A stretch of DNA of 64,000 nt from Chloroflexi bacterium HGW-Chloroflexi-4. Lineage in GTDB: Bacteria; Chloroflexota; Anaerolineae; Anaerolineales; Anaerolineaceae. The stretch covers positions 108,489-172,488 of the forward strand of contig PHBW01000009.1 in the NCBI GenBank assembly GCA_002840715.1. Reading direction: 5' to 3'. The notes beneath the pieces were generated by a model. It was not told the origin of the DNA, searched no databases, and was given only the letters and a program-made list of their open reading frames with translations. The position numbers and the translations under genes were made by a program. Positions 1 through 64,000 of the stretch are shown piece by piece. Numbering within the stretch: the first letter of the stretch is position 1; every line of letters starts with the position of its first letter.

Positions 1-24
1 CTAAACGGAAGGAGGCACAACAAT

Positions 25-75
25 ATGGAAAAAGTCATCTCAACCTCAAAAAGTGTATTGTTGCGCGCCTCGTGA
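25..75 (+). other. possible 16-codon leader ORF
   Basis: A short open frame, ATG to TGA, encodes a 16-residue peptide beginning MEKVISTSKS. It has a strong GGAGG ribosome site at 11-15, nine bases before the ATG. A perfect intrinsic terminator follows 36 bases after its stop and lies between it and the RIO kinase gene. It could be a leader peptide, a short real gene, or chance. I do not recognise the peptide. Confidence 0.3.
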
Positions 76-111
76 AGCCGGATTAGACTATTCTCAATCC
101 CCGAACTCATG

Positions 112-142
112 CCACAGGTGCTCAACACCTGTGGTTTTTTTT
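112..142 (+). terminator. intrinsic terminator upstream of the RIO kinase gene
   Basis: A perfect 9-bp stem, CCACAGGTG with CACCTGTGG, encloses the loop CTCAA and is followed by eight T residues. It ends transcription coming from upstream of the window or from the short ORF at 25-75. It could also act as an attenuator for the kinase gene that starts 48 bases later. Confidence 0.85.
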
Positions 143-189
143 ATCCCGCAGTATCATGAACAGTTTTAACCTAACAAAGAGTGGATCAA

Positions 190-1221
190 ATGACATTACG
201 CAATACAACTGATAATTACGACCTCATCGACCTGGATGAGATGGAAGCAGTACCTGCAATCAAGAATTTAAAAGCAGTTAAGAAACCCAACAAGCCCAAA
301 TCCAACGTGGTCAGAAAGACCGAGAAACCGCTGGAATTGAAAATGATTGAGGCTGCCATCGAGCAAGACAGCTTCAAGTTCTCTTACCACGCCTCGCGTC
401 ACGAATACGGCTGGATCGTGGATTCCCTCAAGGAGTTTTACGAGCAGCACTGGTTTGAAGACATCCTCGGCAAAGCCAAGGGCGGCAAGGAAGCCAACGT
501 TTACATCTGTCGCGCCCCTGAAAAGATCGGCAAACCCCTGCTGGCGGCCAAGGTTTACCGTCCGCGCATGTTTAGAAACTTGCGCAAAGATCATCTCTAC
601 CGCGAAGGCCGCGAAAACCTGGATGTTAACGGCAAGGTTGTGTTGGACGAGCGCGCCTATCATGCGATGCAGAAGCGCTCGGCCTACGGGCTGGAGCTGC
701 TGCACACCTCCTGGGTCGGGCATGAATTCCTCACCATGCAGGTGCTTTACGAAGGCGGTGTGGATCTTCCCCGGCCGTATGCCAGCAGCAACAATGCCAT
801 CATGATGGATTACATCGGGGACGAGATCAACGCCGCGCCTGCCTTGAATGAGATCAACCTGACTCCATCTGAAGCAAAGCCACTCTTTCAGCGTGTGCTG
901 CATAACATCGAACTCATGCTGGCCTGCAATCGCGTCCACGCGGATCTTTCCGCCTACAACATTCTCTACTGGGAAGGTGAGATCACTCTGATTGACTTTC
1001 CGCAGGCCGTCAACCCCGAAGAAAACCACAACGCCTGGCGCATCTTTGCCCGCGATGTGCAGCGTGTTTGCGAATACTTCAAGGCTCAGGGGGTGCCGTC
1101 TGATCCGCAGGCATTGGCAGTCAAAATGTGGAAGTCCAAAGGCCGCGCCACCCAGCCCGAAATCGACCCGCACTTCCTTGACCCCGACAAAGACGAAGAC
1201 CGGCGCGTGTGGCAAGGCTAA
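190..1221 (+). CDS. RIO-type atypical protein kinase
   Basis: This resembles the RIO family of atypical serine/threonine kinases, which in archaea and eukaryotes act in ribosome maturation and also occur scattered in bacteria. Numbered from the upstream GTG at 181, it has the RIO phosphate-binding loop GGKEANVY (about 101-108), the ATP lysine in AAKVYRPRMF (K124), the catalytic loop HADLSAYN (253-260) and the metal-binding aspartate in IDFPQ (271-275). All catalytic residues are therefore present. ATG 190 is preferred over GTG 181 because GAGTGG sits just before it. The N-terminal 50 residues are Lys-rich and probably disordered. The bacterial substrate is unknown. Confidence 0.85.
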   Translation: MTLRNTTDNYDLIDLDEMEAVPAIKNLKAVKKPNKPKSNVVRKTEKPLELKMIEAAIEQDSFKFSYHASRHEYGWIVDSLKEFYEQHWFEDILGKAKGGKEANVYICRAPEKIGKPLLAAKVYRPRMFRNLRKDHLYREGRENLDVNGKVVLDERAYHAMQKRSAYGLELLHTSWVGHEFLTMQVLYEGGVDLPRPYASSNNAIMMDYIGDEINAAPALNEINLTPSEAKPLFQRVLHNIELMLACNRVHADLSAYNILYWEGEITLIDFPQAVNPEENHNAWRIFARDVQRVCEYFKAQGVPSDPQALAVKMWKSKGRATQPEIDPHFLDPDKDEDRRVWQG

Positions 1222-1234
1222 AAAAAATAAACAA

Positions 1235-1264
1235 AAAACATCCGGGTCACAACCCGGATGTTTT
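1235..1264. terminator. bidirectional terminator between convergent genes
   Basis: An 11-bp stem, AACATCCGGGT pairing with ACCCGGATGTT around the loop CACA, is flanked by A runs on the left and T residues on the right. It sits between the convergent RIO kinase and CDF-like genes and can serve both strands. Confidence 0.8.
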
Positions 1265-1266
1265 CG

Positions 1267-1911
1267 CTAACAACTGCAATGTTCATGAACCCCGCGGGCT
1301 TTTTCAAAAGCTTCTTTGCCTTCAGAAAAGGCAAACCAGGCGATGCCCAGCGCGCCAAGCACATCCAGCAGACCAAAGCCTGTCAGGGCAAAGGTCAGGC
1401 TTGAGATCAGCAGCACACCAGACATATAGATGCAGGTTTTGGTACAGTTTGCGTCCGAGATGATCGCGGCGGAATTAAGTTCGCGGCCGGTTTTCAATTT
1501 GGCGCGGTAAAGAAAGATCATCACTGAAAGCGAGATCAGCGAAATGATGATGCCGCCGAGTGTGGTCTCGGGCCGCTGCCGGTTGATCAGGCTGAGGATG
1601 GATGTCACCACCAGTCCAGCGGTCAACAAATAGAAACCAACACCGGTCATCTTTAATGCCAGACCTTCAAAAGAAGAGCGTGGTGAGTCAGGATTCTTGA
1701 ATGTGCGCAGCAGCATTACAGTGATGCCGATGGCAGAGATTACTTCAACAAAACTATCTATGCCGAAACCGAAGAGCGCCAGTGTTTCATCCTGGGCGCC
1801 GAAAAATGTCGAAAAACCGCCCTCCACCAGGTTGGCGAGGATGGTAAAAGCACTTAGCCACAGCGCGATTTTCATGTACTTTTGATCGTTACGAAAGAGT
1901 TGAGAGTCCAT
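1267..1911 (-). CDS. cation-diffusion-facilitator-like membrane protein
   Basis: A 214-residue integral membrane protein with about five or six hydrophobic segments. The segment GFGIDSFVEVISA resembles the metal-coordinating second helix of cation diffusion facilitators, and SDANCTKTC resembles a second ligand helix. The tail ends HEHCSC, a likely metal-binding end. The usual cytoplasmic C-terminal domain of the CDF family is missing, so this is a short or divergent member. The role (divalent metal export) is inferred from family resemblance only. It is monocistronic and convergent with the RIO kinase gene. Confidence 0.6.
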   Translation of the reverse strand: MDSQLFRNDQKYMKIALWLSAFTILANLVEGGFSTFFGAQDETLALFGFGIDSFVEVISAIGITVMLLRTFKNPDSPRSSFEGLALKMTGVGFYLLTAGLVVTSILSLINRQRPETTLGGIIISLISLSVMIFLYRAKLKTGRELNSAAIISDANCTKTCIYMSGVLLISSLTFALTGFGLLDVLGALGIAWFAFSEGKEAFEKARGVHEHCSC

Positions 1912-1984
1912 TTTATTACTCCAATTAAGATATTATAACTCTAATATTTTTGTAAAAAGATTTATGAACAATTTTATAACCCGG

Positions 1985-1990
1985 TATAAT
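1985..1990 (+). promoter_or_regulatory. -10 element for the HIT protein gene
   Basis: A consensus TATAAT. It overlaps the most upstream ATG of the frame (1989), so translation must begin later, at 1995 or more likely at 2010. Confidence 0.6.
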
Positions 1991-2009
1991 GGGGATGTTG
2001 CGGAGGGAT

Positions 2010-2378
2010 ATGTCTGACTTGAAGCGAAAAATCCTTTACAGCAAGATGGTCAGTGGGCTGATTAGCTTTCTCTTTGCCCACGCGGATAAACTGGTTCCGG
2101 TCAACCGTTTGAGAGAAACCCAATCCTGGCTGGCTTTCACGCATCCAAACCCGGCTTACCCGGTTCACATTCTGATAGTGCCGAAACGCAAAATCACCAA
2201 TTGGATGGAACTTCCTCAAAACGATCCCGTATTATACGCTGAGTTTGTGGCTTTGACGCAGGGCATGATCAAAGATTTTTGCCTTGAAGCTGCGGGCTAT
2301 CGTCTGATCGTTAACGGCGGTATTCATCAAGATTTTCCTCACTTGCATATCCACCTTGTGGCAGGCGATGCCATTTAA
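2010..2378 (+). CDS. HIT family hydrolase
   Basis: A histidine-triad protein of about 122 residues. The signature HLHIHLVAG near the C terminus supplies the catalytic histidine triad. The family hydrolyses or transfers nucleotides from phosphoramidate and dinucleoside substrates. The core, with TQSWLAFTHPNP and VHILIVPKRK, matches the HIT fold. ATG 2010 is chosen because GGAGGG lies just before it and because the two upstream ATGs fall on or next to the -10 box. The substrate cannot be deduced. The nitroreductase gene follows after 15 bases, so the two are probably cotranscribed. Confidence 0.85.
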   Translation: MSDLKRKILYSKMVSGLISFLFAHADKLVPVNRLRETQSWLAFTHPNPAYPVHILIVPKRKITNWMELPQNDPVLYAEFVALTQGMIKDFCLEAAGYRLIVNGGIHQDFPHLHIHLVAGDAI

Positions 2379-2393
2379 ATATCAGGAGGACAC

Positions 2394-2993
2394 ATGAACG
2401 ATTTTCTGGATGTTTTCTTCAAACGGCGCAGTGTTCGCAAGTTCACCAAGGAACCTGTCTCTCGCGAAGACTTGATCACCCTGCTTAAAGCGGGTATGTC
2501 CGGTCCGTCGGGAATGAATGCCCAACCCTGGGAGTTTGTGGTTATCACTGATGAAGAGACCTTGGCAAAAATCCGAAAGAATCTGATGTTTGCCAAAATG
2601 AAGGGCACGGCTGCCATCTGTGTTTTGGGCAGCAAACGCATGCAAACCAACAAGGCAGGTGATAAGTTTTGGGAGCAAGATTGTGCCGCCGCCACCGAAA
2701 ACATTCTGCTGGCAGCTACTGCCATGGGGCTAGGTGCGGTGTGGATCGGTATCCACCCCGTTCATGTCTTTGAGCGCCAGGTAAAAAGTATCTTGAATCT
2801 ACCCACAGGTGTTACACCATTCAACCTGATCATCATTGGCCACCCTGCCGAAGAAAAAGAAGCACGCACCCAATATGATGAGAAACGGGTGCATTGGGGA
2901 GTGTTTCCGCGAACCGGTAAAGAAAAATGGAAAGAAAAAGATGCAGAATTATCGGATGTAGAAAAGAGGGAGCATGACATACACGATCTCTGA
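2394..2993 (+). CDS. nitroreductase family FMN oxidoreductase
   Basis: A 199-residue nitroreductase-fold protein. The N-terminal FFKRRSVRKF is the typical FMN phosphate-binding start, and SGPSGMNAQPWEFVVI is the second FMN-contact segment. AMGLGAVWIGI is the usual helix near the flavin. Members reduce nitro compounds, quinones or flavins with NAD(P)H, and the physiological substrate is not evident here. The start has a good AGGAGG site. The stop overlaps the next gene by 20 bases, so HIT, nitroreductase and GNAT form one operon. Confidence 0.9.
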   Translation: MNDFLDVFFKRRSVRKFTKEPVSREDLITLLKAGMSGPSGMNAQPWEFVVITDEETLAKIRKNLMFAKMKGTAAICVLGSKRMQTNKAGDKFWEQDCAAATENILLAATAMGLGAVWIGIHPVHVFERQVKSILNLPTGVTPFNLIIIGHPAEEKEARTQYDEKRVHWGVFPRTGKEKWKEKDAELSDVEKREHDIHDL

Positions 2994-3420
2994 AATGACT
3001 AAAGAGGATTACGCCGAGGCCTACGCGCTCTGGCAGCGCCTTCCAGGCATTGGCTTGAGCGATGCAGATTCCTCCTGCGCCATCGGTAGTTTTTTAGACC
3101 GCAACCCCGGGTTGTGCTTTGTAGCCCGTGTGGGTGATGTTATGGTCGGCACCTGTCTGGCTGGCTCAGACGGACGTCGCGGTTATCTCTATCATTTGGC
3201 GGTGGATCCTGGTGTTAGGCGTCAGGGCATCGGTCAGGCATTGGTGGAAAAAACGTTTGAGGCGCTCAAAGCCGCAAATATTCACAAATGTCATATCATG
3301 GTGTTCAAAGACAATGAACTGGGGTTGTCTTTTTGGCAGGCATCTGGTTGGAAACTGCGCGAAGATATCGCCATCCTGTCTTATGATCTGGTTGAGCCGC
3401 AAAAGGCTTCACCTTGTTGA
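2974..3420 (+). CDS. GNAT family N-acetyltransferase
   Basis: A 148-residue GNAT protein. Acetyl-CoA binding motif A is visible as LAVDPGVRRQGIGQAL (about 73-88), and the C-terminal NELGLSFWQASGWKL is the motif-B region. It resembles YpeA-type acetyltransferases. The acceptor is unknown. The start overlaps the end of the nitroreductase gene by 20 bases, which suggests translational coupling. Confidence 0.85.
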   Translation: MTYTISEMTKEDYAEAYALWQRLPGIGLSDADSSCAIGSFLDRNPGLCFVARVGDVMVGTCLAGSDGRRGYLYHLAVDPGVRRQGIGQALVEKTFEALKAANIHKCHIMVFKDNELGLSFWQASGWKLREDIAILSYDLVEPQKASPC

Positions 3421-3457
3421 TTTCTTATAAAATCCATGGTGGATTACAATATAGGCC

Positions 3458-4048
3458 ATGAAAAGACTGCTCATTTCAATTTTTGTGATGCTGATTCTAT
3501 CGGCTTGTGAAAGACCAGCAACCATTTCAAATTGGTCTCCGATTAACGACCGCAGCACACCTGTGCCGACCTCCTCACCTACAATAAACTCAGATCCAGT
3601 GCAGACATCAGCTGCAACCTCTGTTGTGACTCCCCAGGTTGCGACACCACTGCCGACTCTTGATCTTGAGAAATTTCCCAATCCACTCCCTGGTTCCATG
3701 AAAGGTTATGAGTTGGTTTCATGGCAAACTGGAGATGACTGGAACTTCACCCTAATCACCGGCACCAACCGCTCAAAAACCTTTGAAGAATTGATGACCG
3801 CAGATAGTCAGGTAAGTGAAAACGGATTTATGAAGATCACTGTAACGGGCATCGATCCGATCAAGCAGGTTTTGGCCATGCTGCCTGAAAAATCAGAGGT
3901 ATTATGGAGCGGTATGGATCTTTCAGGACTGGTACCTGAGGGGACAGTTTATTTTGCTTATCCAGAAAAACAAATCAGGGACGATTTGATCAGTTTTTGT
4001 TCTAATAATAATGTGGCACTTGAAATTCTTGCGGAGCCAGGAAAATGA
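3458..4048 (+). CDS. lipoprotein of unknown function
   Basis: A 196-residue secreted protein with a lipoprotein signal peptide: basic MKR, a hydrophobic core and the lipobox LSAC (cysteine about residue 17). A Pro/Ser/Thr-rich linker (about 30-68) separates the lipid anchor from a C-terminal domain of about 125 residues that I do not recognise. The stop overlaps the adenosine deaminase start by 4 bases (ATGA), so the two genes are coupled. It probably lies on the outer face of the membrane. Confidence 0.75.
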   Translation: MKRLLISIFVMLILSACERPATISNWSPINDRSTPVPTSSPTINSDPVQTSAATSVVTPQVATPLPTLDLEKFPNPLPGSMKGYELVSWQTGDDWNFTLITGTNRSKTFEELMTADSQVSENGFMKITVTGIDPIKQVLAMLPEKSEVLWSGMDLSGLVPEGTVYFAYPEKQIRDDLISFCSNNNVALEILAEPGK

Positions 4049-5058
4049 CCCTCTCAACGATTAATCCCTCCTTGCCCCTGATAGATTTGCACCACCATCT
4101 TGATGGAAGTGTCAGACTTGAAACCATCCTTGACCTTGGTCTCAAACACAACCTGCCTCTTCCTGCTAAAACACTTAAAGGATTGCAGCCGTTTGTTCAG
4201 GTGACTGATCAACAACCGGGAGTAATGGCATTCATTGAAAAGTTCAAGTGGATGGTCGGTGTTTTGGTGGATTACGATGCCTGCCGGCGCATTGCATATG
4301 AAAATGTCGAAGACGCAGCCAGTCAGGGTATTGATTACATTGAATTGCGTTACAGCCCATGGTTCATGGCCGAAGCCCATGCACTCAATCCTCAAGGGGT
4401 CGTGGAGGCAGTTACTGATGGCATCCGCGCAGGTGAACGCGAATTCGGCGTTCGCGCTAATCAAATCGGCATTCTTTCTCGCCACTACGGACCGGAAATC
4501 GCGCACAAAGAGTTATCTGCTTTATTGAGCTGTAAAAATGAGATCACAGCGCTTGATCTGGCCGGCGACGAAGGGAATTTTCCGGGGGAGTTGTTTGTCG
4601 ATCATTTCAATAAAGCCCGTGAAGCTGGCTGGCATATTACCGTTCATGCCGGTGAGATTAAAGGCCCTCAATCCATCTGGCAGGCCATCCGTGAATTGAA
4701 AGCTGAGCGCATCGGCCACGCCGTGCATGCCATGGAGGATCCTGCTCTGATAGCCTACATGGCTGAGCACTGTATAGGTGTGGAGTGCTGTCTTACCAGC
4801 AATGTGCAGACTTCTACAGTGAGTGATTATCAGTCCCATCCTATGAGCGGCTTTCTCCAAAATGGATTATTAGCCACATTGAATACAGACGATCCAGGCA
4901 TCAGCGCCATTGACTTGCATTTTGAATATCAGGTCGCCGCGCCTGCTGCTGGCTTAACATATGACCAGATCAAACAGGCGCAAAAGAATGCAATCGACAT
5001 CGCATTCCTCGGCAGGGTTGAAAAACAACAATTGATTGATAAGAAAAAGGTGAATTAA
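4045..5058 (+). CDS. add: adenosine deaminase
   Basis: A 337-residue member of the adenosine/AMP deaminase family, which converts adenosine to inosine in purine salvage. Zinc and catalytic residues are visible in order: LHHHLDGS (16-18 region), the VHAGE motif near 200 (zinc histidine and catalytic glutamate), RIGHAVHA, and LNTDDPG (near 278, catalytic aspartates). Length matches the family. Adenine or another aminopurine as substrate is possible, because related deaminases share these motifs. It overlaps the upstream lipoprotein gene by 4 bases. Confidence 0.9.
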   Translation: MTLSTINPSLPLIDLHHHLDGSVRLETILDLGLKHNLPLPAKTLKGLQPFVQVTDQQPGVMAFIEKFKWMVGVLVDYDACRRIAYENVEDAASQGIDYIELRYSPWFMAEAHALNPQGVVEAVTDGIRAGEREFGVRANQIGILSRHYGPEIAHKELSALLSCKNEITALDLAGDEGNFPGELFVDHFNKAREAGWHITVHAGEIKGPQSIWQAIRELKAERIGHAVHAMEDPALIAYMAEHCIGVECCLTSNVQTSTVSDYQSHPMSGFLQNGLLATLNTDDPGISAIDLHFEYQVAAPAAGLTYDQIKQAQKNAIDIAFLGRVEKQQLIDKKKVN

Positions 5059-5063
5059 ATAAA

Positions 5064-5083
5064 AAAGGAGGGCAAGCTCCTTT
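5064..5083. terminator. weak hairpin between convergent genes
   Basis: A 7-bp stem AAAGGAG / CTCCTTT with a 6-base loop lies just after the deaminase stop. An A run precedes it and a short T run follows. It is a plausible terminator for either strand, but less GC-rich than the others here. Confidence 0.45.
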
Positions 5084-5095
5084 ATGGGTGTGTTT

Positions 5096-5458
5096 TTACA
5101 ATCCCACCAAAAAATCCATGGCTTCATCGCGGGTTTTGAAGGTGGTGAAGTCTCGGCCTGAGAATTTTGATACCGCAGAAAGCGCTACCTGCAGCAAGCC
5201 GTTCATACCGACTACAGTCGCTTTTTTGATAAATGGCGTGTTGGCAGTAGTAAATTCCTTCATCTGGGTTAACATATCAGAATTAAAAGAACATCCGGTT
5301 GCGTCAAAGACCGCTAATACCGAGCCTTTAGGTTCTGAAGCGATCATCCCCTGCGCTTTTTTTATGGTGGTTGTAAACTCCGACCCCGGGTTTAGGTATG
5401 AAAAATCCTCCACCAGAATTTTCTTTCCTTTGTAAGTGATAAATTGTACCCGTTCCAT
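5096..5458 (-). CDS. STAS/SpoIIAA-like domain protein
   Basis: A 120-residue soluble protein. The pattern KILVEDFSYL ... VLAVFDATGC ... VVGMNGLLQVAL ... FKTRDEAMDFLVGL resembles small SpoIIAA/STAS-like proteins: alternating strands and helices, a conserved D-A-T region and a final helix after DEA. The function is unknown, and STAS domains usually bind partners or ligands in signalling. It is monocistronic and convergent with the deaminase gene. Confidence 0.55.
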   Translation of the reverse strand: MERVQFITYKGKKILVEDFSYLNPGSEFTTTIKKAQGMIASEPKGSVLAVFDATGCSFNSDMLTQMKEFTTANTPFIKKATVVGMNGLLQVALSAVSKFSGRDFTTFKTRDEAMDFLVGL

Positions 5459-5585
5459 ATAAAAATCCTTTCACAAATCTTCTTCATCACTAATCTAGGG
5501 TAAAACAAATAAGGAAACAGTAAATCTGGCGTAAAATAATGGATTTTAACCAATTTCTGTATAGATGATGCTTGTTTTGTGACTA

Positions 5586-5594
5586 TGCTATAAT
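5586..5594 (+). promoter_or_regulatory. extended -10 promoter of the epimerase gene
   Basis: TGCTATAAT is an extended -10 with consensus TATAAT at 5589-5594. No good -35 lies at 16-18 bp spacing, which fits an extended -10 promoter. The TTG start lies 33 bases downstream. Confidence 0.65.
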
Positions 5595-5626
5595 GTTGGT
5601 CACACTAAAAAAGAGAGAATTGAGCA

Positions 5627-6553
5627 TTGAGATATCTAATTACCGGTGTTGCAGGTTTTCTTGGTTCCGCCCTGGCAAATGCGTTGGTCGCGGACGGCCA
5701 CTCAGTAATTGGAATTGATGACCTTTCAACCGGTGACCCCAACAAATTGGTCAGTGGTGTGCAATTCAACCGGGCAGACGTTAATGACCGACCCAAGCTG
5801 TGGTCACTCTTACAAGAGGTCGATTGTGTCTATCATCTGGCAGCCCGTGTGATCGTTCCTGAATCTATTCTATATCCCCGTGAATATAATCAGGTTAATG
5901 TTGGCGGCACCGTCACCCTCATGGAGGCTATGCGAGATGTGGGTGTCAGACGCGTCGTATTTATCTCATCCGGCACAGTCTATGGCAACCAACCTGTTCA
6001 GCCGGTTACTGAAGACGCCATCCCCAATCCGCGTTCCCCTTATGCAGTCTCTAAATTAGCTGCCGAGTTTTACGTAAAATCCATCGGTTCGTTATGGGGC
6101 ATCGAAACCGTCAATTTGCGGGTTTTTAATGCCTACGGACCTGGCCAGCGCCGTCCGCCAGTCCACACACCAGTCATCCCAGGTTTTCTACGCCAGGCTT
6201 TTGAAAATGGCACCATTGTCATCCATGGAGATGGCAATCAAACCCGTGACTATGTCTACCGAGATGATGTGGTTGCAGCCATGAAATCCGCTTCGACCGC
6301 ACCTGAGATTAATAAATTGACCATCAATGTCGGCAGTGGCACAGAAATAAATCTTCGTGATCTTTCAAAATTGGCGATTGACGTCACAGGTGGAACTCCA
6401 GAAATCGTATATAACCCGCGTAATGAAGGCGGCTTGAGCCGCTTGTGTGCTGATCTCACATTGGCACGTGATAAACTGGGTTATGAACCCAAAGTATCTC
6501 TGGAAGAAGGCTTGAAATTGACCTTTGACCAGGATATTCGCATTAAATCCTGA
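5627..6553 (+). CDS. NAD-dependent nucleotide-sugar epimerase/dehydratase
   Basis: A 308-residue extended short-chain dehydrogenase, close in style to UDP-glucose 4-epimerases. It has the NAD-binding loop TGVAGFLG (6-13), a DDLSTG acidic end of strand 2, SSGTVYG (near 114) and the catalytic YAVSK (near 139-143). VFNAYGPGQRR and DGNQTRDYVYRDD are typical sugar-nucleotide contacts. The start is TTG with GAGAG upstream. The exact substrate cannot be told. It precedes an operon that includes a sugar acyltransferase, so a role in surface-sugar synthesis is plausible. Confidence 0.85.
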   Translation: MRYLITGVAGFLGSALANALVADGHSVIGIDDLSTGDPNKLVSGVQFNRADVNDRPKLWSLLQEVDCVYHLAARVIVPESILYPREYNQVNVGGTVTLMEAMRDVGVRRVVFISSGTVYGNQPVQPVTEDAIPNPRSPYAVSKLAAEFYVKSIGSLWGIETVNLRVFNAYGPGQRRPPVHTPVIPGFLRQAFENGTIVIHGDGNQTRDYVYRDDVVAAMKSASTAPEINKLTINVGSGTEINLRDLSKLAIDVTGGTPEIVYNPRNEGGLSRLCADLTLARDKLGYEPKVSLEEGLKLTFDQDIRIKS

Positions 6554-6610
6554 TCCATCCCAAATGAAAAACTAAAACCTCCTGATGGGATTATGAAGAT
6601 TCCTTTTAGG

Positions 6611-6616
6611 TATAAT
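6611..6616 (+). promoter_or_regulatory. -10 element giving a leaderless aag transcript
   Basis: A perfect TATAAT with only six bases between it and the ATG at 6623. Transcription would start at or next to the initiator A, and there is no ribosome site. The message is therefore predicted to be leaderless. Confidence 0.6.
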
Positions 6617-6622
6617 TACTAA

Positions 6623-7216
6623 ATGACCTGTCTGCCAAAAAGTTTTTATCATGATGAGGTCACGCTTGTTGCACGCCGATTATTGGGAATGCGCTTGATT
6701 CGCAAACTGGAGGGCGTTCGCACTGGCGGCATTATTGTTGAAACTGAAGCCTATCGCGGCGAAGAGGATTTGGCTTGTCATGCGCGGGTTGGTAAAACAA
6801 AGCGCAACGCCATGCTCTATGAGGATGGCGGCAAGGCTTATGTCTATTTCACTTACGGCATGCATTGGTTGGTAAATGCAGTCACAGGTGAAGTGGGTTT
6901 CCCTGCCGCGGTGTTGATCAGGGCTATTCTGCCGCTTGAAGGTTTGGATGGCATTCAAGCCAGACGAAATAACCGTCCGCAATCAGAATGGTGTGATGGA
7001 CCAGCGAAAATCTGCCAGGCGCTCGCGATTGACGGAAAACTCAGCGGGAGCTTGCTTTATCAAGAGAACGGAGAATTGTGGATTGAAGAAGGAGAGCCGG
7101 TGGCGGATAATTTAGTGAAAACCAGTCCACGGATTGGATTGGGCGCCACCCCGGACCCCTGGAAGAGCCTTCCCTGGCGATTTTTTGTTGATTCGCAATA
7201 CATTGTAAACACATGA
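6623..7216 (+). CDS. aag: DNA-3-methyladenine glycosylase (AAG/MPG family)
   Basis: A 197-residue alkyladenine DNA glycosylase, which removes alkylated and deaminated purines in base-excision repair. Family signatures are IVETEAYRGEEDLACHA (catalytic glutamate), YVYFTYGMHWLVN (intercalating-loop region), LIRAILP and CDGPAKICQALAI. SPRIGL near the end is also typical. The length is normal for bacterial members. It appears to be the first gene of an operon: its stop overlaps the E1 alpha start by 4 bases. That pairing with a dehydrogenase-like system has no obvious functional logic. Confidence 0.92.
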   Translation: MTCLPKSFYHDEVTLVARRLLGMRLIRKLEGVRTGGIIVETEAYRGEEDLACHARVGKTKRNAMLYEDGGKAYVYFTYGMHWLVNAVTGEVGFPAAVLIRAILPLEGLDGIQARRNNRPQSEWCDGPAKICQALAIDGKLSGSLLYQENGELWIEEGEPVADNLVKTSPRIGLGATPDPWKSLPWRFFVDSQYIVNT

Positions 7217-8112
7217 CACTTGAAGAAGATTATTACCGAGATATGCTGCGCATCAGGCGGTTTGAAGAAACCGTTCTGGATGAATTTAAACGTGGCGTTT
7301 TTTCGGGCACAACCCACACCTCGATCGGACAGGAAGCCAATGCCGTCGGGGTGATCCGTCAGCTGCTGCCTGATGACATCATTCTCACCAACCACCGCTG
7401 CCATGGACACTTCCTTGCCTATGGCGGTGATATGCGCGCCTTGTTTGCAGAATTAATGGGCAGGCAGACCGGCATTTGCGGAGGACGCGGTGGTTCTCAG
7501 CACATTCATTATAAGAACTTGTATTCAAATGGTGTGCAGGGCGGTATTGTGCCCATCGCTGTCGGCATGGCCCTGGCCGAAAAACAAAAGAAATCTGAAG
7601 CGGCTGTGGTGGTTTTCATCGGTGATGGCACCCTCGGTGAGGGTGTGATCTATGAAGCTTTTAATATGGCAAGTTTATGGTCCGCACCATTATTGATTGT
7701 GGTCGAGAACAACCATATTGCCCAGACCACCCCCACCGAATATGCTCTGGCCGGGGATATTCGCATGCGTTTTCAAGCCTTTGGCATACCGGCGCTTGAA
7801 CTAGATACCAGCAGCGTGATGGAAATTGCCGGCAACACCTTTCAATTGATGCGTGAAGTGCACGAAGATTATTCACCCCGTGCCCTTATTTTGAATACCC
7901 AACGCTTTGGTCCCCATTCCAAGGGGGATGATACCCGTTCAGAAGAAGTTGTTGCTTTGCTCAAAGAACAGCACGATCCCCTCGCGATTATGGAAAGACA
8001 GCTTTCTTCTGCTTCAGTCAGCAGCATCCGTTCCGAAGTGGAACAGGAAGTCAAAGCAGCCTTTGAGACTGCCCTGGCAGACCCCGTAGCGCGCATGGAG
8101 GGCAGGGCATGA
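7213..8112 (+). CDS. 2-oxoacid dehydrogenase-type E1 alpha subunit
   Basis: A 299-residue thiamine-diphosphate enzyme subunit of the pyruvate/acetoin/branched-chain dehydrogenase E1 alpha family. The ThDP/magnesium motif GDGTLGEG begins near residue 137 and ends in VENNHIAQ. The N-terminal RRFEETVLDEF and GGRGGSQHIH segments are typical. It is about 20-60 residues shorter than most PDH E1 alpha chains and lacks an extended N terminus, resembling acetoin-dehydrogenase types. It overlaps the downstream E1 beta gene by 4 bases. With E1 beta it should decarboxylate a 2-oxoacid and acylate a lipoyl domain. The substrate is unknown. Confidence 0.88.
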   Translation: MTLEEDYYRDMLRIRRFEETVLDEFKRGVFSGTTHTSIGQEANAVGVIRQLLPDDIILTNHRCHGHFLAYGGDMRALFAELMGRQTGICGGRGGSQHIHYKNLYSNGVQGGIVPIAVGMALAEKQKKSEAAVVVFIGDGTLGEGVIYEAFNMASLWSAPLLIVVENNHIAQTTPTEYALAGDIRMRFQAFGIPALELDTSSVMEIAGNTFQLMREVHEDYSPRALILNTQRFGPHSKGDDTRSEEVVALLKEQHDPLAIMERQLSSASVSSIRSEVEQEVKAAFETALADPVARMEGRA

Positions 8113-9143
8113 AAACGACTGTGCTCGATTCACTCAACCAAGGTTTGATATCTGCTTTGAAAGCCGATTCAAGCGTCCATCTTTTGGGTGAGGATATTCT
8201 TGATCCATACGGCGGCGCATTCAAAGTCACGCGCGGATGCTCCACGGCTTTCTCCATGCAGGTGATTCCCACACCCATCTCTGAAGCTGGCCTGGCAGGC
8301 GTCACTGCCGGTATGGCGCTGCGCGGGCTGCGTCCGGTGCTTGAAATCATGTTCGGTGATTTCACCACCTTGATTGCAGACCAGCTCATTAACCACATTT
8401 CCAAATTTCGCTGGATGTATAACGACAGCGTAACGCTTCCATTGGTGATTCGCACCCCCATGGGTGGCCGCCGCGGATACGGCCCCACCCATTCTCAATC
8501 TCTTGAAAAATTGTTTATGGGTGTTCCAGGCTTGACCGTTCTGGTGCCTGCCAATTTCTCTGTGGGCATTCACTCACCCGGTAGTATTTTAGAAAACACC
8601 ATCCTGAACACGGATTCACCTGTTCTTTTTATTGAAAACAAGATGCAATATTTGCAGCCTTTGCTCACCGCTGAAACCCTGGCTGATTTTGAGGTCGACC
8701 TACGTTATGATCCAACCGACATCAATCAGCAATACCCAATCTATTGCCTGAGTATAAAGGGCGCACCGTCAGCTGCGGTGACAATCTCTGCTTATGGTTT
8801 TTGTGCCGAGTTGGCCAGACAGGCACAGTTGAAACTGGCATTTGAAGAAGAAATTTTTACAGAATTGATCATTCCCACCCGCTTATCTCCTTTTGCGCTT
8901 CAACCGCTGATGGATGTTGTTGCCCGGACCGGTAAAATATTATTAATTGAAGAAGGCACCCGCTCTCTGGGCTGGGGCGCTGAAGTAGGAACCCTTCTCG
9001 CGGAAACCTTGGGTGATAAGCTTAAACAGGTCAAACGTTTGGCTGCCCTTGAAACACCTGTCCCCGCAGCCGTGAGTCTCGAAACCGGAATGCTGCCGCA
9101 GCAAGAGGATATTGAAGCCCTCTTGAGAAAGATGAGTGCATAA
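8109..9143 (+). CDS. 2-oxoacid dehydrogenase-type E1 beta subunit
   Basis: A 344-residue partner of E1 alpha. Conserved E1 beta features are LGEDILDPYGGAFKVT, TPISEAGLAGVTAGMALRG (with the ThDP-activating glutamate), RTPMGGRRGYGPTHSQS and VPGLTVLVPANF. The C-terminal transketolase domain has IEEGTRSLGWGAEV. It is a little longer than usual E1 beta, with an insert after ENKMQYLQPL (about 180-205). The stop is directly followed by the ATG of the lipoyl fusion protein, so the three gene products are probably made in fixed ratio. Confidence 0.88.
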   Translation: MKTTVLDSLNQGLISALKADSSVHLLGEDILDPYGGAFKVTRGCSTAFSMQVIPTPISEAGLAGVTAGMALRGLRPVLEIMFGDFTTLIADQLINHISKFRWMYNDSVTLPLVIRTPMGGRRGYGPTHSQSLEKLFMGVPGLTVLVPANFSVGIHSPGSILENTILNTDSPVLFIENKMQYLQPLLTAETLADFEVDLRYDPTDINQQYPIYCLSIKGAPSAAVTISAYGFCAELARQAQLKLAFEEEIFTELIIPTRLSPFALQPLMDVVARTGKILLIEEGTRSLGWGAEVGTLLAETLGDKLKQVKRLAALETPVPAAVSLETGMLPQQEDIEALLRKMSA

Positions 9144-10235
9144 ATGCCTGATCTGATCCAGATTCTTGTTCCGCTGGTCAACCCCAATGAGAATGAAAGC
9201 CTGCTGGCATCATTGGCTGTCAAGGAAGGGCAGCAGGTCAGAAAAGGCGACCTATTGGCTGTTTTTGAGACCACCAAGTCCACTTTTGATTTGCTCTCAG
9301 AATCTGCAGGATTTATCCTGGGTATTCGTGCTGCCGAAGGGGATCTACTCAAAACGGGTGAGTTATTGTGTTATCTGGCACAAAGTGCTGACCAAACCCT
9401 GCCAAAAGATGCTCACCCTGAAGTATCAAAACCTGCGGCTCAAAACACGGGTGATCTACGCATCACACAACCGGCTCTTGCCTATGCCCAGTCCAATGGA
9501 ATAGATTTGAGCGTCCTTCCGGTTGGTCAACTGATTACTGAAAAAATGGTGAGGGAATTATCCGCTGCCGTTTTGCCTGAGATTGACCCAGGTACCTTGA
9601 TCATCTACGGTGGAGGAGGGCACGCCAAATCGTTGATTGATTTGATTCGCGCCGAGGGCAATTATCGCATCCACGGCATTTTGGATGACGGAATTGCCGC
9701 CGGTAGCCAGATCATGGGTGTGCCGGTATTGGGTGACGGCTCCAAGTTACCTGAATTGCGCCGCCAGGGTATCGGGTTGGCCGTCAATGCGGTGGGCGGC
9801 ATCGGCAACATTGCCCCGCGTCTGAAGGTCTATGAAAAACTGCGTCAGGCAGGTTTTGGGTTTCCCACGGTGATACATCCGCGTGCCTTCGTGGAACCAA
9901 CCGCTGTTTTGGGTGAAGGCGGCCAACTTTTCTTCAATGCTTATGTGGGCAGTGAAGTGACGGTAGGTTTTGGTTGTATCATCAATACTGGCGCGATTAT
10001 CTCGCATGACTGCCAGTTGGGTGATTTTGTGAATATTTCACCTGGTGCCATTCTTGCCGGTTCAGTGACGGTGAACGAACGCTCACTGGTTGGCATGGGT
10101 GTGACCGTTAATTTAAATGTCACCATCGGATCTGGCAGCCGTGTGGGCAACAGCGCCACCGTTAAGGCTGACGTCCCCGAGAACGGTGTGGTTCGTGCTG
10201 GTGGCGTCTGGCCAACAGACACAAGTGCCGGTTGA
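9144..10235 (+). CDS. lipoyl domain + E3-binding domain + PglD/NeuD-type sugar acyltransferase fusion
   Basis: A 363-residue fusion. Residues 1-80 form a lipoyl/biotinyl domain with the modification site ETTKS (K45). Residues about 108-143 (ITQPALAYAQSNGIDL ... LITEKMVREL) look like a peripheral E3/E1-subunit-binding domain. From about 152 the protein switches to a PglD/NeuD-type acyltransferase: nucleotide-sugar-binding IIYGGGGHAK, VIHPRAFVEP, then left-handed beta-helix hexapeptide repeats with the catalytic histidine in ISHDCQLG (near 287) and a GNSATV end. The normal E2 catalytic (CAT-like) domain is absent. With the adjacent E1 alpha/beta this suggests acyl transfer from lipoamide to a sugar amine, which is an inference. 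It is the last gene of the operon. Confidence 0.85.
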   Translation: MPDLIQILVPLVNPNENESLLASLAVKEGQQVRKGDLLAVFETTKSTFDLLSESAGFILGIRAAEGDLLKTGELLCYLAQSADQTLPKDAHPEVSKPAAQNTGDLRITQPALAYAQSNGIDLSVLPVGQLITEKMVRELSAAVLPEIDPGTLIIYGGGGHAKSLIDLIRAEGNYRIHGILDDGIAAGSQIMGVPVLGDGSKLPELRRQGIGLAVNAVGGIGNIAPRLKVYEKLRQAGFGFPTVIHPRAFVEPTAVLGEGGQLFFNAYVGSEVTVGFGCIINTGAIISHDCQLGDFVNISPGAILAGSVTVNERSLVGMGVTVNLNVTIGSGSRVGNSATVKADVPENGVVRAGGVWPTDTSAG

Positions 10236-10447
10236 TTTGTTGAAAATAAGTAATATTCTATAGTCGAAGTAAATCGCGGCAATAGACCTTGGGAAGTGGT
10301 AAAATCGGCTAACCATTCCATTGCTGATAAGATCATTCTAAGTGAGAAAACATTTTCCAGCTTGAACGCTTTTTGGTCTGGAAATTTCGTCAAAAATTCA
10401 TGCAGGAACAAGATACCTGCGCTGCATCATCTGGTTCGGAGGAACTC

Positions 10448-10939
10448 ATGTTCAAAAAAACAACCGCCCCTACACCATCCCCTGCTGCCCCCGTTGAAAG
10501 GGTCACTTCTGTTTTAGGCCCCGGCATCAACTGGACGGGGAATCTTGGTGGCAAAGGCGGCATTCGCATTGAAGGTACTTTTGAAGGCGAAATCGCCATC
10601 CGCGGACTGGTGGTGATTGGCGAAACCGGCCGTCTGACCTGCAAAATGCTCAAGGCGAACAACGTGATTGTAGCCGGAGCAGTCAAAGGCAGTATTACAG
10701 CAGAAAAACTTGAAATCCGATCCACAGGCCGTGTCTGGGGAGATGTGGTGACCACGGCTTTTTCGACCGAAGAAGGCGCTTTCCTGCGCGGACAGGTGCG
10801 CATGGAAGAACATGTCGAAATTAAATTGGAAGAAGATAGATCAGAAGTTGATAGTTCAGAAAATAAAGCTGATGGAGACGAAAACGCATCAGACAATCTC
10901 ATCCCCACCCGGCCGGTAAAAGGCCAAAAAGTCGCATAA
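10448..10939 (+). CDS. bactofilin (polymer-forming cytoskeletal protein)
   Basis: A 163-residue bactofilin. The core (about 20-115) shows the repeated beta-helix pattern INWTGNLGGKGGIRIEGTF, GLVVIGETGRLT, NVIVAGAVKGSI, LEIRSTGRVWGDV, typical of proteins that polymerise without nucleotide. The tail is acidic and low-complexity (EEDRSEVDSSENKADGDE). The open frame extends upstream to 10373, but ATG 10448 has a GGAGG site and gives the normal bactofilin start MFKK. The 212-base gap before it holds a probable promoter and nothing else I recognise. It probably acts under the membrane in shape or envelope organisation. Confidence 0.85.
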   Translation: MFKKTTAPTPSPAAPVERVTSVLGPGINWTGNLGGKGGIRIEGTFEGEIAIRGLVVIGETGRLTCKMLKANNVIVAGAVKGSITAEKLEIRSTGRVWGDVVTTAFSTEEGAFLRGQVRMEEHVEIKLEEDRSEVDSSENKADGDENASDNLIPTRPVKGQKVA

Positions 10940-10954
10940 AAAGAGAAGGTAAAT

Positions 10955-11704
10955 TTGGATAAATTAGCCTGGTTGGGTTTTGTTATCGAGTGGATGGGCG
11001 CCATAGCTGTGGTCATGATTGCAGGCACCAGTCCCTTATTAAAGGCAATTCGCCGCATTGATTTTCGTTTTCCACGTAGAGAAGCCACTTTTGCTTTGTC
11101 TATTTTTGCATTATGTTATTTCTTTGCTTTCCAATATTTTTCCAATGCTATTTTCCAATTTCTAATCGATTTCAGCAAAATATTGCCGGGCGGCGAGTTG
11201 GCTCAGCGTACATTATTGGCTGTTATTTGCCTGATTCCCTTCCTTTTTGCAACAATCCTGCGCGGCCAACCGCTCAAAAGCATTGGCTGGAGCAAAGCCA
11301 ACCTCAAACCCGGGCTTACCCTTGGGCTGCTTTTGGTTATTATCACCATTGTACTGCGCGGCAAATTCAACACTTTGCTTCAGGGTGTTACATCCGAGCA
11401 GGGCGGATTATTGCTGGCTTGTTTGTTGTTGGCAATAGCAGAAGAGACCATCTTTAGAGGTTACATTCAACTTCGCTTAACCTCTTTTATCGGTGCAACC
11501 TGGGGTTGGTTGGCGACCGGTGTCCTTTTTCTGCTCTGGCAGTTTCCAGGCCGTTTATGGGTTTTGCCATTCTCAGAGGTTTGGCCGACCCTGGTCATTT
11601 CATTTGCACAGGCTTTATTGTTGGGCTGGATCATGCGCAAAAGCGGTCATGTGACTTCCACCATCCTCTTTCGTGCTGCCGCAGCCTGGTTAATCTTGAT
11701 CTAG
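10955..11704 (+). CDS. CPBP-like intramembrane protease family protein
   Basis: A 249-residue protein with about seven or eight membrane segments. AIAEETIFRGYIQLRL matches motif 1 (EExxxR) of CPBP/Abi-type intramembrane proteases. GHVTSTILFRA could be motif 3. The expected histidine of motif 2 (FxxxH) is not evident in VLFLLWQFPG, so activity is uncertain. The start is TTG with an AGAAGG site, 15 bases after bactofilin, so the two are probably cotranscribed. Confidence 0.65.
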   Translation: MDKLAWLGFVIEWMGAIAVVMIAGTSPLLKAIRRIDFRFPRREATFALSIFALCYFFAFQYFSNAIFQFLIDFSKILPGGELAQRTLLAVICLIPFLFATILRGQPLKSIGWSKANLKPGLTLGLLLVIITIVLRGKFNTLLQGVTSEQGGLLLACLLLAIAEETIFRGYIQLRLTSFIGATWGWLATGVLFLLWQFPGRLWVLPFSEVWPTLVISFAQALLLGWIMRKSGHVTSTILFRAAAAWLILI

Positions 11705-11734
11705 GTCTTTCCACTTCCATTTTAGGAGTTATCC

Positions 11735-13465
11735 ATGCGCATGTCGCGCCTTTTTTCTCAAACGCTGCGTGAAGCCCCTGCCGATAGTGAAATTGTCAGC
11801 CACCAACTGCTCGTCAGGGCAGGGTTCATCCGCCAACTCGGCGCAGGCATATTTTCATACCTGCCGCTGGCGCACCGCAGCCTCGATAAAATTATGGCAA
11901 TTATGCGGGATGAAATAGATGCCATTGGCGGACAGGAAATCAGCATGCCGGTGGTGCAGCCTGCTGATATTTGGAAAGAATCCGGGCGATGGTATCAAAT
12001 TGGCAGTGAGATGGGCCGACTGAAAGACAAGTCTGATCACGATATGATCCTTGCCATGACCCATGAAGAAGTGGTTTCTGATCTGGCCCGCGGATTGATC
12101 CGTTCTTACCGTCAATTACCGGCATTGGTCTATCAACTTCAAACCAAATGGCGCGATGATCCACGTCCGCGTGCGGGGTTGATCCGCGTGCGTGAATTCA
12201 CCATGCTTGATTCTTACAGCCTAGATGCTGATTGGGCAGGTCTCGATAAGCAATATCAGGTGCATTATGAGGCTTATTTCCGCATTTATGATCGCTGTGG
12301 TTTGCCTACTGTCGCCGTGCTGGCGGATACTGGTATGATGGGTGGTAAGATGGCTCACGAATACATGTATCTCACCCCCATCGGTGAAGACAGTCTGCTG
12401 TTTTGTGACGCCTGCGGGCATTCTGCCAACCGGCAAGTTGCCAAAACTCAAAAACCAAAGCCGATCGCAGAATCTCTGCTGCCGGTTGAAAAAGTAGCCA
12501 CCCCTGAATGTTCTTCAATAGCTGATTTGGCTGCGTTCCTTAAAGTGCCTGCCTCAAAGACCGCCAAAGCCGTCTTCTTTACTGCAGATGTTCAGGATGA
12601 ATTTGGCGCGATTAAACAGGAGTTCATCTTCTGTGTCGTCCGCGGTGATATGGAAGTGAACGAAACCAAGATTACCAATCTTTTGAAGGCTAAAGAATTA
12701 CACCCCGCCACAGATGAAGAAATCATCCGCACAGGTGCAGTTCCCGGGTATGCCTCACCGGTGGGTTTGAAAAAGGTGCGTGTGATTGTGGATGAACTGA
12801 TTCCGCTTTCACCCAATCTAGTTTCAGGCGCCAACGAAAAAGGTTATCATCTTCTCAATGTTAATTACAGCCGTGATTTTGAAGCAGCTGAAATTGCTGA
12901 TATTACATCCGCCGCCGAAGGGGATGCCTGTGAAAAATGCGGCAAGCCTTATCGGCTGTCTCGCGGGGTTGAGGTGGGCAACATTTTTAAACTAGGCACC
13001 CGTTATACAGACGCCCTGGGCTGTACCTTTACTGATGAAAACGGAGAAAGCCACCCAATCATCATGGGGTCATACGGCATTGGCGTTGGGCGTTTGCTGG
13101 CATGTGTGGCAGAAGAACATCATGACGACAAAGGCTTGATCTGGCCTCTGTCAATCGCACCCTTCCCGGTGCATATTGTGGTATTGCCCGGTAAAAGCAT
13201 GGATATCACTCCTGTGGTTGATGAACTCGAAAATTCGCTGCGTCAGGTAGGTATCGAAGCCCTCGTGGATGATCGCGGTGATTCGGCGGGTGTAAAATTC
13301 AATGATGCTGATTTGATCGGTTTGCCCCTGAGGGTAACCGTTAGTGAACGTGCCTATAAAAATGGCGGATTCGAGTTGAAATTGCGCAACGGCGGCGAAA
13401 GTTGGATAGTGCCGATAGCAAAAGCCGTGCTTGAAATTGAAAAAACGCTTGCAGATCTGAATTGA
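11735..13465 (+). CDS. proS: prolyl-tRNA synthetase
   Basis: A 576-residue bacterial-type class II ProRS, which charges tRNA-Pro. It has the N-terminal SRLFSQTLREAPADSE, motif 2 in KWRDDPRPRAGLIRVREF, and motif 3 in GSYGIGVGRLLA. Between motifs 2 and 3 lies the INS editing domain (about 235-400, with ADLAAFLKVPASKTAK and SGANEKGYHLLNVNYSRDF), which clears Ala-tRNA-Pro. The C-terminal anticodon-binding domain starts near FPVHIVVLPG. The start has an AGGAG site. Length and architecture are normal. Confidence 0.95.
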   Translation: MRMSRLFSQTLREAPADSEIVSHQLLVRAGFIRQLGAGIFSYLPLAHRSLDKIMAIMRDEIDAIGGQEISMPVVQPADIWKESGRWYQIGSEMGRLKDKSDHDMILAMTHEEVVSDLARGLIRSYRQLPALVYQLQTKWRDDPRPRAGLIRVREFTMLDSYSLDADWAGLDKQYQVHYEAYFRIYDRCGLPTVAVLADTGMMGGKMAHEYMYLTPIGEDSLLFCDACGHSANRQVAKTQKPKPIAESLLPVEKVATPECSSIADLAAFLKVPASKTAKAVFFTADVQDEFGAIKQEFIFCVVRGDMEVNETKITNLLKAKELHPATDEEIIRTGAVPGYASPVGLKKVRVIVDELIPLSPNLVSGANEKGYHLLNVNYSRDFEAAEIADITSAAEGDACEKCGKPYRLSRGVEVGNIFKLGTRYTDALGCTFTDENGESHPIIMGSYGIGVGRLLACVAEEHHDDKGLIWPLSIAPFPVHIVVLPGKSMDITPVVDELENSLRQVGIEALVDDRGDSAGVKFNDADLIGLPLRVTVSERAYKNGGFELKLRNGGESWIVPIAKAVLEIEKTLADLN

Positions 13466-13493
13466 CCTGTAAAAGAGGATAAAATTTATCATT

Positions 13494-14684
13494 ATGACTG
13501 AAAATTTGCCGTTCCTGGTTCCCATGTCTAGCCCTGACCTCACCGATGCTGAACGTGCACGGGTGATGGAAGTTGTGAATTCACCTGTCTTGAGCATGGG
13601 CAAACAAACCCAAAATTTCGAAAATGCCATTGCCGATTTTGTTGGTGCCAAACACGCTGTTGCGGTGAACTCAGGCACTGCCGGGCTGCACCTGTGTGTT
13701 CGGGCTGCAGGCATTGAAGCCGGCGATCTGGTAATTACCACACCGTTTTCTTTTGTCGCCTCCACCAATGTACTGTTGTTTGAAAAAGCAGTGCCTGTGT
13801 TTGTCGATGTAGATCCGCTCACCGGCAATTTGGATGTGGATTTACTCGAAAAAGCGGTGGCTGACCTGGTCGAAGGTGGTGAAGCGGCCAGAAAATGGCT
13901 GCCCCGCGACGGTGCACAAAACCACGGTAAATTGAAGGCCATCCTGGCGGTGGATGTATTTGGCCAGCCTGCCGACTATGACAGAATCATCAAACTGGTC
14001 AAAAAATTTGATCTGAAGTTGATTGAAGATTCTTGTGAATCTCTGGGTGCTGAATACAAGTCAGTCAAGACCGGGTTGTTTGGTGATTACGGGGTGTTTG
14101 CTTTCTATCCCAACAAGCAGATCACCACCGGTGAAGGCGGTATGATCGTTACCAACGATGACAATGCTGTCTGCCTGATGCGTGCTTTGCGCAACCAGGG
14201 ACGTGCCCCCGGAGATAACTGGCTGCAACATACCGAAATGGGTTACAACTACCGCATTGATGAACTCAGCGCTGCACTCGGTGCAGTGCAGATGACCCGC
14301 ATTGAAGAACTGCTGGATAAACGCCAACAGGTTGCAAATTGGTACTCCGAACGTCTGGCTGAAATTCAGTCTGTTGAAGCACCCGGTATTGCAAAAGAAA
14401 CGACCCGCAATAGCTGGTTTGTCTATGTGATCAAGGTTAAACCTGGCATGGACCGCGATCAGTTGGCTGCGAAGTTAACCGAAGCGCGGATTCCGGTAAG
14501 ACCCTATTTTCTACCCATTCACTTGCAGCCTTACATGATCAAGCAGTTTGGTTATCGTGAAGGAGACTACCCTGTGACTGAAGATCTTGGAAGGCGCGGT
14601 CTGGCCTTGCCTTTTTCTGGTGTCATGACCGAAGACCAGGTCGAAACCGTTTGCCAAACTTTGCGCCGTTGTTTGCTTGCTTAA
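13494..14684 (+). CDS. DegT/DnrJ/EryC1/StrS family sugar aminotransferase
   Basis: A 396-residue PLP enzyme that transfers an amino group to a keto sugar nucleotide. It has HAVAVNSGTAGLHL (phosphate-binding region), LIEDSCESLGAEY (PLP-ring aspartate), the lysine in FYPNKQITTGEGG (K208) and MGYNYRIDELSAALG. An insert of about 15 residues near 120-150 separates the family motifs. The sugar product is unknown; it could feed amino sugars to the acyltransferase at 9144. TAAAAT lies eight bases before the ATG, so transcription may start very near the start codon. Confidence 0.88.
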   Translation: MTENLPFLVPMSSPDLTDAERARVMEVVNSPVLSMGKQTQNFENAIADFVGAKHAVAVNSGTAGLHLCVRAAGIEAGDLVITTPFSFVASTNVLLFEKAVPVFVDVDPLTGNLDVDLLEKAVADLVEGGEAARKWLPRDGAQNHGKLKAILAVDVFGQPADYDRIIKLVKKFDLKLIEDSCESLGAEYKSVKTGLFGDYGVFAFYPNKQITTGEGGMIVTNDDNAVCLMRALRNQGRAPGDNWLQHTEMGYNYRIDELSAALGAVQMTRIEELLDKRQQVANWYSERLAEIQSVEAPGIAKETTRNSWFVYVIKVKPGMDRDQLAAKLTEARIPVRPYFLPIHLQPYMIKQFGYREGDYPVTEDLGRRGLALPFSGVMTEDQVETVCQTLRRCLLA

Positions 14685-14698
14685 CCTGACAGGCTTTC

Positions 14699-15607
14699 AT
14701 GGCTGACATCTTTACCTTCTTACCAAATCGGTCGCGCGGCGTTGTTATCCACGTGATTATCATCCTGCTTCTTATGGGGGGATGCAGTGTTTTGGTATGG
14801 CAGGCGTTTCAGCAATCCGGCGGCATAATATTGGTGTTGGATTTGCTGGGGGCGGTGGTCTTGTTTGGTTTTCTGCCAATTGTGGGTTATCGTGGATATG
14901 CGTTGATCAATGGTATTTATTCACTCAAACGAGACGGATTGCGCATTCGCTGGGGATTGCGCGCCGAGGACATCCCGCTTTCTGAAGTGACCTGGGTGCG
15001 TCCGGCCACTGACCTTGAAACTCCGCTCAGACTACCGGCTTTTTCGATCACTGGAGCGCTGCTGGGTTATGTGGACCATCCAGATCTTGGACAATTGGAG
15101 TTTATCGCCTCGGATGCCCAGGATCTGGTGATTGTGGCAACATTGGATCGCTATTTTGTTTTATCACCCGAAAATAAAGAAGAATTTGTGCAGCGTTTTC
15201 AGCGTGCGCTTGAAATGGGAACCCTTACCCCGATGGAAGCCTATTCAGCCATTCCGGCGGCATTTTTACGTCAGATCGTGCTTGATAAATACGGACGGGC
15301 TCTTATTCCCGCAGGTTTTGGACTGACCCTCTCACTTTTGGTGATTGTGGGTTTATCCATCTCGTCAAGAGTTACAGTCTCTTTGGGCTACGATCCAAAT
15401 GGGCTGCCACTTCCACCTGTGGATGCCAATCAGTTGTTGCTGCTGCCTGTGCTTGGTGTTTTACTCTATATTGCCGGAACGGTTGCCGGGGTCTATTTTT
15501 ACCGCCGTCCTGAATCACGGCCAGTCGCCTGGCTGGTCTGGACGGGCAGTCTGCTCACCCCCATGATTTTGATTGTGGCTGCCGGCATGCTGGTGGGAGC
15601 CGGCTGA
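14699..15607 (+). CDS. membrane protein with PH-like domain
   Basis: A 302-residue protein: two N-terminal membrane segments (about 15-65), a soluble region (75-170) with SLKRDGLRIRWGLRAEDIPLSEV, which looks like the bacterial PH domain seen in many Chloroflexota and Firmicutes membrane proteins, and three more membrane segments (about 205-300). The function is unknown. It follows the aminotransferase gene by 14 bases and precedes the DUF92 gene by 3 bases, so the three are probably one operon. Confidence 0.6.
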   Translation: MADIFTFLPNRSRGVVIHVIIILLLMGGCSVLVWQAFQQSGGIILVLDLLGAVVLFGFLPIVGYRGYALINGIYSLKRDGLRIRWGLRAEDIPLSEVTWVRPATDLETPLRLPAFSITGALLGYVDHPDLGQLEFIASDAQDLVIVATLDRYFVLSPENKEEFVQRFQRALEMGTLTPMEAYSAIPAAFLRQIVLDKYGRALIPAGFGLTLSLLVIVGLSISSRVTVSLGYDPNGLPLPPVDANQLLLLPVLGVLLYIAGTVAGVYFYRRPESRPVAWLVWTGSLLTPMILIVAAGMLVGAG

Positions 15608-15610
15608 TCC

Positions 15611-16453
15611 ATGGCGATAATCCTTTCACCAGAAGCCCAGTTGAGTGTTGGTATTATTCTGGCTTTACTGGTGTCTGGGAGTGCATATATGTTCAGGTTG
15701 TTGACCGTTTCAGGAGCCATTGCGGCTTTTATTCTGGGAGCAGTCACTTTTGGTCTCGGGGGACTAAGTTGGGCGGTGGTGCTCATTGCCTTTTTTGGTT
15801 CTTCAAATGCATTATCCTTTGCCTATAAAAAACGCAACAAATCCGCTGAAAGCATGTATTCCAAAGGCGGAAGAAGAGACTCTGCCCAGGTGCTCGCCAA
15901 TGGCGGCGTTGCAGGTCTTTTTGTGCTATTGCATCTTTTCTACCCAGTTTCATGGATCCCCTGGCTTGGTTTTTGTGCTGCATTGGCCGCCGCCAATGCA
16001 GATACATGGGCAACCGAATTGGGCGTGCTCAACCCAGGCAATCCAATCTTGATCCTCACCGGTAAACCGGCAGAACCCGGCACATCCGGTGCAATCAGCC
16101 TGGTAGGCACTTTAGCTTCTCTTGCAGGGGCGGCTTTGATCGGTCTTTTTGGCTGGTTATTGGTGCCTCCTAATTTGAATGACCACATAGGTCTTGTGAT
16201 TTTTTCTTTGGCGACATTTGGCGGTCTGGTTGGCAGTCTTGTGGATTCCATTTTGGGGGCAAGTTTTCAGGCTATTTATTACTGCCCAACGTGTCAAAAA
16301 GAGACTGAAAAACATCCTCTGCACAGCTGCGGCGCTGAGACAAAGTTGATACGCGGTAATAAATGGATTGATAATGACTGGGTTAATCTAGGCTGTACAA
16401 TTTCTGCACCGTTGTTGGTCATTTTGCTTGGTTTGCTTTTGTTGAACCCCTGA
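15611..16453 (+). CDS. DUF92 family membrane protein (VTE6-like)
   Basis: A 280-residue polytopic protein of the DUF92 family. The hallmark AAANADTWATELG (about 125-137) and SKGGRRDSAQVLANGG are clear, as is LVGSLVDSILGA. The plant homologue VTE6 is a phytyl-phosphate kinase, so polyprenyl-phosphate kinase activity is possible in bacteria but unproven. A cysteine pair CPTCQKETEKHPLHSCG (about 223-239) sits in a loop and may bind metal. Confidence 0.85.
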   Translation: MAIILSPEAQLSVGIILALLVSGSAYMFRLLTVSGAIAAFILGAVTFGLGGLSWAVVLIAFFGSSNALSFAYKKRNKSAESMYSKGGRRDSAQVLANGGVAGLFVLLHLFYPVSWIPWLGFCAALAAANADTWATELGVLNPGNPILILTGKPAEPGTSGAISLVGTLASLAGAALIGLFGWLLVPPNLNDHIGLVIFSLATFGGLVGSLVDSILGASFQAIYYCPTCQKETEKHPLHSCGAETKLIRGNKWIDNDWVNLGCTISAPLLVILLGLLLLNP

Positions 16454-16540
16454 TTCAAACATCAACTTACTTTCATGCGATTTGTGTTTCTCGATAGGTT
16501 TACAGATTTGCAATGACCGTATTGGGAGTTGTAAAAGTCG

Positions 16541-16546
16541 TATAAT
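16541..16546 (+). promoter_or_regulatory. -10 promoter of the first TadE cassette
   Basis: TATAAT in the context TAAAAGTCGTATAATTT. The same block recurs upstream of the second cassette at 19805-19823 with one change (TAAAAGACGTATAATTT), so the two cassettes share a promoter type. The leader is about 60 bases. Confidence 0.65.
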
Positions 16547-16610
16547 TTATTCAAGTGGTATTTTTAAGAGTTTCCTATTTAGTGGTTAGTAGTATTTATT
16601 GTTAGGGATT

Positions 16611-17861
16611 ATGAAAACCCAATTTGGCAAAATATCTAAAGCTAAATTTTCCGGCCAAGCAACGCTTGAATTAGCCTTAACGCTTCCGATTTTTTTAATG
16701 TTGATTATTGGCATATTTGAAGTCGGACGGCTGATTTTCATTTATGGGTCAGTCCTTAGCGCCAGCCGTGAAGCTGCTCGTTATGGATCAGGAACTGGTG
16801 AGAATTTAGCGGGGACAGTATATTACCGGGATTGCACTGGTATCACAAATAGAGCAATTTCACAGGGTCTGATTGCAAACCTTGAACCTTCTGATATTAC
16901 TATCCAATACGATCATGGCCCAGATAGCAATGGTGAAAATACGATATTTGCATCTTGTCCCATTGCCACAAATTTGGATTTGGGAGACCGGGTCATTGTA
17001 ACTGTTAGAACAACCTATAGTCCAATCATCAATTTTAATAATATAGTTTCATTTCCCATTACTTCGGTTACAACACGAACCATCATTAAAGACCTAGATG
17101 TCATGGGTACACCCCCATGGACAAATACCCCCAAGCCAACCAATACCCCAACAGTAACTATGACACCCACGATTGTTCCGTCCGAAACAGCAACAAAAAC
17201 AAATACTGTTCCACCAACGTTAACCTACACACCAACTCTGACACCTACAAAAACGTCCACGCCAACAATTACTTTGACGCCAACGATAACCCTGACACCG
17301 ACCATTACTTTGACACCAACAATAACATTAACGCCAACTATTACCTATACACCCACAATAACTCTGACTCCGTCCATCACACCAACACCGACTGTCACAC
17401 GCACCGCCACAGCAACTCGAACAGTGACGCCTACCAGAACTCCTACTGCAACCAGGACATCGACTCCAACACGTACATTAACGCCCACACTACAATTAAT
17501 TTGTGATACTTGGACAGTTCAAAATCCTTCAGTCTCATCAAATTCCTGGGCTATTGATATATACTCAAGTTCCTCAATAACCGAAACCTATATTTTCCGT
17601 GTTCAGGTTGAATACACTGGAACTGCATTACTGGATACGGTTGCTTTACGTACTAAGCCAATTTGGGCTGATACGGCAACCTCCATTGCAGATTTAACCT
17701 TCCCGTATACATACCACGAAGATTTATTAATACCCGCAATCATAAACACTCCAAACCAATTACGACTGACATTTAGCTCGATCGATTTTACGATCAAGCA
17801 TGTTAAGGTGTATTTTGATAACGGTTGTTATGTTCAACATTATTCAACCCCATATCCATAA
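16611..17861 (+). CDS. TadE-like pseudopilin-family protein with Thr/Pro-rich stalk
   Basis: About 416 residues. The N terminus [26 protein letters not shown] is a TadE-type signal/membrane helix, followed by [11 protein letters not shown] soluble domain (to about 160) follows. Next comes a long Thr/Pro-rich stalk (about 165-300) made of TPT-type repeats, then a C-terminal domain of about 115 residues that I do not recognise. TadE proteins are minor components of Tad pili or related envelope systems. ATG 16611 with AGGGA is preferred over TTG 16599. It is the first of three linked genes and probably surface-exposed. Confidence 0.78.
17090..17490 (+). repeat. Thr/Pro-coding microsatellite, 18-bp core unit
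   Basis: In-frame repeats encode a Thr/Pro stalk. In the middle (about 17260-17375) the unit is 18 bp, encoding TPTITL, at least five times with silent changes in most copies. The flanks are looser TPT-type repeats. Such tracts are commonly O-glycosylated stalks in Chloroflexota surface proteins. Confidence 0.8.
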
Positions 17862-17876
17862 AGTGAATGATGCAAA

Positions 17877-18338
17877 ATGAGAAACCGATTTAGCAAACAT
17901 GAAAAAGGTCAAAGCTTGGTTGAATTATCTCTAAGCTTAATTTTGCTATTAATTATTCTATCTGGGATAGTGGACCTCGGACGGGCTATTTTCACAAAGT
18001 TTGCGATGAAGGATGCGGCTGAGGAAGGTGTAATTTTCGGAACAAGCTTTCCAACAGACTGCGATCAAATAAACCAGCGTGTTGAATTTAATCTTTCAAA
18101 CAGGGCACTAAATGGTGGCATGACGATCATAACAACAATTGAAGGAAATGATGGCAGTTATATAGATTGTAGTTTGATTCCGTTCAATCAGGTCTATGCT
18201 GGTAAGAAACTGAGAATAACTGTCACAAAATCATTTACTGTCACCATGCCATTTTTGGGAGCATTTATTGGTCAAACAATTCCATTATCAGTTACAGCGA
18301 ATGGAATTGTTTTAAGACCTCAACCTCCCAATGATTAG
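17877..18338 (+). CDS. TadE-like protein
   Basis: A 153-residue single-span protein. It has the TadE start GQSLVELSLSLILLLIILSGIVDLGRAIF, then MKDAAEEGVIFG and a small extracytoplasmic domain ending in TANGIVLR. It closely resembles the product of 20434-20910 (shared AAEEGV, MPFLG and final GIV or GVV). Probably a minor pilin or assembly protein of a Tad-like envelope system. It follows the first gene by 15 bases. Confidence 0.75.
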   Translation: MRNRFSKHEKGQSLVELSLSLILLLIILSGIVDLGRAIFTKFAMKDAAEEGVIFGTSFPTDCDQINQRVEFNLSNRALNGGMTIITTIEGNDGSYIDCSLIPFNQVYAGKKLRITVTKSFTVTMPFLGAFIGQTIPLSVTANGIVLRPQPPND

Positions 18339-18354
18339 AGAATTAGAGGTAAGA

Positions 18355-19644
18355 ATGAAAAACCAAAGAACAGGTGAAGGCGGACAAATAATTGTAATTT
18401 TGGCAATTGCTTTGGTCGCGATATTAGGTATTACTGCTTTGGCTCTGGATGGAAGTTTGGTGCTGAACGATCGTCGTGATGATCAAAGTATTGCTGATTC
18501 AACAGCACTGGCAAGCGCAAGTGCTGCTGTACAAATATTGAAGGATTATCCTCCAAATCAATTTTATTGTGGATCAATATTGGCAAATAACGCTACAACT
18601 GCAGCTATTTTGGCGGGCAAGCAATTTGCCTTATCTGAGGGAATCACGCTTATTGATAATGATTCCACAAACGGAATCTCAGTGACATGTAGTGTAAAAA
18701 GTTACCGAACTTTTTTGGATATAAAAATTACGGTTTCATCTACCAGAGAGACAACTTTTGCAAAAATTGTTGGTAGAGATGAGCTGACTACAAAAATTGA
18801 AGCCACATCAAGGGTATTTCCAAAAGAGACTCTGGCTTTTGGGAATGGGATAGCTTCACTATCCAACTCATGTGGAAACATTGGGGGAATAACGGTTAAT
18901 GGTACAGGTTCAATTGACGTGATCGGTGCTGGCATTTTTGCAAATTCATGCTTAACCGGTTCGGGAACCATTGATATAGTTGTTGAGGGTGGTCAGATAT
19001 CATATTACACGGCATATAGCCCGCCATCCGCAGGATCGATCAGCCCTGCACCAACCCAAGTAACAGAGAGGCTTCCACTATTTACGGTACCTATTCCAGA
19101 TTGTACAAAAGTTCCATATTATGATTCTCCGGTTTCAGTGACAAGTGGAAGAACAATTGATCCTGGAAATTACTCTAATATTAAATTATCCAGTTCAGAT
19201 ACCCTTATCATGAATCCAGGTCTTTATTGCATGACTGGTGATTTTACTACGACAGGTCAGGCTCACGTAATTGGACAAGGTGTGACAATATACTTTAAGA
19301 GTGGCACTTTTGATACAGCGGGTACTTCAATTATCAATATTCAGGCTCCAAATTGTGAAAATTCTTTATGTGGTGTTCCACCGGCGATTCGGGGAATATT
19401 GATTTACATGAGCCCAAGCAATAACTCCAAAATAAAATTTACCGGCACATCTGATTCGGAGTTCATGGGTACAATTTTTGCGCCTGGAGGATCAATTAGT
19501 GTAACGGGGTCCGGAGGCTTGGTTACCCTTAATACGCAACTCATTGCAAATAAAGTGGATGTTTCAGGTACAGCCGACATCTCTCTCAATTTGAACGGTG
19601 CAGAAATCTACCAAACACCATCCTCAATTCAACTTCTCAAATAA
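18355..19644 (+). CDS. TadG-like envelope protein
   Basis: About 429 residues. The N terminus GGQIIVILAIALVAILGITALALDGS and RRDDQSIADSTALASA match the TadG/Flp-assembly membrane-anchor motif. The rest is a long Ser/Thr/Gly-rich extracytoplasmic domain with beta-helix-like repeats (INVQAPNC, ILIYMSPSNNSKIKFTGTSD, GTIFAPGGSISVTGSGG). ATG 18355 with AGAGG is preferred over ATG 18331, and this matches the start of the paralogue at 20939. It is the last gene of cassette one. Confidence 0.72.
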   Translation: MKNQRTGEGGQIIVILAIALVAILGITALALDGSLVLNDRRDDQSIADSTALASASAAVQILKDYPPNQFYCGSILANNATTAAILAGKQFALSEGITLIDNDSTNGISVTCSVKSYRTFLDIKITVSSTRETTFAKIVGRDELTTKIEATSRVFPKETLAFGNGIASLSNSCGNIGGITVNGTGSIDVIGAGIFANSCLTGSGTIDIVVEGGQISYYTAYSPPSAGSISPAPTQVTERLPLFTVPIPDCTKVPYYDSPVSVTSGRTIDPGNYSNIKLSSSDTLIMNPGLYCMTGDFTTTGQAHVIGQGVTIYFKSGTFDTAGTSIINIQAPNCENSLCGVPPAIRGILIYMSPSNNSKIKFTGTSDSEFMGTIFAPGGSISVTGSGGLVTLNTQLIANKVDVSGTADISLNLNGAEIYQTPSSIQLLK

Positions 19645-19664
19645 GTAATAACTAAAAACGTTCT

Positions 19665-19692
19665 AACCGCCAATCACATTGGCGGTTTTTTT
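19665..19692 (+). terminator. intrinsic terminator after the first TadE cassette
   Basis: The stem AACCGCCAAT / ATTGGCGGTT encloses a 3-base loop CAC and continues into a T run. It closes cassette one before the promoter of cassette two. Confidence 0.85.
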
Positions 19693-19815
19693 ATATCCAA
19701 CAGGAAAAGTAAACAAATGGATATTGATTCAATTTCAATGTTCACAAAAATGGAATCATATATCTTTTATTAGTTAACAAATTTGAAATGATAGGGTGGA
19801 GAAGATTAAAAGACG

Positions 19816-19821
19816 TATAAT
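19816..19821 (+). promoter_or_regulatory. -10 promoter of the second TadE cassette
   Basis: TATAAT in the block TAAAAGACGTATAATTT, nearly the same as at 16530-16549. The leader before the ATG at 19922 is about 95 bases. The rest of the 277-base gap 19645-19921 is AT-rich and shows nothing else clear. Confidence 0.65.
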
Positions 19822-19921
19822 TTCACATTATACATAGAAATTTTTAGTGTTAATTTCCTGAGACGACTCAAAATTTATTGGTGGAAACTCAAGTATAAAG
19901 CGGAAGATTGGCTTAATATAC

Positions 19922-20434
19922 ATGAATGTTTTATTTTATTCCACTAATTTGAGACACAAAGGTCAAGCAACGCTTGAACTGGCGCTTGTGTTGCCGATAT
20001 TTCTTTTTCTATTACTAGGCGTCTTTGAAGTAGCACTCCTGTTTTATTACAATGTATCTGTGTCAAACGCCAGCCGGGAGGCAGCTCGTTATGCGGCTTC
20101 CTCAGGCTGCCCTTCTTCAACAGCCTGTCTGGACGCAGATGTTCAATACTATCAGGATTGCACCGGCATCAAGAATCGGGCGATTTCCAAGGCTCCCGGC
20201 ATAGGATTGACCGCCGCAAATATATCCATTACCTATGATCACGGGCCCAATAACAGCGGTGTAATTTCACCCATTGCAGATGTCTGTTCTCCGACTACAC
20301 CTAATCTTGTTACAGGTGATAGGGTGGTGGTAACGGTTACCAAGCAATTTACTTTTATTGTACCTATCCCCGGGTTCAAGAACTTCCCGATCGTCAGCAC
20401 CACCTATCGTACATTTCTAGGGAAAGTGCAATAA
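19922..20434 (+). CDS. TadE-like protein, second cassette
   Basis: A 170-residue TadE protein. [28 protein letters not shown] is almost the same membrane helix as in the first cassette, followed by [13 protein letters not shown]. Two further segments, YYQDCTGIKNRAIS and ITYDHGPNNSG, also match the gene at 16611, so this is a true paralogue that lacks the Thr/Pro stalk and C-terminal domain. Its stop overlaps the next start by one base (TAATG). Confidence 0.8.
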   Translation: MNVLFYSTNLRHKGQATLELALVLPIFLFLLLGVFEVALLFYYNVSVSNASREAARYAASSGCPSSTACLDADVQYYQDCTGIKNRAISKAPGIGLTAANISITYDHGPNNSGVISPIADVCSPTTPNLVTGDRVVVTVTKQFTFIVPIPGFKNFPIVSTTYRTFLGKVQ

Positions 20435-20910
20435 TGTTGAACATTAAAAATTTTGTCCGACGCATTAAAGGGTTGGTCACCACTTTCCCTGCTCAGTACG
20501 AAAGATCAGAATCTGGTCAGGGCATGGTGGAATTTGCCATCAGCCTTATTGTGATCTTGATCGTGTTGGCAGGCATTGTTGATATGAGCCGCACCATTAT
20601 TACTAAAATGCAATTGCAAGACGCGGCTGAAGAAGGTGTGGTTTACGCCATGGCTTTTCCACATAATTGCACACAAATTCAATATCGTGTGTTTCAAAAC
20701 CTTTCCAAGGTAAAAAATGCCACACTCGGTTCAATTGTAATTACGTATAACAATGTTACCTGCACAACAGCAACTGGGGATGTAAAAGGCCAATTGATTA
20801 AAGTGGCTGTTTCAAATAATTTTCCGGTGAGTATGCCATTTTTAGGCACTGCCATAGGTAGTGCCAGAACAATTCAGGTTGATGCAAAAGGTGTAGTCAT
20901 CAGGAATTAA
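20434..20910 (+). CDS. TadE-like protein, second cassette
   Basis: A 158-residue single-span protein. GQGMVEFAISLIVILIVLAGIVDMSR and MQLQDAAEEGVVYA are paralogous to the product of 17877-18338. The N-terminal 25 residues before the helix are basic and probably cytoplasmic. Likely an envelope or pilus assembly component. Confidence 0.75.
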   Translation: MLNIKNFVRRIKGLVTTFPAQYERSESGQGMVEFAISLIVILIVLAGIVDMSRTIITKMQLQDAAEEGVVYAMAFPHNCTQIQYRVFQNLSKVKNATLGSIVITYNNVTCTTATGDVKGQLIKVAVSNNFPVSMPFLGTAIGSARTIQVDAKGVVIRN

Positions 20911-20938
20911 TGGGAACTGCAACAAAGGATAGGTCGAT

Positions 20939-22519
20939 ATGGAAAAAAACGAAAAAGGTCAAATAATTGTTGTGTTGGTGGTCGCGCTTGTGGCGATTTT
21001 AGGCATCACCGCCCTGGCAGTGGATGGCAGCCTGATCTACGCAGAACGACGTGAAGATCAATCCACAGCAGATTCAGTAGCCCTCTCGGCTGCCCAAACC
21101 GCATCTGCTAGCCCCACCTGTGTAACGGCACGCACTGTTGCTATCAGTCAGGCTATCACCTATGCATCTGCACAAGAAGGCGTGGCATTGGCAAACGATA
21201 CCACAAGTCCGAACCGGGTTGAAGCCACGTGCAACGCAGATAATACCAAGTTAACAATTAAAGTAGTGGTCACATCCAATACCCCCACCACCTTTGCCAA
21301 GATGGTTTCTAGAAATCAATTGCAGACCACCGTTGAATCTACTTCACAAGTAACTTATGGTTCGAGCGTATTTGCAGGAGGAAACGGTCTTGTTACTCTA
21401 GGAGAAAATTGTGATACTAGTAAAAATGTTAATAATGGTGGAATACATCTTTTTGCCCAAGCAAACTTAACGATCAAAGGCGGGGGAGCTTATTCAAGGT
21501 CATGTGTATTTGTTGACAACGCTCCCGCTGCGTTAATGACAGATGGTGCCCCTATATTGTATGCAGGAAAGGGAGCAAACACCTTTTATTCGGGAAGTCA
21601 GATTCAATACACAGGTACCAATGGTATCATTTTCCGTACCAACACAACTTCATTTATGGTGTCGGATCCTACGCTGACAATGCCGGCAACTAATTACCAA
21701 TTATGGGGAAACAAGGCACCTTATACTGCCAATTCAGTAATTGCTCAAGCCAAATGGCCTGTACCCACGGATCCAGTTGTTTTTGATCTGAATATTCCAG
21801 ATATGATGGCACAAGTATGTAATGGCCCTGACTTTGGAGTTAAAGATATTCCTTATTCTGCAATCGAAATTACCGTTGAACCGGGAACATACACCAGTAT
21901 TAACCAGGGATGGGTTGATGTAAAGTTTAACCCTGGTGTATATTGTATAAAAGATGGTGGGTTTGTTAACCTAGGGGGGCCAAACGTAAAAGCCAATAAC
22001 ACTTATTGGTATTTTATGGGAAGCGGCTCTTTTTCAAAAACAGGTTCCTTAAAAACCCTTGAGTTAAATAATAGTTCTGTATATCTCAAGAATGGGAATT
22101 TTACAGTATCAAATAGTGCAATTATGGTGGCTCGAAATACGACAATTTTTATTGAGCAAGGGAATTTTTCTGCAACTGGAGATGTACCGGTTGTATTAAC
22201 AGCTCCAAATTGCATCAGTACAGATTGCACGGTGAGTCATGCCATTGCAGGCGTGGCTCTATATTTGAAAGATAAAAATAATTTAAACAACACAGAAATC
22301 TCCATTGAGGGTTCCAGTTCCTTAGAGATTTCAGGAACAATATTTGCCCCAAAAAGTAAGGTGGCAATAACGGGTTATTCAGGATTAAAAACCCTTCAAT
22401 CTCAAATTATTTGTAGAAGATTTGAAACAACTGGATCCTCTCCTGTAACGTTAGATATTGAAGGAGCTAATCTTTATGAGGGGGGAAATGCTCCATCTTC
22501 AGTCGAACTCTTAAAATAG
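20939..22519 (+). CDS. TadG-like envelope protein, second cassette
   Basis: A 526-residue paralogue of the gene at 18355. The anchor KGQIIVVLVVALVAILGITALAVDGS and RREDQSTADSVALSAAQ match. The extracytoplasmic part is about 95 residues longer, with beta-helix-like repeats (SSVYLKNGNFTVSNSAIM, TTIFIEQGNFSATGDV) and the shared end GTIFAPKSKVAITGYSG and SSVELLK. The base composition of the 3' half is AT-richer than the 5' third. It ends cassette two. Confidence 0.75.
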   Translation: MEKNEKGQIIVVLVVALVAILGITALAVDGSLIYAERREDQSTADSVALSAAQTASASPTCVTARTVAISQAITYASAQEGVALANDTTSPNRVEATCNADNTKLTIKVVVTSNTPTTFAKMVSRNQLQTTVESTSQVTYGSSVFAGGNGLVTLGENCDTSKNVNNGGIHLFAQANLTIKGGGAYSRSCVFVDNAPAALMTDGAPILYAGKGANTFYSGSQIQYTGTNGIIFRTNTTSFMVSDPTLTMPATNYQLWGNKAPYTANSVIAQAKWPVPTDPVVFDLNIPDMMAQVCNGPDFGVKDIPYSAIEITVEPGTYTSINQGWVDVKFNPGVYCIKDGGFVNLGGPNVKANNTYWYFMGSGSFSKTGSLKTLELNNSSVYLKNGNFTVSNSAIMVARNTTIFIEQGNFSATGDVPVVLTAPNCISTDCTVSHAIAGVALYLKDKNNLNNTEISIEGSSSLEISGTIFAPKSKVAITGYSGLKTLQSQIICRRFETTGSSPVTLDIEGANLYEGGNAPSSVELLK

Positions 22520-22536
22520 TCCAAACATCATTAACA

Positions 22537-22564
22537 AATAACCCCGCCGTATGGCGGGGTTATT
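22537..22564. terminator. bidirectional terminator between convergent genes
   Basis: A perfect 12-bp stem, AATAACCCCGCC with GGCGGGGTTATT, around loop GTAT. It separates TadE cassette two from the convergent response-regulator gene. Confidence 0.85.
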
Positions 22565-22569
22565 GTTAT

Positions 22570-23274
22570 TTAAGAATTGTGCTTTCTGCGATTTTGGGGT
22601 TGAGTGTCTGAGTTGTCAATATCCAGTCGATAACCCACGCCGCGGATGGTTTTGATAAACTCAGGGTGGCGTGGATTTTCTTCGATGGCTTGCCTTAGCC
22701 AGCTCATGTGAACATCAAGTGAGCGGGTGTCGCCAGTGTAATCGGTTTCCCATGCTTTTCTAAACATTTCTTCGCGGTTGATTACTTCACCGGCGTGTTC
22801 CATCAAGATCTTCAACAACACGACCAATCGGGGAGTGAGCTGAATCTGTTTGTCTTTTAATATAACGCGATGTTGTTCAATATCCAATATAATCGGGCCA
22901 GCTTGCAGTCCGCCGTTATTCTGAATGGGAAGTAAATGTTTTACCCTGTTGACTAATTTCTGCATGGTAAAGGGCAGGAACAATACTGCATTAGCGTCGT
23001 AATTATCTTTGGGGTCAGCGTCTTTATCCAGCACCAAGATCACTGGCATATCTTTGTTTTGTTGGTGAAGTGATTGGCAGATGCGTTTGCCGTTGGTGCG
23101 CATTGATGAAGCATCAATTACAACCAAGTCAGGTTTGTTGTTTTCAAGGTGAATTAAGGCCGCCGCTCCACTGGGCACACTTTCAACCAGATAACCTTTT
23201 TTGGTTAATCCGGCTGCAAATGATGCGTGGTCGGTTCTTTTGCCTTCAACAAGTAAGATTCTAGGCTTAGTCAA
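22570..23274 (-). CDS. OmpR-type response regulator with degenerate receiver
   Basis: A 234-residue protein: receiver-like domain (1-120) and OmpR/PhoB winged-helix DNA-binding domain (about 128-222, ending IKTIRGVGYRLD). The receiver keeps a possible acceptor aspartate in LVVIDASSM. It lacks the usual acidic pair after strand 1 (LLVEGKRTD instead of DD or ED) and the conserved lysine (LFLPF in place of KPF). It may therefore act without phosphorylation. No histidine kinase is adjacent. Targets are unknown; the neighbouring TadE cassettes are candidates. Confidence 0.85.
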   Translation of the reverse strand: MTKPRILLVEGKRTDHASFAAGLTKKGYLVESVPSGAAALIHLENNKPDLVVIDASSMRTNGKRICQSLHQQNKDMPVILVLDKDADPKDNYDANAVLFLPFTMQKLVNRVKHLLPIQNNGGLQAGPIILDIEQHRVILKDKQIQLTPRLVVLLKILMEHAGEVINREEMFRKAWETDYTGDTRSLDVHMSWLRQAIEENPRHPEFIKTIRGVGYRLDIDNSDTQPQNRRKHNS

Positions 23275-23365
23275 CGATTCTGTATTCCAGTCCTATTTGT
23301 GATAATAGCAGCAAACACTTTGTAATATTTTGGTCTCAGTAGCAAACATTATCTTTTGTAAGTAA

Positions 23366-23386
23366 ATCTCATGGTAACCATGAGAT
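23366..23386. repeat. 21-bp perfect palindrome, operator candidate
   Basis: The arms ATCTCATGGT / ACCATGAGAT are perfect 10-mers around a single A. The site lies 92 bases upstream of the response-regulator start in the 387-base divergent gap 23275-23661. The remainder of that gap is AT-rich and, apart from the promoter at 23583-23611, shows nothing clear. Confidence 0.5.
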
Positions 23387-23582
23387 GCATTAGAAGAGTT
23401 GGCTGTCTGTCAATTGAATACAATTCCCGCCTTAATGGATCATTTCAATAAACCTAACAAACAGCAAAAAATTGTATCTCAATTGCTAAAATCTATTATA
23501 CTCCAATCTTAAAAAAAGCAAGTTAAAAGAATTGTAAGTCTTAAAAATTATTACTGTGGTATTTATCACTAAGTATGTCAAG

Positions 23583-23611
23583 TTGCGCTGCTTTTTGCCG
23601 CGTGTTAGAAT
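23583..23611 (+). promoter_or_regulatory. promoter of the DUF151-dnaB operon
   Basis: TTGCGC, 17-bp spacer, TAGAAT, with TGT just before the -10 (extended -10). Spacing is ideal. The leader before the ATG at 23662 is about 45 bases. Confidence 0.7.
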
Positions 23612-23661
23612 ACTATTAAGCTTTTTATGAATAATTTATTTGATGAGGTTGAGGATTATTA

Positions 23662-24255
23662 ATGTCTGAGATGGTTGAAGTAGTCATCGACAGTGTGAGA
23701 GTGAGTCTCACCAATCAACAGCGTATTGTCTTGCTGCGTGAGCTAGAAGTTGAACGCTACCTGCCGATTTGGATTGGTCCTTATGAAGCTGAATCCATAA
23801 CAATCTCATTGCAAGAAATTGAAATCGCTCGTCCTCAAACGCACGATCTTCTTATTGAAACACTCGAAAAAACTCACGCCAGGTTAACAAGGGTGGAAGT
23901 TATCGCTTTGCGGGGTGATATTTTCTATGGAAATTTGGTGCTAGAGGCTGGTGGTGAAATTATTTTGATTGATGCACGGCCTTCAGATTCAATTGCACTG
24001 GCTGTCAGGGCACATGTGCCCATTCTTGTAGCACGTGATATTCTTGAGACTGCTGGAATTACACCTGAGGCTGATATCCAGCAGGAAATTGAAGAGGAAG
24101 AATCCAAACAAGCCGTCGTCGAAGCTGGTGATTCAAAAGAACGTTTGTCCGTTTTCGAAAATTTTCTCTCCAATGTAAAACTGGATGAAGATCAAGATAG
24201 TGATAATTTCACTGATACAGATGACGACCCTGATCAACAAACCAAAAATGAATAA
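23662..24255 (+). CDS. bifunctional nuclease family protein (DUF151)
   Basis: A 197-residue protein of the DUF151/BFN family, typified by LPIWIGPYEAESI, RPQTHDLL, LRGDIFYGNL and DARPSDSIALAVR. Some relatives have been reported to have RNase and DNase activity. The C-terminal 60 residues are acidic and disordered (EEEESK, DEDQDSDN). It heads an operon with dnaB, dnaD-like and loader genes, which hints at a role near replication; that is inference. Confidence 0.88.
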   Translation: MSEMVEVVIDSVRVSLTNQQRIVLLRELEVERYLPIWIGPYEAESITISLQEIEIARPQTHDLLIETLEKTHARLTRVEVIALRGDIFYGNLVLEAGGEIILIDARPSDSIALAVRAHVPILVARDILETAGITPEADIQQEIEEEESKQAVVEAGDSKERLSVFENFLSNVKLDEDQDSDNFTDTDDDPDQQTKNE

Positions 24256-24297
24256 TTTTGCACCACGAATCTGATTACTGGAGAATCCGGGTAGCTC

Positions 24298-25686
24298 ATG
24301 GGCAATTTTCAAACTTCTGACGATAACTCTGTTACCGAAATTCAGTCGCAGCCGAACAGCCGTGAGGCTGAAGAAGCCGTTCTGGGTTCCATTTTAATCA
24401 ACCCTGAATCTTATTATGATGTGGCTGAAATTCTGCACGAGGATGACTTTTACATCATCCGCAACCAATGGGTCTGGAGTTCATTTGTCAGGTTAAATGA
24501 AAAACGTGCTCCCATTGATATTCTCACCGTCAGTGAAGATTTGCAGAATCACAATCAACTCAGTGACATCGGCGGACAATCTTATCTGATCTCACTGGTG
24601 AACCAAACGCCAACCTCATTACACGCCCAATCTTACTCTCATATAGTGGAGCAAAACGCCATCCGCAGGCGTATGCTTTCGGCAGCCAATGAAATGGCCA
24701 AGCTGGCTTATGACCAGGAAAAAGATGTTGATACCATTATTGACAAAGCCGAAATGTCGGTCTTCGGGTTGAGCGAAAGGCGGGTTCGGCACGATCTGGA
24801 ACCAATCGAGCGTGTCTTAAGTAATTATTACGACCATGTCGATGAACTGTCTCAACGTGATGAAGAGATTTTCGGCGTTCCCACCGGATTGACCGACCTG
24901 GACAGGCTGTTGGGAGGGCTGCAAAAATCAGATCTTCTGATTATTGCCGGACGTCCTGGTTCTGGTAAAACCGGTTTTATGCTTTCGATCGCCAAAAATG
25001 CGGCGCAGAAACACAAAAAACATGTGGCTTTTTTCTCACTTGAAATGTCTAATGAGCAACTCGTGCAGCGTTTGATTGCACAAGAAACCAAAATCGACAC
25101 TCAACGCCTGCGCACAGGCAAACTTGAAGATGAAGAATGGCCGCTCTTTACCCATGCCGTCGAAGTTTTGGGTGATACCCACATGTGGCTGGATGATACC
25201 CCGGCCATCACGCCGTTACAATTGCGCACCAAATGCCGCCGTCTGCATATGGAACACAGCCTAGATTTGATCATCATCGACTACCTGCAGTTGATGGGCA
25301 GCGATTCGCGCAATGAAAACCGCGTGCAAGAAGTTTCGCACATCTCGCGTAGCTTGAAGGTTTTAGCGCGTGAATTGAACATCCCCGTGCTGGCAGGTGC
25401 TCAGCTCTCTCGTGCGGTCGAGCAGCGTGAAGGCAAAAAGCCGGTGCTTTCAGATCTGCGTGAATCTGGCTCACTTGAGCAGGATGCCGATATTGTCATG
25501 TTCATCCATCGGCCTGACATGCTCGAGAAAGACAATCCTCGTCAGAATATTGCCGAGTTGATCGTGGCAAAGCATCGTAATGGTCCCACCCATCCAGGCA
25601 TTGAACTGGTCTTCTTGAATAACCTGGCCAAGTTTGAAAACGCAGCCACTTACTCAGGTGATTTCAAGGATAAAAAGAGAAATTAG
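24298..25686 (+). CDS. dnaB: replicative DNA helicase DnaB
   Basis: A 462-residue replicative helicase. The N-terminal domain starts QPNSREAEEAVLGSILIN and the RecA-like motor has Walker A AGRPGSGKTG (about 217-226), FFSLEMSNEQLVQRL, Walker B LIIIDYLQLM and GAQLSRAVEQREGKKP. The ending with IVAKHRNGPT and a phenylalanine-rich tail is typical. Length is normal. It is followed 8 bases later by a DnaD-like gene and then a loader-type ATPase gene, which together look like a helicase-loading module. Confidence 0.95.
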   Translation: MGNFQTSDDNSVTEIQSQPNSREAEEAVLGSILINPESYYDVAEILHEDDFYIIRNQWVWSSFVRLNEKRAPIDILTVSEDLQNHNQLSDIGGQSYLISLVNQTPTSLHAQSYSHIVEQNAIRRRMLSAANEMAKLAYDQEKDVDTIIDKAEMSVFGLSERRVRHDLEPIERVLSNYYDHVDELSQRDEEIFGVPTGLTDLDRLLGGLQKSDLLIIAGRPGSGKTGFMLSIAKNAAQKHKKHVAFFSLEMSNEQLVQRLIAQETKIDTQRLRTGKLEDEEWPLFTHAVEVLGDTHMWLDDTPAITPLQLRTKCRRLHMEHSLDLIIIDYLQLMGSDSRNENRVQEVSHISRSLKVLARELNIPVLAGAQLSRAVEQREGKKPVLSDLRESGSLEQDADIVMFIHRPDMLEKDNPRQNIAELIVAKHRNGPTHPGIELVFLNNLAKFENAATYSGDFKDKKRN

Positions 25687-25694
25687 GGCGGACG

Positions 25695-26381
25695 ATGTCT
25701 CCATTTAGCGGATTCAATTCCTCCACGGGTAAGAACACACCCATCCCGGCGGCTTTTTTCACCGACTTGCTGCCTCAGGTTACCAACCTGGATGATCTGC
25801 GTGTGATCCTGTGGTCATTTAGGAGTCTCGACCAACAGCAAGGTGATTTGCGCTATCTGACACTTGAAGATTTCTTTGAAGCTGAAGATTTTATTCCCTC
25901 CCTCGGGAAGACTGAAAAAGAACAAAAAGAAAGACTCATAAAAGCATTGGAAGCCGCCGTGCGGCTGGGGGTGCTTCTAAAAGCTGAGAATGGCGAACAG
26001 GAACTTTTTTTCCTCAACTCGCCGCGCGGAAGGGCCGCCATTGAAGCATTATCAAAAGGAGCCTGGCAGCCTGGCGTCAATCATTCGGCGGCATATAATG
26101 TCGAAAGACCTAATATTTTTGCCTTATACGAACAAAACGTCGGCTTGTTGACTCCTTTAATTGCTGATGCATTACGTGACGCAGAAAACCAATATCCGGC
26201 AGACTGGATCAATGATGCCTTCAGAATTGCCGTGACGAGAAATGCCCGCAGTTGGAAATATATAGAAGCCATTTTACGCAAGTGGAAAGAGAAAGGCCGC
26301 GATGAAGGAGATCAACGATCCGCTCAGGAAGATCGCAAACTCGACAGTGAGGGCCAATATGGCGACTACATCCTCCACTAA
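25695..26381 (+). CDS. DnaD-like replication protein
   Basis: A 228-residue protein. The C-terminal part (about 140-200, FALYEQNVGLLTPLIADALRD then DWINDAFRIAV and SWKYIEAILRKW) matches the DnaD/DnaB2 DNA-binding domain used in Firmicutes primosome assembly. The N-terminal 130 residues may be a divergent winged helix. It overlaps the next ORF; the last 20 residues are charged and variable. In this operon a role in loading DnaB is likely. Confidence 0.8.
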   Translation: MSPFSGFNSSTGKNTPIPAAFFTDLLPQVTNLDDLRVILWSFRSLDQQQGDLRYLTLEDFFEAEDFIPSLGKTEKEQKERLIKALEAAVRLGVLLKAENGEQELFFLNSPRGRAAIEALSKGAWQPGVNHSAAYNVERPNIFALYEQNVGLLTPLIADALRDAENQYPADWINDAFRIAVTRNARSWKYIEAILRKWKEKGRDEGDQRSAQEDRKLDSEGQYGDYILH

Positions 26382-27699
26382 AACGGATAAACCCAAAGAA
26401 GAAGTCTGCCCTATCTGCGGCGGTGTTGGGTTTGTGCGCAAAGATGTGCCGATCAGCGACCCTGATTTTGGCAAACTCACCATGTGTGTCTGCAAACAAA
26501 ACGATCAGAATCGCAGCGCTCAAGAACGCTTACTACGCATGAGTAATCTTGAAGCTTTCAGTCAGATGACCTTTCATTCTTTTTCAGTACAGGGCCGGCT
26601 TGGGTTGGGTGACGAGCAGATTCAATCACTGCAATATGGTTTGAGTCAGGCGCAGCAATACGCCGCCGCACCGCGCGGCTGGATGGTGCTGATGGGTACA
26701 TACGGCTGCGGCAAGACGCATCTGGCAGCCGCCATTGCCAACACCTGTGTCGAATACGGCATGAATACCCTTTTCTTGACCGTCCCCGATTTGTTGGATT
26801 GGCTTCGTTATTCTTACGATTCTTCTGATACCACCTTTGAACAGCGCTTCGAAGAAATCCGCAACGTGGGTCTGCTGGTGCTGGATGATCTTGGCTCTCA
26901 GAATTCCACAAAGTGGGCTGCTGAGAAATTATTTCAGATCATTGATTACCGCTATTCACGTAAACTACCTCTGGTGGTGACCACCAACCTGACCTTTGAA
27001 GATCTCGATGACCGCATCCGTTCACGTTTGCAAGACCCCGATCTTTCTACCCGTGTGCGCATTTCCGCGCCGGATTACCGCACACCGATCAAAGACAGCA
27101 AAGACCCCCTGGTTTACCAGCTTCAATTATTGGGTGACCGCTCGTTTGGCAACTGGAGCGGCAGGGAACCTGAAAGACTTCCCCTTGATGTTCAAAATAA
27201 CCTTGAGAATGTCTTCAGGGCTGCCCAGGATTTCGCCGAATCTCCTCGCGGCTGGCTGGTGATGATGGGCACCTACGGCTGCGGCAAGACCCACTTAGCG
27301 GCTGCCATCGGCAATTACCGCAAAGGAATGGGTGATGACCCTATTTTTGTGGTTGTGCCTGATCTGTTGGATCATTTGCGTGCCACGTTCAGTCCATCCA
27401 GTAATGTTTCTTATGATGAGATGTTTAACCGCGTCAAAAGCGCTTCAGTGTTGATCCTTGATGACCTCGGCACGCAGAGCGCCACCCCCTGGGCGCGTGA
27501 AAAGCTCTATCAGATCTTCAACGAACGCTACAATGCCAAGCTGCCCACAGTGATAACCATGTCTGGCAACCTTGATGATCTGGATGCCCGCATCCGCAGC
27601 CGCATGCTGGACGGCCGCTTATGCGCCATTTATGAGATCATGGCGCCTTCTTATCGCGGTGGTTTGCCGCGTGCAGAACGTCCGCGTAAGAGCAAATAA
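26359..27699 (+). CDS. DnaC-type helicase loader with two AAA+ domains
   Basis: About 446 residues (465 if the ATG at 26302 is used; 26359 has GAGGG and overlaps dnaD less). It has a four-cysteine zinc element (CPICGG ... CVCK) and then two successive DnaC/DnaI/IstB-type AAA+ domains. Domain 1 has GTYGCGKTHLAAAI near 113-126, Walker B LLVLDDLGSQ and DDRIRSRLQD. Domain 2 has GTYGCGKTHLAAAI near 305-318, VLILDDLGTQ and DARIRSRMLDG. Both keep Walker A, Walker B and the arginine region, so both may bind ATP. Loaders normally have one such domain. There is no transposon context, so IstB is unlikely. Confidence 0.88.
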   Translation: MATTSSTKTDKPKEEVCPICGGVGFVRKDVPISDPDFGKLTMCVCKQNDQNRSAQERLLRMSNLEAFSQMTFHSFSVQGRLGLGDEQIQSLQYGLSQAQQYAAAPRGWMVLMGTYGCGKTHLAAAIANTCVEYGMNTLFLTVPDLLDWLRYSYDSSDTTFEQRFEEIRNVGLLVLDDLGSQNSTKWAAEKLFQIIDYRYSRKLPLVVTTNLTFEDLDDRIRSRLQDPDLSTRVRISAPDYRTPIKDSKDPLVYQLQLLGDRSFGNWSGREPERLPLDVQNNLENVFRAAQDFAESPRGWLVMMGTYGCGKTHLAAAIGNYRKGMGDDPIFVVVPDLLDHLRATFSPSSNVSYDEMFNRVKSASVLILDDLGTQSATPWAREKLYQIFNERYNAKLPTVITMSGNLDDLDARIRSRMLDGRLCAIYEIMAPSYRGGLPRAERPRKSK

Positions 27700-27713
27700 T
27701 CTTTCCAGGGAAA

Positions 27714-28154
27714 CTAAACCGGTTTTACCTCAGAGGTGCAGTGCGGACAGCGGCTGGCCTTCTTTGAAATTTCGGTTACACAGTAGGGACATTTACGTGT
27801 GGTCACTTCAACTACTTTTTCCTCTTTTTTGATTAAGCGATCCATGGCATGGATGATGATAAAGATTATCAGTGCCACGATCAAAAAATTCACCACATTG
27901 TTCAAAAAAAGCCCGTAATTCAAAGTAGCAGCACCTGCAGCCTGGGCTTCTGCCAGGCTGGCATACTTGATTTTGCTCATGTTGATGTAAAGGTTTGAAA
28001 AATCCACCTTGCCGAGAAGCAGCCCTATGGGCGGCATAATGATGTCATTGACCAGCGATGTAATAATCTTGCCAAAAGCACCACCGATGATCACTGCCAC
28101 AGCCAGATCCACCACATTTCCGCGCATCACAAACTTCTTGAATTCATTTAGCAT
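27714..28154 (-). CDS. mscL: large-conductance mechanosensitive channel with C-terminal zinc ribbon
   Basis: A 146-residue MscL, a stretch-activated channel that releases solutes on osmotic downshock. [21 protein letters not shown] is the N-terminal helix and pore-lining TM1, [22 protein letters not shown] is TM2. The usual short cytoplasmic helix bundle is followed by [20 protein letters not shown], a CxxC-CxxC zinc ribbon not found in standard MscL. The start at 28154 has AGGAGG; the longer open frame to 28313 is not needed. Convergent with the loader gene. Confidence 0.9.
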
Positions 28155-28323
28155 GATTCCTCCTTTGAAACTGATAATATTCATAAACTTTACCTCGAAT
28201 AAAGAGAGATTGTCAAATGTTATTTTCAAACCCAGGGAATCTTGAATTTGTGGTGCACCTGTGCTTGGGGTTGGTGTTCTAGTGTAAATCAAACTTCTCG
28301 CCCCCCTTGACACAGGGATTATA

Positions 28324-28357
28324 ATTAAATAATAGAATAAATATTCTATTATTTAAT
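28324..28357. repeat. AT-rich 16-bp perfect inverted repeat
   Basis: The arms at 28324-28339 and 28342-28357 are perfect reverse complements around AA; each has only one G or C. A TTGACA at 28307-28312 sits 17 bases before TAATAG at 28330, so the left arm covers a possible -10. It lies in the 485-base gap 28155-28639 between divergent mscL and MFS genes. The rest of the gap also holds a looser AT inverted repeat (about 28460-28510) and the MFS promoter. Confidence 0.55.
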
Positions 28358-28620
28358 GGTGGTGCCCTTTAACAACCTTATAAATTGCCAACCTATCCCC
28401 GATTGTTGCATAAACCAATTCCAATTCACCCGGCAAAATCGGCGATTCTAAGATCAAATTTTAATTGTTTTGAATTGTTTTTGATTTCACATAAATAAAA
28501 CAATTAATTTTACGGCGCCCTCATGAGAGAATCTAATTTGTGCTCCAACTTTTTGAGCAATTCACTCGAAGCCTCCCCTAGCTGGTTGAATTGCCCTTAC
28601 CTGTGAACTTCATTTCACCG

Positions 28621-28629
28621 TGTTAGAAT
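28621..28629 (+). promoter_or_regulatory. extended -10 promoter of the MFS gene
   Basis: TGTTAGAAT, an extended -10 identical to that at 23603-23611. The ATG is only ten bases downstream of it and no ribosome site is seen, so the leader is very short or absent. Confidence 0.55.
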
Positions 28630-28639
28630 ATTCTTCACC

Positions 28640-29878
28640 ATGATCGCCAAATTAAAAATCGCTCAAAAAGAATACCCGGGCCAGTTCTGGATTCTGTTCA
28701 TCGGCATGCTGATCAGCACCATCGGACAATCCATGATTTGGCCGTTCTTGATGATCTATGTCTCGAAGAAACTGGAACTGCCATTAGCGCAAACGGCCAG
28801 CTTGATCAGCATGAACGCTGCTATGGGCTTAATCTTTTCGTTTGTAGCCGGCCCCATCATCGACCGCCTTGGACGCAAGTGGGTCATGGTGGTCAGTTTG
28901 GTGGGTATGGGAATCATGTATTTCTTTTTAAGTAGAGCTGCCACTTTCGTTGAGTTCGCAGCGGCACAGTGTCTGATGGGTGCATTGACCCCGCTTTACC
29001 GTGTGGGTGCAGACGCCATGTTGGCTGACCTGATTCCGGCTGAGAAACGCACAGATGCCTATTCACTGCTGCGCATGAGCAACAATGCTGGCGTGGCGAT
29101 TGGCCCTGCCATAGGCGGCCTGGTGGCCTCTACATCCTATACCTTGGCCTTTTATGTTGCTGCAGCCGGATTAGCCTTTTACGGGCTGCTGATTGCCTTA
29201 AGAGCCAAAGAAACACTACCCAGCGGTGTCTCAAACACACTCAAAGGAAAATTCATATTTTCAGGCTATGGGCACATCTTCAGACACCGCGAGTTCATGG
29301 GGTTTATTGGCGCTTTTACTCTGACGACCATGTTGGCTTCCATGGTTTGGGTGCTGCTGCCAGTTTATTCAAACACCAATTTTGATTTACCTGAAAAATT
29401 GTATGGTTTTATCCCCACGACCAATGCCGTTATGGTGGTTGCTTTGCAATACCTGGTTACTCTTGTTACCCGGCGTCACAAGCAAATGGCCGTGCTAACC
29501 GTTGGCACAGTATTCTATGCAGTTTCAACAGCCATGATCGCTCTTTTTACCGGTTTTTGGGGATTCTGGTTATGTATGGTGATTATGACGATCGGCGAAT
29601 TGATTATTAGTCCAACCGCCACAACTTACACTGCCAATGCTGCTCCAATTGAAATGCGTGGAAGATACATGAGCATGTTTGGATTAACCTCCAGTGTGGC
29701 ATCTTTGATCGCACCTGTTTTAGGCGGTGCGTTGAGCGACCAGTTTGGAGGGCGAACCATCTGGCTGGGCGGGGGAGTGATCGGCCTGTTGGCGATAGGC
29801 GCCTTCTTCTGGTTAACCGTTCTGGAAGACAAACGCAATAATTCAAAAATCCTTTCGACGAATTCAGCAGGATCTTGA
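28640..29878 (+). CDS. MFS transporter
   Basis: A 412-residue 12-helix major facilitator. The loop 2-3 signature DRLGRKWVMV is clear, and the start of TM1 is GQFWILFIGMLISTIGQSMIWPFLMIYV. Its overall pattern resembles drug-efflux type MFS proteins. The substrate is unknown. No regulator gene is adjacent. A large AT-rich intergenic region with a palindrome lies upstream. Confidence 0.85.
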   Translation: MIAKLKIAQKEYPGQFWILFIGMLISTIGQSMIWPFLMIYVSKKLELPLAQTASLISMNAAMGLIFSFVAGPIIDRLGRKWVMVVSLVGMGIMYFFLSRAATFVEFAAAQCLMGALTPLYRVGADAMLADLIPAEKRTDAYSLLRMSNNAGVAIGPAIGGLVASTSYTLAFYVAAAGLAFYGLLIALRAKETLPSGVSNTLKGKFIFSGYGHIFRHREFMGFIGAFTLTTMLASMVWVLLPVYSNTNFDLPEKLYGFIPTTNAVMVVALQYLVTLVTRRHKQMAVLTVGTVFYAVSTAMIALFTGFWGFWLCMVIMTIGELIISPTATTYTANAAPIEMRGRYMSMFGLTSSVASLIAPVLGGALSDQFGGRTIWLGGGVIGLLAIGAFFWLTVLEDKRNNSKILSTNSAGS

Positions 29879-29903
29879 AGGGCAATTAATAAATCAGCAG
29901 CTA

Positions 29904-29932
29904 TTGCGAATAGCCATCGAAATTTGTATAAT
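29904..29932 (+). promoter_or_regulatory. full sigma-70-type promoter of the secreted repeat protein
   Basis: TTGCGA, 17-bp spacer, TATAAT (29927-29932). The ATG at 29942 is nine bases past the -10, predicting a leader of a few bases at most. Confidence 0.7.
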
Positions 29933-29941
29933 AAGAGAGTG

Positions 29942-30892
29942 ATGAAGAATTTTCGCTGGTCTTCTGTTTTTTTGATACTGGCTTTACTGGTTGCGCTTGT
30001 ACCGCAGACAGTTAATGCACAGTCCTCAGATTCCGTTTTTGTGTCTGAAACCGGGCACTGGATCTGGGGTGATTTCTTGCGAACCTATAACAGTGTCAGC
30101 GATCCCCTGCTTTATTTTGGTTATCCCATTACTGATGATTTTATCGATCCCCTGACCAACCAACGTGTTCAATACTTTCAACGTGCGCGTTTAGATCTGG
30201 TGGATACACCTGAAGGACCAATGGTACAGATTGCTCCTCTTGGCAAATTATTGCATGAAGAAGGTGCAGAACTTGCCGATATTCCACGCGAGGGACCGAC
30301 CTGTCGTAATTTTAATTCAGGATTTTCCGTTTGTTATGCATTTTTGCAGTTTTATGATGCATATGACGGTGCAACATGGTTTGGACAACCCATCTCTGAG
30401 GTCGAAGTTGTTGATGGTCATTACATGCAATACTTTGACAATATTCGCATGGAATGGTGGCCCGATAAACCCAGCGGTGAGCGCGTGGTCATCTCGGATC
30501 TTGGCCGTATCTATTTCGACAAAGAAGTTCGCAACCCTGAGTTGTTAAAATCCAATCAAGCCTCAAGTATCGCCGGCACGCTCATTAATCCTGTGGTCAA
30601 TGTGTTTGCCCTAAATTCTCTGATAGGGGCTGGTGAGCCGCAAACTATTTTTGTGATTGTGCAAAGTCAAAACCTGATGCCGGTTGCGAATGCCCAGGTG
30701 GGAGTGACCCTTTATTATCCCGATGGTAGCAAACAGTTCTATCGTCTTGCCGAGACCAACGAATTCGGTATCAGTCAATTCAGCTTCCAGGTCGACCAAC
30801 TGGAAATCAAAACTACCGTAAACGCTATCGCTGAGATCAACGTCCGCGGGGAATCCGCAACCGGAAGAACCTGGTTCCGCATCTGGTGGTAA
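29942..30892 (+). CDS. secreted protein with two imperfect LGFP-like repeats
   Basis: About 316 residues. The signal peptide is MKNFRWSSVFLILALLVALVPQTVNAQ. Two related segments follow: one at about 34-85 (GHWIWGDFLRTYN ... YFGYPITDDF ... VQYFQRARLDL) and one at about 128-180 (YAFLQFYDAYDGATWFGQPISE ... MQYFDNIRMEW), similar to LGFP-type repeats. The C-terminal 100 residues look Ig-like (AQVGVTLYYPDGS). ATG 29942 is chosen because TTG 29924 overlaps the -10. The role is unknown; a cell-surface or secreted location is likely. Confidence 0.65.
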   Translation: MKNFRWSSVFLILALLVALVPQTVNAQSSDSVFVSETGHWIWGDFLRTYNSVSDPLLYFGYPITDDFIDPLTNQRVQYFQRARLDLVDTPEGPMVQIAPLGKLLHEEGAELADIPREGPTCRNFNSGFSVCYAFLQFYDAYDGATWFGQPISEVEVVDGHYMQYFDNIRMEWWPDKPSGERVVISDLGRIYFDKEVRNPELLKSNQASSIAGTLINPVVNVFALNSLIGAGEPQTIFVIVQSQNLMPVANAQVGVTLYYPDGSKQFYRLAETNEFGISQFSFQVDQLEIKTTVNAIAEINVRGESATGRTWFRIWW

Positions 30893-30932
30893 TTTCAATA
30901 TCCAAATAATTCGGATTAATAAGAGGTTTACA

Positions 30933-31343
30933 ATGACACGCGAAATTGTTTGGAATGAAGAATATTCGGTTGGGGTTAATATACTTGATCGGCAGCATCA
31001 AACGATCATAAATGTGCTTAACAAATTATTTATCATATACGATACTACAACAGAAGCTAAAGATTTAGTAACCATTTTGAACGAATTGATCGATTATGCA
31101 AATCTTCATTTTACAACTGAAGAAACTTTATTGGAAAAATATCATTATCGTGATTTGATCGTTCAACGAAATGAGCACTCAATATATCAGCAAAAAATTA
31201 ATAAATTTATTGATCGAATAGCAAACGAAGAACATCAAGTAATGTCGGAAGCGACCGGATTTCTTGTTGATTGGTGGATGGGTCATATTCAAGGCAGTGA
31301 CAAGGATTACACTCGCTTTCTGAACAATAATGGTGTTTTCTAA
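30933..31343 (+). CDS. bacteriohemerythrin
   Basis: A 136-residue hemerythrin: four-helix diiron oxygen-binding protein. Ligands are visible as H in DRQH (about 23), H and E in NLHFTTEE (about 58 and 62), H in RNEH (about 78), and H and D in WWMGHIQGSDKDY. AGAGG precedes the start. In an anaerobe it could bind or scavenge oxygen, or deliver it; that is inference. Confidence 0.9.
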   Translation: MTREIVWNEEYSVGVNILDRQHQTIINVLNKLFIIYDTTTEAKDLVTILNELIDYANLHFTTEETLLEKYHYRDLIVQRNEHSIYQQKINKFIDRIANEEHQVMSEATGFLVDWWMGHIQGSDKDYTRFLNNNGVF

Positions 31344-31348
31344 AAAAT

Positions 31349-31378
31349 AATAACGCCCGGAAGACTCCGGGCGTTATT
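31349..31378. terminator. bidirectional terminator
   Basis: A 13-bp stem, AATAACGCCCGGA with TCCGGGCGTTATT, and loop AGAC. It sits between the convergent hemerythrin and TPR genes. Confidence 0.85.
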
Positions 31379-33709
31379 TTATTTTTTCTGATTTCTCAAT
31401 TCTTCATACAACCTGCGGTAATCGTTGCTGTTTGGCGGGTTTAACTCAATCAGGTTCTGCAGGGTTGCAAGTGCACCATCACGATTTTCCTGTCGTAAAC
31501 ATTTTTCTGCCAGGGCATCCAATTTTTCAATAATCTCTTGCTGTCTATTTTGTGTTTGATAAAAACGAATCAAGCGTTTTTGAATATCGATGTTATCAGG
31601 GCGGTCTTCCAATAAGGCGTCAAGAAAACGTTCTGAGCGTTCTTTATGGCCGGCTGTTTCAAGCAGCCTGAGGAAAGCATCCAGTTCATTCATCGCGCCT
31701 GATGGCAGACCAATGCGCAGATAAAGATCAATCAAAGTTGCACGTGTGGTGGATTCTAGTGGCTCCAAACTGCGAAGTTGTTCAAGAATTTTGATGGCCT
31801 GTTTCAGATCAAGGCTTTGAAGTTCAATATCTGCCAGTTTATTCAGGATCTGCACTGCCCAGGTGCGTGAGGTGACAGTCTTTTGCGATAGCGATAAGGC
31901 TTTTTGATAATCTGATCTTGCCAGATCCAATTCGGCCAGCAGATAATGCACATTGGCAATATCCATGTATTGCTGAACGGCTTCATCCATGCGGTTTGAA
32001 GAAATCAACAGATCTATCAACATATCCCTGACTGAAAGATCCATGGGGGCAAGTTTGGACACACGGGTTAATAGTCTTACCGCCTGGTTAGTTTCGCCTC
32101 TGACATTATAAAGATAGGCAACGAGGTTGAATTTTTCGACAGCCTCAAGAATGCGTCCTTCCATGATCAGCAGTTCACCGATTTGCACATGCAGTGGTAG
32201 ATAGGTAGGGGCGTGGGTAAGAGCATAAAACGCTTCCTCCATTGCTGTGCGGATCTTGCCTTCGGCTGCCAATTGTTTGATGAGTGCAAGAGCTTCGATC
32301 ACCTGGCTGTTAGTGGTTTCAAGAAGCATTTCCGCAAGAGGAATCGGAGGATTGCCTTCAGGCTGCTTAGGTAGTTGGCTGCGGGCTTCTTTCAAATAAT
32401 CACGCCAATCATTGCGCATGATTTGAGCTTGAATGATTTTTGTGATATTCGCCAAATCTTTTTCTTCGTTTACCCGTTCATGTGCTTCAAGGATTGGCTC
32501 GTATAATTGGGTAAGTTCATTTTCCATATCGCGCGGCACTGATAACACATCGGCAAGCTTAAGTGCTTGGAGTGCGTAAGTGCTTGAGTCTTTATATTGA
32601 CCGGCTTTTTCTTGAATTTGGGCTATTAATAAGTTTGAAGCTAAGGCGTAGGCAGGGTTTCTGACTGCTTTTTGCAGATGTTTCAATGCTTTTTGAGGGT
32701 TGGCTGAATAAGTCAACAACGCCAATACGTATTCTGCAGCAGACAGGTTAAGGCCCAGGTCTATCGCTCTTTCTAGCTCAACGGCCGCTTCGTCATCCTT
32801 GCCCGCTGTTTGCAAGTCAATAGTTCGGCTGAGGTGTGTACGAGCGCGAGACCGTTCGGCATCTTTTGAAGATAAATCGCCAGTTCCACGCAAAAGGTGA
32901 ATCTGCCGCCGCATTGGAACATGTCCATCAGCGTCTGTGGGTTCAGGTTGGTCAAACAACATGCCAGCCATTTCTTTTAGTGCAATCAATCGCGCTTCGG
33001 TGAGAGGATCATATTTTGGTAAGCTTTCTGCTGCCGGAGCAAGATTTTCAGTTTGTTTTCCTGAGGTTTTATATACTTGTCCGGGTCCAACATTGCTGGA
33101 TTGTGGCAAGGTCATTTGTTGGCCAGTTTTTAACTGCATCATGGCATTTTGAGCTGCCTGGTTTTGAGGTTCAAGACCCAAGGTATATTGCACAACCTGG
33201 CTGGCTTTTGAGATATCTCCGCTGAATTGCATTAATGCTGCTACAAATAAGTATTCGGTTACACATTCGGCTATCAATCCCATTTTGTCGTAGATCATTG
33301 CAAGGCGCATGCGCACCGTTTGATTGTTTGGATCCAAACGGATGGCTTCTTTGAAAGCTGCTATGGCATGCTCTGCGTCTCGTGCTTTGAGTTGTTTTTC
33401 TCCACATTGCATAAACGATTTAACCGCGTCGATGATCTCACCAGTGTGTTCATAAATCCGCCCCATCTTTTCGAAGGGCATTGGGTCGTCAGGAGTGATG
33501 CTTGAACAACGAAGATAAAACTTCAAAGCTTCGTCATACTGTTCAAGTTGATAGCTGGCTAAGCCGGCGCTGGCAAGTGCCATTGCATCTGTTTGGTTTT
33601 CAAGCAGTGCCTGTCGGTAGAATTCCAATGCTTTGGCCCAGTCTTGTTCCCAGGCGGCTGTGTGCCCCTGACTCATAAGGGTTTGAAATTGGGCAGATTC
33701 TTGGCTCAT
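31379..33709 (-). CDS. large TPR-repeat protein
   Basis: A 776-residue soluble protein made mostly of tetratricopeptide repeats. The N-terminal block (about 5-185) has clear TPR helices (WEQDWAKALEFYRQALLEN, HAIAAFKEAIRLDPNNQTVR). A polar linker (190-230) follows, and then more repeats to the C terminus (about 300-770). There is no signal peptide or membrane helix, and no catalytic domain is visible. Probably a scaffold for protein-protein contact. It follows polA with a 21-base gap on the same strand. Confidence 0.8.
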   Translation of the reverse strand: MSQESAQFQTLMSQGHTAAWEQDWAKALEFYRQALLENQTDAMALASAGLASYQLEQYDEALKFYLRCSSITPDDPMPFEKMGRIYEHTGEIIDAVKSFMQCGEKQLKARDAEHAIAAFKEAIRLDPNNQTVRMRLAMIYDKMGLIAECVTEYLFVAALMQFSGDISKASQVVQYTLGLEPQNQAAQNAMMQLKTGQQMTLPQSSNVGPGQVYKTSGKQTENLAPAAESLPKYDPLTEARLIALKEMAGMLFDQPEPTDADGHVPMRRQIHLLRGTGDLSSKDAERSRARTHLSRTIDLQTAGKDDEAAVELERAIDLGLNLSAAEYVLALLTYSANPQKALKHLQKAVRNPAYALASNLLIAQIQEKAGQYKDSSTYALQALKLADVLSVPRDMENELTQLYEPILEAHERVNEEKDLANITKIIQAQIMRNDWRDYLKEARSQLPKQPEGNPPIPLAEMLLETTNSQVIEALALIKQLAAEGKIRTAMEEAFYALTHAPTYLPLHVQIGELLIMEGRILEAVEKFNLVAYLYNVRGETNQAVRLLTRVSKLAPMDLSVRDMLIDLLISSNRMDEAVQQYMDIANVHYLLAELDLARSDYQKALSLSQKTVTSRTWAVQILNKLADIELQSLDLKQAIKILEQLRSLEPLESTTRATLIDLYLRIGLPSGAMNELDAFLRLLETAGHKERSERFLDALLEDRPDNIDIQKRLIRFYQTQNRQQEIIEKLDALAEKCLRQENRDGALATLQNLIELNPPNSNDYRRLYEELRNQKK

Positions 33710-33730
33710 GAATATTCTTTCATTTTAATT

Positions 33731-36517
33731 TCAATTTATTAACACTTGCATGCTTCCCCAATTAATGCCGCTTCTGGCTTCGGTCAGAAGGGGAATAGAC
33801 AATTGATAGGCTTCAGACATGACACTTTGAACTACTATAGCAGTATCGGCCAATTCGCCTTCGGGTACATCCAGAACCAGCTCATCGTGAACTTGAAGCA
33901 AAATTTTTGCCTGCAAATTTTTGGCTTTGAGCGCCGGCGGTAGCTGGATCAATGCTAGTTTCATAATATCTGCAGCCGTGCCCTGGATGGGTGCGTTAAT
34001 GGCTTCTCTTTCTTCACGGTTCTTCATGTTGACGTTAATTGGATTGGCCAGGTTGGGGAAGTAACGCCTTCTCCCAAGCATGGTTTCAACATAACCCTGA
34101 CGGGTCGCTAAGATGCGGATGTTATCGAGATAACTCTTTACACCTGGAAAGTTTTCAAAATAACCTTTCACAAAATTCTCTGCTTCACCGAGTGTCAGGT
34201 CTGTCGAACGGCTCAAGCCAAACGCGCTCATGCCATAAATCAAACCAAAATTAATGGCTTTGGCATGCCTTCGTTGATCTTTAGTAACTTCTTCAAGTGA
34301 AATGCCATTAATGGCAGCGGCTGTCGCCGCATGAATATCCTGACCGGCACGGAAGGCATTTAACATGGCTTCGTCACCAGACATGTGGGCAACAATACGC
34401 AATTCAATCTGTGAATAATCCACTGACAATAGCTTGCAGCCGGGTGAAGCTTTGAACCCCAGGCGCACCTGACGGCCAATCTCGGTGCGGGTGGGGATGT
34501 TCTGCAAATTGGGGTCAATTGAAGCCAACCGCCCGGTGACTGAACCAGTTTGATTGAAATTGGTATGCACCCTGCTTGTGCGCGGGTTCACCTGAAGAGG
34601 CAGTGAATCGAGGTAGGTTGATTTTAATTTTGCCAACTCGCGGTATTCGAGCAGCAGGTCTACAACCGGGTGCTTGCCGCTCAGTTCATCCAAAACTGCT
34701 GCTGAGGTCGAAAAATGACCGCTTGCGGTTTTCTTGTTGCGGTCTGGTGGAATCAACCGCAGCGTTTCAAACAGTACTTTTGAGAGCTGCTGGGTCGAAT
34801 TGAGGTTGAAGGGATAACCAACTGCCTGATAAACCTGGTCTTCAATTTCTCTTAGCCTGATATTCATTTCACCGCTGAATTTCTTGAAGAATTCAATATC
34901 CAGCGATATGCCGTTACGTTCCATTTGCATCAAAACAGGTACCAGCGGCATCTCGATTTCTTTGAAAATTTTGGTGCACTTGCGGTCTTCCATTTTCTTT
35001 TCAACCAGAGGAGCCAGTCTGAAGGTAACTTCGGCATCCGCGGCAGCATAGGGCGCGGCAGATTCAACCAGCACCTGGTCCATTGTGATTTGGGTTTTGC
35101 CTTTGCCAATCAATTCTTCAATGTGGGTCATACTGGCATTGAGATAATCGGCGGCCATATCTTTTAGCCCCAGATTGTGTGAAGAGGGGTCAATCAACCA
35201 TTCAGCCAGCATGGTGTCAAATGAAAGCGGATAAACCTCAAGGCCGTAATTGCCCAAGACAAGGGCATCATATTTAATATTGTGACCGATCTTTTCGATT
35301 TTTGCATCTGTAAAAGCCGGTTTGATCGCTTGAATAACATCTGTTACAGGCAATTGGGCAGTCAAGCCAGTATGACCTACAGGGATATAATACCCAGTGC
35401 CTTCCTTGACCGATACAGATATCCCCACCAAATCTGCTTTAAGCGGATCGGTTGATGTCGTCTCGGTATCAAAAGCTATTTTAGTTGAATTTGACAATAC
35501 AACGGCCAATTCATTAAGTTTTTCGGGTGAGTTGACGATCACGGTTTCCAACGAATATTGTGAAGGCACGCTGATCTCTTGAACATTGCTTGCAAAGAGG
35601 TTCATTTGACCCTTTAGTGCGGCCTTAACAAAGGGAGCCGCGACTGTATGTAAACGCGTGACCAGCGTGCGGAATTCCAGTTCTCTAAAGAGGGCTTCAA
35701 CCGCAGCAATATTGATGTGGTCGGTTCTCGCATCCTCAAGTTTTAAAGTGATGCCGACATCCGTTTTAATTCTTGCAAGCGTCTGACTCATATAGGCTGA
35801 CTCTTTACCTTCGGCAATCTTGACGCCCATTTTGCCCGGAATCTCAGCCACGTGCGCATAGATTTCATCCAACGTTTTATACTGTTCCAAAAGGTTGACG
35901 GCTGTTTTTTGACCAACACCCGGCACACCGGGGATATTATCTGAAGTGTCGCCAACCAAGGCCTTATAATCCACGACTTGGTCGGGACTCACTCCCAGAT
36001 AGGCTTTCACATCTTCGGCCGTGTAGTTCTTGGCTTCTGAAATTTTTGTTCCAGACAGGGCAACTACAATGCGGTCATTCACCAGTTGCAGCAGATCGCG
36101 GTCTCCGGTGATGATCTTGACGCCGAATCCTTGTTCCACAGCTTGATATGCGATCGTCCCGAGGATGTCATCTGCTTCAACGCCTTCCTGTTCAAGACGG
36201 GGCAGGTGAAATGCATCCACCAGTTGACGAATGCGGTCAATTTGCGGACGCAAGTCATCCGGCATTTTGGCGCGCGTGGCTTTGTATCCCGGGAACAAAT
36301 CATTGCGGAATGTTTTTCCGGTGTCGAAGGCAACCGCCAGATATTCCGGTCTTTCCTGTTCCAGCAGGCGCATCATCACATTGGCGAATCCCAAAATCCC
36401 GGCCGTGGGTTCGCCAGATTTTGTTTGTAAACGTTCACTGCCTGCTCCAGCGGTCAGGGCAAAGTACGCACGATAGGCCAGGGCATGTCCGTCGATTAAA
36501 TAGAGAACTGGGGGCAT
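33731..36517 (-). CDS. polA: DNA polymerase I
   Basis: A 928-residue, three-domain DNA polymerase I. The 5' nuclease is at about 1-290 (LIDGHALAYRAYFA, VEADDILGT, GDRDLLQLV, GVPGVGQKTA). The 3'-5' exonuclease at about 320-510 keeps its acidic residues: DTETTS, GHNIKYDAL and YAAADAEVTF. The polymerase has motif A LSVDYSQIELRI, motif B RRHAKAINFGLIYG and motif C LLQVHDELVLDVP. All three activities are therefore expected, for gap repair and Okazaki fragment processing. The long ORFs on the opposite strand are shadows. Confidence 0.96.
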   Translation of the reverse strand: MPPVLYLIDGHALAYRAYFALTAGAGSERLQTKSGEPTAGILGFANVMMRLLEQERPEYLAVAFDTGKTFRNDLFPGYKATRAKMPDDLRPQIDRIRQLVDAFHLPRLEQEGVEADDILGTIAYQAVEQGFGVKIITGDRDLLQLVNDRIVVALSGTKISEAKNYTAEDVKAYLGVSPDQVVDYKALVGDTSDNIPGVPGVGQKTAVNLLEQYKTLDEIYAHVAEIPGKMGVKIAEGKESAYMSQTLARIKTDVGITLKLEDARTDHINIAAVEALFRELEFRTLVTRLHTVAAPFVKAALKGQMNLFASNVQEISVPSQYSLETVIVNSPEKLNELAVVLSNSTKIAFDTETTSTDPLKADLVGISVSVKEGTGYYIPVGHTGLTAQLPVTDVIQAIKPAFTDAKIEKIGHNIKYDALVLGNYGLEVYPLSFDTMLAEWLIDPSSHNLGLKDMAADYLNASMTHIEELIGKGKTQITMDQVLVESAAPYAAADAEVTFRLAPLVEKKMEDRKCTKIFKEIEMPLVPVLMQMERNGISLDIEFFKKFSGEMNIRLREIEDQVYQAVGYPFNLNSTQQLSKVLFETLRLIPPDRNKKTASGHFSTSAAVLDELSGKHPVVDLLLEYRELAKLKSTYLDSLPLQVNPRTSRVHTNFNQTGSVTGRLASIDPNLQNIPTRTEIGRQVRLGFKASPGCKLLSVDYSQIELRIVAHMSGDEAMLNAFRAGQDIHAATAAAINGISLEEVTKDQRRHAKAINFGLIYGMSAFGLSRSTDLTLGEAENFVKGYFENFPGVKSYLDNIRILATRQGYVETMLGRRRYFPNLANPINVNMKNREEREAINAPIQGTAADIMKLALIQLPPALKAKNLQAKILLQVHDELVLDVPEGELADTAIVVQSVMSEAYQLSIPLLTEARSGINWGSMQVLIN

Positions 36518-36542
36518 AGTAGCTTATCCTTTAATAGCGGAT

Positions 36543-38015
36543 TCAGAGAGCGGCTGCTTCGGGGGTCTTCCAGGCATCATTTACAAAATCAAAGATCAAA
36601 TTCGCTTGAGCTGGTTCTGACCCGCTAACCGCCAGATAATTAGATGACCAGAAATCGTTGGAGGTTTTGACCTTGGCGATTTCGGGGAAATTTGCAAAAA
36701 TTGAATTTGATGTTAAATTACGTACTTCTTGCATGATCTGGTTTGGACATACACCAAAACGAACAGCAACAGTCCAAAGCAGGTATTGCGGTCGGATCGT
36801 GATGCTGGTCATCTTCCAACCCTGGTCTTCATGGATGTCTGGCATGATCGTACTGAGTTTGTCAGAAAGGTTTTTAGTCAAAAAATGGTTGTGATCTCCG
36901 GGCATTAAAACCAGTGTGTAGTTGAAGCGAAAATCTTTCAAACTCGGAGGGGTAGATGACGTTTCTGTTTCTTGGGTTGCCATTGATTCAGATACAGTTA
37001 ACGCAGCCGATTCAACCATTGCAGGCATCGTTTCAGTGCTTTTTTCCACTTGCGGGCTAACGGTCTCCAGAACTTCGGCGAATGTAGCTGCGGCAGGCTT
37101 TAATGCTTCAATTTCAGTTTGAAGCACCGGTTCAGCAACTTGCACTGGCTGATTATTTACATTTTCTAGAATTTCATCAGACTTGGGTTCAACAGTTTGA
37201 GTGCTAAGATTTTCTGTGGCAACTTTAACGGTATTTTCTTCATCTTCCCAAGGCAGTTTGAAGTCAATCTCGGGCAGAGGTTCACCTTTTTCAATGGCAG
37301 ATTTCAGACTCTCATCAATTACTAAAAAAGGAGGAATTCCAGCAGGAACACTGTCTTCGGCTGGACGCGGCTGTGTATTATCCGACGGTTGAGCCATTGT
37401 TGCATTATCTGCGGTTTCGAGTTCAGTTAACCATTCGGGAAGTTTCTTTTCTTCAACCGCAATTTCTGCTCCGGGTTGTGGGTCTGGGTCAGGCATTTGG
37501 TCAAGCATTTTGGTTAACTCCGCTAATTCCTGTTCACTGATATTGGAGGGGTTTTCTGCTTCAGCTTTTAAGGATTCTTGCTCGGTCAGACCAAGTGCAT
37601 CTAGATCAATTTGAGAAACATCATTGGCAGCAATAGTTGCTTTGTTTAAGGATTCCTGCTCAAATAATTTTCGGGCAGCTATTTCTGTTTCAGAGAGATC
37701 ATTTGTTTGAGGCCGCGAATTTGTTTCCTGCATGGCTTTTAATAAATCAATCTCTTCCTGTGAGATACCATTGATCGCCGGTTTTGGTTTGATTGATTCC
37801 TGTTCAAATAACTTGCGTGCTTCAATTTCTGCTTGAGAAACAGCATCCACGGATGGTGGCGCTGGTTCATTTTGCATGGCTTTCAACAAATCAATTTCTT
37901 CTTGTGAAATGGCAGCGATTGTTGGTTTGGGTTTTATTGATTCCTGTTCAAACAGCTTGCGTGCTTCCTTCCAACTCTGCCTGAGATACAGCATCCACGG
38001 CAGGGGCTGGTTCAT
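36543..38015 (-). CDS. C-terminal part of a split repeat protein; ends in inactive IS200/Y1-like domain
   Basis: A 490-residue frame continuing the repeats of the upstream ORF after a 4-bp frameshift. It carries about three more copies of a 47-48-residue unit (EARKLFEQES ... ISQEEIDLLKAM), an acidic linker of about 200 residues, and a final domain (about 365-480). That domain aligns by eye with IS200-type Y1 transposases: FNYTLVLMPGDHNHFL, ITIRPQYLLWTVAV in place of the DHxH strand, VRNLTSNSIFANFPEI, NDFWSSNYLAVSGS. The HUH histidines are QYL here and the catalytic tyrosine is F (FDFVND), so it cannot act as a transposase. The nominal ATG at 38015 is probably not used. Confidence 0.6.
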   Translation of the reverse strand: MNQPLPWMLYLRQSWKEARKLFEQESIKPKPTIAAISQEEIDLLKAMQNEPAPPSVDAVSQAEIEARKLFEQESIKPKPAINGISQEEIDLLKAMQETNSRPQTNDLSETEIAARKLFEQESLNKATIAANDVSQIDLDALGLTEQESLKAEAENPSNISEQELAELTKMLDQMPDPDPQPGAEIAVEEKKLPEWLTELETADNATMAQPSDNTQPRPAEDSVPAGIPPFLVIDESLKSAIEKGEPLPEIDFKLPWEDEENTVKVATENLSTQTVEPKSDEILENVNNQPVQVAEPVLQTEIEALKPAAATFAEVLETVSPQVEKSTETMPAMVESAALTVSESMATQETETSSTPPSLKDFRFNYTLVLMPGDHNHFLTKNLSDKLSTIMPDIHEDQGWKMTSITIRPQYLLWTVAVRFGVCPNQIMQEVRNLTSNSIFANFPEIAKVKTSNDFWSSNYLAVSGSEPAQANLIFDFVNDAWKTPEAAAL

Positions 38016-38412
38016 TCTGCATGGTTTTCAACAAATCAATTTCTTCTTGAGAAATGGCGGTGATTGTGGGTTTTGGTTTGACCGATTCCTGTTCAAACAG
38101 CTTACGAGCTTCCAACTCTGCCTGAGCCACGGCATCAACGGCGGTTGGTTGAGGAGAATCTTGCAAAGCTTTCAACAAGTCAATTTCTTCTTGAGAAATG
38201 GCAGCGATTGTAGGTTTTGGTTTGACTGATTCCTGTTCAAACAGCTTGCGTGCTTCCAACTCAGCCTGCGATACAGCATCCCCTGCAGGTAGTTGAGGAG
38301 AGTCTTGCAAGGCTTTTAATAAGTCAATTTCTTCTTGAGAAATCGTATTAATTTCAGGTTTTGGTTTTGACTTAAGAGATTCCTGTTCAAACAACTTGCG
38401 CGCTTCAATTTC
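37600..38412 (-). repeat. tandem 141-144-bp coding repeats
   Basis: About six copies, each coding 47-48 residues starting EARKLFEQES and containing ISQEEIDLLKA. Copies start near 38412, 38255, 38112, 37968, 37825 and 37684 (minus strand). The first and last are the most divergent and the middle four are close to identical, which points to recent amplification. Confidence 0.8.
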
Positions 38413-39360
38413 GGCTTGAGTACCCTCTACAGAGAGCGTATTTTGAGTGGATGCTTCCATTTGATCCAATACATCAATATCGCTTTGTGAAAAAGTATTG
38501 GCACTTATTTGCAGTGACTCGAGCTGTTTGTTTCTTGTGTTGATTTCAACCAGCGTATGTTTGGCAATATCCTGCCTTAATTCTCCGGTTGTTGGATAGT
38601 TCTGCTGGAAATTGTTTTTAACTTTATTTAATTCACGCCGAACCATTTGTAAGGTGGCATTCATTGGGTACACCATCACCAAAACAACATTGTTCACTAG
38701 CTTGGTGGTATACAAAAATCGATTTGAACCGTCGCCATCAAGTTTTATATAACGGGCCAACTCGCTGTTCTCTTCATCTTTCCAATAGCGTGACAAAAAG
38801 CCTGTAACGTTTTGAACCAGACCATTATCCAATGAACCGGCACTGGCAATTAATTGATCTTTAATGATGATTAATACGGTTTGCGAAGTGGTGGCTTTGA
38901 GGATTTGTTCCGCTTTTCTTCCGCCGGTTTCAGGGATTTGAAGCCACTGCTTGACCAGGTCATCAATCACCTTGACTTGAACATTATTTGGCAAAGGTTG
39001 ATCAGAAAACAAGCTTGATAATGCTTTCCCAATTTCCTGGCCTGAAAAAGGTTTGCTTAAATAACCATTGACAGACAGCCCATCCAACACCGGGTGTTGG
39101 GGGTTGTTGTCAGGCGGAAAAACCAAAATTTTTAAATCGGATTGTAAAGCGGTAAGATCACGGGTGAATGCAGCAACTGGAATGTCATCCAGTTCTCCAT
39201 CCACAATGGCGACTTCAAAAAAATTGCTATTGGCCAAATTTAATGCTTCATGAGCACTTAATGCGACTGAAACTTGATAACGCCCACCCTCTTCAAGGTG
39301 AGAACGTAATTGTTGCAAAAATTCAGTATCAGGTGAAACGAGTAAGATTACACGTTGCAT
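37948..39360 (-). CDS. receiver/roadblock-like/repeat protein, N-terminal part of a split gene
   Basis: A 470-residue frame. Residues 1-115 are a receiver domain with an acceptor aspartate in VAIVDGELDD and the conserved lysine in YLSKPFSGQE. Residues about 125-265 look like a roadblock/LC7-type domain (VLIIIKDQLIASAGS, VNNVVLVMVYPMNATL). After 300 come three 47-48-residue repeats. The frame ends abruptly after a 4-base duplication, TTCC repeated at 37965-37972. Without it the protein would run on to 36543 and be about 940 residues. It may be a pseudogene, a phase-variable gene, or a sequence error. Confidence 0.65.
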   Translation of the reverse strand: MQRVILLVSPDTEFLQQLRSHLEEGGRYQVSVALSAHEALNLANSNFFEVAIVDGELDDIPVAAFTRDLTALQSDLKILVFPPDNNPQHPVLDGLSVNGYLSKPFSGQEIGKALSSLFSDQPLPNNVQVKVIDDLVKQWLQIPETGGRKAEQILKATTSQTVLIIIKDQLIASAGSLDNGLVQNVTGFLSRYWKDEENSELARYIKLDGDGSNRFLYTTKLVNNVVLVMVYPMNATLQMVRRELNKVKNNFQQNYPTTGELRQDIAKHTLVEINTRNKQLESLQISANTFSQSDIDVLDQMEASTQNTLSVEGTQAEIEARKLFEQESLKSKPKPEINTISQEEIDLLKALQDSPQLPAGDAVSQAELEARKLFEQESVKPKPTIAAISQEEIDLLKALQDSPQPTAVDAVAQAELEARKLFEQESVKPKPTITAISQEEIDLLKTMQNEPAPAVDAVSQAELEGSTQAV

Positions 39361-39491
39361 GTAAAAAGTGTATCACGGCGTTATTATCGATGCAAGCAAT
39401 ATTCCATGCGTGCGGCTAAGGATTTTGATAACCTCCCCAAGCCTGTCATCCTGTGGCATAATCACTAAATCTTTACTTCAGAGGAAATATT

Positions 39492-40790
39492 ATGCAAATT
39501 AAATCAATTTGCGTTATCGGGCTTGGATATATTGGATTGCCCACCGCAAGCACATTTGCCACTCATGGGCTGAAGGTTACAGGAGTTGACAATAACCTTG
39601 ATGTGGTAAACAGTCTTCAATCAGGAAAAGTACACATATTCGAACCTGGTTTGAACGATGTTGTTCAAGAAGCCATCCAAAGTGGAAATTTTCTGGTTTC
39701 ACAAAAAACAGTTGCTGCAGATGCCTTCATTATTGCCGTGCCTACTCCTTTTTATGATGGGAAAAAGGCAGACATGCGTTTCGTGGCTGCCGCCGCAGAA
39801 TCCATTGTGCCAGTCTTGCGCAAAGGCAATTTGGTGGTGCTGGAATCTACTTCGCCCCCGCTAACCACCCGAGAACTTGTTCTGCCTATACTCGAAAAAT
39901 CCGGGCTCAAGGCTGGTCAAGACTTCTTATTGGCGTATTCACCCGAACGGGTGCTGCCCGGCAAGATCATGGATGAATTGATCCATAATTCACGCGTGAT
40001 CGGCGGCATTGACCAGGCTTCGGCTGAAGCTGGCCGTGATCTCTATCGTGCTTTTGTTGAAGGTGAAATTTTCATTACCGATTCGACCACTTCTGAAATG
40101 GTCAAATTGATGGAAAACACCTACCGTGATATCAACATCGCCATTGCCAATGAGTTTTCACGCCTGGCTGATCGTTTTGGTGTGGATGTTTGGGAGGCGA
40201 TATCCATTGCCAACAAACATCCCCGGGTAAAGATTCTCAACCCCGGTCCTGGCGTAGGCGGCCACTGCATCAGTGTGGATCCGTGGTTTTTGGTCGAAAA
40301 AGCGCCTGATATCACCCCTTTGATCAACACAGCCAGAAATGTCAATGACAGCCAGCCAGATTTTGCTGTTTCTTTGGTCGAAAGAGCTTTGGGCGAATTG
40401 AAAAACAAAAAAATTGCCGTGTTGGGTCTGGCATTCAAACCCGACGTGGATGACTTGCGTGAAAGTCCGGCTGTTGAGGTGGCTGAAAAATTACACAAGG
40501 CGGGTGTAAAAGTGATTGCCTGTGAACCCTACAAACCGGATTTCAAACTTGAAGGCGTCTCAATCAGCGCATCATTGGCAGAAGTTGTAAAATCTGTTGA
40601 TGCAGTAATCTTTTTGGTAGGGCACAGCCAATTTAAAGCCATTACACCCACCGAGCTTCAAAAACTTACTCCTTCAAAGATTATTATTGACTGCGTTGAT
40701 GCACTGGATTGGCAAAAACCGGAAAAACGCCAAACCTGGTTGGATTCTGAGTTCACTGTTTATCGCCTTGGGGATCATAAGAATCAATAA
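39492..40790 (+). CDS. wecC: UDP-N-acetyl-D-mannosamine dehydrogenase
   Basis: A 432-residue nucleotide-sugar dehydrogenase, oxidising UDP-ManNAc to UDP-ManNAcA in two NAD-dependent steps. NAD loop GLGYIGLPTA (10-19), VPTPFYDGKKADM, YSPERVLPGK, the lysine in SEMVKLMENTYRD and the catalytic cysteine in GVGGHCISVDPW (C259) are all present. The C-terminal domain has LGLAFKPDVDDLRESP. Related UDP-GlcNAc or UDP-GalNAc dehydrogenases share the motifs, but the adjacent wecB gene supports this name. An AGAGG site precedes the ATG. Confidence 0.9.
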   Translation: MQIKSICVIGLGYIGLPTASTFATHGLKVTGVDNNLDVVNSLQSGKVHIFEPGLNDVVQEAIQSGNFLVSQKTVAADAFIIAVPTPFYDGKKADMRFVAAAAESIVPVLRKGNLVVLESTSPPLTTRELVLPILEKSGLKAGQDFLLAYSPERVLPGKIMDELIHNSRVIGGIDQASAEAGRDLYRAFVEGEIFITDSTTSEMVKLMENTYRDINIAIANEFSRLADRFGVDVWEAISIANKHPRVKILNPGPGVGGHCISVDPWFLVEKAPDITPLINTARNVNDSQPDFAVSLVERALGELKNKKIAVLGLAFKPDVDDLRESPAVEVAEKLHKAGVKVIACEPYKPDFKLEGVSISASLAEVVKSVDAVIFLVGHSQFKAITPTELQKLTPSKIIIDCVDALDWQKPEKRQTWLDSEFTVYRLGDHKNQ

Positions 40791-40793
40791 TTG

Positions 40794-41924
40794 ATGGCTG
40801 ACTTGCGCGTACTTTCGATTTTTGGCACCCGGCCTGAAGCCATTAAAATGGCTCCGGTGGTCAAAGCGTTGGAAAACGCAGATGGTATCGTGTCACGCGT
40901 GTGTGTGACGGCTCAACATCGCGAGATGCTGGATCAGGTGCTTGAACTCTTCAAGATCAAACCTGATATCGACCTGAACTTGATGAAGCCAAACCAATCT
41001 CTTTCACAACTCACCGCCCAAATCCTTGAAAATATTGATCCCGTCCTTTCCGAAGAAAAGCCCGATTGGGTCTTGATCCAGGGAGATACAACCACCGTGA
41101 TGGCAGCCAGCCTGGCTGCTTTTTATCGCGGCATAAAAGTGGGGCATGTCGAAGCCGGCTTGCGCACCAACGACAAACTGCAACCCTTCCCTGAAGAAAT
41201 CAACCGGCGCATTGCCAGCGTAACCGCTGACCTGCATTTTGCGCCCACTCAGCTCAGCCGTGAAAATCTGCTCAATGAGGGTATTTCTGATGATCACATC
41301 CTGGTCACGGGTAACCCAGCCATTGATGCCCTGCAACAGATCGTAACAATGCCTGCTCCAGCCCAGGTGGAGGCTTGGTTGAAAGAGTGGGGTATTTCAA
41401 ATGGCAAGCGTCGTTTGGTATTGATCACTGCCCACCGTAGAGAAAACTTTGGCCAGCCGATTGAAGACATCTGCAGTGCGATAAGTTCATTGGCAAGCCA
41501 TTATGGCGACGCCGTAAAATGGGTTTACCCTGTTCATTTAAACCCCAATATCCAAGAAACCGTCAAGCAGCGTTTAGGCAGCCTCTCTGAAGTGACTTTA
41601 CTTGCGCCGTTGGAATATATTTCATTGGTGCACTTGATGAAGGCAGCCGCGATTATCCTGACGGATTCAGGCGGGATTCAGGAAGAAGCCACCGGTTTAG
41701 GCAAACCCGCTCTTGTGCTGCGCGAAAAAACTGAACGCCCTGAAGGGGTAGCGGCTGGAGTGTTGAAACTGGTAGGCACTGATCCAAAAAAAATCATATC
41801 CGAAACACGACACTTGCTGGATGATCCTAAAGCCTATGATGCTATGGCCCATGCTGAAAACCCGTTTGGAGATGGTCATGCAGCCGGGCGTATTGTCAAA
41901 GGATTATTGGATTATTCCGGTTAA
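40794..41924 (+). CDS. wecB: UDP-N-acetylglucosamine 2-epimerase (non-hydrolysing)
   Basis: A 376-residue GT-B-fold enzyme interconverting UDP-GlcNAc and UDP-ManNAc, the substrate of WecC encoded just upstream. It has GTRPEAIKMAPVV, QGDTTTV, HVEAGLRTND, TAHRRENFGQP, DSGGIQEEAT and LREKTERPEG, all standard. ATG 40794 is used; an in-frame TTG lies one codon before. The gap to wecC is only a few bases, so the two are cotranscribed. Confidence 0.92.
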   Translation: MADLRVLSIFGTRPEAIKMAPVVKALENADGIVSRVCVTAQHREMLDQVLELFKIKPDIDLNLMKPNQSLSQLTAQILENIDPVLSEEKPDWVLIQGDTTTVMAASLAAFYRGIKVGHVEAGLRTNDKLQPFPEEINRRIASVTADLHFAPTQLSRENLLNEGISDDHILVTGNPAIDALQQIVTMPAPAQVEAWLKEWGISNGKRRLVLITAHRRENFGQPIEDICSAISSLASHYGDAVKWVYPVHLNPNIQETVKQRLGSLSEVTLLAPLEYISLVHLMKAAAIILTDSGGIQEEATGLGKPALVLREKTERPEGVAAGVLKLVGTDPKKIISETRHLLDDPKAYDAMAHAENPFGDGHAAGRIVKGLLDYSG

Positions 41925-41939
41925 CCGGTTTATCTTCAC

Positions 41940-42956
41940 ATGAGAAAAACGATTTGCATTCTTCCTCAAAAAATCGGACGCGGCGGACCGGGGTCTTTTC
42001 ATACCAGGTTTGCAGAGGTCTTGTCTTCACGCGGTTATAACTTAAATCACGACGCCCTTGACCCGGCCAACACCGCCATTTTGGTGATAGGCGGTACACG
42101 CCATATTGGTTTGCTCAGAGAAGCCAATCGCAACGGTGTGCGCATTGTACAACGCTTGAATGGCATGAACTGGGTGCACCGCCAGACCCGCACCGGGATT
42201 AAGCATTTCTTGCGCGCCGAAGTAAATAACTGGATACTCAAAACCATCCGCGGCATGGCGGATCAAATCGTTTATCAAAGTAATTTCACACAGGGATGGT
42301 GGACGCGTAAATACGGAGAAACAAAAAATCCCGGCCGCGTTATCTATAACGGCGTCAATCTTGATTTATTCAACCCGGTTGGTGCGGGTTCTCCGCCTGC
42401 TGATCGCATCCGCATCTTGCTCGTTGAAGGCAACCTCGGTAGCGGATATGAAGGCGGTTTGGATTCTGCAGTGCAGATGGCCAAGCTGCTCTCCAAGCGG
42501 CTGACGCGCCCTGTGGAACTGATGGTGGTGGGCAGTGTGCCTGCCAATCTTCAAATCAGTTATCTTGGCTGCGGAGTGGATATTATTTGGAAAGGTTTGG
42601 TAAAGCGTGAAGCCATCCCGGCGATTGACCGTTCCGCTCATTTATTCTTTTCTTCAGATATTAACGCGGCTTGTCCAAATTCTGTGATTGAAGCCCTGGC
42701 TTGCGGTTTGCCGGTGATTGGTTATGATACCGGTTCACTCTCAGAACTTGTCAATGCGGATTGCGGAGCAATCGCTCGTTATGGATCAGACCCCTGGAAG
42801 CTGCAAAAACCCGATATTCACGCTCTGGCGGATGCTGCCCAGCAAGCGCTTATCAACCATGATCAAAAGCGGGTTGCAGCCAGAGCACGCTCTGAAGAAA
42901 GATTTAATATCGATCGGATAGTGGATCAGTATTTAAGAGTTCTTTTGGATCTTTAA
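41940..42956 (+). CDS. family 4-type glycosyltransferase
   Basis: A 338-residue GT-B glycosyltransferase. RVIYNGVNLDLFNP marks the interdomain region, and PNSVIEALACGLPVIGYDTGSLSELV is the typical nucleotide-sugar-binding motif with its E-x7-E pattern. KIGRGGPGSFHTRFAEVL is the N-terminal glycine-rich acceptor loop. Donor and acceptor are unknown; its position after wecC-wecB suggests surface polysaccharide assembly. No clear ribosome site precedes the ATG, so it may rely on coupling to wecB. Confidence 0.85.
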   Translation: MRKTICILPQKIGRGGPGSFHTRFAEVLSSRGYNLNHDALDPANTAILVIGGTRHIGLLREANRNGVRIVQRLNGMNWVHRQTRTGIKHFLRAEVNNWILKTIRGMADQIVYQSNFTQGWWTRKYGETKNPGRVIYNGVNLDLFNPVGAGSPPADRIRILLVEGNLGSGYEGGLDSAVQMAKLLSKRLTRPVELMVVGSVPANLQISYLGCGVDIIWKGLVKREAIPAIDRSAHLFFSSDINAACPNSVIEALACGLPVIGYDTGSLSELVNADCGAIARYGSDPWKLQKPDIHALADAAQQALINHDQKRVAARARSEERFNIDRIVDQYLRVLLDL

Positions 42957-42964
42957 GATTCTCG

Positions 42965-43273
42965 TTATTTAGAATTTCTTCGCATTTCGATCATCGTCCC
43001 CACAAAAATGATCACTAATACAGCAGTTGTTCCAACAATTACTCCCGAAGTAACCGGAGGTTCTGTGATTAAGTCTGCCAGATTGGCTGTTATTTCTCCA
43101 TTATCGACGAGTGCAACCTGAGTGACTGCCGCTGATTCCTCAGTGTAATCAAGAGGTTTGGGTCCGCTTAAGAGAATCGCAATGACCAGCACGCTGAAAA
43201 CCGCCAGAATGGTCAATATCCTGCTGGTGATTTCAGAATGAAAAAAGGATGAAAGAATATTTTTCTTGGACAT
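42965..43273 (-). CDS. small two-span membrane protein
   Basis: A 102-residue protein with a membrane helix at about 18-36 (ILTILAVFSVLVIAILLSG), a polar extracytoplasmic loop (EESAAVTQVALVDNGEITANL) and a second helix near 78-93 (GVIVGTTAVLVIIFVGTMI) followed by a basic tail. I do not recognise the family. It is convergent with the glycosyltransferase gene. Confidence 0.5.
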   Translation of the reverse strand: MSKKNILSSFFHSEITSRILTILAVFSVLVIAILLSGPKPLDYTEESAAVTQVALVDNGEITANLADLITEPPVTSGVIVGTTAVLVIIFVGTMIEMRRNSK

Positions 43274-43362
43274 GCGTCAAATCCTTTTTAGTGGCCTTAA
43301 AATATCAGCCTTCTCCAAATTTCATTTTGGTTAATTATACCGCCGCAACAATTACATTTACT

Positions 43363-44358
43363 TTATTCTAAACTGACCGGAGAATTCAACAAGGCGGTTA
43401 GAAGTGTTACCGTCGCTTGAACATCATCCATATCCAATACTTCCGAAGGAGAATGCACATAACGGCAGGGGATGGAGAGTGCTCCGGTGGGCATTCCAGC
43501 TTTGCTGATCTGCATTACCTTTGCATCCGTGGTGCCAATATCCAAAACTTCGAGTTGGTAGGCAATGTTGTTCTTTTTGGCCGTTTCTTCCATCCACCTT
43601 ACCATACGTGGATCACTCAACATGCCCACATCACGTACTTTGATGGCCGGTCCTTTACCAAGGTCAACCTGCATTTTGACACCCACAATATCAAGCGAAG
43701 GGGTCACATCCAACGCTATGGCGAGGTCAGGTTCAATCTCGTAGGCTGCGGTTGTGGCGCCTTTTGATTGCACTTCTTCCTGTGTGCTGAAAACGAAGGC
43801 CAGTTCATGCGGGCTGTTTTTGATTGTTTTCATAACTTCGATCATCACAGCGCAAGAAACACGGTCATCCAGTGATTTGGCAGAAACTCGTTTGCCAAGT
43901 TCGACAAAACCTCGGTCAAATACACCGACATCCCCGATTTTCAATGGGCAGTCCTTGTCGCTTGCAGCACCCACATCAATGAAATGTTTATCTTGAGTCA
44001 TAATTTTATGCAGATCATCGGGGCGGTCCTGATTGATCACACCTCTCACACCGTTTAGAAATACCACCCGGCTGCCAACCAGATATTGGGGTAATATCGT
44101 GCCCAGATTTGAAAAGCGTACCAATCCATTTTTTTCAACATGACTGACGATCACGCCGATCTCATCCATATGCGCGGCAATCATAATGCGCAAGCCTTTA
44201 TCAGTCTTCTTTCCCATGGTCACGATCAGGTTGCCGAGCGCATCAACCTTGATATTGGTCGAGAGTGACGAAATCTCAGCCCGAATCACTTCGCGAATCG
44301 CGGATTCATACCCTGATGGTGACGAGGTTTCGGTTAGTTTTTTAATTAGGTTTTTCAT
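43363..44358 (-). CDS. M42 family aminopeptidase
   Basis: A 331-residue M42 (glutamyl/leucyl aminopeptidase-type) metallopeptidase, usually a tetrahedral dodecamer that trims peptides. Two-metal ligands and catalytic residues are visible: AAHMDEIGV, SLDDRVSCAV, STQEEVQSKGA, ALDVTPS and CRYVHSPSEVL. It is the last of three M42 genes in a row; 23 bases separate it from the next. Confidence 0.9.
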   Translation of the reverse strand: MKNLIKKLTETSSPSGYESAIREVIRAEISSLSTNIKVDALGNLIVTMGKKTDKGLRIMIAAHMDEIGVIVSHVEKNGLVRFSNLGTILPQYLVGSRVVFLNGVRGVINQDRPDDLHKIMTQDKHFIDVGAASDKDCPLKIGDVGVFDRGFVELGKRVSAKSLDDRVSCAVMIEVMKTIKNSPHELAFVFSTQEEVQSKGATTAAYEIEPDLAIALDVTPSLDIVGVKMQVDLGKGPAIKVRDVGMLSDPRMVRWMEETAKKNNIAYQLEVLDIGTTDAKVMQISKAGMPTGALSIPCRYVHSPSEVLDMDDVQATVTLLTALLNSPVSLE

Positions 44359-44381
44359 TTTGCTCCAATTCCTGGCGGGGA

Positions 44382-45464
44382 TTAAGCTCGATCACCAGAG
44401 AGGATTTCAGGGGTCACCGCTGCAAGTGCATTTTGCAGCAGGGTCAAAGTGTCTTGCCAGTCGCTGATACGGGCAACCATCACTGCGGTGTGAGCATAAC
44501 GCCCTGGAACAGAGACAGAGACAGATGGGATACCTCCGCGGGTCACATGAAGTGCTCCGGAATCCGTACCACCGCCGCCAGGTTGGCGGTATTGGAAGTT
44601 GATCTTGTTTTCTTCAGCAATGCGGGTCAAAAACCGAATCAAACGGGGATCAGAAAGAGTGCCTCTATCGGCAATATAGATCGCCGGTCCGCCGCCGAGT
44701 TTGCAATTATATTGAGTGTTTTCATTGCCATCAGGGCGTTCAAAATCAAATGCGGGTGTTGAATCCACGGCAATCGCCAATTGCGGGTAGAAATCGTAAG
44801 CCGCCACCATTGCACCGCGTAGGCCGATTTCTTCCTGCACAGTAAATGCCGTCAGTAATTCAATATGGTCTGGAGCAGTTCTCAGCAATTCGATCAAGGT
44901 TGCGCAGCCCAGGCGGTTATCGAGGGCTTTGGCAAAGATGGCATCCCCTGAACGGATAAATTTGGTGGCGTAAGCAGCGTAATCGCCGCGTTTGGCTTTG
45001 CCTTTGCCTGCCGGACCGAGATCAATGCGCATGCTTTGCTGTGAAATGACAGAATGCATTTCGTCATCCGTTGCCAGGTGAATGGGCTTGCTGCCGATCA
45101 CGCCGGGCAGTTTTTGGCTGCCGACACAAACAGGTTTTGAAACGAACTGGCGTTCATCGCCGCCGCCCACCTGCTCAAATTCATACAAACCATCGCCGTC
45201 TTCTTCAACGATCATGAAACCGACTTCGTCCATGTGGGCATCGAGCATGACCTTAATAGCATTGGGTTTTTTGGCGTGTTTGACCACCAGTAAATTGCCC
45301 ATGCCATCCACCTTGATCTCATCTGCATATGGAGCAACCTTTTTGCGGATGATCTCGCGGATATCTATTTCATTGCCAGAGACACCGTTGGCGTTGGTTA
45401 ACTCTTCCAACAGATCCAATTGGGCTTTGCCAACCTTGAATGTTGATTTGGTCTGAGGGCTCAT
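44382..45464 (-). CDS. M42 family aminopeptidase
   Basis: A 360-residue M42 peptidase, paralogous to its neighbours. It has DAHMDEVGFM, ALDNRLGCAT, TVQEEIGLRGAM, AVDSTPAFDF and PGRYAHTAVMVA, so all metal and catalytic positions are kept. Its start overlaps the stop of the preceding M42 gene by 4 bases. Substrate preference probably differs from its neighbours, but that cannot be read from sequence here. Confidence 0.9.
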   Translation of the reverse strand: MSPQTKSTFKVGKAQLDLLEELTNANGVSGNEIDIREIIRKKVAPYADEIKVDGMGNLLVVKHAKKPNAIKVMLDAHMDEVGFMIVEEDGDGLYEFEQVGGGDERQFVSKPVCVGSQKLPGVIGSKPIHLATDDEMHSVISQQSMRIDLGPAGKGKAKRGDYAAYATKFIRSGDAIFAKALDNRLGCATLIELLRTAPDHIELLTAFTVQEEIGLRGAMVAAYDFYPQLAIAVDSTPAFDFERPDGNENTQYNCKLGGGPAIYIADRGTLSDPRLIRFLTRIAEENKINFQYRQPGGGGTDSGALHVTRGGIPSVSVSVPGRYAHTAVMVARISDWQDTLTLLQNALAAVTPEILSGDRA

Positions 45465-46525
45465 GATGATTTCTCCTCAAACATTGATTTATATGAATCA
45501 GGATTCAGGTCGGTGATGAATTGCGCCAGCAGTCGGCCGGTGCGCGCAATATCTTTGAGAGAGGTCATTTCAACTGATGTGTGCATATAACGCAGGCTCA
45601 TACCAATAACCTGGGTGGGGATGCCGTTTGCGGAAATTTGCATGGCCATTCCATCTGTGCCAGAACTGGTTGGCATAGCTTCAATAAAATAGGGGATATC
45701 CAGCGCCTCAGCCAGCGAAGTCATTTTTTTGGTCAGCGCCGGGTGATTGTTGGCGCCCAAACCGATGGCAGGACCTTCTCCCAGAGGGAAGGTGCGGTAA
45801 TCGTTGGATCCAGGACCTTTTGCAAAGGTCACGTCCACGGCAAAGGCCAGGTCAGGTCGCACGCTAAAAGTGGATGTCGCAGCTCCAACCGCAAAGACCT
45901 CTTCTTGAACGGTGGCGGCTGCCACCACATTACAATCAAGATTGTAGTTCTTGATCTCTTCCAGGCAAAGCGTCAGCGCGGCCACGGAGGCGCGGTTATC
46001 CAGGCTGTGACCAGCGATATAACCACCGGTTAATTCAAACGGCGGCTGAGCGAATGAGATCACGTCGCCGGGTTTAACCAACCCATCAAGCTCTTTTTCG
46101 GTAAAACCGGTATCGACAAACAATTGGCTCTTTTCGGGAGCCTTGCTTGAGGTCTGGTTATTGATTAGCCTGTCTGGTATCAACTGAACCAAACCCGGCA
46201 AATCTATTTTGCCATGCACGGTGACCAACTGGCCTGGGAGCACGCGTGGATCAATTCCGCCAATGGTAGTGATAGATAATAATCCGTGTTCAACACTCTT
46301 TACCATCAATCCAATGGCATCCATGTGGGCAGCGATCATGACTGTGGGTCTTTTCTTTTTTGATGCAGCTTTGCGAAGGCCGTGCAAACTGCGCAGTGGA
46401 CTGATGGTTAATTCATCCACCAATGGGTGCCATTCTTCAGCAATGATTTCGCTGACGGATTGTTCGTAACCCGAAAGACCTGGTTTTGACAGTAATGTAA
46501 GCAGGAACGGCGTGATATCCTTCAT
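45461..46525 (-). CDS. M42 family aminopeptidase
   Basis: A 354-residue M42 peptidase, first of the three to be translated. Key segments are AAHMDAIGLMVKS, SLDNRASVAAL, TVQEEVFAVGAA, AVDVTFAKGPG and LRYMHTSVEMTS. It is more divergent than the other two. The Thr/Pro-rich protein gene ends 6 bases upstream. Confidence 0.9.
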   Translation of the reverse strand: MKDITPFLLTLLSKPGLSGYEQSVSEIIAEEWHPLVDELTISPLRSLHGLRKAASKKKRPTVMIAAHMDAIGLMVKSVEHGLLSITTIGGIDPRVLPGQLVTVHGKIDLPGLVQLIPDRLINNQTSSKAPEKSQLFVDTGFTEKELDGLVKPGDVISFAQPPFELTGGYIAGHSLDNRASVAALTLCLEEIKNYNLDCNVVAAATVQEEVFAVGAATSTFSVRPDLAFAVDVTFAKGPGSNDYRTFPLGEGPAIGLGANNHPALTKKMTSLAEALDIPYFIEAMPTSSGTDGMAMQISANGIPTQVIGMSLRYMHTSVEMTSLKDIARTGRLLAQFITDLNPDSYKSMFEEKSS

Positions 46526-46531
46526 TATTTC

Positions 46532-46924
46532 CTATGGTGTTGTGGTGGTTTCCACCACTACTATGGTTTCAGTTGCCGTTGGAGTTAAAGTGGCAGTAGC
46601 CGTGGCGGACGGTGTGGGTGAATTAGTGGGTGTGTTGCTCGGGATCACATAAGTGATTGTTGGTGAGGGAGTCAAGGTGATGGTGGCGGTTTCTGTGATG
46701 ATTGCAGGGCTGGTCGGGATGGGGGGAAGGGTTGAGGTGGGAATTCCTCCCCAGGGATCAAGTGTGGCGGTCAGCGTGATGGTTGGCGTAATGTTCTGTT
46801 GATCGATGACACTGTTGCCGATCCATAAAACGATCATACCCAGCAGATAGCAGGGCAATGTCGCAAATATGATTACGATAAGTGTTGAACGAAGCTTGTT
46901 CTTGCGAGCCGGATTTCGAACCAT
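46532..46924 (-). CDS. membrane-anchored Thr/Pro-rich protein
   Basis: A 130-residue protein: a basic N terminus, one membrane helix (about 13-36, STLIVIIFATLPCYLLGMIVLW), then an extracytoplasmic tail almost entirely Thr/Pro/Ser (TITLTPSPTITYV, TPTATET). The tail resembles the stalk in the TadE-like protein at 16611. It has no recognised domain and is perhaps glycosylated. It lies between the chelatase-like and M42 genes. Confidence 0.5.
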   Translation of the reverse strand: MVRNPARKNKLRSTLIVIIFATLPCYLLGMIVLWIGNSVIDQQNITPTITLTATLDPWGGIPTSTLPPIPTSPAIITETATITLTPSPTITYVIPSNTPTNSPTPSATATATLTPTATETIVVVETTTTP

Positions 46925-46962
46925 GGCCTAATTCTAACTCACCTTTTCATCATCGGCAGGGT

Positions 46963-47832
46963 TTATTTGAAATCCAGGGCTGCATTGGTGTTCACCTGTC
47001 GAATTTCTTGTTGAACAGTTACAAACAGGCTTTCGGCTTTAAGATCGGTAATGGTATAACAGGGGCATTTGAGGTGGTCTGCCAGCGCCTGGGCAAGACC
47101 CTGATCAAAGGCTGCGTGTTCCATATTGATCACCACGGAATGGACGTTGTCTTTGGCGATCATTTCAGCGAATTTATAGGCTTCATCCTGAGGCGGTTGG
47201 TGGCCGATAGACACGTTGCCAGCTCCGTCAGTAAGGATGATCAATAATGGCATGATCTCGGGGTGTAGATTCTTTTCTCTTTTCAACACTTCGTATGACA
47301 TCAACAATCCCGCGCTGAGCGGCGTTTTACCGCCCACTGGCACATCAGAAAGAGCTTCCTGAGCCAGCAGCACTGAATTTGTAGGCGGCAGCACCAGCGT
47401 TGCTTTACTTTTCTGAAATACGATCAATCCCACCCGATCGCGCCGTTGATAGGCATCGGTCAGAAGCGAGAGGATTGCACCTTTGGTGGCGGCCATGCGT
47501 TCAGCCACTGCCATTGACCAGGAGGCATCCACCAAAAACAGAATTAGATTGGCTGCTTTGCGCACCCTGATTTTTTTCATGTAATCACCGGGGCGGATGG
47601 CGAAAGCTACTTTGTTGCGTTCGCGGATCTCGCTGCGGTCGCGCTGAAAAGGCGCAGCCGCACGGATGGTGGCGTCAAAGGCCAAATCATTTGTGCGACC
47701 ATTGGCCGGTGTGGATTGAATATAACGTCCGCGTTTGCGTTCGGTGCGGGTCACAGAACGTCGGCCAGCATACGAGCGCATCATTTTATCCAGCGGCGTA
47801 TCCAGTTTGCGGGGGTTGAACTCTTCGCCCAC
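46963..47832 (-). CDS. VWA-domain part of a ChlD-like metal chelatase subunit
   Basis: A 289-residue frame from GTG 47832, holding a von Willebrand A domain with the metal site VDASWSM (DxSxS). It resembles the C-terminal half of ChlD/BchD. No ribosome site precedes GTG 47832, and the same frame stays open upstream to the slippery run in the preceding gene, coding a Pro/Glu-rich linker (EQAGEQTPEQGEPQPSPQ). It is therefore probably made mainly as the second half of a frameshift fusion of about 695 residues with the AAA+ protein. It would then act as the ChlD-type subunit of a magnesium- or cobalt-chelatase. Confidence 0.8.
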   Translation of the reverse strand: MGEEFNPRKLDTPLDKMMRSYAGRRSVTRTERKRGRYIQSTPANGRTNDLAFDATIRAAAPFQRDRSEIRERNKVAFAIRPGDYMKKIRVRKAANLILFLVDASWSMAVAERMAATKGAILSLLTDAYQRRDRVGLIVFQKSKATLVLPPTNSVLLAQEALSDVPVGGKTPLSAGLLMSYEVLKREKNLHPEIMPLLIILTDGAGNVSIGHQPPQDEAYKFAEMIAKDNVHSVVINMEHAAFDQGLAQALADHLKCPCYTITDLKAESLFVTVQQEIRQVNTNAALDFK

Positions 47833-47927
47833 AGGCGTCTTTTGACCGCCCGTCCACCAGAAGGCGTCGTTTTTATCAAATACATTTTGCGGGGAGGGTT
47901 GCGGCTCCCCTTGTTCAGGGGTTTGTT

Positions 47928-47958
47928 CGCCGGCTTGTTCCGGCGTTACGCTTTTTTT
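47928..47958 (-). promoter_or_regulatory. -1 programmed ribosomal frameshift signal
   Basis: On the minus strand, seven A residues (47958-47952) are read as CCA AAA AAA GCG TAA in frame 0. A -1 slip on A-AAA-AAA gives AGC GTA ACG and enters the VWA frame. After a 6-base spacer that contains the stop codon comes a GC-rich hairpin, CGCCGG / CCGGCG, with a 6-base loop, at 47945-47928. A second stem CCCCT / AGGGG follows. The same design is known for chlD genes. Confidence 0.75.
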
Positions 47959-49049
47959 GGGGATGAAGAGTCTTCGTCGCCCAATTCAGAGGTGGAGGGT
48001 TGATTGGTGCCGCTTGGGGTTCCGCCGGAGAGTTGTTCAATACGCTCTTGCAGTTCTTCCATGCCCATTTCTTCACGTTGGAAGGGACCGCTCTTGAGGC
48101 GGTGAGGCAGGGCTAGTTCAGCGGCCAAGGCGATATCCCGGTCGGTGATGGAGGTGCGTCCGTCAAAGGCAGCTTGCGCACGTGCAGTCTTGAGAATCAC
48201 CAGGTCAGAGCGGTGCCCGTCCACATTCAATGAAGAGGTCAGCGCAGCAATTGAAAGCAGATTTTGTTTGGTGTGGGTTACCTGGTCAACCAGATGGCGG
48301 CCTTTTTCGATCTGTTCTGAAAGTTCTTCTTCTTTGCCTTCAAAATCTTTTCTAAATGCCACAGCATCAGATTCATAAGCCAGGTTGCGTTCCATGATGG
48401 TGACGCGTTCGCGTGCATCACGAATACCGCGAATTTCAACGGAGAGGGCAAAGCGGTCGAGCAGTTGCGGCCGCAGATCGCCTTCTTCGGGATTCATGGT
48501 GCCTACTAATATGAAGCGTGCAGGGTGAGTGAAAGAAATTCCCTCGCGTTCCACATTGTTGACACCCATGGCGGCGGCGTCCAGCAGCACATCCACTACA
48601 TGATCGTCCAGCAGGTTGACTTCATCGATATAAAGCAAGCCGCGGTTGGCGGCGGCCAAAACACCGGGCTCAAAAGCTCTGACGCCCTTTTGAATGGCTT
48701 TTTCAATATCCAGGGTGCCCACCACACGGTCTTCGGTGGCAGATACCGGCAGGTTGATAAATGGCGTGTGGCGTGAAACGGATTTTAATTGTTCACCGGC
48801 GGCGGTACGGTCGCGGCATTCGGTGCACCAGGTGGTGGGTTTATCGGGATCGCAGCCAAAACGGCAGTTCTCAACCGTTTTTACTGATGGCAGCAGGGCA
48901 GCCAATGCGCGTGCGGCGGTGGATTTGGCGGTTCCGCGTTCACCGCGGATGAGGACGCCGCCAATGCGGGGGTCTACGGCGTTTAAGACCAATGCTCGCC
49001 GCATACGTTCCTGACCAACAACTGCAGTAAATGGATAGATTGCAGGCAT
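47946..49049 (-). CDS. ChlI/BchI-like AAA+ chelatase subunit, with frameshift to ChlD form
   Basis: A 367-residue AAA+ ATPase of the magnesium/cobalt chelatase I-subunit type. It has LIRGERGTAKSTAARAL (Walker A near 35-50), LLYIDEVNLLDDHVVD (Walker B), GTMNPEEGDLRPQLLDRFAL (sensor/arginine region) and a CxxxC... cluster CRFGCDPDKPTTWCTEC (about 62-78). The C-terminal helical domain ends in an acidic tail. Frame-0 translation yields an I-type subunit; -1 slippage would yield the I-plus-VWA D-type subunit. No CobN or BchH is in the window, so the metal is uncertain; cobalt is more likely in a non-phototroph. Confidence 0.88.
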   Translation of the reverse strand: MPAIYPFTAVVGQERMRRALVLNAVDPRIGGVLIRGERGTAKSTAARALAALLPSVKTVENCRFGCDPDKPTTWCTECRDRTAAGEQLKSVSRHTPFINLPVSATEDRVVGTLDIEKAIQKGVRAFEPGVLAAANRGLLYIDEVNLLDDHVVDVLLDAAAMGVNNVEREGISFTHPARFILVGTMNPEEGDLRPQLLDRFALSVEIRGIRDARERVTIMERNLAYESDAVAFRKDFEGKEEELSEQIEKGRHLVDQVTHTKQNLLSIAALTSSLNVDGHRSDLVILKTARAQAAFDGRTSITDRDIALAAELALPHRLKSGPFQREEMGMEELQERIEQLSGGTPSGTNQPSTSELGDEDSSSPKKA

Positions 49050-49147
49050 AAGGTTACTTCCTTGAAGATAAATTAGTTACTTAATTGAAGTTTACCATAA
49101 TCAAATAATCATTTCCTGTGCTTATTTAAAAGGTTAGACAAAAGAAA

Positions 49148-49172
49148 AACCGCCCTCAAAATGAAGGCGGTT
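49148..49172 (-). terminator. terminator after the DUF4190 gene
   Basis: Read on the minus strand, AACCGCC and GGCGGTT form the outer stem with an inner TCA/TGA pairing, followed by TTTTT. It lies 20 bases after the stop of the DUF4190 gene. Confidence 0.7.
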
Positions 49173-49191
49173 ATTTCGACGCGGTCGACTG

Positions 49192-49554
49192 TTACATCAG
49201 ACTTGGAATCAAGTAAGTGAAGCTGTCGAAACCATTTTCAAGGTTAAGATTGGCTCCAAATACGATGATCGCCACGGTCAAGAGAATGATTCCAAGGAGG
49301 GCTAAACCAAGCTGTACATAGCCCAGAATCAGTCCTGCCAAAGCCATACCGTTGCCGTTCAGTGTGTTGCCGCTGTCTCTGATTTCTTTTTTGGCCAGGT
49401 GGCCGGTAATGACTGCTGCGATGGCACCAATAAAGGGCAGAAAAGTCCATGCGACCAATCCAGAGACCAGGCTGACGATGGCCAACGCACTGTCCTTTTT
49501 GCCGTAGGGCATGGGGGGCAGAGTTACTTGTGTTTGATTTTCAGGTATTGTCAT
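49192..49554 (-). CDS. DUF4190 membrane protein
   Basis: A 120-residue protein: a Pro-rich polar N terminus, then two membrane helices. The signature SALAIVSLVSGLVAW ... GAIAAVITGHLAKKEIRDSGNTLNGNGMALAGLILGYV matches DUF4190. The function is unknown. A paralogue lies 104 bases upstream on the same strand. Confidence 0.8.
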   Translation of the reverse strand: MTIPENQTQVTLPPMPYGKKDSALAIVSLVSGLVAWTFLPFIGAIAAVITGHLAKKEIRDSGNTLNGNGMALAGLILGYVQLGLALLGIILLTVAIIVFGANLNLENGFDSFTYLIPSLM

Positions 49555-49658
49555 TTACTTTTTCTCCTATCAATTTCCTGTATTTGATCTTAAATAGATA
49601 TACGCGGCGTTTGATAGAAGGTAGCAAAAAAATCCATTAGATAAATAATCTTTCCTTA

Positions 49659-49997
49659 TTAATAAAGGCTGGTATTTATATTGTTGAACACATCAGACAC
49701 TGATCCGGCTGTCAAAGAAAGGATGGTAATAACACAAACACTCAAGATAAAAAGGCCAATTTGAACATAACCAAGGATTAATCCTGCAGTAGCCATGCCG
49801 TTGCCTTTGAGCATGCCGGCGCTCTTTTTGATCTCGTTTTTTGCAAGATGGCCAAGGATAACGGCCACGATAGCGCCAATCCCCCATAGAATCACATACG
49901 CTGAAATACCAAAGATCATGCTGAGTAGCGCCATGGTGCTGTCTTTTGGCTGGGTTGGGGTGGTGGGATACGGCTGTTGCGGAATCTGGTCTGTCAT
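49659..49997 (-). CDS. DUF4190 membrane protein
   Basis: A 112-residue paralogue of the product of 49192-49554. It has a Pro/Gln-rich N terminus (PQQPYPTTPTQP), then STMALLSMIFGISAYV ... GAIVAVILGHLAKNEIKKSAGMLKGNGMATAGLILGYV and a short extracytoplasmic tail. A good GGAG site precedes it. Probably an old tandem duplication. Confidence 0.8.
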   Translation of the reverse strand: MTDQIPQQPYPTTPTQPKDSTMALLSMIFGISAYVILWGIGAIVAVILGHLAKNEIKKSAGMLKGNGMATAGLILGYVQIGLFILSVCVITILSLTAGSVSDVFNNINTSLY

Positions 49998-50103
49998 CTT
50001 TTCTCCTTATGAATATGAAGACTAATATATTGATTATATATCGGGTTCAAAATATCAATCATCAATAATTACAACAAATGGCAGTGATTATTTATTCAGG
50101 CGG

Positions 50104-50109
50104 TATAAT
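50104..50109 (+). promoter_or_regulatory. -10 element of the B12-binding protein gene
   Basis: TATAAT, 29 bases upstream of the ATG at 50139. No good -35 is seen. The gap upstream (49998-50103) holds nothing else clear, and no cobalamin riboswitch is visible. Confidence 0.55.
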
Positions 50110-50138
50110 TGTTAACATCAATTCGTGAGGAGAAATCT

Positions 50139-50540
50139 ATGACGGATCGTAAAATTCGTGTCTTGATCGCAAAACCTGGTTTGGATGGTCATGATCGTGG
50201 AGCGAAGGTCATCGCGCGTGCTTTGCGCGACGCCGGCATGGAAGTGATCTATACCGGTTTGCGCCAAACCCCTGAAATGATTGCTGAAGCAGCCGTGCAA
50301 GAGAATGTGGATGTCATTGGTATGTCCATTCTTTCTGGTGCTCATTTGGTGTTGGTGCCAAAAGTGATCGATACGGTCAGAAAAACAGGTCTTACTGAGG
50401 TAGGTTTCTTCGTGGGCGGCATAATCCCTGAAGAAGATGTAGCTGTGCTCAAGGTAGCCGGTGTCAATGCAGTCTACGGTCCTGGCACTTCAACGGTCAC
50501 CGTGATTGAAGACGTTAAGTCTTTTGCCCACGCCGCCTGA
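50139..50540 (+). CDS. cobalamin-binding domain protein (methylmalonyl-CoA mutase C-terminal type)
   Basis: A 133-residue B12-binding domain protein. The signature [35 protein letters not shown] has the cobalt-ligand motif DGHDRG (DxHxxG), followed by [10 protein letters not shown] and GGIIPEEDV. It matches the small mutase subunit or the C-terminal domain of methylmalonyl-CoA mutase. Start at ATG 50139 with GAGGAG; the upstream ATG at 50109 overlaps the -10. The large mutase subunit is not in the window. The meaB gene follows 20 bases later. Confidence 0.92.
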
Positions 50541-50560
50541 GATTGTGAGCGCATGAATTA

Positions 50561-51556
50561 ATGAAATCATTAGAAGTCCTCTCCGCTGCAGGAAAATTGG
50601 CGTTATCGCGCCTGATCAGCGAAGTGGAAAATGAAACCAGCGCAGGCAGAACAGCGCTGGATGAATGTTTTTCCCGCTCCGGTAAAGCCCATCTGATTGG
50701 TGTCACCGGAGCCCCTGGTACCGGCAAGTCTTCGCTGGTCAATCGGCTGGCTCAGTTGATCAGGCGGGAGGGCAATCAAACGGTTGCCATAGTCGCCATC
50801 GACCCCTCCAGCCCATTCACCGGAGGTGCTATTTTAGGCGACCGAGTCAGAATGCGCGACCTGTCTGGAGATCCCGGCGTGTTCATCCGTTCGATGGCCT
50901 CACGCGGAGAACTAGGCGGCCTCGCACGCACAACCGCCGGTGTCGTGCAGCTTCTGGATGCAGCAGGGTATGACCTGATTCTGATTGAAACGGTCGGTGC
51001 CGGCCAATCTGAAGTGGATATAGCAAGACTCGCTCATACTACGATTGTGGTCGAAAGTCCCGGTATGGGTGACGACATTCAGGCCATTAAAGCCGGCATC
51101 CTTGAAATTGCCGATATTCTGGTGGTCAACAAGGCAGATCGCCCCGGCATTGAAAATACAGAACGCGCCTTACGGGCCAACCTTGAATTGGGTTATTCTC
51201 ATCGTGTTACCGGCAAAGCCGGACATGGTGGTTTTACAGAAGAAAACAAAGTAGTCGATGCTGAAGAGTGGGTTCCGCCGGTCATTAAGACCATAGCCAC
51301 TGAAGAAAGCGGCTTTCCAGAGTTGATCAAAGCCATTGTTGAGCACCGCAGCTACTTGCAAAAAACCGGTTTATTGGCACAACGTGAGCACGAACGTTTA
51401 ACAGATGAATTTGATCACATCTTGCGCCACACACTGGTGCAAAATTGGAAAGCACAAACTTCCGATGAGCATGTTCAACAAATAATGGACGCAGTTTATA
51501 AGCGCAAACGATCTCCAGCCAACGCCGTGGAAGAATTAACCAGAACTTCAAATTGA
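50561..51556 (+). CDS. meaB: methylmalonyl-CoA mutase GTPase chaperone MeaB
   Basis: A 331-residue G3E-type GTPase of the MeaB/ArgK family, which guards and reactivates B12-dependent acyl-CoA mutases. Walker A GAPGTGKSS (about 50-58), AIDPSSPFTGGAILGDRVRM, ETVGAGQSEVDI and NKADRPG (guanine specificity) are all present. It is linked to the B12-binding subunit gene upstream, consistent with succinyl-CoA/propionyl-CoA or isobutyryl-CoA metabolism. Confidence 0.93.
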   Translation: MKSLEVLSAAGKLALSRLISEVENETSAGRTALDECFSRSGKAHLIGVTGAPGTGKSSLVNRLAQLIRREGNQTVAIVAIDPSSPFTGGAILGDRVRMRDLSGDPGVFIRSMASRGELGGLARTTAGVVQLLDAAGYDLILIETVGAGQSEVDIARLAHTTIVVESPGMGDDIQAIKAGILEIADILVVNKADRPGIENTERALRANLELGYSHRVTGKAGHGGFTEENKVVDAEEWVPPVIKTIATEESGFPELIKAIVEHRSYLQKTGLLAQREHERLTDEFDHILRHTLVQNWKAQTSDEHVQQIMDAVYKRKRSPANAVEELTRTSN

Positions 51557-51590
51557 AAATAATGTCATTATTGATCTGTGAGGAGAGAAA

Positions 51591-52907
51591 ATGGAACGCA
51601 CCCTGATTAAAGATTTACGCAGCAAAATTGACCAAACCGTTGAGCTTAAAGGTTGGCTTCAGGTTTTACGTGATCAGAAGAAGATTCAATTCATCATTCT
51701 TCGCGATCCCACCGGCGCTGCCCAGATTGCCCACTGGAAGCCCAATAACGAAGCCCTGGCCGAAGAAATTGCCAAGTTGGGCACCGAATCAGCCCTGACA
51801 GTTACCGGCAAGGTCATTGACAACCCGGTGGTCAAATTGAACGGCCTTGAAATTCAACTTGAGACACTAACAGTTAATAACAATGCCGAAAGTCCGCTGC
51901 CTTTTGACCCCTTTGCTGAAACACTGCCCACCATTGATTACCGCCAGGATTGGCGCTATATGGACCTGCGCCGTCCTGTAAACAATCTCTTCTTCCAGGT
52001 GGAGACCCTTGTTGAATTGGCCATGCGCGAATATTGGACCAAGAACAATTTCATCGAAATCCACACCCCCAAACTCGTTGGCGCTCCCAGTGAAAGCGGT
52101 GCAGAACTCTTTTCATTGGATTATTTTGAACGTAAAGCCTACCTGGCTCAATCGCCCCAATTCTACAAACAGATGGCCATGGCCTCAGGCTTTGAACGTA
52201 TCTTCGAAATCGGACCTGTTTTTAGAGCTGACCCCTCTTTCACTTCACGCCACATGACCGAGTTCACCGGCGTGGATATGGAAATGTCATGGATTGACAG
52301 CCATGAAGACGTGATGGCTTCTGAAGAGCAGTGGTTGAACTATGTTTATACTCGTGTCAAAGAACAGTATGGTGATGCCATCAAAGAACAATTTGGCATT
52401 GACTTGGTAGTGCCGACCCTGCCTTTCCCCCGCATCCCGATGAAAGAAGCAGTTGAAATTCTGAAGGGCCGCGGTTGGGTTCCAGCTGACAAAAAAGGTG
52501 ACATTGACCCGGCTGGCGAACGTGAAATTGCTGCCTACGTCAAAGAAAAATACAATCATGACTTTGTCTTTCTCACCGACTGGCCCATTGGCGTGCGTCC
52601 GTTCTATCATATGCGCAAACCTGAAGATCAAACCCTCACTCGAAGCTTTGACCTGATCGCTTGCGGTCTTGAGATCACCACTGGTGCCCAGCGTGAACAC
52701 CGCGTTGAAGTTTTGCAAAAACAGGCGACCGAAAAGGGTCTTCACTTTGAGCCGATTCAGTTCTACCTCGATTTCTTCCGCTACGGCTGCCCGCCGCATG
52801 GGGGCTTCGGTCTCGGACTGGCACGTTTGATGATGGTCATGTTGGGTGTTGGCAATATCCGCGAATCGGTATATCTCTTCCGCGGTCCCACCCGCTTGAT
52901 CCCATAA
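51591..52907 (+). CDS. aspS: aspartyl-tRNA synthetase, archaeal/short type
   Basis: A 438-residue class IIb synthetase without the GAD insertion of standard bacterial AspRS (about 590 residues). It starts with an OB-fold anticodon domain (LIKDLRSKIDQTVELKGWL). Catalytic features are YMDLRRP, EIHTPKLVGAPSESGAELF, motif 2 FEIGPVFRADPSFTSRHMTEFTGVD and motif 3 HGGFGLGLARL. The TxRHxxEFTxxDxEM pattern is typical of the archaeal type. Such enzymes often charge both tRNA-Asp and tRNA-Asn and then need GatCAB; whether that is so here is not shown by sequence. It follows meaB with its own GAGGAG site. Confidence 0.88.
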   Translation: MERTLIKDLRSKIDQTVELKGWLQVLRDQKKIQFIILRDPTGAAQIAHWKPNNEALAEEIAKLGTESALTVTGKVIDNPVVKLNGLEIQLETLTVNNNAESPLPFDPFAETLPTIDYRQDWRYMDLRRPVNNLFFQVETLVELAMREYWTKNNFIEIHTPKLVGAPSESGAELFSLDYFERKAYLAQSPQFYKQMAMASGFERIFEIGPVFRADPSFTSRHMTEFTGVDMEMSWIDSHEDVMASEEQWLNYVYTRVKEQYGDAIKEQFGIDLVVPTLPFPRIPMKEAVEILKGRGWVPADKKGDIDPAGEREIAAYVKEKYNHDFVFLTDWPIGVRPFYHMRKPEDQTLTRSFDLIACGLEITTGAQREHRVEVLQKQATEKGLHFEPIQFYLDFFRYGCPPHGGFGLGLARLMMVMLGVGNIRESVYLFRGPTRLIP

Positions 52908-52925
52908 ATCGTTATCGGAGTTGTT

Positions 52926-53465
52926 ATGCTGATCGGAAAGAAAGTTCGTTTACGAGCATTGGAGAGGGAAGACCTCGCTAATTGTGTTCGTTGGTTGAAT
53001 GACCGCGAAGTCACGGAATTTTTGCTTCAAAATTCTCCCATGTCTCAAGCCATGGAAGAAAAATGGTTTGACTCACAGCTTTCCTGCCCGCCCACCAGCG
53101 GGCAGGTGTTGGCAATTGACGCCAAAGTGGGCAATGATTGGGTGCATGTTGGCACCACTGGTCTGCACAATATTGAGATGGTCACCCGCGAAGCCGAGTT
53201 TGGTATTTTCATCGGTGAAAAAAGCTATTGGAATCAGGGATTGGGTCGTGAGGCCACGCTCCTGACTTTGAAGCACGGTTTTGAAGACCTGAATTTAAAT
53301 CGCATCTTTTTGTTCGTGTTTGAACATAACCTGCGCGGTATTGCAGCGTATAAAGCGGCAGGTTATGTTCACGAGGGAACCTTAAGAGAAGCCATTTATA
53401 AGAACGGCAGATATTATAATGTTTTGGTAATGAGCGTGCTCCACTCTGAGTGGAAAGGCTGCTGA
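52926..53465 (+). CDS. RimJ/RimL-type GNAT acetyltransferase
   Basis: A 179-residue GNAT protein. KKVRLRALEREDLANCVRWLND is the typical N terminus, EFGIFIGEKSYWNQGLGREAT holds the acetyl-CoA loop, and NLNRIFLFVFEHNLRGIAAYKAAGYVHEG the C-terminal motif. It probably acetylates a protein N terminus, a peptide or a small amine; the acceptor is unknown. It begins 18 bases after aspS. Confidence 0.88.
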   Translation: MLIGKKVRLRALEREDLANCVRWLNDREVTEFLLQNSPMSQAMEEKWFDSQLSCPPTSGQVLAIDAKVGNDWVHVGTTGLHNIEMVTREAEFGIFIGEKSYWNQGLGREATLLTLKHGFEDLNLNRIFLFVFEHNLRGIAAYKAAGYVHEGTLREAIYKNGRYYNVLVMSVLHSEWKGC

Positions 53466-53484
53466 AACACTAAGGAGAAATGAA

Positions 53485-54480
53485 ATGCCAATAACTCATT
53501 CGACACGGTATGATCGCATGAAGTATGGGGATATAAAGTTGTATGCCGGCACCTCATGTCCGGAATTAGCGACGCGTATTGCCACCCATATGGATCTGCC
53601 GTTGTGTGAACGGGATATCATTCAGTTCCCCAATGACAATCTCTTTGTCCAGTTGCATTCCAGCGTACGCGGGCAGGATTGTTATGTCATCCAAACCACT
53701 TCTGTGCCGGTGCACCGCAACCTGATGGAATTGTTGATCATGCTGCAAACCCTGCGTCTGGATTCAGCCGCCCGTGTTACGGCAGTGGTTCCATATCTTT
53801 GTTATGCCCGTTCCGACAAGAAAGACCAGCCGCGTATCCCCATCACTGCCCGCCTTGTGGCAGACATGATCGAAGTCGCCGGTGCAGACCGCTACATGTT
53901 CATGGACCTTCATGCCGGCCAGATCCAGGGTTTCTTCTCCATCCCTGGCGACGTGTTGACTGCTTTCTACACTTTGATTGAATATCTCAAGGCTAAGCGT
54001 GATCGCATGAACAAGCCCGTTGTGCTGACCGCCGATTTGGGTTTTGCGAAAAAAGCCCGGAACTTTGCGGTTTCATTGGATGTTCCCCTTGCTTTTATCG
54101 AAAAACGCCGCAGCGGCAATGATTCCAAAGCCCAGGCGCTCACCATCATCGGCGACGTCAAAGACCGCGATGTGATCATCGTGGATGATGAAGTCGATAC
54201 TGGCGGCTCCATTTCTCAAGCTGTAAATCTTGCCAGAGAATACGGCGCGGCCAACATCTACGTCGTTTTTGTGCATCCGGTGCTTTCTTCTGATTCTGCC
54301 AATCGTTTATCGACCCTTCCGGTAACTGAATTTATCACCACGGATACCATTCCTGTACCGCCAGCCAAATTGTCATTATTTAACGGACGAATGACCATAC
54401 TTTCCATTGCACCTCTGCTTGGAGAAGTGATCCAGCGCGCCAATGAAGGGCGCAGCGTTGGCGAACTCTTCAACGAATAG
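53485..54480 (+). CDS. prs: ribose-phosphate pyrophosphokinase
   Basis: A 331-residue PRPP synthetase, which makes the activated ribose for purine, pyrimidine, His and Trp synthesis. It has YAGTSCPELA, QTTSVPVHRNLMELLIM, YLCYARSDKKDQPRIPITARL, DLHAGQIQGFF and the PRPP site IIVDDEVDTGGSIS. The loop reads DDEVDTGG rather than the more usual DDMIDTGG. A short N-terminal extension (about 15 residues) may be real, because GGAG precedes ATG 53485. The mutM gene follows at 15 bases. Confidence 0.93.
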   Translation: MPITHSTRYDRMKYGDIKLYAGTSCPELATRIATHMDLPLCERDIIQFPNDNLFVQLHSSVRGQDCYVIQTTSVPVHRNLMELLIMLQTLRLDSAARVTAVVPYLCYARSDKKDQPRIPITARLVADMIEVAGADRYMFMDLHAGQIQGFFSIPGDVLTAFYTLIEYLKAKRDRMNKPVVLTADLGFAKKARNFAVSLDVPLAFIEKRRSGNDSKAQALTIIGDVKDRDVIIVDDEVDTGGSISQAVNLAREYGAANIYVVFVHPVLSSDSANRLSTLPVTEFITTDTIPVPPAKLSLFNGRMTILSIAPLLGEVIQRANEGRSVGELFNE

Positions 54481-54495
54481 TCGGTCAGGAGCGGT

Positions 54496-55311
54496 GTGCC
54501 TGAACTCCCTGAAGTAGAAACCATTGTCCGCGGCTTGAGGGCTGCTGACAACATTATCGGAAAGACCATTATAAACAGCCGGGTGTTGTGGCAACGCAGC
54601 CTGGCTGTTCCTTTATTTGATGATTTCCAGCAATTTATCAATGGCCAGCAAGTGCTAGACGTGATTCGGCGTGGCAAGTTTATTGTCATTAAACTAACCC
54701 GCCAATCACTTCTGATTCACTTGCGTATGAGTGGGGACATTTTTGTAGAATCCGGAGAAACAAGCCGTAATAACAAGCATGATCGTGTCATACTGGAGTT
54801 TTCTGATGGCAGCCGAATGGCCTTTAATGACACACGCAAATTTGGCCGCGTCTGGCTGGTGGATGATCCCCAGATGGTTTTCGGCAAGTTGGGTCAAGAA
54901 CCTCTTGAAGACTCTCTGACTTCTGAGCTTTTTTTTGAAAAGCTCAGCCGCAGCAAACGCCAGATTAAACCCCTGTTACTTGATCAAACTTTTCTCTCAG
55001 GCTTGGGCAATATCTATACAGATGAATCTCTGTTTTTGGCAGGCATCCATCCGTCCACGCCTGCCAATGCGATTGTTTTTGAAAAGGCAGAGTTGCTCTT
55101 GAAAGCCATCCGCGAGGTGCTTCTTGAGGGCATTAAGCGCAATGGCGCCAGTATTGACTGGGTCTATCGCGGAGGAGACTTTCAAAATTATTTCAAGGTT
55201 TATCAGCGTGATGGCAAACCCTGCCAGAGATGTGGAACGAGCGTTCAGCGCATTACGATTGGCCAGCGCGGAACACACTTTTGTCCGCATTGTCAGCCTG
55301 AAATTGCTTAA
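54496..55311 (+). CDS. mutM: formamidopyrimidine-DNA glycosylase
   Basis: A 271-residue Fpg, excising 8-oxoguanine and formamidopyrimidines. The start is GTG with AGGAG, giving MPELPEVETI with the catalytic N-terminal proline and E3. The RRGKF lysine, the H2TH region SGLGNIYTDESLFLAGIHP, and the C-terminal zinc finger CQRC ... CPHC are all present. Normal length; intact. Confidence 0.95.
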   Translation: MPELPEVETIVRGLRAADNIIGKTIINSRVLWQRSLAVPLFDDFQQFINGQQVLDVIRRGKFIVIKLTRQSLLIHLRMSGDIFVESGETSRNNKHDRVILEFSDGSRMAFNDTRKFGRVWLVDDPQMVFGKLGQEPLEDSLTSELFFEKLSRSKRQIKPLLLDQTFLSGLGNIYTDESLFLAGIHPSTPANAIVFEKAELLLKAIREVLLEGIKRNGASIDWVYRGGDFQNYFKVYQRDGKPCQRCGTSVQRITIGQRGTHFCPHCQPEIA

Positions 55312-55403
55312 CAAATTTATTTGTAGAAAACCGGGGGGAATCATGTATCATTTATGGGTATCCATTAGATATTATTTTTTTGAGTACCACTCTTGAGGCA
55401 AAC

Positions 55404-56087
55404 ATGCAGGTTGAAATTACCCCCCTTTTCTTGATTCTGGCAGCGGTGATTGGTCTTCTGGTTGGTTTGTTGGTCTCCAGTCTTTTTTCGACGCGTGAAT
55501 CTAAAACAGCAGAACCTGATCAGCCGCCTCAAGATTTGATCAAAGACGGTTTTGCCGAGGCTGCGGGCCTTTGGTACAGCCCCAGCGGAAAGAAAATTGT
55601 GACACAACTGGATGGTGGTTATTATCGAGATTTTTCTCTGTTAACCGCTGATCAAAAAACCAGAGTAAATAAATTACTGACCTTGTGGTCCGCTTGGACA
55701 GGTAAAAACACTGAATCCCAAACGGATTCAACTTCAGTTGTATCCAGTGAGACTGATAAATTGCCGCCCCTAAAACCTGTATTGGATTGGTCTGTGCAGG
55801 AAGCATTAAAGGCTGAAGAGGAAGCGAACTCTGCTGTTTTACCGGTGGAGGATAAGGCCGACACTATAGCAGGTCAGATAAGTATCATTATAGAGAGAAT
55901 GTTGGTTGACAGCCCGATCAAAGAAAAGGGAATCAAATTAATTGAAAACAGCCATCACGGTGTGGATGTTTGGATTGGTCTTGAGAAATTTGACGGCATT
56001 GATGCCATCCCTTACCCTGATGTGCAGCAGCTTATCCGTGAGGCGGTTGCCCAATGGGAGCGCGAAATGGAAGCTAATAAATTATAA
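55404..56087 (+). CDS. membrane-anchored protein of unknown function
   Basis: About 227 residues. One N-terminal membrane helix (LFLILAAVIGLLVGLLVSSLFS), a polar region with GLWYSPSGKKIVTQLDGGYYRDF (about 55-80), a variable linker, and a C-terminal domain of about 85 residues (SIIIERMLVDSPIKEKGIKLIEN ... GVDVWIGLEKFDGIDAIPYPDVQQLIREAVAQWE). I do not recognise the family. ATG 55404 with GAGG is preferred over TTG 55380. Confidence 0.6.
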   Translation: MQVEITPLFLILAAVIGLLVGLLVSSLFSTRESKTAEPDQPPQDLIKDGFAEAAGLWYSPSGKKIVTQLDGGYYRDFSLLTADQKTRVNKLLTLWSAWTGKNTESQTDSTSVVSSETDKLPPLKPVLDWSVQEALKAEEEANSAVLPVEDKADTIAGQISIIIERMLVDSPIKEKGIKLIENSHHGVDVWIGLEKFDGIDAIPYPDVQQLIREAVAQWEREMEANKL

Positions 56088-56092
56088 AAACA

Positions 56093-56132
56093 AAAACCAC
56101 CGCCAATAAATTTTCAAAAGCGGTGGTTTTTT
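56093..56132. terminator. bidirectional terminator between the 55404 gene and rpoD
   Basis: The stem AAAACCACCGC / GCGGTGGTTTT closes a 16-base AT-rich loop, flanked by A and T runs. It can end transcription from both convergent genes. Confidence 0.75.
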
Positions 56133-57312
56133 ATAAATACTCTTTCAATTGTCTTGACCTGCGCGGATGGCGCAGGCGTCTCAACGCTTTGCTTTCGATC
56201 TGCCTGATGCGTTCGCGGGTCAGGCCGAATTTTTCACCAACTTCTTCAAGCGTGTAATTGTGTCCATTTTCAAGCCCAAAGCGCAGGCGCAAGATACGTG
56301 ATTCGCGCGGAGGCAAAGTGTCGAGCACTTCTTCAATCTTTTCACGCAGCAGCTTGGCGTAGGTGCTGTCCATGGGGGAGGGTGTGAATTGGTCCTCAAC
56401 GAATTGACCCAGCTCTGAATCTTCTTCATCGTCGTTGATCGGGCTTTCGAGTGAAAGCGGCAGCCACGATACTTGAAGCATCCATTCAATTTTGTCAATT
56501 GGCAGATCCAATTTATCAGACAGTTCAGAAGTGTTGGGAACACGCCCAAGCGTTTGTTCCATCTCGTGGGTGATCTTGTAAAGCTGACGGATGCGGTCCA
56601 CCATGTGCACCGGCACGCGGATGGTGCGGCCCTGGTCTGCAATCGAGCGAGTGATGGTCTGCCTGATCCACCAGGTGGCGTAGGTGGAGAACCTGAATCC
56701 GCGGTGATAATCGAATTTCTCTACCGCCTTCATTAAGCCCAGGTTGCCTTCCTGGATCAGATCAAGAAAAGGCACTCCCCGTCCAACATAACGTTTGGCC
56801 ACACTGACCACCAACCTGGTATTGGCCTTGATCAAGTGTTCGCGCGCTAAAATACCATCTTCGACCAGGCTCTGCAGCAGCAGCTTGCGGTCTGCGGGAC
56901 AGCCGCCGTTGCAGCGGTCCAGTTCTTTCTTACTGGCGCGTCCATCTTCAACCCTGCGAGCGATCTCTGTCTCTTCATTGAGATTCAATAACGGAACACG
57001 CGACATTTCCTTCAGGTAGAGACCTATGGTGTCGTCTGAAGAGATGTTATCCAGATTGTTAAAAGTGTCCATGTCCGAGGTGGGCAGTGAGGGGTCAAGT
57101 TCGCCCAAATCCATTTCAAGATCGGTGTCTAAAATCTCAACCCCGTGCCGGCGCAAGGCCACCATGACCGATTCGATTCTCTCCGCGTCTTTGGTGACGT
57201 CTGGATAAAACTCCATCAGATCCTCGGTCGTCAGGTAACCCTGAATGTCTGCTTTTTCTAGCAGCATATTCAGGATCTCGGTGCTGCGCACGCGCCTTCC
57301 AGGATTAGCCAA
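56131..57312 (-). CDS. rpoD: principal sigma factor (RpoD/SigA)
   Basis: A 393-residue housekeeping sigma-70. Region 1.2 is DTIGLYLKEMSRVPLLN, region 2 has KRYVGRGVPFLDLIQEGNLGLMKAVEKFDY and FRFSTYATWWIRQTITRSI, region 3 RTIRVPVHMVDRI, and region 4 LRLRFGLENGHNYTLEEVGEKFGLTRERIRQIE. The N terminus carries a short region 1.1-like part. An insert (DRCNGGCPADRKLLLQS) with a cysteine pair lies between regions 1.2 and 2.1. The TTGxxx/TATAAT promoters seen in this window fit this sigma factor. Confidence 0.94.
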   Translation of the reverse strand: MANPGRRVRSTEILNMLLEKADIQGYLTTEDLMEFYPDVTKDAERIESVMVALRRHGVEILDTDLEMDLGELDPSLPTSDMDTFNNLDNISSDDTIGLYLKEMSRVPLLNLNEETEIARRVEDGRASKKELDRCNGGCPADRKLLLQSLVEDGILAREHLIKANTRLVVSVAKRYVGRGVPFLDLIQEGNLGLMKAVEKFDYHRGFRFSTYATWWIRQTITRSIADQGRTIRVPVHMVDRIRQLYKITHEMEQTLGRVPNTSELSDKLDLPIDKIEWMLQVSWLPLSLESPINDDEEDSELGQFVEDQFTPSPMDSTYAKLLREKIEEVLDTLPPRESRILRLRFGLENGHNYTLEEVGEKFGLTRERIRQIESKALRRLRHPRRSRQLKEYL

Positions 57313-57381
57313 AACAACTCCTTGATCTTTTATTTTATTTTGTTGGCGGATGGACCGCTTTTCTACTCTAACAATATCCCG

Positions 57382-57867
57382 CTAAGTATTATCCAGCGTG
57401 ATGCGTGCCTGATGTTCACAGGTTGATAAATTGAGATTTTCGCCGCATTCGATACATAACCCCTGGCAATCTGGTTTGCAAATCGGCTTGATCGGACTTT
57501 CGACCAGCAAATATTCGCGCACCACCGGACTCAAATCAATGTTGCCATCTTCAGGAACATACAATCCGGATTCAGTGAACGATCCTGAATTGTAAGCATA
57601 AACTTCATCAAACTCAGTTGTAAGTGGTAAATCAAATGGTTCAAGACAACGTACGCATTCAGACGGCGCTATGGTTTCAAATTTGCCTTCGAATAGCAAC
57701 CCTTGTGGCGTCCGTGAAATGTGAACAAGACCTGAAAACTGTTTTAAATCTAAATCGGGTGGTAAATGGATTTCGGGGAACTCAAAATGGATGTCTCGAT
57801 AACTTCCAACCGGTAAGTTGTGAAAGTAACCAACATTAAAGCGTAGTGGAAAACGTTGAATAGTCAA
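57382..57867 (-). CDS. DUF177 (YceD-like) protein
   Basis: A 161-residue DUF177 protein. SECVRCLEPFDLPL and the C-terminal CKPDCQGLCIECGENLNLSTCEH (zinc-type cysteines) are diagnostic. Homologues usually sit beside rpmF (ribosomal protein L32) and are linked to 23S rRNA maturation. Here rpmF does not follow: only 69 bases separate this gene from rpoD. Confidence 0.85.
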   Translation of the reverse strand: MTIQRFPLRFNVGYFHNLPVGSYRDIHFEFPEIHLPPDLDLKQFSGLVHISRTPQGLLFEGKFETIAPSECVRCLEPFDLPLTTEFDEVYAYNSGSFTESGLYVPEDGNIDLSPVVREYLLVESPIKPICKPDCQGLCIECGENLNLSTCEHQARITLDNT

Positions 57868-57974
57868 GGTGTCGGCCGTTTGCAGGGATGGATTTTCAAC
57901 GATTCAAATTATAGCATACCGCATTATCGAAGTCAATTTTTTATGATATTATTCATAAAAATTAAAGGCGAAAT

Positions 57975-58562
57975 ATGAAAATACTAATTGCTACGAATAA
58001 CAAAGGTAAAAAAGCAGAAATTTCTGCTTTGTTTGAAGGACACCCTGTTGAATTGTGTTTTCCTGCGGATCTCGGCATAGATAAGGATGTTGACGAAACT
58101 GGCAGCACCTACACTGAAAACGCCGCCTTAAAAGCCGAAACCTTCTGTCAGCTTTCTGGTCTCGTCACACTCGCAGATGATACCGGTCTTGAGGTTGCCG
58201 CACTGGATGGCCGCCCAGGATTGCATTCCAAGCGTTATGTGCCCACGGCCGGCGCCACCGACGCGGAGCGTCGCGCCAAACTGCTGGCAGAACTTGCTGA
58301 CAAGCCATCCCCCTGGTTGGCACGATTTGTATGTTCAGTGGTCGTAGCAGCCCCCAATATGCCCACACATTTTTTCGAGGGTGAGGTAAAGGGTGAGATC
58401 ATCACTCGTGAAAGCGGTGGGTTCGGTTTTGGCTATGACCGCATTTTTTGGATTCCGCAGGCAGGCAAGACCCTGGCGGATCTGCCCATGCCTGAAAAGA
58501 ACCTGATCAGCCACCGCGCGATGGCAGTGAAAAAAGCTATTGACTATTTACTAAATCAATAA
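57975..58562 (+). CDS. rdgB: dITP/XTP pyrophosphatase
   Basis: A 195-residue Ham1/RdgB enzyme, which hydrolyses non-canonical purine triphosphates. ATNNKGKKAEI, LADDTGLEVAAL, GGFGFGYDRIFWIP and ISHRAMAVKKA match the family. The usual GYDPIF reads GYDRIF, a mild change. It has a GGCGA-like ribosome site and convergent neighbours only two bases apart. Confidence 0.92.
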   Translation: MKILIATNNKGKKAEISALFEGHPVELCFPADLGIDKDVDETGSTYTENAALKAETFCQLSGLVTLADDTGLEVAALDGRPGLHSKRYVPTAGATDAERRAKLLAELADKPSPWLARFVCSVVVAAPNMPTHFFEGEVKGEIITRESGGFGFGYDRIFWIPQAGKTLADLPMPEKNLISHRAMAVKKAIDYLLNQ

Positions 58563-58564
58563 AT

Positions 58565-59161
58565 TTAGATAGGTCGATAATTCAATAGCCACAATTTTTT
58601 ACGTTCCGGGGTAATTTCTATTTTTGATATACTGGCTGGGTCAATCGTGAGCCGGTGGAAGTTGTCGAGGGGTAAATCGAGCAACCAGCATACTGCCAGG
58701 CGCAAAACTTCACTATGAGCCACGCATACCAGTTGGTCCTCTTTGCCAAACTCATGAGACAGTATTTCCAACCCTTTTGCTACGCGGTTGCGAACCTCCA
58801 CGACGCTTTCGCCATTTGGAAAGCACACATCCGCTGGAAGGGTGTTGAACTTTTTCCACAATGGATGGTCAAGAAGGTCTTTTTCACCCTTCCCTTGCAG
58901 GTCGCCGAAGTGAATTTCTCTCAGATAATCAGCCGGATAAACTTGAAGAGAGCTTTGGTAGCCAATAATCTCTGCAGTCTCAAAAGCCCGCTCAATCGGG
59001 CTTGAATAAATTGCCTTGATGGGGAAGTTGCTCAAATAATCAGCTGCTTTTTGAGCCTGTTCCCGCCCCTCTTCATTCAAATGAATTCCGGGCAGGTTGC
59101 CGCATAATTTCTTGCCAATGAAATCGGTTTTACCGTGCCTCACCAGATAGATAATAGCCAT
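58565..59161 (-). CDS. histidine phosphatase family protein
   Basis: A 198-residue phosphoglycerate-mutase-like phosphatase. Catalytic LVRHGKTDF begins at residue 5. IYSSPIERAFETAEII, DYLREIHFGDLQGK and CVAHSEVLRLAV are the other family motifs. The substrate is not evident; alpha-ribazole phosphatase (CobC) and cofactor-dependent mutases look alike. The start is ATG 59161 with AGGAGGGG, overlapping the rarA stop by one base. Confidence 0.88.
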   Translation of the reverse strand: MAIIYLVRHGKTDFIGKKLCGNLPGIHLNEEGREQAQKAADYLSNFPIKAIYSSPIERAFETAEIIGYQSSLQVYPADYLREIHFGDLQGKGEKDLLDHPLWKKFNTLPADVCFPNGESVVEVRNRVAKGLEILSHEFGKEDQLVCVAHSEVLRLAVCWLLDLPLDNFHRLTIDPASISKIEITPERKKLWLLNYRPI

Positions 59162-60522
59162 TACCCCTCCTTGTTTTGCTGTTCCTTCTTTCCCAATGCC
59201 TGTTCCTGGGCTGCGCGCCAGCGCGTCAGCCATTCTGACATCTGTCCCTCATAACCCTGGTCGGAGGGTTGATAAAAGTGGGTGCCCAATAACTTGCTGG
59301 GAAGGTATTGCTGGGGGATGAAGTGCCCCTCAAACATGTGTGGATATTGGTAGCCCTTGCCGTGGCCGAACCCCTTGGCATCTCGGTTTCCGTCCATTAA
59401 ATGGATGGGCACATCGCCGCTGCCCTGGGTTTCGATGCTCTCTCTGGCTTTAAAGAAAGCGCCCGCCGAGTTGGATTTTGGCGCTGTGGCCAGAAATAAT
59501 GTTGCTTCCACGATCGGATAAATACCTTCGGGCATGCCGATATATTCATAAGCATAAGCCGCCGCAGAAGCCACCTGAATGCCGCGCGGATCGGCCAGAC
59601 CGATATCCTCTCCGGCCAGCACGATCAGCCGGCGCAGAATAAAGCGAGGATCTTCACCCGCCAGGATCATCTTGGCCAGCCAGTAAAGCGCTGCATCGGG
59701 GTCCGAGCCGCGTACCGATTTGATAAAAGCTGAAATCGTGTCGTAATGTGCATCGCCCATACGGTCATAAAGCAGCGCCCGTCGTTGGATGGATTCCTGC
59801 GCCACATCCAGTGTGATGTGGGTGCTGCCGTCTTCCTCCGGGAGGGTGCTTTCCACGGCCAATTCAATTGCATTCAGCAGGTTGCGTGCATCCCCGCCCG
59901 CCATGTGGATCAGGTGTTCGCGGGCGTCGTCGTCAAACTGGATTTTGCGCTTGCCATAGCCGGCAGTTTCATCGGTCAATGCACGCGATAGAATGGTGTT
60001 CATGTGTTCTGGGGTGAGTGCTTCAAGTTGAAAAATGCGCGAGCGTGAGACCAGTGCAGGGATGACGTCAAAATAGGGGTTTTCAGTGGTGGCACTGATC
60101 AAAGTGATCATGCCGGTTTCAACATGCGGCAGCAGTGCGTCTTGCTGGGCTTTGTTCCAGCGGTGAACCTCATCCACAAACAGGATGGTGCGCCTGCGGT
60201 AGAGTTTGCGCCTATCGGTGGCTTCAGTAATTACCCGTCGAAGCTCCGCCACGCCGGCCAGAACAGCCGAAATACTCTCAAAATGCGCCTGGGTGTGAGC
60301 AGCAATCAAACGTGCCAGGGTGGTCTTGCCGGTTCCTGGCGGACCTGTGAAGATGATTGAAGAAAACAATCTGTCGGCCGTGATCGCCCGGCGCAGCAGC
60401 TTGCCCTCGCCGATGATATGCTCCTGACCGACGAACTCATCCAGTGTGCGTGGACGCAGCCGTGCCGCCAGCGGCCCTTCTGAAGCCAAGTTTTCATTCA
60501 TCGCATGTTCAAATAAATCCAT
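59161..60522 (-). CDS. rarA: replication-associated recombination protein RarA
   Basis: A 453-residue AAA+ ATPase of the RarA/MgsA/WRNIP1 family, which acts at stalled replication forks. LAARLRPRTLDEFVGQEHIIG, Walker A FTGPPGTGKTTLA, Walker B ILFVDEVHRWNKAQQDALLP, SATTENPYFDV and a C-terminal domain with RGSDPDAALYWLAKMI are all typical. It is cotranscribed with the histidine phosphatase gene. Confidence 0.94.
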   Translation of the reverse strand: MDLFEHAMNENLASEGPLAARLRPRTLDEFVGQEHIIGEGKLLRRAITADRLFSSIIFTGPPGTGKTTLARLIAAHTQAHFESISAVLAGVAELRRVITEATDRRKLYRRRTILFVDEVHRWNKAQQDALLPHVETGMITLISATTENPYFDVIPALVSRSRIFQLEALTPEHMNTILSRALTDETAGYGKRKIQFDDDAREHLIHMAGGDARNLLNAIELAVESTLPEEDGSTHITLDVAQESIQRRALLYDRMGDAHYDTISAFIKSVRGSDPDAALYWLAKMILAGEDPRFILRRLIVLAGEDIGLADPRGIQVASAAAYAYEYIGMPEGIYPIVEATLFLATAPKSNSAGAFFKARESIETQGSGDVPIHLMDGNRDAKGFGHGKGYQYPHMFEGHFIPQQYLPSKLLGTHFYQPSDQGYEGQMSEWLTRWRAAQEQALGKKEQQNKEG

Positions 60523-60550
60523 TTGAATATTGTAGCATAAATGATATAAT
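60523..60550 (+). promoter_or_regulatory. promoter of the DUF5680 gene run
   Basis: TTGAAT, 16-bp spacer, TATAAT (60545-60550). It overlaps the start region of the divergent rarA gene and drives the plus-strand genes beginning at 60617. Confidence 0.65.
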
Positions 60551-60616
60551 TAGGACATATTTCCTATAATGTTTTTCTGCAATATTAATCGTTTAATTTC
60601 TTTAAAAGAGGGCCAA

Positions 60617-61072
60617 ATGTTGTCAAAAGATTTTGTCAAATTTTTAATCCGTGCCAAGCAAAACACCTACGCTTCAGGCAAACCGGCAGACCAGACTTCA
60701 CGTCCGCTTTCGCACGACATGCAATATGAAGAAGCGCCTTTCCTTTATATCGACACATGGTTGGGCGGTTTTCACTTCATTGGTGAAGAAGCGGTTTGGC
60801 ACAAAGGCGCCGCAGTTTGGGGAATGAATTATTACGGCAAAATGTTGACAGAACAAGTGCCGGATGGGTTCAGCCACTTTCTTAAAGCTTCCCTATCCAA
60901 TGCGCCAACAGAAGCGCCCTACCGGGGACCTTCGATCTACATCGAAGACGATTTCGAGTATCATTGTTCGTGGAGGGGCGCGCTCACCTCATTTGAGGGT
61001 GAAGAGGCTATCTCTTACAAAAAACAGGTCATTTACCGTTTAAGTTTTCACGGCGGTGAAATTCGCGAATAA
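60617..61072 (+). CDS. DUF5680 family protein
   Basis: A 151-residue protein. The pattern FLIRAKQNTYASG, YIDTWLGGFHFIGEEAVWHKGAAVWGMNYYG and SIYIEDDFEYHCSWRG matches DUF5680, a family of unknown function often found next to small-molecule enzymes. ATG 60617 has a GAGGG site; the longer frame from 60569 is not favoured. It is followed 17 bases later by the phzF-like gene. Confidence 0.82.
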   Translation: MLSKDFVKFLIRAKQNTYASGKPADQTSRPLSHDMQYEEAPFLYIDTWLGGFHFIGEEAVWHKGAAVWGMNYYGKMLTEQVPDGFSHFLKASLSNAPTEAPYRGPSIYIEDDFEYHCSWRGALTSFEGEEAISYKKQVIYRLSFHGGEIRE

Positions 61073-61089
61073 TCTTTGCGGAGGACTGC

Positions 61090-61881
61090 ATGTCAATACC
61101 CATTTATCAGGTGGATGCTTTTACAGACAGGTTGTTTGCTGGCAATCCTGCAGCTGTGGTGGTGTTGGAACAGCAGGCTGAGACAGAATGGATGCAATCC
61201 GTTGCACGTGAAATGAACCTGTCTGAGACTGCTTTTGTCCATCCACAGCAGGGAGGCTATCATCTTCAGTGGTTCACTCCGCAGGTCGAAGTGGATTTAT
61301 GCGGGCATGCCACTCTGGCGACTGCTCATATTCTCTGGCAGACGAGCTTGGTGAACACTATCGACTCCATCCGCTTTTTCACCCGCTCGGGCTGGCTCAC
61401 GGCCTCCCAACGCAGTGACTTGATCGAAATGGATTTCCCCTCTGCACCGGTCGTACCGATGGATGTTTCGGAAGAAATCATCACTGCTGTTGGCGGTCGA
61501 CCTGATAATTCATATATGAGTCGCGATAAATGGTTGTTTGAATATGCAAATGAAAGCATTATTCGCAATCTCAAACCCGATTTTGCTGCTTTAAAGCAGC
61601 GCACTGGAAGGGCTTTGGCCGTGACTGCGCCGTCATCTACACCGGCATTCGATTTTGTCTCCCGCTATTTCGCCCCCTGGATTGGTATTGACGAAGATCC
61701 GGTCACTGGGTCCGCACACTGCATTTTGGGACCGTATTGGGCGCAAAAGCTCGGCAAAAACCATATGACCGCATTTCAAGCTTCTGAACGCGGTGGTATT
61801 GTGTATGTGAGAATCAGCGGCGACCGCACTTATGTGGGCGGCAAAGCGGTGACCGTATTTTCAGGTAAGCTGGGTTCATAG
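61090..61881 (+). CDS. PhzF family isomerase-like protein
   Basis: A 263-residue PhzF/diaminopimelate-epimerase-fold protein. IYQVDAFTDRLFAGNPAAVV, the glutamate in NLSETAFV, LCGHATLATAH and GIDEDPVTGSAHC are all family signatures. It probably catalyses a proton-shift isomerisation of an unknown metabolite; no phenazine genes are nearby. Confidence 0.88.
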   Translation: MSIPIYQVDAFTDRLFAGNPAAVVVLEQQAETEWMQSVAREMNLSETAFVHPQQGGYHLQWFTPQVEVDLCGHATLATAHILWQTSLVNTIDSIRFFTRSGWLTASQRSDLIEMDFPSAPVVPMDVSEEIITAVGGRPDNSYMSRDKWLFEYANESIIRNLKPDFAALKQRTGRALAVTAPSSTPAFDFVSRYFAPWIGIDEDPVTGSAHCILGPYWAQKLGKNHMTAFQASERGGIVYVRISGDRTYVGGKAVTVFSGKLGS

Positions 61882-61889
61882 GGTATTTC

Positions 61890-62795
61890 ATGTCTACTAA
61901 CATTTTTGATGTTGTAGTGGTAGGAAACGTAGGCATTGACACCAATGTATTTTTTCAATCAAGTGAAATTGATTTTTCTGTTGAAGCCAATTTCACTGAA
62001 AATATTGATGTGTTAGGTCAGGCTGGTGGATATGCGAGCCGCGGATATGCCCGGCTTGGGGCGTCAACTGCATTTTTAGGCTGTGTCGGTGCAGATTTTT
62101 CAGGTGACTACATTAAAAAGGTATTTACTCAGGAAAGGATCAACATCGAAGGTGTATTTGTTGATCCAGCAGGCACCAGCCGCAGTATCAATTTCATGTA
62201 CCGCAGCGGCCAACGAAAAAACTTTTACGACGGCAAGAGCCACATGAAAATAGACCCGCCATTGGATGTTGCTTCCAGGATAATTTCAGGCGCAAGATTG
62301 GCCCATTTCAACATCCCCAATTGGGCGCGTGACCTGCTTCCTCTCGCAAAGCAATTGGGCGTGATCATTGCCTGCGATGTTCAAGATGTCGTGGAAGTTG
62401 AAGACCCTTACCGGACTGATTTTGTAAAAATGGCTGATATATTGTTTTTTTCGGCGGCCAACCATCCTGATCCTGCCCCTTTAATGTATGCTTATTTGCA
62501 AAAGAATCCGTCTCTCGTGATTGTTTCAGGCATGGGCGAAAAGGGGTGTGCACTCGGAACCAGCGGCGGTGTCCAATATTTTCCACCAGTGTCAATCGAC
62601 CTGCCTGTGGTCGACACCAACGGCGCCGGAGATGCCCTAGCTGTTGGATTTTTGACCAGTCACGTTTTGGATGGGCGTTCACTTGAAGAATCTATCCACC
62701 GAGGACAAATCTCAGCCCGTTACAAATGTGCTCAACGGGCGACTTCAAATTGCATGATCACCAGGGATCTACTGGATCATTATCAAGGGAGGTAA
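61890..62795 (+). CDS. PfkB family sugar kinase
   Basis: A 301-residue ribokinase-type kinase. GQAGGYASRGYARLG is motif 1 and VVDTNGAGDALAVGFL motif 2, with the catalytic aspartate. Substrate could be a sugar, nucleoside or similar alcohol. Some residues in the sugar-binding N terminus are unusual, so a name such as ribokinase would be unsafe. It precedes the esterase gene by 2 bases. Confidence 0.85.
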   Translation: MSTNIFDVVVVGNVGIDTNVFFQSSEIDFSVEANFTENIDVLGQAGGYASRGYARLGASTAFLGCVGADFSGDYIKKVFTQERINIEGVFVDPAGTSRSINFMYRSGQRKNFYDGKSHMKIDPPLDVASRIISGARLAHFNIPNWARDLLPLAKQLGVIIACDVQDVVEVEDPYRTDFVKMADILFFSAANHPDPAPLMYAYLQKNPSLVIVSGMGEKGCALGTSGGVQYFPPVSIDLPVVDTNGAGDALAVGFLTSHVLDGRSLEESIHRGQISARYKCAQRATSNCMITRDLLDHYQGR

Positions 62796-62797
62796 CG

Positions 62798-63634
62798 ATG
62801 ACTTCATTTGCTTTTCTTGACCTGGTTGGAAATATTGAGCGTCTGGATCCGTTTGTCTCAAGTTTTGTCATCCCGCGCATTGTAGATGTCTGGACTCCTC
62901 CCCAATACGAAAAAGACAAAGATCAGAAATTCGCCGTACTTTACATGCATGACGGTCAAAATCTCTTTGATCCTTCCACATCAAAAATGAGTCACGTCGA
63001 TTGGGGAATAGATGAAACGATTACCCAGTTGATGTGTGAGTCAAAAATCCGACCAACCATCGTTGTGGGCGTCTGGTCTACTGAAAAACGGATGTTGGAA
63101 TACATGCCACAAAAACTCCCTCACACCTTGGCTTTTCATCAAATGGTGTTTCAAATGAAACGTCAAGAAAAAGGTGAATTAAATTCAGATAATTATTTGA
63201 AATTTATGGTTGAAGAATTAAAACCATACATCGATGCCCATTTTCGCACTTTGCCAGACGTGTCAAACACCTTCATCATGGGTTCCAGCATGGGGGGATT
63301 GATCTCCTTGTATGCCTTATGCGAATACCCTCAGGTTTTCTTCGGCGCGGGCTGTGTTTCTACACATTTCCCAATTGGACGAGGTATCACGCTCAAATAT
63401 CTGCAAGATCACCTTCCAGACCCGGAAACGCATAAGTTTTATTTTGATTACGGCACTAAAACACTTGATCGAACCTATGAGACTTATCAAAACAAAGCTG
63501 ACAAAATACTAAAAGACAATGGCTTTATCATTAATGAGAATTGGATCACCCGAAAATTTGAAGGTCACATTCACAGCGAAACGGATTGGCGAAAACGAGT
63601 GCATATTCCGCTGGAATTCCTGTTGAAAGAATAG
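62798..63634 (+). CDS. esterase, alpha/beta-hydrolase (EsteraseD/Fes type)
   Basis: A 278-residue alpha/beta hydrolase. VDVWTPPQYEKDKDQKFAVLYMHDGQNLFDP is the typical start, GSSMGG (nucleophilic serine, near 168) the elbow and H in EGHIHSETDW the catalytic histidine. The family includes ferri-siderophore and carbohydrate esterases. ATG 62798 with GGGAGG is clearly the start; the longer open frame overlaps the kinase. Confidence 0.85.
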   Translation: MTSFAFLDLVGNIERLDPFVSSFVIPRIVDVWTPPQYEKDKDQKFAVLYMHDGQNLFDPSTSKMSHVDWGIDETITQLMCESKIRPTIVVGVWSTEKRMLEYMPQKLPHTLAFHQMVFQMKRQEKGELNSDNYLKFMVEELKPYIDAHFRTLPDVSNTFIMGSSMGGLISLYALCEYPQVFFGAGCVSTHFPIGRGITLKYLQDHLPDPETHKFYFDYGTKTLDRTYETYQNKADKILKDNGFIINENWITRKFEGHIHSETDWRKRVHIPLEFLLKE

Positions 63635-63643
63635 GAGGTAATC

Positions 63644-64000
63644 ATGTTGAATATCTTACCTTTTGTTGAAACATCAACAGAACCTTCTGTTCGGTACAGT
63701 TACAACAAGAATTATCTTCAACTAAACGAAAAATCGCCAGAAATGCTTCAGCTCAGTCAGGAGATTAAAAATTCTCCCCGAGTGCAGACCATGCTTAACT
63801 CAAGAAATTCGCAAGGCAAATTCCCCTGGCATGCCTATCAGAAATGGAGCGGCTCCTTTTGGACATTTCTTGTCCTGGCAGACCTGGGTTATCCACTTGG
63901 TGATGAAGCATTGATACCGTTAAGAGAACAAATACTGGAATGGCTTTTAGATCCACACCGGTTGAAGGCCATCCCTTTCATCAATGGACGTTGGCGGCGC
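63644..64000 (+). CDS. partial gene, squalene-cyclase-like alpha/alpha-toroid protein (tentative)
   Basis: A frame opens at ATG 63644 with an AGGAGG site and runs to the window edge (119 codons, no stop). KFPWHAYQKWSGSFWTFLVLADLGYP and EALIPLREQILEWLLDPHRL look like the start of uncharacterised squalene-hopene-cyclase/prenyltransferase-like toroid proteins. That match is from memory of sequence style only, and the rest of the gene is needed to confirm it. Confidence 0.4.
   Translation, partial: MLNILPFVETSTEPSVRYSYNKNYLQLNEKSPEMLQLSQEIKNSPRVQTMLNSRNSQGKFPWHAYQKWSGSFWTFLVLADLGYPLGDEALIPLREQILEWLLDPHRLKAIPFINGRWRR

Follow-up and report, generated by a model that had tools for sequence, protein, structure and literature searches.

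A lipoyl–NeuD fusion encoded beside its own E1 genes: a candidate system for lipoamide-driven acylation of amino sugars

The window analysed here, a stretch of 64,000 nucleotides from Chloroflexi bacterium HGW-Chloroflexi-4, carries genes for E1 alpha, E1 beta and a third protein, in which a lipoyl domain and a degenerate subunit-binding domain precede a sugar N-acyltransferase of the PglD/NeuD type (Table 1). The three genes form one tight operon: those for E1 alpha and E1 beta overlap by 4 bases, and the E1 beta stop codon (9141-9143) is followed directly by the ATG of the fusion at 9144; the open reading frame coordinates thus agree with the layout given in the original prediction. Upstream, E1 alpha overlaps a methylpurine-DNA glycosylase gene (6623-7216) by a further 4 bases.

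Table 1. Genes, domains and predicted functional residues of the locus, in window positions
Feature	Position	Strand	Basis
E1 alpha, ThDP-dependent 2-oxoacid dehydrogenase, 299 aa	7213..8112	+	PF00676 (E1_dh) 1.5e-48
E1 beta, 344 aa	8109..9143	+	PF02779 (Transket_pyr) 1.9e-21; PF02780 (Transketolase_C) 3.7e-12
Lipoyl - subunit-binding - PglD/NeuD N-acyltransferase fusion, 363 aa	9144..10235	+	Pfam, NCBIfam, AlphaFold2 model
Lipoyl domain, aa 5-79	9156..9380	+	PF00364 (Biotin_lipoyl) aa 7-78; profile matches many E2 lipoyl domains
K45, predicted lipoylation site (ETTKS)	9276..9278	+	K in 108/108 family members with that column
Peripheral subunit-binding (E1/E3-binding) domain, degenerate, aa 104-142	9453..9569	+	PDB profile match, model helices
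PglD N-terminal nucleotide-sugar-binding Rossmann domain, aa 150-233	9591..9842	+	PF17836 (PglD_N, aa 152-233) 1.1e-13
Left-handed beta-helix acyltransferase domain, aa 241-358	9864..10217	+	AlphaFold2 model; Pfam hexapeptide repeats
H288, predicted catalytic base	10005..10007	+	Aligned with PerB H141; H in 106/107 family members
DegT sugar aminotransferase, probable supplier of 4-amino sugar	13494..14684	+	Nearest solved relatives are perosamine synthetases

Residues 6-294 of E1 alpha align with human PDH E1 alpha, retaining the GDG...NN ThDP motif and the phospho-loop histidine, whilst E1 beta aligns with solved E1 beta chains and keeps the HSQS histidine; the locus therefore holds a ThDP-dependent E1 with the catalytic motifs seen in 2-oxoacid dehydrogenase complexes. 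As to the fusion, Pfam and NCBIfam TIGR03570 (NeuD; 185.7 bits against a cut-off of 160.8) bear out the combination of lipoyl, PglD/NeuD and beta-helix domains that had been read from the sequence, and the lysine of its ETTKS motif is K45, as proposed. The lipoyl domain matches that of 3crk_C (Foldseek, rmsd 1.5), and E42, T44, K45, G29 and G56 are invariant in our alignment A1. The claimed E3/E1-binding domain is more divergent: searched against the PDB, a profile built from 25 sequences over aa ~100-143 matches 2eq8_C, the subunit-binding domain of a Thermus E2, at E=7.8e-5 and the PDH-E2 domain 1w4i at 0.0042, and the AlphaFold2 model places helices 109-117 and 133-141 around a short turn helix, though Pfam PF02817 (E3_binding) gave no match at E<=1 on 17 fusion members. 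The model itself reaches pLDDT 93 with 80 sequences; with 17, it reached 74 and the beta-helix was poor.

The two C-terminal domains match PerB (4ea7) with a Z-score of 30 over 206 residues, the nearest structures to this ‘head’ being PerB, PglB, VioB and PglD. The roles of the NeuD-type catalytic histidine and of the nucleotide-binding aspartate pair have been described (PMC8040287), as has the trimeric state of the fold, and the residues concerned are kept across the family: D181 in 108/109 members, D182 in 109/109, and H288 with a single exception, L048, which has Gln at that position and no E1 nearby. G306, which lies 18 residues beyond H288 at the position of the oxyanion-hole glycine (PMC8040287), is invariant. 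L048 apart, then, the catalytic histidine has not been lost among homologues, and the sugar-binding residues are kept as well.

The fusion is conserved far beyond chance, occurring at 87 non-redundant loci in Chloroflexota, Lujinxingiaceae, Myxococcota, Actinomycetota and one ‘Proteobacteria’ MAG; most of the genomes concerned are MAGs, and Lujinxingia vulgaris TMQ2 carries two such cassettes. Cluster-type E1 genes stand beside 74 of 76 fusions in a scan keyed on the lipoyl N-terminal motif only, with a cluster-type E1 alpha elsewhere in the two remaining genomes, and E1 beta lies immediately upstream (gap <=100 bp) at 66 of the 87 loci. The co-occurrence of lipoyl and NeuD domains in one chain, with E1 adjacent, is no isolated case. 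On plasmids, 47 records match the fusion, none covering 80% of the query, and among the matches listed it is the NeuD part only that aligns. Variants on the theme exist: L104 is a separate type of lipoyl-NeuD fusion accompanied by E1 alpha, E1 beta and DegT, and in two Actinomycetota (L161 and L203) a lipoyl and subunit-binding arm, again beside E1, carries a different hexapeptide acyltransferase resembling maltose/galactoside-O-acetyltransferases.

Searching with the DHR..DG motif and with the catalytic part of the E2 from the window's genome, we found no E2 catalytic domain in any of ~130 fusion loci, and hence no separate, normal E2 in the homologous clusters; nor is this domain (2-oxoacid_dh, DHR..DG) present in the fusion protein itself. 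E3 (lipoamide dehydrogenase) is likewise not encoded in any fusion locus fetched. The genome of the window has an ordinary E2 with its own adjacent E1, separate from the fusion cluster, together with LipA and, outside the cluster (G000:C20), an E3 matching TIGR01350 above its cut-off.

Many fusion loci add a DegT aminotransferase and/or a PglC-type phosphosugar transferase. A DegT homologue adjoins or lies near the fusion at 34 of 87 loci, often directly downstream, and this, along with its kinship to perosamine synthetases, makes the aminotransferase at 13494 the better supported of the two sugar suppliers originally put forward. The case for the other, the epimerase at 5627, is weakened because it resembles UDP-glucose 4-epimerases, is missing from most other fusion loci, and remains in its slot where the E1-lipoyl module is lost.

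Ten relatives have a stand-alone NeuD domain, and the cluster E1 is missing from all 10 genomes, its absence being visible within the same gene neighbourhood in eight; cluster-type E1 alpha is found in 23/25 relatives with the fusion against 0/10 with stand-alone NeuD (Fisher 3.6e-7). On this comparison, E1 and the lipoyl module are lost together whilst the NeuD enzyme is retained, and this probably happened more than once: a single loss of the arm is not rejected by the NeuD tree alone (AU p 0.21), but is rejected by a flanking-gene tree (p about 1e-37, from incomplete columns and a simpler model). Six NeuD columns (263, 266, 279, 282, 284 and 315) changed in parallel in both stand-alone groups. 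We considered a shift in the donor site as the cause and set it aside, as outgroup NeuDs that use CoA have other residues there and the groups were named after inspection of the tree. The pairs 266/284 and 279/315 are separated by 18 and 36 residues, i.e. whole coils of the beta-helix.

Synthesising these observations, we propose that the trio encodes a complex of the 2-oxoacid dehydrogenase kind, with a PglD/PerB-type sugar N-acyltransferase taking the place of the E2 core, and that this complex would move acyl groups from lipoamide to an amino sugar; we put the probability of this at roughly 0.7. With thiamine diphosphate as cofactor, E1 alpha and E1 beta would remove CO2 from a 2-oxoacid, in the simplest case pyruvate, and load the acyl group onto lipoyl-K45 by reductive acylation; the subunit-binding domain would keep E1, and perhaps E3, on a trimeric NeuD core. 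The acylated arm would then ‘swing’ into the NeuD active site, where H288 would deprotonate the amine of a nucleotide-4-amino-6-deoxysugar, itself the product of the DegT aminotransferase, such that the acyl group passes from dihydrolipoamide to the sugar amine; E3, encoded elsewhere, would reoxidise dihydrolipoamide with NAD+. The predicted net reaction is 2-oxoacid + NDP-amino sugar + NAD+ -> NDP-N-acylamino sugar + CO2 + NADH. With the acyl-CoA-making core exchanged for an enzyme that acylates amino sugars, the acyl group probably travels from 2-oxoacid to surface sugar without acyl-CoA. The basis is sequence and comparison, namely domain make-up, residues for the half-reactions, a dedicated E1, no E2, sugar-pathway neighbours, and joint presence and loss; from these we infer lipoylation, transfer to the sugar, the identities of 2-oxoacid and sugar, and recruitment of E1 and E3. 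The direct passage at the heart of the original prediction is upheld to that extent, by the E1 linkage, the joint loss, the missing E2, the invariant K45 and the conserved histidine. Its expectation of unusual N-acyl products fares less well: the acyl group could be plain acetyl.

Saying this, the NeuD domain may still accept CoA thioesters, because its family uses acetyl-CoA and relatives without the E1-lipoyl module keep NeuD. Taken further, the head could have stayed acetyl-CoA-dependent, with the lipoyl/E1 part making acyl-CoA locally, or the NeuD site itself charging CoA from lipoamide, the resulting acyl-CoA then acylating the sugar. Characterised NeuD/PglD/PerB enzymes are indeed CoA-dependent (PMC8040287), and stand-alone relatives occupy the same slot without the arm; we nevertheless regard this as unlikely, since an E2 catalytic domain that could turn the arm's acyl group into acyl-CoA is missing from every locus, and direct transfer better accounts for an arm fused to the sugar enzyme at 87 loci. 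LpxA and LpxD, related enzymes built on a left-handed beta-helix, moreover, already draw their acyl groups from a carrier protein, and structures 4ihf-4ihh appear among the matches to the fusion head.

Less probable still is that the fusion is an accessory akin to protein X, its arm and subunit-binding domain feeding the E2 core of a normal PDH or BCKDH elsewhere, with NeuD serving mainly as a trimeric scaffold. The separate E2 in this genome and the trimeric NeuD fold (PMC8040287) would allow for it, but that E2 already has an adjacent E1, whilst the conserved catalytic and sugar-site residues, the aminotransferase and PglC genes at fusion loci, and the persistence of NeuD in the same neighbourhood after arm loss all speak against it. 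We give very little credence to a role for E1 and the arm in some other sugar chemistry, such as branching a keto sugar by adding a two-carbon unit to one of its carbons, NeuD then working on its own: ThDP enzymes are capable of C-C ligation, but the lysine of the lipoyl domain never varies, the enzyme to which that domain is joined is an N-acyltransferase rather than a sugar C-transferase, and E1 retains PDH-type motifs.

If direct transfer from lipoamide is correct, bacteria would have a CoA-independent route on which a lipoyl arm delivers acyl groups from 2-oxoacids directly to sugars; the groups attached would be set by E1 specificity, each acylation would yield NADH and CO2, and sugars would join the known acceptors served by the lipoyl arms of 2-oxoacid dehydrogenases. 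We are inclined to go further and suggest a new class of acyl-transfer complex, in which a lipoyl arm feeds interchangeable hexapeptide heads (with at least two lipoyl-NeuD fusion types), linking 2-oxoacid metabolism to surface glycans without CoA. No earlier description of lipoyl/E1 coupled to NeuD/PglD-type sugar acylation was found in the open-access literature. L. vulgaris TMQ2, with its two cassettes, would be a ready test system.

With PDH, BCKDH and acetoin dehydrogenase, the system shares E1 alpha/E1 beta, lipoyl and subunit-binding domains and, by implication, E3 and a trimeric core; the chloramphenicol-acetyltransferase-like E2 core is, however, replaced by a sugar N-acyltransferase of unrelated fold, and the predicted acceptor is an amino sugar rather than CoA. 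It has in common with PglD, NeuD, PerB, VioB and EpsM (TIGR03570) the two-domain C-terminal enzyme, the catalytic histidine, the aspartate pair, the DegT partner and, at many loci, a PglC-type transferase, but adds the arm, the subunit-binding domain and dedicated E1 genes, with lipoamide in place of acetyl-CoA as the predicted donor. The alpha/beta-hydrolase 7qjm, which has a segment like the subunit-binding domain, similarly combines an N-terminal module of the E2 type with a catalytic domain other than that of E2, though without any link to sugar acylation. LpxA and LpxD are likewise left-handed beta-helix sugar acyltransferases served by a carrier, as we predict for the fusion; theirs, however, is free acyl-ACP supplied by fatty acid synthesis, whereas here E1 would load a lipoyl domain that is part of the acyltransferase chain itself.

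The three linked genes of the original prediction were found in the window as described: the E1alpha gene shares 4 bases with a preceding glycosylase gene and another 4 with the E1beta gene, and the fusion's start codon directly follows the E1beta stop. Domain searches bore out both E1 identities, with the PDH-type ThDP and acyl-transfer motifs retained, and showed that the 363-residue third protein begins with a lipoyl domain and goes on to a full PglD/NeuD enzyme, which scores above the curated NCBIfam cut-off. The E3/E1-binding domain also proposed for this protein went undetected by Pfam; a profile built from 25 family members matched E2 subunit-binding domains in the PDB (Thermus E2 domain 2eq8, 7.8e-5; 1w4i, 0.0042), and the structural model (pLDDT 93 overall, about 85 in this segment) predicts a two-helix arrangement, such that profile and model together indicate a true, though degenerate, subunit-binding domain (PSBD), as had been proposed. 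On superposition, the acyltransferase part most resembles the perosamine N-acetyltransferase PerB (Z 30 over 206 residues), followed by PglB, VioB and PglD. The overlapping upstream gene encodes a 3-methyladenine DNA glycosylase and is retained in this slot in most near relatives; this overlap and retention suggest that genes for DNA repair and for sugar chemistry belong to one operon.

Coordinates of the genes in the window and at homologous loci (L numbers)
Feature	Location	Strand
3-methyladenine DNA glycosylase	window 6623-7216	
E1alpha	window 7213-8112	+
E1beta	window 8109-9143	+
Lipoyl-PSBD-NeuD fusion	window 9144-10235	+
Sugar aminotransferase	window 13494-14684	
Large ORF between E1alpha and E1beta	L043:4381-6285	
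Large ORF between E1alpha and E1beta	L141:4993-6975	
Fusion with Gln for catalytic His	L048:7914-9098	
ETDKV lipoyl-NeuD fusion, E1alpha, E1beta, DegT	L104:2810-7050	-
Lipoyl-PSBD-hexapeptide acyltransferase	L161:796-2391	+
Lipoyl-PSBD-hexapeptide acyltransferase	L203:4065-5633	-

PglD-type structures use His 142 as base, Asp 40/41 for the nucleotide and Gly 160 in the oxyanion hole (PMC8040287), to which H288, D181/D182 and G306 of the fusion correspond by alignment. Counting some duplicates, the lipoyl lysine is present in 108/108 members with that column, the histidine in 106/107 and the Asp pair in practically all; loss of the histidine and sugar-binding residues had been named as evidence against the proposal, as had a separate normal E2 in homologous clusters, and no E2 catalytic domain occurs in about 130 loci. 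The source genome carries a separate 805-residue E1 (alpha and beta in one chain) adjoining a regular 417-residue E2, so that the normal complex can do without the E1 encoded in the window; it also encodes lipoyl synthase and E3, which makes lipoylation and reoxidation feasible. The only fusion with Gln replacing the catalytic histidine (L048) has no E1 genes nearby and is possibly a decaying copy.

Full-length fusions were found in 22 of 61 relatives, further ones being cut by contig ends. Scanning 84,980 species genomes with the conserved N-terminal lipoyl motif as sole query (E1 was not used) gave 80 loci, mostly in Anaerolineae; matches beyond these came from Lujinxingia vulgaris TMQ2, another Lujinxingiaceae, a Polyangia MAG, four Actinomycetota and a ‘Proteobacteria’ MAG. 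Among the 76 scan hits in which the fusion was read, 74 have E1alpha and/or E1beta within 6.5 kb, and the remaining two genomes encode a cluster-type E1alpha (the kind found beside the fusion) elsewhere. Once duplicates were removed, 87 fusion loci remained, in 66 of which the fusion starts within 100 bases of, or is overlapped by, the E1beta end; in eight loci E1alpha and E1beta form a single protein. A large ORF separates the two E1 genes in a few relatives (at L043 a TPR plus histidine-kinase-like protein). In one Chloroflexota clade (L122, L143, L146, L151, L171, L189), E1beta and the fusion have between them a gene on the reverse strand, which a Pfam match in L122 assigns to the DUF4013 type. 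L. vulgaris TMQ2 has two E1alpha-E1beta-fusion cassettes (L115, L202), and a PglC-type sugar transferase gene comes after the second.

Ten relatives have a stand-alone NeuD in place of the fusion. In eight (L053, L054, L056, L057, L059, L060, L061, L063) the usual neighbours (epimerase, glycosylase, bactofilin, CAAX protease, DegT) can still be recognised around it at least in part, with both E1 genes and the lipoyl module gone. Cluster-type E1alpha occurs in none of the ten stand-alone genomes versus 23 of 25 fusion genomes (Fisher 3.6e-7, kinship ignored), the two exceptions having a fusion cut by the contig start (G042) or lacking the catalytic histidine (G041). Stand-alone forms nest at two places in the fused clade; flanking genes reject a single stand-alone clade, whilst the NeuD gene alone does not. 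This nesting, the flanking-gene result and the E1alpha distribution argue that E1 and the lipoyl-PSBD module move together as one unit, which was probably lost on two or more occasions with the sugar enzyme kept. Unit loss with retention of the sugar enzyme is what would be expected of an acyl-donor system that acetyl-CoA can replace. Six otherwise conserved NeuD columns (263, 266, 279, 282, 284, 315 in the numbering of the window protein) are altered in both stand-alone groups, possibly as donor-site adaptation.

A DegT sugar aminotransferase lies within 6.5 kb in 34 of the 87 loci, often directly downstream of the fusion, and a PglC-type phosphosugar transferase (PF02397) is nearby in 29; elsewhere in the source genome lies a homologue with 69% identity to the PglC-type protein. 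The window aminotransferase is closest to perosamine synthetases, which catalyse the partner step of PerB. Aminotransferase, fusion and PglC-type transferase together correspond to the PglE/PglD/PglC (or EpsN/EpsM/EpsL) steps, except that here PglD bears a lipoyl arm. The substrate of PerB is GDP-perosamine; the fusion's Asp pair resembles that of the UDP-binding PglD. At L033, L034, L035, L042, L053 and L054, NRAMP-type metal transporter and UspA-like genes are inserted between the fusion or NeuD and bactofilin.

Other Chloroflexota (L103, L104) carry a second fusion type, a lipoyl domain with ETDKV joined to NeuD; at L104 the genes after it encode E1alpha, E1beta and a DegT aminotransferase, in an operon that also includes a Gfo/Idh oxidoreductase. 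In Actinomycetota (L161, L203), lipoyl-PSBD is joined to a different left-handed beta-helix acyltransferase, nearest the maltose/galactoside-type O-acetyltransferases, beside E1 genes; at L161 this gene adjoins a lipoyl-NeuD fusion on the opposite strand. We regard both types as independent parallels.

From the observed parts, their conservation and linkage and the absence of an E2, we infer lipoylation, direct acyl transfer and the substrates as follows: E1 would load lipoyl-K45 with an acyl group from a 2-oxoacid, the lipoyl arm would carry this group as a thioester to the trimeric NeuD part, H288 would activate the sugar amine, and E3 would reoxidise the arm. The main rival reading is that NeuD still uses acetyl-CoA. 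The literature covered, which included few subscription papers, held no description of this combination of modules or of 2-oxoacid-driven, CoA-independent sugar acylation; there is a good chance that biochemistry would raise the E1/lipoyl-NeuD complex to a new class. Its individual modules are already known, and LpxA and LpxD, of the same fold, provide precedent for carrier-bound acyl donors.

Follow-up and report, generated by a model that had tools for sequence, protein, structure and literature searches.

The window, a stretch of 64,000 nucleotides from Chloroflexi bacterium HGW-Chloroflexi-4, carries a signalling gene on the minus strand that ends in a domain related to IS200/IS605 transposases and lies directly before polA (Table 1). 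The assembly presents the gene in two pieces. An ORF of 490 aa is present at 36543-38015 (-), and the receiver and roadblock-like (RB) domains are encoded not by this ORF but by the preceding one (37948-39360, -), which overlaps it in a different frame. An extra GGAA unit is found at ~37965-37972, where the window reads GGAAGGAAGC compared with GGAAGC in the adjacent repeats. Four close relatives (L035-L038) carry a single uninterrupted gene of 887-1094 aa, and the true gene therefore spans approximately 36543-39360. The 4-bp duplication in the window may be a genuine change or an artefact of assembly.

Table 1. Features of the signalling gene and its surroundings, in window positions.
Feature	Position	Strand	Basis
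Terminator-like hairpin, strong and bidirectional, closing the unit	31349..31378	-	consensus scan
TPR protein, 776 aa, after polA	31379..33709	-	neighbour conserved in 32/45 loci
polA, DNA polymerase I, 928 aa, 26 bp downstream of the signalling gene	33731..36517	-	
psiY1, non-catalytic Y1 (IS200 TnpA-like) domain, last 129 aa of the gene	36546..36932	-	PF01797 43 bits; AlphaFold pLDDT 93; VIA Z 16.0 to 2fyx
Catalytic tyrosine position, Phe	36585..36587	-	alignment columns
HUH position, Y-L-L, metal-binding histidines absent	36777..36785	-	alignment columns; coordinates derived from residue numbers
Low-complexity linker with repeats ISQEEIDLLKAMQ / AELEARKLFEQES and conserved MLDQMPDPDP motif	36933..38598	-	ORF sequence, motif counts
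4-bp tandem duplication GGAAGGAA, causing a frameshift that divides the gene in the assembly	37965..37972	-	comparison with adjacent repeat units; L035-L038 intact
Roadblock/longin-like (RB) domain	38599..38967	-	family-built profile; structure model; Foldseek to MglB 6hjm, Rag GTPases
Receiver domain, Asp54 and Lys103 kept	39001..39360	-	Pfam Response_reg 29.9 bits vs cutoff 30.2; Z 19.2 to 3crn
Promoter-like TTGCAT-17-TACACT, 7 bp 5' of ATG, conserved in six genomes	39368..39396	-	by eye in alignment; scan did not call it
Bipartite block TATGCCACAGGAT-N6-CTTGGGGAGG, candidate operator	39432..39460	-	alignment of six genomes; one copy in genome

The Y1-like domain and its catalytic positions

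The last 129 aa of the gene, here called psiY1, match the Pfam family Y1_Tnp (PF01797; E 6e-11, 43 bits, cutoff 23), and a plain sequence search with the domain recovers the solved Y1 transposase 2fyx at E 1e-4. Diverse psiY1 domains searched alone match PF01797 in 57 of 58 cases. The copy in the window stays below the cutoff of NCBIfam NF033573 (37 vs 55 bits). An AlphaFold model built from 33 family members has a mean pLDDT of 93. Foldseek places Y1 transposases at each of ranks 1-29 for this model (2ec2 at E 5e-9), and VIA aligns it to 2fyx_A (TnpA DR_0177) with Z 16.0 and an rmsd of 2.4 over 122 residues, against a background of Z 7-8 for unrelated folds. psiY1 thus shares the profile and whole-domain fold of IS200/IS605 TnpA proteins (PF01797, NF033573; solved for IS608, ISDra2 and DR_0177), including the final helix at the Tyr position and a conserved core W.

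The residues of the active site have been lost. The HUH position in the window lies within RPQYLLW, and the metal-binding Gln at +4 is absent. An alignment residue tally found HxH in none of 97 fusions, compared with 21 of 23 comparison Y1 proteins (21 standalone and two longer ones). The Tyr position across the fusions is occupied by Phe in 64 and by Tyr in 29, never together with HxH, and most of them lack Gln at +4. For both the identity of psiY1 and its loss of catalysis, the certainty is close to the most that sequence analysis can give. The 29 fusions retaining Tyr might suggest that psiY1 is still catalytic with an altered active site. However, no fusion has HxH, Gln at +4 is missing from most and the window has Phe. 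Cleavage by HUH enzymes requires a metal held by the HUH motif, and TnpA_REP is inactive once its Tyr is mutated to Phe (PMC8266576). We consider retained catalysis very improbable.

An earlier, sequence-only reading had recognised by eye a Y1 TnpA-like region in the C-terminal ~115 residues, and profile and Foldseek checks of the final residues found both the Y1_Tnp similarity and the Y1 fold. The alignment column of the window likewise confirms its replacement of the catalytic tyrosine by phenylalanine. The sequence-only reading was right about the loss of the HUH histidines and one residue off in reading QYL instead of Y-L-L. The profile match, the predicted structure, the residue counts, the tree and dN/dS all back its proposal of a domesticated, non-catalytic domain. 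The proposed chain of receiver, roadblock and repeats ending in Y1 is borne out, except that the receiver and roadblock-like parts lie in the previous ORF.

An IS200/IS605 insertion sequence is recognised by a short standalone tnpA, often multicopy, whereas psiY1 is the C-terminal domain of a signalling protein encoded by a fusion gene, mostly with one copy per genome. Unlike TnpA, psiY1 has no HUH motif and mostly lacks the catalytic Tyr, Gln at +4 and the basic surface. No tnpB was found among the neighbouring genes scanned with Pfam. TnpA_REP (RAYT) proteins, class 2 in a survey of TnpA_Y1, are low-copy, housekeeping-like domesticated Y1 relatives, as is the psiY1 family (PMC6006769). RAYTs, which are recognised by a HuH/Y core with a Y---NP signature, still possess HuH and Tyr and have REP hairpins as their substrates, whereas the fusions have lost the core residues. 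In its main text, the survey takes the HuH/Y core to be common to every TnpA_Y1 protein, and the term 'response regulator' does not occur there (PMC6006769). We found no description of a receiver and Y1 fusion in the open-access literature, whose silence is no proof of novelty. The same genome also contains another Y1 match, below threshold and interrupted by a stop (contig C33:38509-38673, L189), which is probably a transposase remnant.

Distribution, selection and origin

The 129-aa query matched 44 of 61 genomes, with one copy in all but one. Profile searches across the class and phylum returned two types of matches, long fusions and standalone transposases of 120-180 aa that are often multicopy. 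Genuine transposases were set apart by ORF length and HUH residues. The long fusions are found in the class Anaerolineae; among the matches listed beyond the class, nearly all are short. Pfam detects both Response_reg and Y1_Tnp in representatives from several families, and the further receiver and Y1 fusions in Chloroflexota that the sequence-only reading had suggested looking for turned out to be many.

Pairwise Nei-Gojobori dN/dS in close relatives was ~0.06-0.13 for psiY1 where dS was measurable, compared with ~0.02-0.04 for polA, all rough values given that dS is near saturation. These estimates show that psiY1 is under purifying selection in close relatives. In a tree resting on few alignment columns, a branch (91/94) leaves the active Y1 proteins together on one side; this is compatible with one origin of the dead Y1 form without proving it. 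Purifying selection and the tree together fit an old domestication of Y1. The frameshift in the window assembly might be taken as a sign of chance resemblance or of a transposon insertion decaying in a signalling gene. This reading is already contradicted, as the fusion is intact, selected and conserved across the class Anaerolineae and its fold is confirmed, and we give it practically no credence.

Receiver-RB (Rec-RB) proteins of ~255-360 aa without a Y1 match were recovered from further Anaerolineae by an RB profile search. Such proteins lie directly upstream of polA in L169, L171, L176, L180 and L187, and an RB-only ORF precedes polA in L184. The pairing of Rec-RB with polA is hence broader than psiY1, and psiY1 was either grafted onto Rec-RB or lost from it. 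Nine genomes of the family represented in the window lacked a first-round match; one of them, L195, carries a diverged member, whereas polA is present without the gene in several. In L194, the gene is missing and polA and the divergent dehydrogenase gene are still in place. The gene is dispensable and not needed by Pol I, since it is absent at polA in several relatives.

Two families show departures from the common arrangement. Family f12 carries short psiY1 paralogs without receiver and without HUH, which nest inside the fusions in the tree and adjoin an Mrr-type restriction endonuclease. The cassette of psiY1 paralog, Mrr, a homologous second gene and a third gene is repeated (L110:3733-8500, L112:1-4547, L113:3372-7999, L067:1963-8199). 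In L113, the second gene encodes a TPR protein and the third a histidine kinase; in L067, one additional ORF lies in between. Family f49 has a compact Rec-RB-psiY1 protein of 379-392 aa (L141:3229-6970, L142:6643-10392, L143:3518-7199, L144:2-3157), directly 3' of a conserved gene whose product combines lamin-tail and endonuclease/exonuclease/phosphatase domains.

Signalling domains and the polA neighbourhood

The receiver of the window narrowly misses the Pfam cutoff (Table 1), which several relatives pass, and its model closely matches 3crn. The acidic pair reads S-P-D and the Thr/Ser position is Phe. Asp54 is kept in 32 of 36 receivers and Lys103 in 23 of 36, with the acidic pair and Thr/Ser mostly lost. 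The domain may therefore be a weak or pseudo-receiver, with phosphorylation uncertain. Response regulators with unusual outputs likewise combine an N-terminal receiver with a C-terminal output and a mostly conserved phospho-Asp. What differs here is the output, a dead transposase fold, the roadblock-like domain in between and the predominant loss of the acidic pair and Thr/Ser.

The RB domain is not named by Pfam, and a match to CCB2_CCB4 was rejected as below cutoff. A family-built RB profile gave 91 matches in long members, and Foldseek links the model to MglB (6hjm, probability 1.00) and Rag-type roadblocks. The predicted fold resembles that of Roadblock/LC7 domains (MglB, the C-terminal domain of Rag GTPases); however, there is no Pfam roadblock match and no small GTPase among the neighbouring genes scanned.

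The polA gene of the window is the sole family A polymerase found in the genome. Of 44 loci in Anaerolineales, 37 have polA on the same strand and at most 250 bp downstream; at the other seven it is further downstream (four), beyond the contig end (one) or not found (two). Other families have polA adjacent in 14 of 31 loci, further away in two, cut off in two and not found in 13. From gene order, the polA link is strong within Anaerolineales and partial outside. We infer that the signalling gene is co-transcribed with polA and the TPR gene, and the position of the promoter-like element indicates that the mRNA is probably leaderless. Adjacency by itself is no proof that the protein acts together with Pol I. 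It might instead be a local regulator of another pathway, such as polarity or envelope, with polA adjacency reflecting an old gene order. The resemblance of RB to MglB and Rag-type roadblock structures, the several loci outside Anaerolineales that are not at polA and the envelope-sugar genes divergently upstream in the group of the window would all agree with this. It is countered by the short gaps to polA at most loci and by polA staying as neighbour while the upstream genes change between genera. We regard such a local role as unlikely.

Surface charge, upstream DNA and possible functions

Beyond the active site, psiY1 has changed on its surface. In a joint alignment, active Y1 proteins have a mean net charge of +5.8, compared with +0.6 in Anaerolineales fusions, -5.2 in other fusions and -2 in the window. 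Position 13 is R in 90% of active Y1 proteins and in at most 4% of fusions, and position 14 falls from 86% basic to at most 19%. Basic residues are also strongly reduced at positions 75, 85 and 86, with Arg/Lys at positions 11 and 70 and the C-terminal Arg largely kept. The loss of basic positions and the low net charge argue against ordinary hairpin binding by psiY1, which could still bind in an altered mode. The DNA or RNA hairpin binder proposed in the sequence-only reading is accordingly weakened, with most conserved basic residues gone and an average charge that is approximately neutral or acidic.

A role as a reader of nucleic acids nonetheless carries some weight. psiY1 would bind a DNA or RNA hairpin uncut and either repress its own polA operon or recruit Pol I to single strands that carry structure. 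Hairpin binding is known for Y1 TnpA proteins (PMC5934647), psiY1 retains the few basic residues listed above, and psiY1 genes adjoin polA, Mrr nucleases or a gene of the endonuclease/phosphatase family. The unique bipartite block upstream of the gene's own promoter could be a target. The block lies between the operon of the window and a divergent sugar-nucleotide dehydrogenase gene and is invariant apart from its variable middle in six close genomes, to which it is confined. Dispersed REP-like copies of the block were rejected given its single copy in the genome, and the upstream hairpin was rejected as a conserved target, as it shows no covariation and is restricted to the same six genomes. 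Together with the depleted basic surface, this makes the reader doubtful, although it ranks slightly above the local regulator.

The reading we tentatively prefer is a signalling scaffold linked to Pol I, which we would put at slightly below even chances. The chain of receiver, roadblock-like domain, a disordered linker with short motifs and psiY1 would form a class-wide Anaerolineae scaffold. The receiver and RB domains would receive a signal or make contacts, and psiY1 would be the output module, forming dimers or contacting proteins, given that the fold core is kept and most of the conserved basic surface is lost. TnpA functions as a dimer, and its active site is assembled in trans (PMC5934647); dimerisation could thus outlast catalysis and is a function that psiY1 might retain. 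The protein would influence how much DNA polymerase I is present, where it acts or what it associates with in repair or replication, suggesting a putative, unstudied regulator of these processes. Approximately half of the loci outside Anaerolineales lie away from polA, which speaks against the scaffold, as do the absence of the gene at polA in several relatives, the atypical receiver and the frameshift in the window assembly. A more elaborate version of the reader seems improbable to us. The dead transposase domain would read DNA or RNA structure under control by phosphorylation and direct Pol I to particular single-stranded structures, and the duplicated copies beside Mrr and TPR/kinase genes would represent a second, defence- or repair-like use.

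Known Y1 domestications such as RAYTs retain the cutting chemistry, which is gone here in every fusion examined. The family offers a testable case of a transposase fold turned into a regulatory or scaffold domain and may represent a route by which signals reach Pol I in Chloroflexota. It also cautions that genes annotated as 'IS200 transposase' can be core signalling genes.

In the linkers, the motif LLxxhPxPDP is found in 31 of 93 proteins (0.04 expected from shuffles) and P[LI][PA]xW in 16 proteins (0.55 expected), counts that are not independent among related proteins. The persistence of such motifs in otherwise unalignable linkers suggests candidate protein partners. FliM-like ISQEEIDLL repeats occur in nine proteins (0.24 expected) and were dropped as a general mechanism, being confined to these nine though far above chance. 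The repeats ISQEEIDLLKAM and LTQEEISAMFAQ may resemble the CheY-binding N-terminal peptide of FliM; they are present in the group of the window and, apparently separately, in L056:7747-10635.
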